Positions 1 through 23,860 of a stretch of 23,860 nucleotides of DNA are shown piece by piece. The first letter of the stretch is position 1. Every line of letters starts with the position of its first letter. Both the position numbers and the translations under genes were made by a program. The notes under the pieces are model-generated. The model saw only the letters and a program-made list of their open reading frames with translations, was not told where the DNA came from and made no database searches. Source of the DNA: a virus; the IMG/VR virus record IMGVR_UViG_3300035212_000876, positions 1-23,860 of that record, one strand, 5' to 3'.

Positions 1-1357
1 CATCGGTCAAATCTTCTTTGTCTTCTTCATAGTTGCGCATGTCTAAAATAGTAGCCGCTTCTTCAAGTGCTATTTCGGGCGTAACAGGGTCATCGTGCAG
101 CGTATGCCACCAACCGCCCATAAGCGCACCGAACTGGTCACCTACTGCCCTATCTTCAGTTATAAGCGATACGGCATGCGTAAATAGCTTAATGCTTTTT
201 TGAATATTATCGGCTAAGTTTAACATTCGCGCTTGAAAACGTGGTCCGAAATCTTCGAATATTATTTTATTCTTTAGCTTTTCAACTTCGTTAAATTGCT
301 TCGGGTCAGCTAATTTCTTTAATTCCAAAACACAAAAACGGCGCTTATCAGAATCATTAACTAACTGCGGGTTTATGCTTACAAATAAAAAACAGCTACG
401 CACAAAATAATCGATAGCTTTGCCATCTTTGCCGCCTTTAGCAATAGCGGGCGATTTTTCAGAACTTGCCGCCCTTGCTAAACCTATAATTTCTTGCATA
501 CGTTGTGCCGCACGTTCATCATTGCCCTCACCTTCATCAATTGTAACAGGTAGCGCATCTGAATTTAATTTTTGCCTAACCGCTGGTTCTGTTGCCGCCG
601 TGCCCTGTACACTTACTGCAATGTTACCTATAATTTCATTTACAATATTTTCTAAAACCCATGATTTGCCATTGCCGCGCGGTCCTGTTATCCAAATATG
701 AGGACGCCATTTTAAGATACCACTAATCGGTGCTAAGGCTAACCAACCCGATAAAAAGATTGCATCCGCTTTAGTTTGCCAATTTAGCTTGTTAAGAATT
801 TTTGGCAGCATTCCCGCCTCAGTAGCTATTAACGGCGCTTCAATAGGCATATCAATAGCCTTGTTATAAACATAACTATATTTAGTATCTAAGCCGCCTA
901 AATTGTAGCGCTTTTTATCCTGTATAAGCTGTTGCCCTGCATGAAATACAACGCCGTTCTTTTCTTGCCATGCTCCGCGTCCGCGTATGTTTTCAGTATT
1001 GTAGAATCCTACATGGTTGCAAAAATTTATTAGATAATCGGCAGCCGTAGTTACATCGTAATTACTATTATCGCGATTAGGAAATGATAGCAGCCAAAAT
1101 TCTAAAGGCGCAATGCTCAATAAATTCGCCTTGTTTATTGTAGCAGCTTTATACTTTACTATCGACATAGTTGAACGAATGTAGAAATAATAAAGCATTT
1201 GCCCATCCTCAATACCCCAACCTAACGGGCGAAAATAGCCACCTATAAAACCTTTTTTATCGGTTTCAGGCGCTGCGGCTGTTGCGCGTTCGGCTTTAGG
1301 TTTCTTTGTGTTTTGTTTTGGTTTTTGTTCCCAGTCAATTGGTTTGTCCTGTTTCAT
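1..1357 (-). CDS. Primase/helicase-type P-loop ATPase (3' end outside window)
   Basis: My reading of the reverse strand is open from the ATG at 1355-1357 to the window edge, giving about 452 residues without a stop, so the C-terminus is missing. A Walker A motif GPRGNGKS lies at residues 225-232, and a Walker B-like stretch LPVTIDEGEG follows about 50 residues later. The N-terminal 40 residues are Lys/Pro/Ala-rich and probably disordered. The layout fits the large phage primase/helicase-like proteins annotated DUF927 or DUF3987, which act at the replication fork; the exact family is inferred. Its start overlaps the stop of the DnaB N-terminal-domain gene by 4 nt (ATGA). That pairing suggests this ATPase supplies the motor and the neighbour the DnaB-type interaction domain. 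Confidence 0.75.
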   Translation of the reverse strand, partial: MKQDKPIDWEQKPKQNTKKPKAERATAAAPETDKKGFIGGYFRPLGWGIEDGQMLYYFYIRSTMSIVKYKAATINKANLLSIAPLEFWLLSFPNRDNSNYDVTTAADYLINFCNHVGFYNTENIRGRGAWQEKNGVVFHAGQQLIQDKKRYNLGGLDTKYSYVYNKAIDMPIEAPLIATEAGMLPKILNKLNWQTKADAIFLSGWLALAPISGILKWRPHIWITGPRGNGKSWVLENIVNEIIGNIAVSVQGTAATEPAVRQKLNSDALPVTIDEGEGNDERAAQRMQEIIGLARAASSEKSPAIAKGGKDGKAIDYFVRSCFLFVSINPQLVNDSDKRRFCVLELKKLADPKQFNEVEKLKNKIIFEDFGPRFQARMLNLADNIQKSIKLFTHAVSLITEDRAVGDQFGALMGGWWHTLHDDPVTPEIALEEAATILDMRNYEEDKEDLTD

Positions 1358-1965
1358 TGTCTTATAATTTGCTTACCTACATTAAATTTTTTAATATTTT
1401 GCATCAGTTCCCGCACCGTTTCAAAAACATCGTCGGTATCAGCGATAATCGTATTTATCATATTTATGCCTACTTTTATTAGTTCGCGCTGTACATGCTT
1501 TTGTATTAGTATCCTTGCATGGTATTCTAAATTTGCAGCACTTGCTACACGATTAGTTAATTCAGCCAAATAAGCAGGACCGCCGCAACGGTATTTTAAT
1601 TTTTCAGCCACCGTAATTATGTCAACAACTTCAACCGATTGGCAAAGTTCAAAAATTAGTTTGTGATTGTCAAAATAAAAATGTTCAGGGCTTAAAAAAT
1701 TAACTTTATCGAGGGCGTTATTATCTACTAAGATAGCACCTAAAATAACTTGTTCTAAGTCTTTTGAATGTGGGAATCTTATTTGCTTTTCAAAAAAACT
1801 TTGTTCTTTTTCTTCAAGTGCTACTATAATATTTTGCAGCGTTAAAAGTTGCCTTTCTTTTAATTGCCTGTAATTTTGTCGCTTAGTATCGTCTTTTATA
1901 TAAGCATCCATTTTTAATGCTTCATCTTTAAGTTCTGATAGTAGGCTTTCCGCTTCTGTTGTCAT
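1354..1965 (-). CDS. Stand-alone DnaB N-terminal-domain protein
   Basis: This 203-residue protein carries a recognisable replicative-helicase N-terminal domain at residues about 67-195. Typical segments are SKDLEQVILGAILVD, the FYFDNHKLIFE stretch, GGPAYLAELTN and YHARILIQKHVQRELIKVG. In DnaB this helical domain forms the hexamer collar and binds primase. The RecA-like ATPase domain that normally follows is absent: the protein ends soon after the collar domain, and a separate P-loop ATPase gene begins at its stop codon. Residues 1-60 are charged and probably coiled. The domain call is confident; its role as a collar or adaptor for the neighbouring ATPase is inference. Confidence 0.8.
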   Translation of the reverse strand: MTTEAESLLSELKDEALKMDAYIKDDTKRQNYRQLKERQLLTLQNIIVALEEKEQSFFEKQIRFPHSKDLEQVILGAILVDNNALDKVNFLSPEHFYFDNHKLIFELCQSVEVVDIITVAEKLKYRCGGPAYLAELTNRVASAANLEYHARILIQKHVQRELIKVGINMINTIIADTDDVFETVRELMQNIKKFNVGKQIIRQ

Positions 1966-2147
1966 GTGTTATCTTTTTTATAGGTTCTATCATAATATTT
2001 TTCAGCATCAATTTGATATAATTTTCCATAATTTGCAGCATCTATTATCTGCTGCTTTTCAATTTCTAAGGCTTGCTGAATTAAATCTTTTTGCCAGTCT
2101 GCTATATCAACAAACATTTCATTTACCATCCATTCTACTGCTGTCAT
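1962..2147 (-). CDS. Small conserved phage protein, unknown function
   Basis: A 61-residue protein whose start (MTAVEWMVNE) and central EIEKQQIIDAA segment resemble a small protein often seen in Bacteroidota phages and prophages. It is predicted to be mostly helical and has no catalytic motif. It overlaps both neighbours by 4 nt, so it is translationally coupled inside the replication operon. The coding call rests on this tight packing and the familiar sequence. No function is claimed. Confidence 0.7.
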   Translation of the reverse strand: MTAVEWMVNEMFVDIADWQKDLIQQALEIEKQQIIDAANYGKLYQIDAEKYYDRTYKKDNT

Positions 2148-2518
2148 ATCTCATCTGCTTTAAAGTCTTCATCCACCCAGCGCAAAATATCACCGATACC
2201 GCCCGATTTTCTGACTTGTTTAATAAAATTGATTTGTTCTTTTGTAGCTTTTCCGTTAAGGTTTTTTACTTCGAGGGCTGTAAATATAGCAATTTTTTGT
2301 CCTACCATATCTTTAGTTATAATTTTTTCAGTCCATCCGATTAAATCAGAACTACCAACACAAAGCCCAAATGTTATTTGTCGCGGCTCAGTTATAATAG
2401 GGCGGCTGTTAATTACCGCCCGTTTGCCCTGAAATGCTGTGCCCGTATTATTTCGAAATAAAATGCCGTGTTTACTATGCCGCGCTTGCAGGGCCTTGTA
2501 TAGGTGTTGTTCTTTCAT
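2144..2518 (-). CDS. VRR-NUC domain nuclease
   Basis: A 124-residue protein with the layout of stand-alone phage VRR-NUC nucleases, a PD-(D/E)XK-type fold. GSSDLIG at residues 55-61 gives the metal-binding Asp58, LEVKN gives Glu83 and Lys85, and Gln95 follows in the KEQINFI helix. The length is typical of single-domain members. Such enzymes are thought to cut branched or structured DNA, which would suit phage replication or recombination; substrate specificity cannot be read here. It overlaps both flanking genes by 4 nt. Confidence 0.85.
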   Translation of the reverse strand: MKEQHLYKALQARHSKHGILFRNNTGTAFQGKRAVINSRPIITEPRQITFGLCVGSSDLIGWTEKIITKDMVGQKIAIFTALEVKNLNGKATKEQINFIKQVRKSGGIGDILRWVDEDFKADEI

Positions 2519-2784
2519 AATTCGTTTAATTCTTCATTTAATCGATTAAGAAAAGTTTCATTACCATCGTCACCAGCTAAAAACCAATCAACACGGTGCG
2601 CATAAACATAAGCCTTTTTAAGGCATTCAATAGCATCTTCTAAACGCTTTAATACTTCGGGTTCAAATGTTTCATAAGTGCCACCATAACCCGTTTCTTT
2701 GCCTTGTTTATTTATATAGCTTTCAATAGTTTCATGAATATCAATTATTCTATATTGGTCACCATCAAATGTTCCTCCGCTCAT
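2515..2784 (-). CDS. Small conserved phage protein (MSGG-type)
   Basis: This 89-residue protein begins MSGGTFDGDQYRIIDIHETIE and ends with a helix containing YAHRVDWFLAGDDGNETFLNRL. Both ends match my memory of a small phage protein found in many Firmicutes and Bacteroidota phages and prophages, usually starting MSGGHF. It is acidic and helical, with no catalytic or membrane motif visible. The biochemical role is unknown. Position in the operon, with 4-nt overlaps on both sides, suggests co-expression with the nuclease. Confidence 0.75.
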   Translation of the reverse strand: MSGGTFDGDQYRIIDIHETIESYINKQGKETGYGGTYETFEPEVLKRLEDAIECLKKAYVYAHRVDWFLAGDDGNETFLNRLNEELNEL

Positions 2785-3068
2785 GATTTTGCTTTTGTTT
2801 TAGGTGAACAACCAAGCCAAAAACTAAATTGGAATGCTTTAGCCCTGTGACCTTTAATTTTATACTTTGCTATTGTTTCCTGCAAAATGTTTTCCATTAC
2901 ATCATGCTCACATTGGTATTCCAAAAACTTTATAACTTTTTCGCCGCGCTCGTTAATTTCTGCATTTGCTACAAGTTCATCAAAATCTGCGGGCGGTTCG
3001 CTAACAGCATAAACGCGTCTGTAAATTTCTAAAAGAATTTCGTAATCTGTTAATTTTTTCTTAGGCAT
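2781..3068 (-). CDS. Small conserved phage protein, unknown function
   Basis: A 95-residue protein with N-terminal LTDYEILLEIYRRVY, a central CEHDVMENIL helix and C-terminal FWLGCSPKTK. I recognise this as the kind of small protein that recurs in Bacteroidota phage replication operons, without a known function. No domain motif is visible. It overlaps the downstream MSGG-type gene by 4 nt and the upstream lysozyme-like gene by 19 nt. Confidence 0.7.
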   Translation of the reverse strand: MPKKKLTDYEILLEIYRRVYAVSEPPADFDELVANAEINERGEKVIKFLEYQCEHDVMENILQETIAKYKIKGHRAKAFQFSFWLGCSPKTKAKS

Positions 3069-3505
3069 TGTTCAAATTTTTTAAGGTAATTTAATGTACT
3101 TTGTTTTTTATGTCCATTCGGGCCGCCGTTCCACATACGCGCAAGTTCACCTAAATTAGGATATTTACCGTATTTTTGTGCGTATGTATAACAATGAACG
3201 CCCATAGCTGCCCAAAATACGCGTTCAGCCTTTACTGAATCAAACATATCTTTGTGCTGATAATTTAACAGGTTTTCAAGTCCCGAACCTGTTACACAAA
3301 CGGCGTGCATCTGATACCTGCCATAAGCCCTGCCGCTATCACCTATTAAACTATCGGTGTTTAGCGTTTCAATATGTCCGATTGCGTTTATAAAATCGCT
3401 GTCAGTATCGCAGGTGTCGCGTGTTATGTAAACTGTTTTAATGATTGTTTTGGGTTCGGTTTTGCAGGCTGTAAGTAGTGCTGCAAATAAAAATAAAAAT
3501 TTCAT
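3050..3505 (-). CDS. Lysozyme/lytic-transglycosylase-like lipoprotein
   Basis: A 151-residue protein with a short lipoprotein signal: a basic start, a hydrophobic core and a lipobox LLTAC with Cys14. After a short linker, HIETLN places a candidate catalytic Glu46. AYGRYQM (60-66) and the ARMWNGGPNG...Y segment (122-140) follow, as in phage lysozyme-fold transglycosylases. It probably cleaves peptidoglycan from a lipid anchor. Whether this happens during lysis, at entry, or as a host-altering function is unknown; an endolysin with a lipobox, encoded in the early operon rather than beside the spanin-like genes, is unusual. The reading frame overlaps the next gene by 19 nt. Confidence 0.75.
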   Translation of the reverse strand: MKFLFLFAALLTACKTEPKTIIKTVYITRDTCDTDSDFINAIGHIETLNTDSLIGDSGRAYGRYQMHAVCVTGSGLENLLNYQHKDMFDSVKAERVFWAAMGVHCYTYAQKYGKYPNLGELARMWNGGPNGHKKQSTLNYLKKFEQCLRKN

Positions 3506-3523
3506 AATGTTATTTTTTTAATA

Positions 3524-3605
3524 TTCCTGTGGCATCGGATTGAACGACACTTAAGACCTGAACTTTTAAAAAAGTCTTGTTTTTCGCCACATAAACTACA
3601 CAGGA
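3524..3605 (-). tRNA. tRNA-like cloverleaf with abnormal anticodon arm
   Basis: Reading leftward from 3605, a perfect 7-bp acceptor stem pairs TCCTGTG (3605-3599) with CACAGGA (3531-3525). TA follows at positions 8-9, then a D-arm GTTT/AAAC whose loop holds the conserved GG. A T-arm GTGTCG/CGATGC (two wobble pairs) closes a consensus TTCAATC loop. The middle is abnormal. AGACT/GGTCT makes a stem with a 14-nt loop; alternatively GACTT/AGTTC (one mismatch) gives a 7-nt loop with anticodon TTA and a 9-nt variable region. CCA is not encoded. It could be a degenerate tRNA, a tRNA mimic or a coincidental fold. It sits between the lysozyme-like and radical-SAM-like genes. Confidence 0.4.
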
Positions 3606-3658
3606 GGTAAGGTTAATTAAAGTTAGTTATTTAAAAAAATTTTGTTTTTTATATTTTA

Positions 3659-3697
3659 AAATATACTTTTTTATAGTTTTTTTTGAAAAGTATATTT
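3659..3697. repeat. Perfect 12-bp A/T-rich inverted repeat
   Basis: AAATATACTTTT at 3659-3670 is the exact reverse complement of AAAAGTATATTT at 3686-3697, separated by a 15-nt spacer. It lies in the very A/T-rich gap downstream of the radical-SAM-like gene. It could be a weak transcript-end hairpin or a protein-binding site; a T-run on the minus strand occurs only some 20 nt further on. Apart from this repeat I see no gene or clear signal between 3606 and 3753. Confidence 0.5.
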
Positions 3698-3753
3698 CAA
3701 TATAATTTAAAACATTAAAAATAAGATATTTCATAATTTATATTTTTATAAAA

Positions 3754-4563
3754 TTACATTTTATTACCACACATTTCAATACAATTTTTACAATTACCTG
3801 TATATGCTTTTTTATTAAATTTACTTACTAAAATTTTTTTACCTAAAAACTTAGAATTTTTAACTTTAATAATTGATTCCTTTATTAAATAATTTCCTTT
3901 TGAAGGTCTAAAGACTGTATCAATTACATTTTCATTTTTAAATAAAGAATTTTGAATTATAGAATATTGTAAACCAAGTTCATTTTCTTTATTAAAATCA
4001 AAAGATACTATACGTAATATTGATTTGCAATAATTTTTTAATAAATTATATTGATATAATCTATTATTTAATTCTTCAAAAGAATCAATAGCAGATATTG
4101 AAGTATTTATACAAATATTCATTTTTTTAATTTTTTCAAGTTGTTCAAGTGTTAAATTATTCCAATGTTTTGTTATTATTACAATTTGCTTAGTATCATT
4201 ATCTATATCAAATAATTTTAATTGATTATCTTTTAAACCATTTGAAATTTGTTCACAAATATTTATTGTATGTTCCCAATTTTCTGAAGGGTCACCGCTG
4301 CTACCCATTCTTATAAAAGGCAAATCAATTTTTTTAATTTTAGATATTATTTCATAATAATGTTTTTTATTTTTAAAATATCTTAAAACATTTTTACTAA
4401 AATCATAACCATACAATTTAGCCGATTTAGCAGAATAACAATCATTATAACAACCCATTTTATTATGAGCCATGCCAGAAGCACAGCCCATAATAGGGTC
4501 AATAGAAAAAATACCTCTTTTATTTTCAGTTAAAGATATTATTTTTGAATATTGTTTTTTCAT
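3754..4563 (-). CDS. Radical-SAM-like protein with two Cys clusters
   Basis: A 269-residue protein. The N-terminal motif Cys27-x10-Cys38-x3-Cys42-Tyr resembles the Cys-rich Fe-S loop of DUF5131/Gp37-type and spore-photoproduct-lyase-like radical SAM proteins, though it is not the canonical CxxxCxxC. RMGSSGDPSENWEH (about 85-98) and IVIITKHW...INTSISAIDSFEEL fit later TIM-barrel strands. A second cluster, C258-x2-C261-x3-C265, sits at the extreme C-terminus. If it is a radical SAM enzyme it would use AdoMet and Fe-S to modify a nucleic acid or small substrate; the substrate is unknown. It starts 3 nt after the stop of the GNAT-methyltransferase gene. It is far richer in A/T than its neighbours, which suggests recent acquisition. 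Confidence 0.6.
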   Translation of the reverse strand: MKKQYSKIISLTENKRGIFSIDPIMGCASGMAHNKMGCYNDCYSAKSAKLYGYDFSKNVLRYFKNKKHYYEIISKIKKIDLPFIRMGSSGDPSENWEHTINICEQISNGLKDNQLKLFDIDNDTKQIVIITKHWNNLTLEQLEKIKKMNICINTSISAIDSFEELNNRLYQYNLLKNYCKSILRIVSFDFNKENELGLQYSIIQNSLFKNENVIDTVFRPSKGNYLIKESIIKVKNSKFLGKKILVSKFNKKAYTGNCKNCIEMCGNKM

Positions 4564-4566
4564 AAT

Positions 4567-5958
4567 TTACAATCTGCCAACGTTAGGAAATAAGTCTTTA
4601 ATTTTTGATGTATCACCCTTATAAAAAACATAAATACGCTGCTCACATTTTGGGTATTTACGGCTATTTAATGTTTTCTTAGCAGTTGCACGTCTTGTAA
4701 ATTCACTTTCTAAGTAAATTATTTTATTATAAATGTGTAGACCTTGTTCCTTGAAAAATAATTCATGTTCTGCATCACTGCCATAATAACCACCATCTTT
4801 ATTTCTACTATCACCTGTCATTACTACAAAAAAAGTATTATCATTCATTACAGATATAGCATTTTTATAACCTTCAAAAAGCATATCCCTAAACTGCTCG
4901 TAAGTAGACAAAGAATTTAATTCGCCTTCAGGACTTTTACCATCATAATCAATATATTTTTCAACTTTGTAATAAGGTGGACAACTAAAAATTAAATCAT
5001 ATTTTTTTGATGGCGTAAATTTTGAAGTGTCTGATTTATGCCATTTAACATTTTCATATTCTTGACATAAGGCATTATTTGCATCGCATTGATTTTGTCT
5101 GATTTCAGATGATAAATATTCGTAACCGCATCCACCTGCAACAAAACCCATTTGAACACCACCACCAAAAGGATTATAAACTGATTTACCATTTGTTGGC
5201 ATAAACATTCTTACTATAATTTCACAAGCAGTAGGGTCTAAAACACTTGCGTTGCCGTTTAAATCCTTTGTTTTATCAGTTATTACTTCATTATCAATAA
5301 CTTTTTGTTTTGATAGCACAATATTTGACATTCCTGCCTTACCCTGCCAACATCCTTCACGGCTTGCAAATTTTGGATTAGGAATATTATATTTTTTGCC
5401 CATTTCCTCTAACTTATAATTCCATTCCTTTTTTATTTTCATCCATTCGCCGCTAACTGATTGCCACAAATTAGTCATAGCCATATGACATAATCTTTTT
5501 ACCCTAACTTGAGATTCATCACCATAATATATGTATGTAAAATCGCTTTTTGTCAAATTAACTTTAAATCCTAATGCTAAAAATACTTTTGGATTTTCTA
5601 AATCATGTTTATTTGAAACGGTCATTACCATATGATAACCATATATATTTTGGTCTATTATTTTTTGAACCATCATACTATAAATGGCTTTATCTTTTTT
5701 GTTTTGATACATTGCTGACTGCAATAAACAAAATTCTTTAACCTGATGATTAACTTCATAAGTAAAAAATCCTGCAAACTCATCATCTATTTTTAAAATA
5801 ATAGCTGAATGCTTTTGCATATTTTTACGGGCTGCCCTATATGCTATTTTGTCAATTAAAGCAAGTTCAGCAACTTGTAATTCATACCCTGAACCAATTA
5901 CGCTATCAAATTGTAAAAGTTCAATTTTTGGTTCAAACATTTTTGTTTGTGTTGTCAT
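4567..5958 (-). CDS. GNAT-like domain fused to DNA methyltransferase
   Basis: A 463-residue fusion if started at ATG 5956-5958. A TTG at 5965-5967 would add three residues and overlap the helicase stop, but the ATG seems more likely. Residues about 1-150 look like a GNAT acyltransferase fold (SAIILKIDDEFAGFFTYEV, then ENPKVFLALGFKV), broadly comparable to phage Mom-type base-modifying proteins. Residues 240-460 form an amino-methyltransferase: YNPFGGGVQMGF (261-272) is the AdoMet loop and DLIFSCPPYY (321-330) the catalytic motif IV, followed by FFVVMTGDSRNKDGGYYG. It probably modifies an adenine or cytosine amino group in phage DNA to evade restriction. The added GNAT domain and the coupled radical-SAM-like gene hint at a modification beyond methylation, which is inference. 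Confidence 0.75.
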   Translation of the reverse strand: MTTQTKMFEPKIELLQFDSVIGSGYELQVAELALIDKIAYRAARKNMQKHSAIILKIDDEFAGFFTYEVNHQVKEFCLLQSAMYQNKKDKAIYSMMVQKIIDQNIYGYHMVMTVSNKHDLENPKVFLALGFKVNLTKSDFTYIYYGDESQVRVKRLCHMAMTNLWQSVSGEWMKIKKEWNYKLEEMGKKYNIPNPKFASREGCWQGKAGMSNIVLSKQKVIDNEVITDKTKDLNGNASVLDPTACEIIVRMFMPTNGKSVYNPFGGGVQMGFVAGGCGYEYLSSEIRQNQCDANNALCQEYENVKWHKSDTSKFTPSKKYDLIFSCPPYYKVEKYIDYDGKSPEGELNSLSTYEQFRDMLFEGYKNAISVMNDNTFFVVMTGDSRNKDGGYYGSDAEHELFFKEQGLHIYNKIIYLESEFTRRATAKKTLNSRKYPKCEQRIYVFYKGDTSKIKDLFPNVGRL

Positions 5959-5963
5959 AATTT

Positions 5964-7475
5964 TCAATGTTTTTTAGTTTTATAAAATTCGTTCCATTTT
6001 CTAAATACAGCAGCTTTTAAATCATCGCGGTTTATAGCATTCAAACCGTGTTTATTATTTATGTATTCAACTGTTCCAGATTCCTTTAAAACCCTACTTT
6101 CAAATACAAAATAAACCCATTTGTCTTTGTGACCGCGCTGTATTTTTAACTGCCATAAATCTTCAAGTGTGCGGCTTTTTGCCTGCTCGGTACGTTTAAC
6201 TTTCAATAGTTCGTCAAGTGTTGTTTCATCTTTTACGGCAACGCCTGCAACCTGTTCTATTTCGCTAACCTTTATCGGCTCAACAAAACCACAATAAGGA
6301 CATGCAGCGTGTGTTTTTTCATAAGTCCTAAAACATTCTGTACAATCTTTGTATTCATTATCAATCTGTTCATCTGTATCTTTTCGTTTTCGCTTTTGCA
6401 TTCCTTCTAATGTCCATTCGCGTGTCATTAGTGGATGCCCATGTAGTTTTTGATTGCCAACGTGGTCTAAAATTAAACAGCGTTGTTTACCTTCCATCGG
6501 TCTAAGTCCGCGCCCTACTATCTGTAAATACAAACTAAGTGACATTGTACGTCTAAGCATGCCTACAACTGATACGGCTGGTATATCTGTACCTTCGCTT
6601 ATCAAATCGCAAAACGTTACTACATGTATGCTACGATTAGCCAAACCTTCAAACGCGCTTTTTATTTCAGCATCTTCTAAGTTTCCATTTATAGAAACCG
6701 CCTTAAACCCTGCTTCATTAAACGCAGCTGCTACATTTTCGGAATGCTTAATATTTACGCATGAATAAATAGCAGGTTCACCAGGTGCTAAACGTTTATA
6801 TTCATCTACTGCGTTTCCTGTTATCGCTGGTTTGTCCATTTCGCGAAACAGCTGTTCAGTATTATATTCACCATCTTTATTTTTCTTTATGCCCTTAAAA
6901 TCAGCCAACGGTTTAAAGTTATAATACTCAGGCATAACTAAATTACCCATTTGCACTAATTCAGCTGGTAAAGGTCCTAAAACTAAATCACTAAAAACAT
7001 CGCCTAATCCTTGTCCATCGCCGCGCCAAGGTGTAGCAGTTACGCCCAAAACATAAACCTTATCGCCGTAAAAATCTAAAATATCTTTCCATGTTCCCGC
7101 GTTGGCGTGGTGCGCTTCATCTATAATCAGTAAGTCAGGCTGTGGCACTTCATTTAGCCGATTCTTTAAACTTTGAACGCTGCAAACTTGCGCTGGCAAA
7201 TAATACTGTTTCGGTCTATTGCCTGCTATGAATCCATGCTTTAAACCGTAACGCCTGCAACGTTCTGAAATTTGATTTACAAGGTTTTTTTTATGCACTA
7301 AGAAATAAACTCGCTTACCTTTTGCAATTGATTCCATTGCCATATAAATGAACGTTTCAGTTTTGCCGCCGCCTGTTGGTAATACAAATAGAACTTTTTT
7401 GTTACCGCTTTTATAGCTCTCTCTTATGTCGCTTACGCTTTTCAATTGATATTGCCTTAGCTGTATTGTGTTCAT
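5964..7475 (-). CDS. SF2 DEAD/DEAH-box helicase with zinc-finger tail
   Basis: A 503-residue helicase of the phage superfamily 2 type. Motifs in order: an N-terminal LRQYQ element, Walker A PTGGGKTE (33-40), DEAH in LLIIDEAHHA (119-122), TATPWR (146-151), and motif VI QIVGRGLRP (318-326). After the second RecA domain a CxxC...CxxC ribbon (Cys378, Cys381, Cys392, Cys395) probably binds zinc. It likely unwinds DNA during phage replication, recombination or repair. The ATG at 7473-7475 lies 65 nt inside the upstream HTH gene in another frame; the LRQYQ motif at the very N-terminus supports this start. Confidence 0.92.
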   Translation of the reverse strand: MNTIQLRQYQLKSVSDIRESYKSGNKKVLFVLPTGGGKTETFIYMAMESIAKGKRVYFLVHKKNLVNQISERCRRYGLKHGFIAGNRPKQYYLPAQVCSVQSLKNRLNEVPQPDLLIIDEAHHANAGTWKDILDFYGDKVYVLGVTATPWRGDGQGLGDVFSDLVLGPLPAELVQMGNLVMPEYYNFKPLADFKGIKKNKDGEYNTEQLFREMDKPAITGNAVDEYKRLAPGEPAIYSCVNIKHSENVAAAFNEAGFKAVSINGNLEDAEIKSAFEGLANRSIHVVTFCDLISEGTDIPAVSVVGMLRRTMSLSLYLQIVGRGLRPMEGKQRCLILDHVGNQKLHGHPLMTREWTLEGMQKRKRKDTDEQIDNEYKDCTECFRTYEKTHAACPYCGFVEPIKVSEIEQVAGVAVKDETTLDELLKVKRTEQAKSRTLEDLWQLKIQRGHKDKWVYFVFESRVLKESGTVEYINNKHGLNAINRDDLKAAVFRKWNEFYKTKKH

Positions 7476-7647
7476 TTTCCAAGTCGTTTAAAACATTCAT
7501 AAGTTTAAAATAAATAACCAATGTTTGAGGTTCTACGGTTTTCCAATGTTCCAAGGTTTGCCGCCCAACTTCGGCGCGCCTGCATAATTCCGAAATACTG
7601 ATGCCTAACATGTCGCATCGAATTGATAAATTTTCAAAAGTTTTCAT
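7411..7647 (-). CDS. XRE/Cro-like HTH DNA-binding protein
   Basis: A 78-residue protein with a helix-turn-helix at about residues 15-35 (ISISELCRRAEVGRQTLEHW), as in Cro/CI-type regulators. It is the first gene of the leftward operon and sits beside the divergent promoter region 7648-7728. It may therefore control the switch between the leftward replication operon and the rightward recombination genes, which is inference from position. Its basic C-terminus (EKRKRHKREL) is encoded within the 65-nt overlap with the helicase gene. Confidence 0.75.
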   Translation of the reverse strand: MKTFENLSIRCDMLGISISELCRRAEVGRQTLEHWKTVEPQTLVIYFKLMNVLNDLENEHNTAKAISIEKRKRHKREL

Positions 7648-7665
7648 ATTTTTTTGTTTAAATGT

Positions 7666-7696
7666 GTTGCAAAGTTAAAAACCTTTTTTAAATTTG
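7666..7696 (+). promoter_or_regulatory. Bacteroidota-type promoter for the recombination genes
   Basis: GTTG at 7666-7669 (three of four matches to TTTG), exactly 19 nt, then TAAATTTG at 7689-7696 (full match to TAnnTTTG). Transcription would begin near 7703, about 25 nt before the exonuclease start at 7729. This is the only likely promoter for the rightward exonuclease/annealing-protein operon. Confidence 0.6.
7670..7677 (-). promoter_or_regulatory. Possible -7 element for the leftward operon
   Basis: On the minus strand this reads TAACTTTG, a full match to the Bacteroidota TAnnTTTG element, about 23 nt before the HTH gene start. No TTTG is found at the expected upstream distance, so the call is weak. 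It overlaps the -33 to -7 spacer of the divergent rightward promoter, so the two would compete for polymerase. Confidence 0.35.
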
Positions 7697-7728
7697 TGCT
7701 ATTATTTAATAAAATATTTTAAAAATTT

Positions 7729-8484
7729 ATGACAAACCAAGAGTATCACAGAAAAACTGACTTCATTAGCAAGTCACTTTTAGACTTAGTACATAAGTCA
7801 CCAGCGCACTACAAAGCCTATATAGAAGGCGAAAAGCAAGCGCCAACATCAGCCATGAATTTAGGTAGCTTAGTTCATAGTGTTGTATTTAACCAGGATA
7901 ATTACGCTGTATTACCCGAATGCGACCGCCGCACAAAAGAAGGTAAAGCTATCTATGAATCTTTTATGGCAAATAATGAAGACAAAGAATTATTTGTATC
8001 AGCTAAAGATTTTGAATTAGCCGTAAACATTCGAAACGCTGTATTAGCGCATCCAAAGGCGGCGTTACTTTTAGAACAAGGACAAGGGGAACTACCTATA
8101 TTCGGTAAAATCGCAGAACTTGACGCTAAGTGCAAAGTCGATTTTCTAAACACTAAGTATAACGTTTGCATCGACCTTAAAACAACGGCGAACTCAGCAC
8201 CACACGAATTTGCCAAAAGCATCTATAATTACCGTTATCATGTCCAAGCTGCGTTTTATATGGACTTAACCAAGGCTGAACGCTTTATATTTATAGCTGT
8301 AGAAAAAGAAGCGCCGTTTAATGTAGAATTGTACGAATTAGATAATGATGCTATCGAACGCGGGCGACAAGAATATTTAGCCGATATTGAAACGCTTAAA
8401 AAATGCAAGGAAACTAATAATTTTCACGGCTATACAACAGATAACAAAATACATATTATTTCACTGCCTACATGGGCTAAATAG
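7729..8484 (+). CDS. PD-(D/E)XK exonuclease (RecE/exonuclease VIII-like)
   Basis: A 251-residue protein of the phage PDDEXK-like exodeoxyribonuclease VIII family (DUF3799 type). The N-terminus has FISKSLLDLVHKSPAHYKAY and MNLGSLVHSVVF, the usual helical entry segments. The nuclease core follows: KVDFL with Asp138, CIDLKTT with Asp149 and Lys151, and YHVQAAFYMDL with Gln173. Such enzymes degrade duplex DNA ends to expose single strands. The annealing-protein gene two positions downstream supports a two-component RecE/RecT- or Red-like recombination system used in phage replication and repair. Confidence 0.88.
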   Translation: MTNQEYHRKTDFISKSLLDLVHKSPAHYKAYIEGEKQAPTSAMNLGSLVHSVVFNQDNYAVLPECDRRTKEGKAIYESFMANNEDKELFVSAKDFELAVNIRNAVLAHPKAALLLEQGQGELPIFGKIAELDAKCKVDFLNTKYNVCIDLKTTANSAPHEFAKSIYNYRYHVQAAFYMDLTKAERFIFIAVEKEAPFNVELYELDNDAIERGRQEYLADIETLKKCKETNNFHGYTTDNKIHIISLPTWAK

Positions 8485-8490
8485 TATACA

Positions 8491-8715
8491 ATGAGTACTA
8501 AATCGCATATAATTTATTCAGATATAAATGATAGCAGTATTTATTTTGATTGTGCAAATCAATGGCAAATTGATGATAAATACTATGATGAATTAACATT
8601 TGAATTGTCAAAAAAAGACATTAGAATTGATTTAAATGACAATGAAGATTTAGTTTTTTCATTTCATAAAGACAGCGAATTTTATAGAAAACTTTTAACT
8701 TTAATCAATAAATAA
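8491..8715 (+). CDS. Small acidic hypothetical protein
   Basis: A 74-residue acidic protein rich in Asp, Tyr and Ser, with no recognisable motif, signal or membrane segment. It lies 6 nt after the exonuclease stop and 6 nt before the annealing-protein gene, so it is certainly within the same transcript. Base composition is noticeably richer in A/T than the flanking recombination genes. It might modulate either partner, or be an unrelated insert; nothing in the sequence decides. Confidence 0.6.
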   Translation: MSTKSHIIYSDINDSSIYFDCANQWQIDDKYYDELTFELSKKDIRIDLNDNEDLVFSFHKDSEFYRKLLTLINK

Positions 8716-8721
8716 CAAACC

Positions 8722-9255
8722 ATGACACAACTAACAAAACTACCAACACTTCAGGAACTATTAGTAGAAAATGAAGACAGCCTAAAGCAAAACGCGCTTA
8801 CTGTATTATTGAATCAAGACCCACCCGCTAAGTGGTTAGTTCAACACCCAATGATTCGCGATTACAGATATATTCCTATTGAAAAAATAGAATATCTTTT
8901 AACGCGTATCTTTGGCAATTGGAACGTAGAAATACGCGGAACACAGATAGTAGCTAATTCAGTAGTTGTAACTGTGCGTTTACATGTAAATAACCCGATA
9001 AGCGGAGAACCAATGTGGCAGGATGGCATAGGAGCTGCACCGATACAAACTGACAAAGGCGCTGGTGCTACCGATTGGAACGCCGTAAAAACAGATGGCG
9101 TGCAAAAAGCTGCACCCGCTGCCGAAACATACGCCGTTAAAGATGCTGCCGAAAAGTTTGGTAAAATATTTGGTCGCGATGTTAGCCGTAAAGGTTCGAT
9201 GAATTATACTGATTTGCTTAAAAAATCAGCGTTTAATGATGAATTAGAAAAATAA
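8722..9255 (+). CDS. Rad52-like single-strand annealing protein
   Basis: A 177-residue protein with the features of phage Rad52/22-type annealing proteins. There is an N-terminal helical segment, PIEKIEYLLTRIFG followed by NWNVEI, a beta-rich VVTVRLHVNNP...GEPMWQDGIGAAPI stretch (about 85-112), and a helical AETYAVKDAAEKFGKIFGRDV near residues 130-155. This matches the order of the Rad52 fold (start helix, beta sheet, GxG turn, then ExxAxKDAxK helix). It would coat single strands made by the upstream exonuclease and anneal them. The family call is from motif recognition; the pairing with the nuclease strengthens it. Confidence 0.72.
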   Translation: MTQLTKLPTLQELLVENEDSLKQNALTVLLNQDPPAKWLVQHPMIRDYRYIPIEKIEYLLTRIFGNWNVEIRGTQIVANSVVVTVRLHVNNPISGEPMWQDGIGAAPIQTDKGAGATDWNAVKTDGVQKAAPAAETYAVKDAAEKFGKIFGRDVSRKGSMNYTDLLKKSAFNDELEK

Positions 9256-9261
9256 AATACT

Positions 9262-9269
9262 TATATTTG
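9262..9269 (+). promoter_or_regulatory. -7 element of a candidate small-RNA promoter
   Basis: TATATTTG is a full match to TAnnTTTG and lies 5 nt upstream of the first hairpin of the RNA described next, so transcription would start at or just inside that hairpin. No good TTTG is visible 19 nt upstream, so the promoter is incomplete or needs an activator. Confidence 0.4.
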
Positions 9270-9273
9270 TGAA

Positions 9274-9365
9274 CGTTTCGGCACTACAATGAAACGATAA
9301 AAGATATTTTAGCCCTGCATGATATAGGTAGTAGTGTCCCTATTGATTTTGGGGCTTAGTTTTTT
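9274..9365 (+). ncRNA. Candidate structured RNA with kissing loops and terminator
   Basis: Hairpin 1 is CGTTTC (9274-9279) paired with GAAACG (9291-9296), perfect 6 bp. Hairpin 2 has an inner stem ATAGG/CCTAT (9324-9328 with 9339-9343) and an outer stem AGCCC/GGGCT (9311-9315 with 9352-9356), followed by TAGTTTTTT as in an intrinsic terminator. Loop 1 GGCACTAC (9280-9287) pairs with loop 2 GTAGTGTC (9331-9338) over 8 bp including one G-U. It occupies the 122-nt gap between the annealing-protein gene and the next small gene. It could be a free small RNA, or a leader controlling readthrough into the gene at 9378. I do not recognise a known family. Confidence 0.55.
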
Positions 9366-9377
9366 AAAAAAAATGTT

Positions 9378-9656
9378 ATGGAAAATTTAAAATTCTTAAA
9401 AGAAGAAGCTAAAAAAGGTTATTTAAAAGGTTCATTATTATCTCAAATAATTCATGAACAAAAAGAAATTCAATTTTTAAAAGAACGAATTTGTGACGAC
9501 ATTACTGATGAAAAAATTATTACAGAATCTAAAAGTTGCCATAAAACAATGAATGAGCATTGTGAAGAATTTGGAGTTTTATTAGATGAAAAAACTTTTA
9601 CAGATGGTTTTTATTATGGTGCGCATTTTATTATTGAATATTTTAAAAATTTATAA
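9378..9656 (+). CDS. Hypothetical protein, A/T-rich accessory gene
   Basis: A 92-residue charged, mostly helical protein with a KEEAKKGY start and an aromatic C-terminus (FTDGFYYGAHFIIEYFKNL). No catalytic motif, signal peptide or clear membrane helix is visible. It begins 13 nt after the terminator-like T-run of the upstream RNA element and is followed 1 nt later by another small gene. The strong A/T codon bias, shared with the next gene, suggests an accessory cassette inserted between the recombination and packaging modules. Confidence 0.6.
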   Translation: MENLKFLKEEAKKGYLKGSLLSQIIHEQKEIQFLKERICDDITDEKIITESKSCHKTMNEHCEEFGVLLDEKTFTDGFYYGAHFIIEYFKNL

Positions 9657-9657
9657 C

Positions 9658-9933
9658 ATGACTGAATTTGAAGGATTAAAAGCATTGTCAGAATTTTATT
9701 ATTTAAAAAGTCTTGGCACAATTGTAAAAGATGCTAAAATTATGATTGGTCAAACAAAAGAAGTTGGAGGAGATTTAATTTTTCATATATGTGCAAAAAA
9801 AGAAAGTGCTTTAAATCATGCAACTAAATTTGTTAAAAAATATAAAAGAAGTTGTTATATTTTTGATTATGAATTTTATCCTGATAAAATAAAATACGTT
9901 AAAGCGCATTTTACTAATCCTGATTTAAATTAA
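9658..9933 (+). CDS. Hypothetical protein, A/T-rich accessory gene
   Basis: A 91-residue basic protein, started here at ATG 9658, 1 nt after the preceding stop. A longer frame open to 9586 would overlap that gene by 71 nt and add a hydrophobic stretch that looks like out-of-frame sequence. It has a mixed alpha/beta pattern (GGDLIFHICAKKES; RSCYIFDYEFYPDKIKYV) and no known motif. The close spacing suggests it works with the preceding protein; nothing indicates how. Confidence 0.6.
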   Translation: MTEFEGLKALSEFYYLKSLGTIVKDAKIMIGQTKEVGGDLIFHICAKKESALNHATKFVKKYKRSCYIFDYEFYPDKIKYVKAHFTNPDLN

Positions 9934-9940
9934 ACACCAC

Positions 9941-10210
9941 ATGAAACTACTTCAAATATTCAAACGCAGCCTTTGCGCTGACTACATTATGTTAGATGAT
10001 TCTGACTATGATAAATGTTATCAGCACCGTTGGTATATCAAAAAAAACAGAATTATTAGCAGCACTGGCATATTGTTACATCATGTTATATTTCCGCTTA
10101 AAAACCATGATTTAAAGTACACAATGACTTTTTTAGATGGCAATCCGTTGAACTATCAAAAAGAAAATATTGAATTTTCACATCGTAAAGTTTTAAAGTC
10201 TGAAAACTAA
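9941..10210 (+). CDS. Eroded HNH-endonuclease-like protein
   Basis: An 89-residue protein that follows the outline of phage HNH homing-type endonucleases: an entry segment DDSDYDKCYQHRWYIKKN, a LHHVIF strand where LHR is usual, and a final DGNPLNYQKENIEF that mirrors the family's DGNPLDNRKENL segment. In active enzymes the last block is usually preceded by DHxx; here it reads MTFLDGN, so the metal-ligand His is absent and activity is probably lost. It may have been kept as a DNA-binding protein, or is a decaying mobile gene. It is the last gene before the terminator at 10244. Confidence 0.5.
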   Translation: MKLLQIFKRSLCADYIMLDDSDYDKCYQHRWYIKKNRIISSTGILLHHVIFPLKNHDLKYTMTFLDGNPLNYQKENIEFSHRKVLKSEN

Positions 10211-10222
10211 TACTTACTTTTG
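10192..10222 (+). promoter_or_regulatory. Candidate promoter before the 10231 hairpins
   Basis: TTTA at 10192-10195 (one mismatch to TTTG), a 19-nt spacer, then TACTTTTG at 10215-10222 (full match to TAnnTTTG). It would start a very short transcript near 10229 that runs directly into the hairpins and terminator, as at the 9262 unit. The -33 part lies inside the end of the HNH-like gene. Confidence 0.45.
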
Positions 10223-10230
10223 CCTTAACT

Positions 10231-10275
10231 GCGGTTTGCCGCTAACCGCTGTTCAACAAGTGCAGCGGTTTTTTT
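10231..10275 (+). terminator. Intrinsic terminator with competing upstream hairpin
   Basis: AACCGCTG (10244-10251) pairs with CAGCGGTT (10263-10270) over 8 bp around an 11-nt loop, followed by T through 10275: a clear rho-independent terminator for the rightward operon ending at 10210. Upstream, GCGGTT (10231-10236) can instead pair with AACCGC (10244-10249) and break the terminator stem, as in an attenuator. It can also form a small GCGG-TTTG-CCGC hairpin that leaves the terminator intact. Termination is well supported; a switch is possible. Confidence 0.75.
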
Positions 10276-10283
10276 ATTTGAAA

Positions 10284-10512
10284 TGTTAACACACGTTACG
10301 CAGCATGTAACACCTAAACGTTTGATTCTTAACGTTGTTACGCTGTTAACACCTGTTACGGGGTTTTTCACACACATAACGCATACACACACACATGCGT
10401 AGTTAAACTTAAAAAAATATATGTGCGTAATATAGTGTAACAGGTGTAAACATGTAACATGTACTATATATCAATTAGTTATGTGTTACACTTAATGTAA
10501 CAAGTGTTAACA
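10284..10512. repeat. Two-fold symmetric iteron array (candidate origin or cos/pac site)
   Basis: A 17-bp repeat, consensus TGTTAACACCTGTTACG, occurs directly at 10284-10300 and 10344-10360 and inverted at 10436-10452 and 10496-10512, each about 15/17 to the consensus. Both pairs are spaced 60 bp, and all four are symmetric about 10398. Extra single elements at 10307-10311, 10337-10341, 10454-10458 and 10485-10489 follow the same symmetry, one of them 1 bp off, giving 12 GTTAC/GTTAAC-type elements. There is no gene here. Position between the recombination genes and terminase, next to a pure A/T tract, fits a replication origin or terminase binding site. An ACGCAT/ATGCGT inverted repeat (10379-10400) sits near the centre. 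Confidence 0.8.
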
Positions 10513-10553
10513 ATAATAATATAAATAATAAATAATATAAAATAATAAATAAA
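10512..10553. other. 42-bp pure A/T tract (candidate unwinding element)
   Basis: Every base from 10512 to 10553 is A or T, mainly AAT and TAA repeats, directly beside the last 17-bp iteron. Such tracts next to iterons are the usual DNA unwinding elements of replication origins. From 10554 to the terminase start at 10665 I see only A/T-rich sequence with short repeats: CTTAAAACG at 10572-10580 and 10651-10659, and two GGCATTTT copies. No recognisable promoter is visible there. Confidence 0.5.
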
Positions 10554-10664
10554 CTTTAATATAGATATAGGCTTAAAACGTATTTAAACGGCATTTTAAG
10601 GCATTTTTATATTAAAGTGGTGTGTATGTATCAAAACTTATTAAAAGTTTCTTAAAACGAAAAT

Positions 10665-11090
10665 ATGAAAGATTTAGGCGGTCGCCCAATGAAATTTCAA
10701 AGTCCTGAAGAATTGCAAAGTAAAATAGATTCATATTTTGATTATTGTGAATCACGTACTAAAAAAGAAGTTGTAAAGACACGTGACTATTATGAGGTAA
10801 TAGATTTGCCCGACCCTATACCCTATACTGTTTACGGTCTTGCAGATTTCTTAGATTGCGATGCAGACACGCTTTTGAACTATCAAACGCGCGATGCTTT
10901 TTCGGTTTTAATCGCACGTGCAAAGTCTAAAATACTAACAAACAAGGTAGAACGCGGCTTAGATGGTAAGTCAAATCCGCAAATGACTAAGTTACTTTTA
11001 GGTCACAACTATGGCATCATAGAACCTAAAGCAGAAACACAGGACGACAAAAACATTAACATAAACATTCAGTACCCACCTGATAAGTAG
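10665..11090 (+). CDS. Terminase small subunit
   Basis: A 141-residue protein starting with GGRPMKFQSPEELQSKIDSYFDYC, the typical opening of small terminases of the gp3/DNA-packaging type. PYTVYGLADFLDCDADTLLNYQ (about 50-72) is the helix-turn-helix DNA-binding part, and NPQMTKLLLGHNYGI near residue 115 is the usual segment before the tail. It would recognise the phage packaging site and bring in the large subunit. It is followed immediately by the large subunit gene (1-nt overlap), and the symmetric repeat array just upstream is a natural candidate for its binding site. Confidence 0.85.
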   Translation: MKDLGGRPMKFQSPEELQSKIDSYFDYCESRTKKEVVKTRDYYEVIDLPDPIPYTVYGLADFLDCDADTLLNYQTRDAFSVLIARAKSKILTNKVERGLDGKSNPQMTKLLLGHNYGIIEPKAETQDDKNININIQYPPDK

Positions 11091-12541
11091 TGCCGCGAAA
11101 TATCGACATAACACTATACCGACCGCATATAGGGCAGCAGCGTATCTTAAACAATAAACGGCGTTTTAATTGCATAGTTTGCGCGCGTCGTTTTGGCAAA
11201 ACTGAACTTATAACTTCGGTTGCGTTACCGCTTATAAGCCCCGCAGTATTTGAAGGTAAGTTTGTAGGTATATTTGTCGATGACTTCAAAGACTTCGCGC
11301 AAAGTTGGGCTAAGATAGTTGACACTTACAAGCTAAGTAATGAAGGCGGCATCATATCGCATAAAGATGAAACATCAAAGATAATGCAGTTCTTAAATGG
11401 CGGCGTTTTAGAAGTTTGGTCCATTGGCGATGAAGGGCGAAAAGACAAAGGGCGCGGGCGCAAATATCACCGCGTTATCTATGAAGAAACGCAAAAGATA
11501 CCGAGCCATATATTAGAATATCATTGGAAAACAGTTGCCCGCCCTACCTTGACTGACTTTAAAGGTGAGGCGTTTTTTATTGGTACGGCTGCAGGCAAAG
11601 ATAACTATTGGTATGAACTATGCCGCAACGGCGCAAAGGCTGGCAACGTTGAGCGTAACTGCTACGGCGATATTGATTTGCCGCAGTCGGAAAACGGTAG
11701 CGAAAGTTGGATAACGTTTCGAATGGAAACAACCGATAACCCTGCAATAGACCCTGCCGAGGTAGCCGATGCAAGCCGCGACTTAGACCGCTTAACATTT
11801 GAACAAGAATACAAATCTGTATTTGTTGACTATTCAGGTGAAGCATGGGTTTATGTTCTAAAGGACAAAAGCATTCAGCAAAAAGTATTTCAGCCCGCAA
11901 AGAAAATCAATTGGGAAACGGAACAAATTTACGTTTCATTTGACTTTAATAAAATACCTATGACAGCGGCGGTGATGAAAAAAACAACATTGCCGCCCGA
12001 CATATCAGCACGTTCACGCTACAGGTATGGCGTGCATATTATTAAAGAATTTAAGATAGGTTCTGAAGAACGCGGTGAGGCATCTATTTACGATACATGC
12101 CAGGCGTTTAGGGAATGGGTATTTTCCGAAACAAATAAGAAGATAGGGCGCTGGTCCGATACTGCCATTTATCCCTGCACTATTCCACTACTGATTACAG
12201 GTGATGCGAGTGGTGACCGTTCCGATGGAAGACAGCGCGTATCTAAAACTTACTATGAAATAATACAGGAAGAACTACAATTACCCGCGCGATTCTTTGT
12301 AGTGCCTAAAGCGAATCCGCTGCATGCTGAAAGTTATGTGCAAACAAATACTATTATAAGCATGTGCCCTGACTTTCAAATCTATGAAGATAAATGCCAA
12401 GGCTTGCGAATGGACTGCCTTAGAATCAAATCAGATAACAGCCGCCGCATTATCAAAGGCAAAGGCGAAGAACGCCAGGCGGACTTATTAGATAATCTTA
12501 GATACTTATTAAATACGTTTTGTCAAGATATAAAGCTATAA
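11090..12541 (+). CDS. terL: Terminase large subunit
   Basis: A 483-residue ATPase-nuclease that pumps DNA into the procapsid. It begins at a GTG sharing its first base with the stop of the small subunit gene; YRPHIGQQRIL near the N-terminus fits the adenine-binding segment and supports this start. Walker A ARRFGKT is at 32-38, Walker B VIYEE at 129-133 and coupling motif FIGTAAG at 163-169. The RNase H-like nuclease acids are Asp285 in YVSFDFN, Asp372 in ITGDAS, and Asp465/Asp468 in RQADLLDNLRY. All key residues are present, so it should be active. No portal gene follows, which is unusual. Confidence 0.95.
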   Translation: MPRNIDITLYRPHIGQQRILNNKRRFNCIVCARRFGKTELITSVALPLISPAVFEGKFVGIFVDDFKDFAQSWAKIVDTYKLSNEGGIISHKDETSKIMQFLNGGVLEVWSIGDEGRKDKGRGRKYHRVIYEETQKIPSHILEYHWKTVARPTLTDFKGEAFFIGTAAGKDNYWYELCRNGAKAGNVERNCYGDIDLPQSENGSESWITFRMETTDNPAIDPAEVADASRDLDRLTFEQEYKSVFVDYSGEAWVYVLKDKSIQQKVFQPAKKINWETEQIYVSFDFNKIPMTAAVMKKTTLPPDISARSRYRYGVHIIKEFKIGSEERGEASIYDTCQAFREWVFSETNKKIGRWSDTAIYPCTIPLLITGDASGDRSDGRQRVSKTYYEIIQEELQLPARFFVVPKANPLHAESYVQTNTIISMCPDFQIYEDKCQGLRMDCLRIKSDNSRRIIKGKGEERQADLLDNLRYLLNTFCQDIKL

Positions 12542-12542
12542 C

Positions 12543-12566
12543 CATTTCGTTGACACCAACGAAATG
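12543..12566 (+). repeat. Perfect 10-bp hairpin after terL
   Basis: CATTTCGTTG and CAACGAAATG pair perfectly around an ACAC loop, beginning 1 nt after the terL stop and ending 22 nt before the next gene. No T-run follows, so it is not a standard intrinsic terminator. It may protect or process the transcript between terL and the phosphoesterase gene, or lower downstream expression. Confidence 0.7.
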
Positions 12567-12588
12567 ATAACCCCTAAAATTTATAACT

Positions 12589-13425
12589 ATGCTTTACCGC
12601 CCCAAGATTAGAGTATATTCAGATGCCGAAGTTGAATATTGGAAAAACCTAATAAATGAAAAACGCCGCCAAAATAAAACTTTGCAGCGTTGGTTAGTAG
12701 TTAGCGATGTGCACCGCCCATTTCATAATAAGATACTATGGCAAAAGCTATTAAGACTAATATCTGAATTAGGCACTAACTTACACGGCATTGTAATGGC
12801 AGGCGATTACTTAGATTTATATACCTTAGGTTCTTATAATGCTGAATCATTAGCCAACTTATCAGGGCTTACATTACAAGACGAATATATTGATGGGCTG
12901 CAGGGTATTGATGATATTAACAGCGCGTTCAAAGGTGCTAAAAAGTATTTTTTATTTGGCAATCATGAAGACCGATACTTTAGGCATATCAAAGAAAAGG
13001 ACAATGCGAAATATGGCGGCGCACTTATAAACCCATGCGAAGCGCTATATCTTCATGAGCGCGGATGGGAGGTTAAGACAGATTGGCAAAGCGACTATTT
13101 CACGCTTGGCAAACACTTAGATATTGTACACGGGGTTTATACTTCTATTCATGCAGCTAAGGCGCACTTAGATAAAACGCAGCACTCAGTTATGTTTGGA
13201 CATACGCACAGGGTACAATGTTACCATACGGGGAACAAAGCCGCGTTTAATATCGGGGGTCTATTTGATATAAAATCTAAAGGGTTTAGCTATATGCCAA
13301 GGTTCCAGCGCCAACTATGGGCTAATGGTTTTGCCCTTGTTAATGTCGATGACCTTGGTAATTTCTACGTTGAACAGGTGAACGTGTGGGCTGATAAGTT
13401 CCTTGCTAATGGTAGAATGTATTAG
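12589..13425 (+). CDS. Calcineurin-like metallophosphoesterase
   Basis: A 278-residue enzyme with all core motifs of the metallophosphoesterase fold: VSDVH with Asp40 and His42, AGDYLD with Asp73, FGNHEDR (GNHE 124-127), VHG with His181, and FGHTH (204-207). A two-metal centre is therefore complete. Phage members of this family hydrolyse phosphomonoesters, phosphodiesters or cyclic nucleotides; the substrate here cannot be told. It follows terL, where a portal gene would be expected, so it may be transcribed late. Roles in counter-defence (for example degrading signalling nucleotides) or DNA end processing are possible but unproven. Confidence 0.88.
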   Translation: MLYRPKIRVYSDAEVEYWKNLINEKRRQNKTLQRWLVVSDVHRPFHNKILWQKLLRLISELGTNLHGIVMAGDYLDLYTLGSYNAESLANLSGLTLQDEYIDGLQGIDDINSAFKGAKKYFLFGNHEDRYFRHIKEKDNAKYGGALINPCEALYLHERGWEVKTDWQSDYFTLGKHLDIVHGVYTSIHAAKAHLDKTQHSVMFGHTHRVQCYHTGNKAAFNIGGLFDIKSKGFSYMPRFQRQLWANGFALVNVDDLGNFYVEQVNVWADKFLANGRMY

Positions 13426-13444
13426 CGTTCACGTTACATGAACA

Positions 13445-13831
13445 TCACCGTTTTGTGAACATTGCCGTATAAGGATGCCCACCGTATTGAAACAGCGGAC
13501 CGCGATAGGGAAAATTAGCATAGTTAGTAATATGCTTTTGCCATTGCTGCCAGGGCGTTTTAAACTTTGGTTCCTGAAAGTCTAACCAAAAATAACAACG
13601 ATGTGTTTTAAGTTCGTTGTTCAATAGTGCAACTTTTGCGTAATAGCGTGATTCAGATTCCAATACTGAGAATCGCTGCGATGGCTGCCAAAATCTAATT
13701 GTTTTATATTTTCTGTAAAACTTACGGGTTAACGGAAAATAATTAAACGAATCATTCAAAATTAAACCAAGTTCAATAGTATCGGGTTGCCCGCTTAAAA
13801 TCAGTTCCCTAACCCATTTGGATTCTTGCAT
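13445..13831 (-). CDS. Hypothetical protein
   Basis: A 128-residue basic protein unusually rich in aromatic residues (Trp, Tyr, Phe), for example KTIRFWQPSQRFSVLESESRYYAKVALL and CYFWLDFQEPKFKTPWQQW. No known motif, signal or membrane helix is visible. It is the last gene of the leftward sigma-factor island, overlapping the sigma gene by 23 nt, and faces the phosphoesterase gene across a 19-nt convergent gap. Confidence 0.6.
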   Translation of the reverse strand: MQESKWVRELILSGQPDTIELGLILNDSFNYFPLTRKFYRKYKTIRFWQPSQRFSVLESESRYYAKVALLNNELKTHRCYFWLDFQEPKFKTPWQQWQKHITNYANFPYRGPLFQYGGHPYTAMFTKR

Positions 13832-14579
13832 ATTGATTTTTTATTTTATCTAATGCCTTTTTTTCCATTTGGCGTGCGCTTTCCCTTGAAAGGTTTAGCA
13901 TCTGCCCTATTTGCCCATAGTCTTTTGCATAGCCTTCTAAATATCTATGCTGAATAACTTTGTATTCCGAATCATTTAAACGTTTCACAAGGTAGTTAAA
14001 CACTTTTTCGTTATCAGATTGCAAAGCATTTAAATCGGTTTGCGAATCAGACACAGCACAATACAATTCGTTACCTTCATCATCGACATGGTCCAGGCTA
14101 ACAAAGCTGTGCATATTCTTAACCATTTTAACGTGGTGTTCTGATACGTTTATTTGCTTAGCTATTTGTTCTGTTGTAGCATCTGTTATATTACGCATCT
14201 GATGTTTTACAATGTATGCTTTATCGGGATAACGTATTATATCGCGTTTGGTATTTATGAAGTTTTGAATTTCGGCGCGCATCTTATAAACGGCATAAGA
14301 TATAAACCTATTTTCACTATTACGGTCAAAGCTATCGGCTGCCTTAATTAGACCTATCATTGATTCGCTAATTAAATCCATTATATCCAAAGATTCGACA
14401 TGATGCCGAAACGCTACCGATATGGCAAACATCATATTATGATTTATCAGCATATCGCGATTTGCGTTACGTTCCTGTTCAAATGTCAAAGGCTTGTATC
14501 TGTTGGCTTCAAATAATAAACGCTGTAGTATGCCTTTCTTTTCATGCACAACGTTATACTTTACATCAATTCGCTTCAT
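13809..14579 (-). CDS. Phage RNA polymerase sigma-70-family factor
   Basis: Started at ATG 14577-14579 (256 residues, MKRIDVKYNV). A longer frame to 14702 would add 41 basic/hydrophobic residues encoded over the upstream gene and is unlikely. Region 2 spans about residues 40-118 (MFAISVAFRHH, LDIMDLISESMIGLIKAADSFD, FISYAVYKMRAEIQNFI). Region 3 follows with EQIAKQINVSEHHV and VSLDHVDDEG. Region 4 is at 201-256 with the HTH DYGQIGQMLNLSRESARQMEKKALDKI. It is compact, lacks region 1.1, and resembles primary/group 3 sigmas. It should redirect host polymerase to phage promoters, plausibly late ones. Confidence 0.9.
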   Translation of the reverse strand: MKRIDVKYNVVHEKKGILQRLLFEANRYKPLTFEQERNANRDMLINHNMMFAISVAFRHHVESLDIMDLISESMIGLIKAADSFDRNSENRFISYAVYKMRAEIQNFINTKRDIIRYPDKAYIVKHQMRNITDATTEQIAKQINVSEHHVKMVKNMHSFVSLDHVDDEGNELYCAVSDSQTDLNALQSDNEKVFNYLVKRLNDSEYKVIQHRYLEGYAKDYGQIGQMLNLSRESARQMEKKALDKIKNQYARIQMG

Positions 14580-14883
14580 TGGTATAGAACTTTTTAAGTT
14601 GTGAAGCCTGCGCAAAAGTACGGCGGCAAATAAAAGCATCTGAATAAGCACGCTGCCATGATGCCAATGATATTTCAGCCTCAAATAAATCTGAATAAAC
14701 AATCATTAAGCGGTAATAATCGCCCGCTTGCTCATAAACAACCGTATCGAATGGCATGATACTAAGCTGTTCAGCTGTTACATATTCAGGTGTTTTAGTG
14801 CTAAGTATCTGAATGCAGTATAACGTGTCTGTTTGCGCGTATGCTGTTGCGCTAAATAGTAAAATAAAAAATAGTGTTTTCAT
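14566..14883 (-). CDS. Secreted SPOR-like domain protein
   Basis: A 105-residue protein with a clear Sec signal peptide (MKTLFFILLFSATAYA, cut before Gln17). The mature part looks like a SPOR-type fold: a first strand YCIQILST, then a helix, GDYYRLMIV as the second strand, EAEISLASWQRAYSDAFICRR as the usual helix and last strand. SPOR domains bind glycan strands lacking stem peptides. A secreted phage copy could act at the host septum or cell wall during lysis. The domain call is by pattern and could be wrong. The stop overlaps the sigma-factor start by 14 nt. Confidence 0.6.
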   Translation of the reverse strand: MKTLFFILLFSATAYAQTDTLYCIQILSTKTPEYVTAEQLSIMPFDTVVYEQAGDYYRLMIVYSDLFEAEISLASWQRAYSDAFICRRTFAQASQLKKFYTNEAN

Positions 14884-14902
14884 GTGTGAAGTTTTAAAGT
14901 TT

Positions 14903-14930
14903 AAAAATTCGGTTTTGTAGGTTGACCGAA
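14903..14930 (-). terminator. Weak terminator or attenuator hairpin
   Basis: Read leftward, TTCGGT (14930-14925) pairs with ACCGAA (14913-14908) around an 11-nt loop and is followed by five T (14907-14903). It lies between the 82-aa gene and the SPOR-like gene of the same operon, so it may reduce transcription of the sigma factor rather than stop it fully. Confidence 0.4.
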
Positions 14931-14945
14931 AACCTTGAATGTTTA

Positions 14946-15194
14946 TTAGTTAATTACGTATTTGATTAGTTTATTAAAGTTTGTAAAAAATCTACGTTGC
15001 ATTTCTTGTTCTGAATTGTTATAGCAAATGTTTCTACAAAAATCTTCTATAATTTCGTTTTTAGTACTAAACCCAGCTGCAAAATTCATATTGTTAATTG
15101 TAAAGCAAATTTCTTTATTATAACCATTGTAGTCAAGTTCTGTAAATTCAATATTCATTTTAGATAATTTGTTTTTTAATTGTGCAGTTGTCAT
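14946..15194 (-). CDS. Small hypothetical protein
   Basis: An 82-residue, A/T-rich gene, first in the leftward sigma-factor operon, 43 nt downstream of a strong promoter. The protein has an N-terminal helix (TTAQLKNKLSKM), a beta segment (CFTINNMNFAAGF) and a C-terminal helix (MQRRFFTNFNKLIKYV). No known domain is recognised. Its position suggests early expression, with the sigma factor further downstream possibly reduced by the hairpin at 14903-14930. Confidence 0.6.
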   Translation of the reverse strand: MTTAQLKNKLSKMNIEFTELDYNGYNKEICFTINNMNFAAGFSTKNEIIEDFCRNICYNNSEQEMQRRFFTNFNKLIKYVIN

Positions 15195-15243
15195 AATCTT
15201 AATTTTTAAAGTTTTTTAAATTCGTTTCAGTTGTATTGTGATA

Positions 15244-15274
15244 CAAAGATAGTTACTCTTTTTATAATTGCAAA
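15244..15274 (-). promoter_or_regulatory. Perfect Bacteroidota promoter for the sigma-factor operon
   Basis: On the minus strand: TTTG (15274-15271), exactly 19 nt, then TATCTTTG (15251-15244). This is a full match to the TTTG-N19-TAnnTTTG consensus for the Bacteroidota primary sigma. Transcription would begin near 15237, about 43 nt before the first gene. Host polymerase alone should thus transcribe the phage sigma-factor operon. Confidence 0.8.
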
Positions 15275-15318
15275 TAATTTTATTAAAATTTTATAAAAAT
15301 ATTTATCTTTTTTTGGAA

Positions 15319-15326
15319 TATCTTTA
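15319..15326 (+). promoter_or_regulatory. Weak -7-like element before the tail genes
   Basis: TATCTTTA (one mismatch to TAnnTTTG) sits 19 nt before the start of the first tail gene, with a second TATCTTT 15 nt upstream (15304-15310). No TTTG is present at the usual spacing. It may be a late promoter read by the phage sigma factor, or chance. Confidence 0.3.
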
Positions 15327-15344
15327 CAGCTAAATACTAAACAC

Positions 15345-15905
15345 ATGATTTTCAGAAAGCGAAACAGGGCAGAACAAAACGAAAAGAACTATTCTAATTG
15401 GCTTAAAACCTACATTCCCGAAACAACAAAGCAACGTATTGAGTTAACAAGGGTATTTACGGACCGCGAAGGTAATAACTTCTACATTCTTAAAAACCCT
15501 GCGAATTTAACGCGTGAACGTGCGCAAAGAATTGAAGAAGCTATGACCGCTATTGATTACGGGATTCATAAAAACGAAGTAGTTGAAAAGCTATCAGGGA
15601 TTTTAGAAACGGTGGAGGATATGCCCTGGCAAAACATGACACGCGATAAGCTAAAAGAATTTCATACGAAGTCTAAGGACCAATTGAATGATATTATTTA
15701 TAGGCTTAAAAGCGTTAAGATTGATGACCTATTACTTGAAGCGGGTTTGTATTTTTTCTATATTGATAATGAAAACCCTTATATAATAAATTCAGAAACG
15801 CAACAGCGCAAAATGGATGCGATACGTAAAGACGATGAACTGCGCGCTTTTTTTTTGAACAGTATAGAACAAATCTTGAAAGGTTCGAGCGCTTCAAACG
15901 TTTAA
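15345..15905 (+). CDS. Tail assembly chaperone, upstream frame (gpG-like)
   Basis: A 186-residue protein directly before the tape measure gene, the usual place for tail assembly chaperones. It is charged and helical with segments ERAQRIEEAMTAIDYGIHKNEV and DQLNDIIYRLKSV; no enzyme motif is seen. Its last 17 codons run past a T9 tract at which ribosomes can move to the -1 frame, producing a longer product. In lambda and many siphophages gpG and its frameshift product gpGT coat the tape measure during tail assembly. Function is inferred from position and the frameshift signal. Confidence 0.7.
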   Translation: MIFRKRNRAEQNEKNYSNWLKTYIPETTKQRIELTRVFTDREGNNFYILKNPANLTRERAQRIEEAMTAIDYGIHKNEVVEKLSGILETVEDMPWQNMTRDKLKEFHTKSKDQLNDIIYRLKSVKIDDLLLEAGLYFFYIDNENPYIINSETQQRKMDAIRKDDELRAFFLNSIEQILKGSSASNV

Positions 15906-16150
15906 ATTTTCCAAGGCTTAACAAGATAGACCCAAAAGCAAAACCGATTAAAAAACCGCAAACATTTCAGCACGCTATACAAAAACTAAAAGAACAGAAC
16001 CGTGAAAATGATTATATAATAACTAAGGGTGACCCCGTGCAAATGGCAAACGTTAGGTTTTGGGTTATTCGTGATTATTACAGCGCACTTGAACAAATAT
16101 TAAAAGATAATGATAGGGCTGAACAAGCTCAAAAAAATATAAAAAAGTAA
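15839..16150 (+). CDS. Tail assembly chaperone, -1 frameshift extension (gpT-like)
   Basis: The -1 frame opens after a TGA at 15836-15838, just 10 nt before the T9 run, and stays open to the TAA at 16148-16150, which overlaps the tape measure ATG by 1 nt. Its first ATG is near 16043, so it has no credible independent start for most of its length. Joined at the T9 run to the first 170 residues of the upstream frame it would give a product of about 268 residues. The extension is basic (for example RLNKIDPKAKPIKKPQTF) and ends in a charged helix. Confidence 0.7.
   Translation, partial: TARFFFEQYRTNLERFERFKRLNFPRLNKIDPKAKPIKKPQTFQHAIQKLKEQNRENDYIITKGDPVQMANVRFWVIRDYYSALEQILKDNDRAEQAQKNIKK
15848..15856 (+). 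promoter_or_regulatory. T9 slippery site for -1 frameshifting
   Basis: Nine consecutive T in frame as GCT-TTT-TTT-TTG satisfy the slippery heptamer X XXY YYZ with both tRNAs able to re-pair after a one-base slip. Directly downstream I see only weak stems (TTGAA/TTCAA near 15876-15897), so stimulation by structure is uncertain. Polymerase slippage on the same run would give a similar mixture. Confidence 0.65.
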
Positions 16151-18855
16151 TGGCAGAAATTAAAGACGTTTATAGTTTAGAATTTAATAGCAGTCAGTTT
16201 CAAACTGAAATTAATTCAGCTATTGAAAGTATCGACCAACTAAACGCGGCGATGGAACAAGGCGTAGATGTTGCCGATGAATTAGAATCAGCACAGGCGA
16301 ATTTGGTTAGCGTGTTAAGTACTGAGGCTAAAGGCGTGGAGCAGTTAAACCAAAAACGTAACGCCTTAGTAAATACACAAAAGCAAGTCAATGCAGAATC
16401 AAAAACAGGTGTCGCAGTTGGTAAACAATTAGACACTACAAATAAACAGATAGCAGTAAGCACAGGACAGGCGGCAACGCAGCAGCGCGGGTTTACAGGT
16501 TCAATAATTCAAGGTGCACGCCAAATAGGTAGCATGCGTCGCGTTGTTAGTCAGTTAGGTTTTGCGTTTAGGTTAATGGGTTCTTTATTGCCATTTGGTT
16601 TAATTATGAGTTTTGCAGGGCCTGTACTTTCGTTTTTTGGTAGCTTGTTTAAATCTACTGATAAGACAGCGGAGAACATGGAAAAGCTAAATGATAGTAC
16701 ATTAAGTTTATCAGAACGTATAAACATTGCACAAATTGAATTAGATAAGCTAAATGCTATTGAAGCGCAAAGGGGTAGCTTAACAGATGAAGAAGAAAAA
16801 AGAAGGCGCGAATTAACAAAAACTTATGAAGAAACTTCAAAAGAAATTATTAGAATTGAACAGGAACGTGCTGATAAAATTAGAGAAATTGAATTTGCTT
16901 TAGCTGATGCACGTGTACAACTTTTAGGAGATACAGCACAGGGTGTTATAGAATCAGCTGCTTTGCAAACACAAAAGTTATATAATGAAATTCAAAAAAG
17001 GGGTGCGGATTTAGTTGCCGATAACTTTAAAATTCAAGATGAAATAAAAAAGGCTGAACTTGAAGGTACTGTTGATGCAAATATAAGAGCATCAAGATTA
17101 AGAACAGCATTACAATTAAATGCAGATGCTCAATTAAAAATAATAGAAGAACAAAATTTAAGAGAATTAGCTATTGAAAAACAGAAAAATGATAGGCTTG
17201 CACAAATAACAGAAAAGGCAATACAAGACCAACGTAAAAAAGACATTGACGCTGCGAATAAAGCAATTGAAGATGAAACAAACAGATTAAAACTTGAAAT
17301 ACTAAGAACACAAGAAGGTAGCATTGAGCGTGTAGAAGCCGAAGCTAATTTAATCGACCAATTGTTAATTTTAAGACAGAAGTATGCAAAAGAATTAGAA
17401 CTTGATGATACCGAACTAAAAATTATGCAATTGGAAGGCTTAGAAGAAAGGGAAAAGCTATTCGATAAATACTACGAAAATTTAAAAGAAAAGAAGGAAA
17501 AAAATAAAGATGCTATCATAGGCCCAACAAAAGAAGATTTAATTCAAAAGCTAAAAGAATTGAACGATGCTTTAAAGGCTGAATCAGATTTAATTGAAAA
17601 TAATAATGAAGCTAATTTGGCTAAACAGTTGGCAGCACTTGAAACTGAACGAAATGATAAATTGATTTATGCCGCTCAAAATATTAGCGACCAAGAACAA
17701 CTTGCAAAGGCTTTTGAAGATATTGACGAAGGATATAACAATGCACGAAAAGAAATTGAAAAGAAGGCTAATATTGAAATCTTAAATCAAAGGATTGCAT
17801 TATTAGAATCTTTAAAGTTAGTTGCTACAAATTCAAATGACAAAGCAGCCGAAGCCGAACTAAACAAACAGATTGAACAGGCTAAATTGCAAGTCATTGA
17901 GTTAAACAAAATCAATACCGATGGCGCAAAGGAAAATGCAGACCGCATTAAAGCTGAACAAAAGCAAAAAGAAGAAGATGATAAGGAAGCCCTCGACAAG
18001 CAAAAAGAACTTATAGACCAATCGGCACAACTAATTCAAGGCGTTTCCGATAATGTTTTCAATGTTCTTAACGCACAAGTGCAAGCCTATATAGAAGGGC
18101 TTGACAAGGCAATTGATAAAAGCAAATCGGCATTGGATGAAATACGCGCGAATAGTGAAAACTACAATGCAAGGCAATTAGAAATTGAAAAGGAACGCTT
18201 AGAAAAATTGGAAGCTGAACGGGCGCGTGCGGTTGAACGCGAAAAGACATTAGGACAAGTACAAATAGCTATTAACGCGGCAATTGCTATTTCAAAGGCA
18301 GCTGCTGAAGGTGGTGGTGTTGCATCTGCATTTACTATTGCACTTACTTTAGCATCGCTTATTGCAGGTTTAGCGCAAGCTCGTGTAGCCGCTGGCAATG
18401 CTTTCTTTCATGGTGTTGAATATTTAGAACGTGGACAAAACAAAGCAGGGCGCGACACAATCCCTGCAATGCTTAACGAAGGTGAACGCGTAATTACAAC
18501 CGATACAAACAATAAATATTGGGATGTTTTAAGCGCTGTACACAATAACAAAATACCTGCCGATGTACTGAATACATTTTCTAAAGCATACCAACAAGGT
18601 GGCATTAAAAGCGCTTTAGGTGCATTTGGCGATAACGTATCGCTTAGTTCTGAATTAGGACAAAAGTCTATCTTTGTAAATGTTGCGCAAACATACGGCG
18701 GATTAGAAAACAGATTGGAACGTATCGAAAATGTTTTAACTGAACTGCCAAAATACATGCCACGTACAACTGTTAGCGCAAATGCAAACGGTATCTTTAG
18801 AATTGTCGAACAAAGACAAGCCCGAAAAAACTTTTCAAAGAATTGGTCAAAATGA
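16150..18855 (+). CDS. Tape measure protein
   Basis: A 901-residue protein, long and strongly alpha-helical with extended charged coiled-coil stretches (about 170-700), as in tail tape measure proteins. There is a hydrophobic region at about 137-167 (RLMGSLLPFGLIMSFAGPVL) and another at about 707-750 (Ala-rich, IALTLASLIAGLAQARV). The segment GVEYLERGQNKAGRDTIPAMLNEGERVIT after it is familiar from Bacteroidota tape measures. By the usual 1.5 angstrom per residue the tail would be about 135 nm, which is an inference. It acts as the ruler for the tail tube and may help DNA passage through the host membrane. Confidence 0.9.
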   Translation: MAEIKDVYSLEFNSSQFQTEINSAIESIDQLNAAMEQGVDVADELESAQANLVSVLSTEAKGVEQLNQKRNALVNTQKQVNAESKTGVAVGKQLDTTNKQIAVSTGQAATQQRGFTGSIIQGARQIGSMRRVVSQLGFAFRLMGSLLPFGLIMSFAGPVLSFFGSLFKSTDKTAENMEKLNDSTLSLSERINIAQIELDKLNAIEAQRGSLTDEEEKRRRELTKTYEETSKEIIRIEQERADKIREIEFALADARVQLLGDTAQGVIESAALQTQKLYNEIQKRGADLVADNFKIQDEIKKAELEGTVDANIRASRLRTALQLNADAQLKIIEEQNLRELAIEKQKNDRLAQITEKAIQDQRKKDIDAANKAIEDETNRLKLEILRTQEGSIERVEAEANLIDQLLILRQKYAKELELDDTELKIMQLEGLEEREKLFDKYYENLKEKKEKNKDAIIGPTKEDLIQKLKELNDALKAESDLIENNNEANLAKQLAALETERNDKLIYAAQNISDQEQLAKAFEDIDEGYNNARKEIEKKANIEILNQRIALLESLKLVATNSNDKAAEAELNKQIEQAKLQVIELNKINTDGAKENADRIKAEQKQKEEDDKEALDKQKELIDQSAQLIQGVSDNVFNVLNAQVQAYIEGLDKAIDKSKSALDEIRANSENYNARQLEIEKERLEKLEAERARAVEREKTLGQVQIAINAAIAISKAAAEGGGVASAFTIALTLASLIAGLAQARVAAGNAFFHGVEYLERGQNKAGRDTIPAMLNEGERVITTDTNNKYWDVLSAVHNNKIPADVLNTFSKAYQQGGIKSALGAFGDNVSLSSELGQKSIFVNVAQTYGGLENRLERIENVLTELPKYMPRTTVSANANGIFRIVEQRQARKNFSKNWSK

Positions 18856-18890
18856 CATGCTTTTGTATAAACATTTAAACATTATAAACT

Positions 18891-19016
18891 ATGCCTATAA
18901 AAAAATGTATCCCAGGTGATAACAAATGTATTTCAAAAGTTATTAAGCAGTTAGTTGCTGAAGGTTATCCACAAGAACAAGCCGTTGCAATCGCTTTAAA
19001 TACGGTTAAGAAATGA
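18891..19016 (+). CDS. 41-residue conserved phage protein
   Basis: Short ORF from ATG 18891 to TGA 19014-19016, overlapping the next start by 4 nt (ATGA). The protein is basic, begins MPIKKCIPGDNKCISKVIK and ends with a GYPQEQAVAIALNTVKK helix. This is close to the EGYPQxQAVAIALSKA motif found in many tiny phage structural-region proteins. Function unknown. The motif and translational coupling make it a real gene despite its size. Confidence 0.7.
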   Translation: MPIKKCIPGDNKCISKVIKQLVAEGYPQEQAVAIALNTVKK

Positions 19017-19342
19017 AATACTTAATAACTATTGTAATAGTGCTAATATCTGTATTGCTATACATTACAATTGATAACACCAACAAGCTGCACAAACGGA
19101 TACAAAAAAACGAACAGCAAACCCGTGACAGTTTGTCCCAAATATATGCTAAATTTGTGACAAAATCGGACAGTTTGCAAGCGCATATAGACAGCATGAA
19201 TACTGACTTAGACAAACAAATAAAACACTTTAGATATGACTTACACAGAATTAAGATTATTCAAATACCGAGTGTTAATTATAGCAACGTTACTGACACT
19301 TTGCTCATTGGTCGCCTCCTGTCAAATTACAAAGGTCGATAA
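19013..19342 (+). CDS. Membrane-anchored coiled-coil protein (inner-spanin or holin candidate)
   Basis: A 109-residue protein with one N-terminal membrane helix (LITIVIVLISVLLYITI, about 4-20) and a charged coiled-coil body with heptad-like repeats (KLHKRIQKNEQQTRDSLSQIY, SDSLQAHIDSMNTDLDKQIKHF). This is the topology of inner-membrane spanins (Rz-like, N-in, C-out). The last 107 nt overlap the start of the next gene in another frame, as in overlapping Rz/Rz1 pairs. It could alternatively be a small tail or holin-like protein. Spanins fuse inner and outer membrane in the last lysis step; no other lysis gene is next to it. Confidence 0.55.
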   Translation: MKYLITIVIVLISVLLYITIDNTNKLHKRIQKNEQQTRDSLSQIYAKFVTKSDSLQAHIDSMNTDLDKQIKHFRYDLHRIKIIQIPSVNYSNVTDTLLIGRLLSNYKGR

Positions 19343-19682
19343 TGGTTTTTTAATTTCGCGTGACTATGCTGAATTTATCGCCGCACGTTTTGATAGCTTA
19401 GAAACTTATAAGAAATACGCTGGCAAACTTGAAACCTGCGATAGTATATTATATAATGCAGAAATGGTCATATCAGCCATGAAAGTACAATATAACATGC
19501 AAAGCGACATGCTAAAATTAAAAGACGCTATGATTGAAAGTTATGAACGCGGCAACGTAATATGTAATGACTATGCAAAGCAAATCAAAAAAGAAAAGCG
19601 TCTTAAAAAAGTGTGGAAAATAACAACTTACGCTTTTATATCTGTATCTTTGGGCGCGTTAACATATTCAATATTTAAATGA
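19236..19682 (+). CDS. Lipoprotein with C-terminal membrane helix (spanin candidate)
   Basis: A 148-residue protein with a lipoprotein signal (hydrophobic core RVLIIATLLTLCSLVASC, lipobox VASC, Cys29). A periplasmic helical region (about 45-120) with coiled-coil character follows, then a second hydrophobic segment at 129-147 (ITTYAFISVSLGALTYSIF) just before the C-terminus. Lipid anchor in the outer membrane plus C-terminal inner-membrane helix is the layout of a unimolecular spanin like T1 gp11. It starts 107 nt inside the preceding gene and its stop overlaps the next start by 4 nt (ATGA). Partner or stand-alone role is undecided. Confidence 0.6.
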   Translation: MTYTELRLFKYRVLIIATLLTLCSLVASCQITKVDNGFLISRDYAEFIAARFDSLETYKKYAGKLETCDSILYNAEMVISAMKVQYNMQSDMLKLKDAMIESYERGNVICNDYAKQIKKEKRLKKVWKITTYAFISVSLGALTYSIFK

Positions 19683-21376
19683 ACGGCTTACTAATATTTT
19701 TTGATGGCATACCTCAGGACTTAGATAACTTCAATGGTACTGAATCCGCAAGTTTTGTTTTTCGCCGCAAAGATGAAGCGGGCGATTCTGCGTTTAGTTT
19801 TGCCCCTGAATTAACAGTAGTAGGCGATACTTACGAATATGTTAGGCAACAAATAATAAACGCGCCTAATCCAAATATAGCAGCCATACAAGTATTGATT
19901 TACGATACATGCTGCACAAATCCAGATGGCTCAGACCGTTTATTATTTACGGGCAAAATTGAAGGCGGTTCTGTACGTTGGTGTACGTTTCCGACATGCG
20001 AGGCACAAGTTACGGTAGTAGATAATAGTGTAGATGCGGAGGCTATTAGGTGTTTGAAAAATCACTTTCCCTGGGATATTGAAAACAAAGATAATAATAT
20101 TACTACCCTTGGTATAGATGAATTTAGATATGCACCTTGGATGTATTATTGTAATGATGTTAAGCCAAGCGGAACGCAAGAGGCTATAATGATTATAGGT
20201 ATATTTATTTTTATATGGTCAGCGCCTTTATTATTATTTGCTCAATTGTTAAATATTGCAATAGGCAATAACTTAAATATTTTTGAAGGGTTAAGTAATT
20301 TTATTGTGGGTTGCGGTCGCAGGCATACAGCACCATATTTAGATAGTCAGTTTAAAAACCTTTGCAAATTGTGCAATATCGGTTATCAGTCAAGTTTGTT
20401 TAACGTTGGCGGTTATTATCATGATACGGTTAGAATGGATATTAGTTTTGTGCCTGGCAACCTTGGAGTTTTGCCGCAAGAATTACCTAAAGATACAAGT
20501 GCAAGAAATGATAATAAGGCTAACCTAAACGGCATTCAATTTTTAGATGACCTAAAACAATGGAATATTGAATGGCGTGTTATTAACGGCGTTTTACAGA
20601 TTGAGCGCAAAGATTATTTTGTAGGTGTTGAATGGTTTAATACTGATAATTTAGGCAATAATCAGTTACTATCTATTTGCTATGAATCATTAGCTCAACG
20701 CCCTGCAAGCTATGCTGAATATGAATACCCTAAAGACGGTATTGATAATAGCGGCGATGAAGTCGCTAAACGTTGGACAGACCGCGTAATAGATTGGAAT
20801 CCTACAAATAACCCACAGCAAACAGGATTGTTTAGTAAGAAATTTACATTTTCAGCATCACAATTTAGATATGATTTCAACGCTCCCGATGTTAACCCAA
20901 TTGATAAGCCATTCTATGTAGCGTTTTACCCATTTGTTCAATCAGTAGAAAATGAAGTAGCGATGTTTTTGGAAAAGGGTATATCAGCATTTCCAAAACT
21001 AATTGGTTTACGTGAAGTTTTAAATCAGAACATAAACAATAATATAATTGAACGCGGTATAGCTGTTCCCGATGTTGCACCAATGCCAAATGGCAAACGC
21101 GCATATAATTATAAATGGTACGTTAAAGAATTACCGTTTGTTGCAGGTAACGGCACATCATACGATACAGCCTATCAAAAACTATTTTACATCGATGACC
21201 CGCGCCTCACATCTGTAAAAACGCGCAAAGTTACAATTTCAATTTCAGCGGATTGCGATTTACTTACTACTTTAGACATTGATAAATACGTTACGACTTC
21301 ACAAGGTCAAGTTCAAATAACAGAAATAACTTACGATACAAATAATAATTCATTAACTATTCAAGGCTTAATTTAA
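19679..21376 (+). CDS. Tail tip/baseplate protein (Tal/Dit-like position)
   Basis: A 565-residue protein in the position of the distal tail or tail-hub protein: after the tape measure and spanin-like genes and before an 816-residue tail protein. The N-terminus (LLIFFDGIPQDLDNFNG; LLFTGKIEGG) and late segments (GQVQITEITYDTNNNSLTIQGLI) look like the beta-rich OB/hub domains of such proteins. A stretch of about 27 hydrophobic residues (169-195, IMIIGIFIFIWSAPLLLF) is unexpected and might insert into the host membrane at infection. No enzymatic motif is seen. Assignment is by context. Confidence 0.65.
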   Translation: MNGLLIFFDGIPQDLDNFNGTESASFVFRRKDEAGDSAFSFAPELTVVGDTYEYVRQQIINAPNPNIAAIQVLIYDTCCTNPDGSDRLLFTGKIEGGSVRWCTFPTCEAQVTVVDNSVDAEAIRCLKNHFPWDIENKDNNITTLGIDEFRYAPWMYYCNDVKPSGTQEAIMIIGIFIFIWSAPLLLFAQLLNIAIGNNLNIFEGLSNFIVGCGRRHTAPYLDSQFKNLCKLCNIGYQSSLFNVGGYYHDTVRMDISFVPGNLGVLPQELPKDTSARNDNKANLNGIQFLDDLKQWNIEWRVINGVLQIERKDYFVGVEWFNTDNLGNNQLLSICYESLAQRPASYAEYEYPKDGIDNSGDEVAKRWTDRVIDWNPTNNPQQTGLFSKKFTFSASQFRYDFNAPDVNPIDKPFYVAFYPFVQSVENEVAMFLEKGISAFPKLIGLREVLNQNINNNIIERGIAVPDVAPMPNGKRAYNYKWYVKELPFVAGNGTSYDTAYQKLFYIDDPRLTSVKTRKVTISISADCDLLTTLDIDKYVTTSQGQVQITEITYDTNNNSLTIQGLI

Positions 21377-23826
21377 TGTCTTATACTTACGATAATATAC
21401 AATTAGATTGCATCGATAGCAGCGGAACTGTTTTATATAACATTGCAACGTTTACGGCTTCGACTATTCCCGCAGTGCCTGTCGAAGGCTTGGCAATAGG
21501 TATTAAAGTTCGACTTACATTTACTATTAACAGTTCAGGCGCTAATAGCTTTTTAAATAAACAACTAAGATTTAATCCAGGGCTTTATGTTTTATCAAAT
21601 CCTATTAACGCTTTAGATTTTGGATATGAAACATTAAACCCATTAAGCACCACGCCACAACAGGCTGTTTTAAATGTTCCTATTCCCACGTTGCAAAATA
21701 TATATTGTGAGATGTCAAAGAATGCACCGCCTCACGATATTGCAACAGTACTATTTGAATTTTACGTTACAAATGATACTACTAACTTTATATTTGGCAA
21801 TTCATCTAATTCAAATGTAAATAGATTTTTAGCGTCAAGTTCTTTAGGTTTGCCTAATAACATAGGTCAAATAGTTTACAACCAAACAAAGAATTTAAGT
21901 TTAGGATGTAAAGTTTTTGATTCAGCAGGTTTTGACATTGTAGTAACTACACCATTTGGCGCAAGATTTGCAAATATACTTGTAGATGCTCGTTGGTACA
22001 ATTCCGACTATTTAGGGTATAGCTTATTGATGCGATATATTCGTGAACTTGAAATAACATCAGCATCGCAAATAGCTGCAAGTTTACCACTACTTACAGA
22101 AGCAAAAGCAACAGCGGCACAACCAAATACATCTACAATTCCAAACGCTATTTTTACCGTTACTAATAATCAGTTAGCAGTAGGTGAAGATAATTCAGTT
22201 AGAATATTATTAAGAGGCGAAGCATACAACGGGTCAGTTGCAAATCCTGCAATTACTGATATTCGCGTTTTGCTTTTTAGAGTTGACACGGCTTTAAATA
22301 ATACAGACTTTGTTACTGACTTACAATTATCTGATGCAGTAATACCACAGGCAACACCTGGCAGCGGTCAACTAAACGGCGCTATTTATTCGCCTTCGGA
22401 TTGGTTTGAAGATGTACCAAATCCCGATGACATAGAAGTGCAATTTGTTATTGATGGTTCACAGCTACAAATAAACGGTCAATATTACATAGTGGTAAAT
22501 ATTCATGACAGCGCAAATCCTGAATATGTAACTTCACATCTAAGCCCATTATTAACTGCTACATACACAGCGCCTGCAATACCAACGTTAACGGGATTTA
22601 TTAGCACTTACAATACTGAGTACAGCGGAAACGAATTAACAATAGCACCGCACCAACGTATTAAGGCCCGTTTAGATATTGATAAATTAAGTTATCAAAG
22701 CGCGCTAAATGCAATTGGTTTAACAGGTACTTTTGATGGAAGTGTAGCGGGCATTATTTGTAGGCTTACAAATGTCCCAGGCGTTGTTAACCAAGTGCAG
22801 GGTTATATTCCTGCAAACCCGCCAATTACAACGGCTGACATGGTTATTGTAAATGAAACTGTAAATGATTTAGTTTTAGATTGTATCTTTAGAATAGCTG
22901 AAGAATATGCAGGCACATCGACTGAAATAACATGGACTATTAGTTTAAATCAGCCGACTTCGACTAATGGCATAACACAATTTACACAAATAGATTATGT
23001 TCAAAAATTAGATGTCGATGTTTTTGAAAATGACGCAATAACGCCAAATTTATTAAGCATTAAATTTTACGATTTAGCAGATTATATCGTAGGCATTAAA
23101 ACCGAAATAATAGACATTTGCGATGCTGACCAAATAATAGCCGAAGTAGAAAAAGACCCTGCGTTAAATGGTTCTGTTAATTTGATAGCTACGATTTACC
23201 CTGCAAATGAATTGGGCGATACAAATAATAATGCTATTGAAGAGGAATCAAGTTGGCAGCCTATAACTATTCAGATGCAACAGTTAGTAAGTGGAAAACT
23301 TGACGATGTGGCGGCATCATTTGATGTTAATGACTTAGCTATTTTTAAAATAAATGTACAGCAATTAACGCAAGGTCAAAGATATTGGGTTACGGCAATC
23401 GCTTATCAGCAAATACCCGATTATTGCCCTATTGGTTTAGTTGCATTAACAAGCACAAATACTTACCGCGTTGTTGGCGTTTTGCCGTTGTGGACCATTA
23501 CAGGCAATCCTACAGCGGTTATAGCTGAAATATTAGCGCATCCCGATTATGTAGGCGGTTTAAATGTTGTTCAAAATAACTTTGTAGATAATGCTAACAA
23601 CCCCGTAGGCGTTTTAAGTTACGCTGGCAATGTAGTTACTGCAATTAAGATTAGCGATGTATTTGCAGTTGTTTATTATAGATTTGTAGTTGATGCTGAT
23701 TTTGACCCAGGCACAGGACCGCACACAATAAGACACGAAATTTTAATGCCTGTTCCAATTCCTTTACCTGCATTGCCACCGATTACAAATTTTGATAACA
23801 ACTATAAATGTAGCGATTTAGGATAA
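21376..23826 (+). CDS. Large beta-rich tail protein (tail-tip or fibre candidate)
   Basis: An 816-residue protein rich in Thr, Asn, Val, Ile and Ala, with little helix and long alternating beta patterns that suggest immunoglobulin-like or fibronectin-like modules (for example near 275-420 and 540-690). It ends with a proline-rich MPVPIPLPALPP linker. It follows the hub protein with a 1-nt TAATG overlap. It is probably an exposed tail protein, perhaps receptor-binding or structural, but no carbohydrate-binding or depolymerase motif can be named. The ATG start at 21376 is set by coupling to the upstream stop. Confidence 0.65.
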   Translation: MSYTYDNIQLDCIDSSGTVLYNIATFTASTIPAVPVEGLAIGIKVRLTFTINSSGANSFLNKQLRFNPGLYVLSNPINALDFGYETLNPLSTTPQQAVLNVPIPTLQNIYCEMSKNAPPHDIATVLFEFYVTNDTTNFIFGNSSNSNVNRFLASSSLGLPNNIGQIVYNQTKNLSLGCKVFDSAGFDIVVTTPFGARFANILVDARWYNSDYLGYSLLMRYIRELEITSASQIAASLPLLTEAKATAAQPNTSTIPNAIFTVTNNQLAVGEDNSVRILLRGEAYNGSVANPAITDIRVLLFRVDTALNNTDFVTDLQLSDAVIPQATPGSGQLNGAIYSPSDWFEDVPNPDDIEVQFVIDGSQLQINGQYYIVVNIHDSANPEYVTSHLSPLLTATYTAPAIPTLTGFISTYNTEYSGNELTIAPHQRIKARLDIDKLSYQSALNAIGLTGTFDGSVAGIICRLTNVPGVVNQVQGYIPANPPITTADMVIVNETVNDLVLDCIFRIAEEYAGTSTEITWTISLNQPTSTNGITQFTQIDYVQKLDVDVFENDAITPNLLSIKFYDLADYIVGIKTEIIDICDADQIIAEVEKDPALNGSVNLIATIYPANELGDTNNNAIEEESSWQPITIQMQQLVSGKLDDVAASFDVNDLAIFKINVQQLTQGQRYWVTAIAYQQIPDYCPIGLVALTSTNTYRVVGVLPLWTITGNPTAVIAEILAHPDYVGGLNVVQNNFVDNANNPVGVLSYAGNVVTAIKISDVFAVVYYRFVVDADFDPGTGPHTIRHEILMPVPIPLPALPPITNFDNNYKCSDLG

Positions 23827-23852
23827 AAATATTTTAATTTAATTTTTATTTG

Positions 23853-23860
23853 TATCTTTG
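23853..23860 (+). promoter_or_regulatory. Possible -7 element at the window edge
   Basis: TATCTTTG is a full match to TAnnTTTG, after an A/T-rich gap following the last tail gene. No TTTG lies at 19 nt upstream, and the gene it would serve is outside the window. Confidence 0.4.

Follow-up and report, generated by a model that had tools for sequence, protein, structure and literature searches.

The DNA analysed here, referred to as the window, is a stretch of 23,860 nucleotides (positions 1 to 23,860 of IMG/VR virus record IMGVR_UViG_3300035212_000876), which carries tailed-phage genes including those for terminase subunits, a DnaB-like helicase fragment, a RecE-type exonuclease and a sigma factor. 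Two adjacent minus-strand genes are the subject of this report. One encodes a GNAT-like domain joined to an amino-methyltransferase (GNAT-MTase), and the other, located downstream after a gap of 3 nt, encodes a radical-SAM-like protein (Table 1). Two starts can be read for GNAT-MTase, a TTG (4567-5967, 466 aa) and an ATG (4567-5958, 463 aa), of which the ATG is the likelier. An earlier note on this DNA had described both ORFs and their 3-nt spacing, an N-terminal and a C-terminal cysteine set in the radical-SAM-like protein, and the motifs NPFGGG and SCPPYY in the amino-methyltransferase part of the other; all were found at the places and residues given there. A RadD-like DEAD-box helicase with a zinc-ribbon-like C-terminus (5964-7475) ends 5 nt before the ATG of GNAT-MTase, and was rejected as a member of the cassette because it is absent just upstream in every testable relative.

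Table 1. Genes, domains and motifs of the two-gene unit, in window coordinates
Feature	Position	Strand	Description
Radical-SAM-like protein gene	3754..4563	-	269 aa; new family, without Pfam, PHROG, NCBIfam or PADLOC match
C27-x10-C38-x3-C42-Y motif	4438..4485	-	loop between strand 1 and helix 1 (DSSP of model); predicted [4Fe-4S]/SAM site
R-x-G-x-x-GDPS motif	4285..4311	-	after strand 2
C258-x2-C261-x3-C265-G motif	3769..3792	-	C-terminal; candidate Zn or auxiliary Fe-S site
GNAT-MTase gene	4567..5958	-	463 aa from ATG; GNAT-like domain and amino-methyltransferase
GNAT-like domain	5524..5925	-	residues ~15-148 (TTG numbering); from strand/helix order of model
SAM-methyltransferase domain	4588..5250	-	residues ~240-460
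Motif I, NPFGGG	5158..5175	-	residues 265-270; SAM binding; invariant in 38 homologues
Motif IV, SCPPYY	4969..4986	-	amino-methyltransferase type; Cys replaces Ser of SPPY

Predicted fold of the radical-SAM-like protein

No family match for the protein was obtained in Pfam, PHROGs, NCBIfam or PADLOC, no match was found among the GenBank phages searched, and a literature search returned no described family. In an alignment of 36 homologues (32-70% identity), no change occurs at C27, C38, C42, C258, C261 or C265, nor at R85, G87 and P92 of the second motif, in which G90, D91 and S93 are near-invariant; parts of an I-T-x-HW and an NTS-x-S motif are invariant as well. Such conservation of six cysteines would imply a catalytic role. 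PF04055 matched no member of this family, the canonical CxxxCxxC is absent, and the spacing C-x10-C-x3-C is, to our knowledge, unlike any known for radical-SAM enzymes. Since radical-SAM enzymes with other cysteine spacings exist, the missing CxxxCxxC and PF04055 match lower the likelihood of radical-SAM membership without abolishing it. Two other assignments were rejected: DUF5131, touched by a single homologue at E 1e-3, was too weak, and a pentatricopeptide protein, the sole PDB profile match to the alignment, covers only ~35 residues and was taken as chance.

The AlphaFold2 model calculated from the homologue alignment (mean pLDDT 93.6) is a (beta/alpha)6 barrel, in which DSSP assigned six beta-alpha units, with the three N-terminal cysteines after the first barrel strand and GDPS after the second. 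In radical-SAM proteins the SAM-binding GGE-type motif sits after strand 2, and the modelled arrangement of strands, cysteines and GDPS is the layout of a radical-SAM core. The best Foldseek match in the PDB was SuiB (E 1.6e-3, probability 1.00; none below 1e-3), and TYW1, SkfB, LipA and PFL-activating enzyme were found in the same list, mixed with other TIM barrels. Against viral models the best E value was 3.3e-4, and the top 20 matches were nearly all radical-SAM proteins. The radical-SAM barrel suggested earlier was thus recovered by structure prediction, with which the PDB and viral matches agree. Based on the model, the window protein is highly likely to carry out radical-SAM chemistry with an unusual cluster motif, and C27, C38 and C42 form the predicted site of the [4Fe-4S] cluster and SAM cleavage.

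The GNAT-MTase and its wider methyltransferase family

In the GNAT-MTase model, residues 15-148 run beta-alpha-alpha-beta-beta-beta-alpha-beta-alpha-beta-beta, which is exactly the GNAT order and agrees with the GNAT fold that had been claimed. Pfam and PDB profiles gave no significant family match for this domain: the sole match in the PDB profile search was 3bln, a GNAT, at E 0.15, and Acetyltransf_3 matched one member at E 0.095. A Q/R-x-x-G-x-G/A CoA loop is not visible in the alignment of GNAT-MTase homologues. The assignment as GNAT-like combines the predicted secondary-structure order with weak sequence matches, and because the CoA loop and a significant family match are missing, the domain may not bind CoA. 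Mom of phage Mu has a GNAT fold and is thought to modify adenine in phage DNA. The kinship with Mom that the earlier note had raised was not supported, as profile comparison with ten Mom proteins gave an hhalign probability of 0.15%, on which homology was rejected.

For the methyltransferase model, Foldseek returned 760 PDB matches at E<=0.001, and among the matches listed nearly all are SAM methyltransferases, in line with the amino-methyltransferase proposed before. The Rossmann SAM-methyltransferase fold was found together with FxGxG and [DNS]PP[YF], the latter in the variant form CPPY. C329-Y333 (CPPYY, 329-333) is invariant and Ser328 near-conserved in 38 homologues, of which 35 match PF01555 while the window member scores below the gathering score. 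The putative activity of the modelled domain is methyl transfer to an exocyclic amine of DNA.

The best Foldseek match of the methyltransferase model is aTrm11, a tRNA m2G10 methyltransferase, and RlmL and TrmN are also listed. Because the closest solved structure is a tRNA enzyme, the two genes might modify RNA (tRNA or rRNA), as do Elp3 and aTrm11, and the order of radical SAM and GNAT is also that of Elp3. We regard an RNA substrate as quite improbable, however: the methyltransferase domain falls into the phage ParB-MTase family, where ParB points to DNA; neither THUMP nor any other RNA-binding domain was detected; and outside viral contigs the cassette is almost absent (one of 297 genomes in the Smithella phylum). 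Compared with phage ParB-MTases, the domain was placed in the same family by hhalign (100%, E 1e-44), for which reason DNA is the likely substrate. (S/T/A)CPPY also occurs in the ParB-MTase relatives, and across the relatives of the methyltransferase the N-terminal domain is swapped among ParB, GNAT and another GNAT. The last of these was found in a prophage-like region of Riemerella columbipharyngis (L162, 5683-7323), where a different GNAT-like domain is fused to the same methyltransferase family and no radical-SAM gene lies near the fusion.

The relatives are frequently accompanied by enzymes acting on SAM or amino acids. An AdoMet-decarboxylase gene is present at 51 of 81 ParB-MTase loci, generally directly downstream, these loci being ranked by similarity to a query that itself has an AdoMet decarboxylase (L163, 3470-5111; L165, 2503-4348; L260-L340). 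The AdoMet decarboxylase of Croceibacter phage P2559S was biochemically shown to be genuine (PMC9992855), and its neighbour gp66 is a ParB-MTase. Judged from gene content, such a pair might use decarboxylated SAM to aminopropylate DNA, or might form a base linked to a polyamine. The ParB-MTases of phages Pam4 and ZS04 are interrupted between motif I and motif IV by a PLP-enzyme domain, an arrangement seldom seen (L186, 1012-3501, Pam4_70; L185, 1093-3531, ZS04_7), and in AlanGrant a PLP enzyme adjoins the methyltransferase instead. The insert suggests an unusual DNA modification. As these AdoMet-decarboxylase and PLP partners show, the methyltransferase domain is repeatedly found with enzymes whose substrates are SAM or amino acids, which argues against plain methylation, and the family resembles a platform on which bases receive unusual alkyl groups. 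The earlier remark that plain methylation could do without the other parts was a fair inference, and it is strengthened by these relatives.

The same partners underlie the main rival explanation, in which the task of the radical-SAM and GNAT parts is to produce or load a derivative of SAM, or to change its aminoacid tail, and the methyltransferase puts this larger alkyl group on an exocyclic amine of DNA. The decarboxylase at 51 of the 81 loci together with the active P2559S enzyme (PMC9992855), the PLP-enzyme domains in or next to methyltransferase relatives, and the phage precedent of CmoA/CmoX, which works with carboxy-SAM (PMC12783734), all speak for it. Yet loci with the radical-SAM gene contain no AdoMet-decarboxylase or PLP homologue, with the exception of one contig (L011) where the decarboxylase belongs to a separate ParB-MTase pair. 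We also know of no SAM derivative made by a GNAT, and the modified-SAM route is considered unlikely. The contig in question (L011; 4357-5025, 8001-10174) carries the radical-SAM/GNAT-MTase pair as well as a second ParB-MTase of the same family and the AdoMet-decarboxylase homologue, and because both systems are on one phage contig they are probably not redundant.

Linkage, fusion and exchange of the radical-SAM partner

Relatives of GNAT-MTase were found at ~80 other viral loci with identities of 64-90%, far beyond chance. In the search from GNAT-MTase, a homologous radical-SAM gene adjoins it at 82 of 87 loci, a few of which are the same contig counted twice, and the gap or overlap is mostly a few nt. 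In the reverse search from the radical-SAM gene alone, GNAT-MTase is directly upstream at 79 of the 80 best loci. The gene order is reversed at L077 and L082, where the radical-SAM gene is upstream. These locus counts do not represent independent events, since many of the IMG/VR loci are closely related. The pairing is nearly obligate.

All three domains are encoded by one ORF of 739-831 aa in L080/L081, L083, L158, L159, L160 and L161, in the order radical SAM, CxxCxxxC, GNAT, methyltransferase; the C-terminal cysteine set of the window protein (C258-x2-C261-x3-C265) lies at the radical-SAM/GNAT junction in L080, L083 and L158-L161. Fused homologues on genome contigs come from Desulfobacula (L158), Desulfobacterales (L159), Smithella (L160) and a spirochaete MAG (L161), the ORF of the last maybe overcalled at its start. 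In six close pairs, dN/dS was ~0.02-0.13 for GNAT-MTase and ~0.04-0.24 for its radical-SAM neighbour, and both genes are therefore under purifying selection. The gene pair that the earlier note had proposed to look for in other phages recurs widely, with at least six homologues fused, and its idea that the three activities belong together is borne out by linkage and one-chain fusions. The radical-SAM, GNAT-like and methyltransferase parts very probably act in one pathway.

At nine loci the slot beside GNAT-MTase is occupied by a second radical-SAM family (type B, SPL/PA0069-like) with the canonical CxxxCxxC (L051, L072, L085 with its near copy L074, L089, L090, L091, L098, L130, partly L157); the L072 member scores 40.5 bits for PF04055, where the cut-off is 29.5. 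In a tree built from 72 GNAT-MTases the type-B state needs nine changes, and well-supported branches force at least seven, where changes are gains or losses without direction and L098, L091 and L130 are long branches. The hhalign comparison of the window family with type B gave a probability of 10.8% with colinear motifs, the R-x-G-x-x-GDPS region aligning weakly but colinearly. With so low a probability, the kinship of the two rests on structure and not on sequence. The best argument that the needed step is a radical-SAM reaction is that two dissimilar radical-SAM families swap beside the same enzyme. Elsewhere, at loci that lack GNAT-MTase, type-B proteins are encoded near ParB-type proteins (34 loci), C5 methyltransferases (L088, L113) or another protein that resembles radical SAM. 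Examples outside the pair are L101 (2019-3501), L108 and L119 (4992-7414).

These observations bear on a simpler explanation, in which the enzyme is a plain DNA amino-methyltransferase, the GNAT-like domain does no more than help it bind DNA or choose its site, and the radical-SAM protein does some other, coupled work, for example in host takeover or in modifying proteins. The exchange of the N-terminal domain among relatives and the missing CoA loop motif would fit such a division of labour. Against it, the radical-SAM domain is fused in line with GNAT-MTase in several lineages, it is retained or replaced by another radical-SAM family, and its six cysteines point to catalysis; we consider it very unlikely.

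Proposed function and comparison with known systems

Domain anatomy, near-obligate linkage, fusion into one chain, recurrent swapping of the radical-SAM partner and purifying selection are the observations from which DNA as substrate, step order and chemistry are inferred. The explanation we prefer, with a probability of roughly 0.55, is hypermodification of phage DNA bases by the two genes acting as one functional unit, which would comprise a radical-SAM enzyme, a GNAT-like acyl handler and a methyltransferase-type domain that binds and flips the base. The [4Fe-4S] cluster at C-x10-C-x3-C would cleave SAM to a 5'-deoxyadenosyl radical, and the GNAT domain would supply or pass on a small acyl group. 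A radical formed from this acyl group (or from a target N-methyl) could then be joined through a C-C or C-N bond to the base that the methyltransferase domain holds, and the same domain may in addition methylate either this base or the product. The resulting base on phage DNA would carry more than a plain methyl group and might protect against host nucleases. That the product goes beyond methylation is fairly likely, the unusual group being suggested by the AdoMet-decarboxylase and PLP-enzyme partners of the family. Elp3-like logic on DNA is proposed because the fusions share the Elp3 domain order and add a methyltransferase domain; by this analogy, acyl transfer of the Elp3 type specifically is possible but rather doubtful. 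Slightly more tentative still is the broader picture of a phage counterpart of Elongator on DNA, in which radical-SAM and GNAT would derive a carbon radical from an acyl group to give a C- or N-linked acyl-derived base, and the methyltransferase family at large would serve SAM decarboxylase, PLP enzyme or radical SAM/GNAT interchangeably as a platform for unusual base alkylation.

DNA hypermodifications are a main way for phages to circumvent restriction and CRISPR-type defences, and new enzymes can be drawn from them. A fused radical-SAM/GNAT/methyltransferase acting on DNA would, if true, bring new chemistry to DNA, and its design would offer a small parallel, open to experiment, to the Elongator reaction, which is hard to reconstitute. 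Because two radical-SAM families have repeatedly replaced each other in this slot, a clean genetic test is within reach.

Elp3, the catalytic subunit of Elongator (considered here in its bacterial/archaeal form), consists of a radical-SAM domain, a three-cysteine linker site and a KAT/GNAT domain, and it carboxymethylates uridine with acetate derived from acetyl-CoA (PMC6367351; PMC13315578). The fused homologues, and they alone, resemble it in having radical SAM, a three-cysteine linker and GNAT in one chain, and Elp3 likewise acts on a nucleobase (PMC6367351; PMC13315578). In the window, by contrast, the three domains are divided between two genes, an additional methyltransferase domain is present, the unit is phage-borne, the cysteine spacing is C-x10-C-x3-C, and no CoA loop can be recognised. 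The Elp3 NCBIfam profile TIGR01211 did not match the window protein, and an Elp3 search in six host genomes gave no match above the cut-off.

Phage ParB-MTases (phrog_498/phrog_12517 type; e.g., Croceibacter phage P2559S gp66) share the methyltransferase family and (S/T)CPPY with the cassette, but they carry ParB instead of GNAT, and their partner is an AdoMet decarboxylase or PLP enzyme, not a radical-SAM protein. The Mom alignment also lacks the usual CoA loop, whereas Mom works without radical SAM or a fused methyltransferase and shows no detectable sequence relation. CmoA/CmoX/CmoY of Synechococcus phage S-B43 produce 5-carboxymethylcytosine and, similarly, a phage DNA methyltransferase there adds a larger group through partner enzymes (PMC12783734); the methyltransferase is a C5-cytosine enzyme using carboxy-SAM, and the system is without radical SAM or GNAT. 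SPL/PA0069-like type-B proteins take the same genomic slot, but differ in the canonical CxxxCxxC and are not convincingly similar in sequence to the protein of the window. A literature search found no paper naming the radical-SAM/GNAT/methyltransferase trio, of which an earlier mention is possible. Taken together with these systems, the cassette is a variant of phage DNA-hypermodification systems that is distinct from Elp3, Mom and CmoX.
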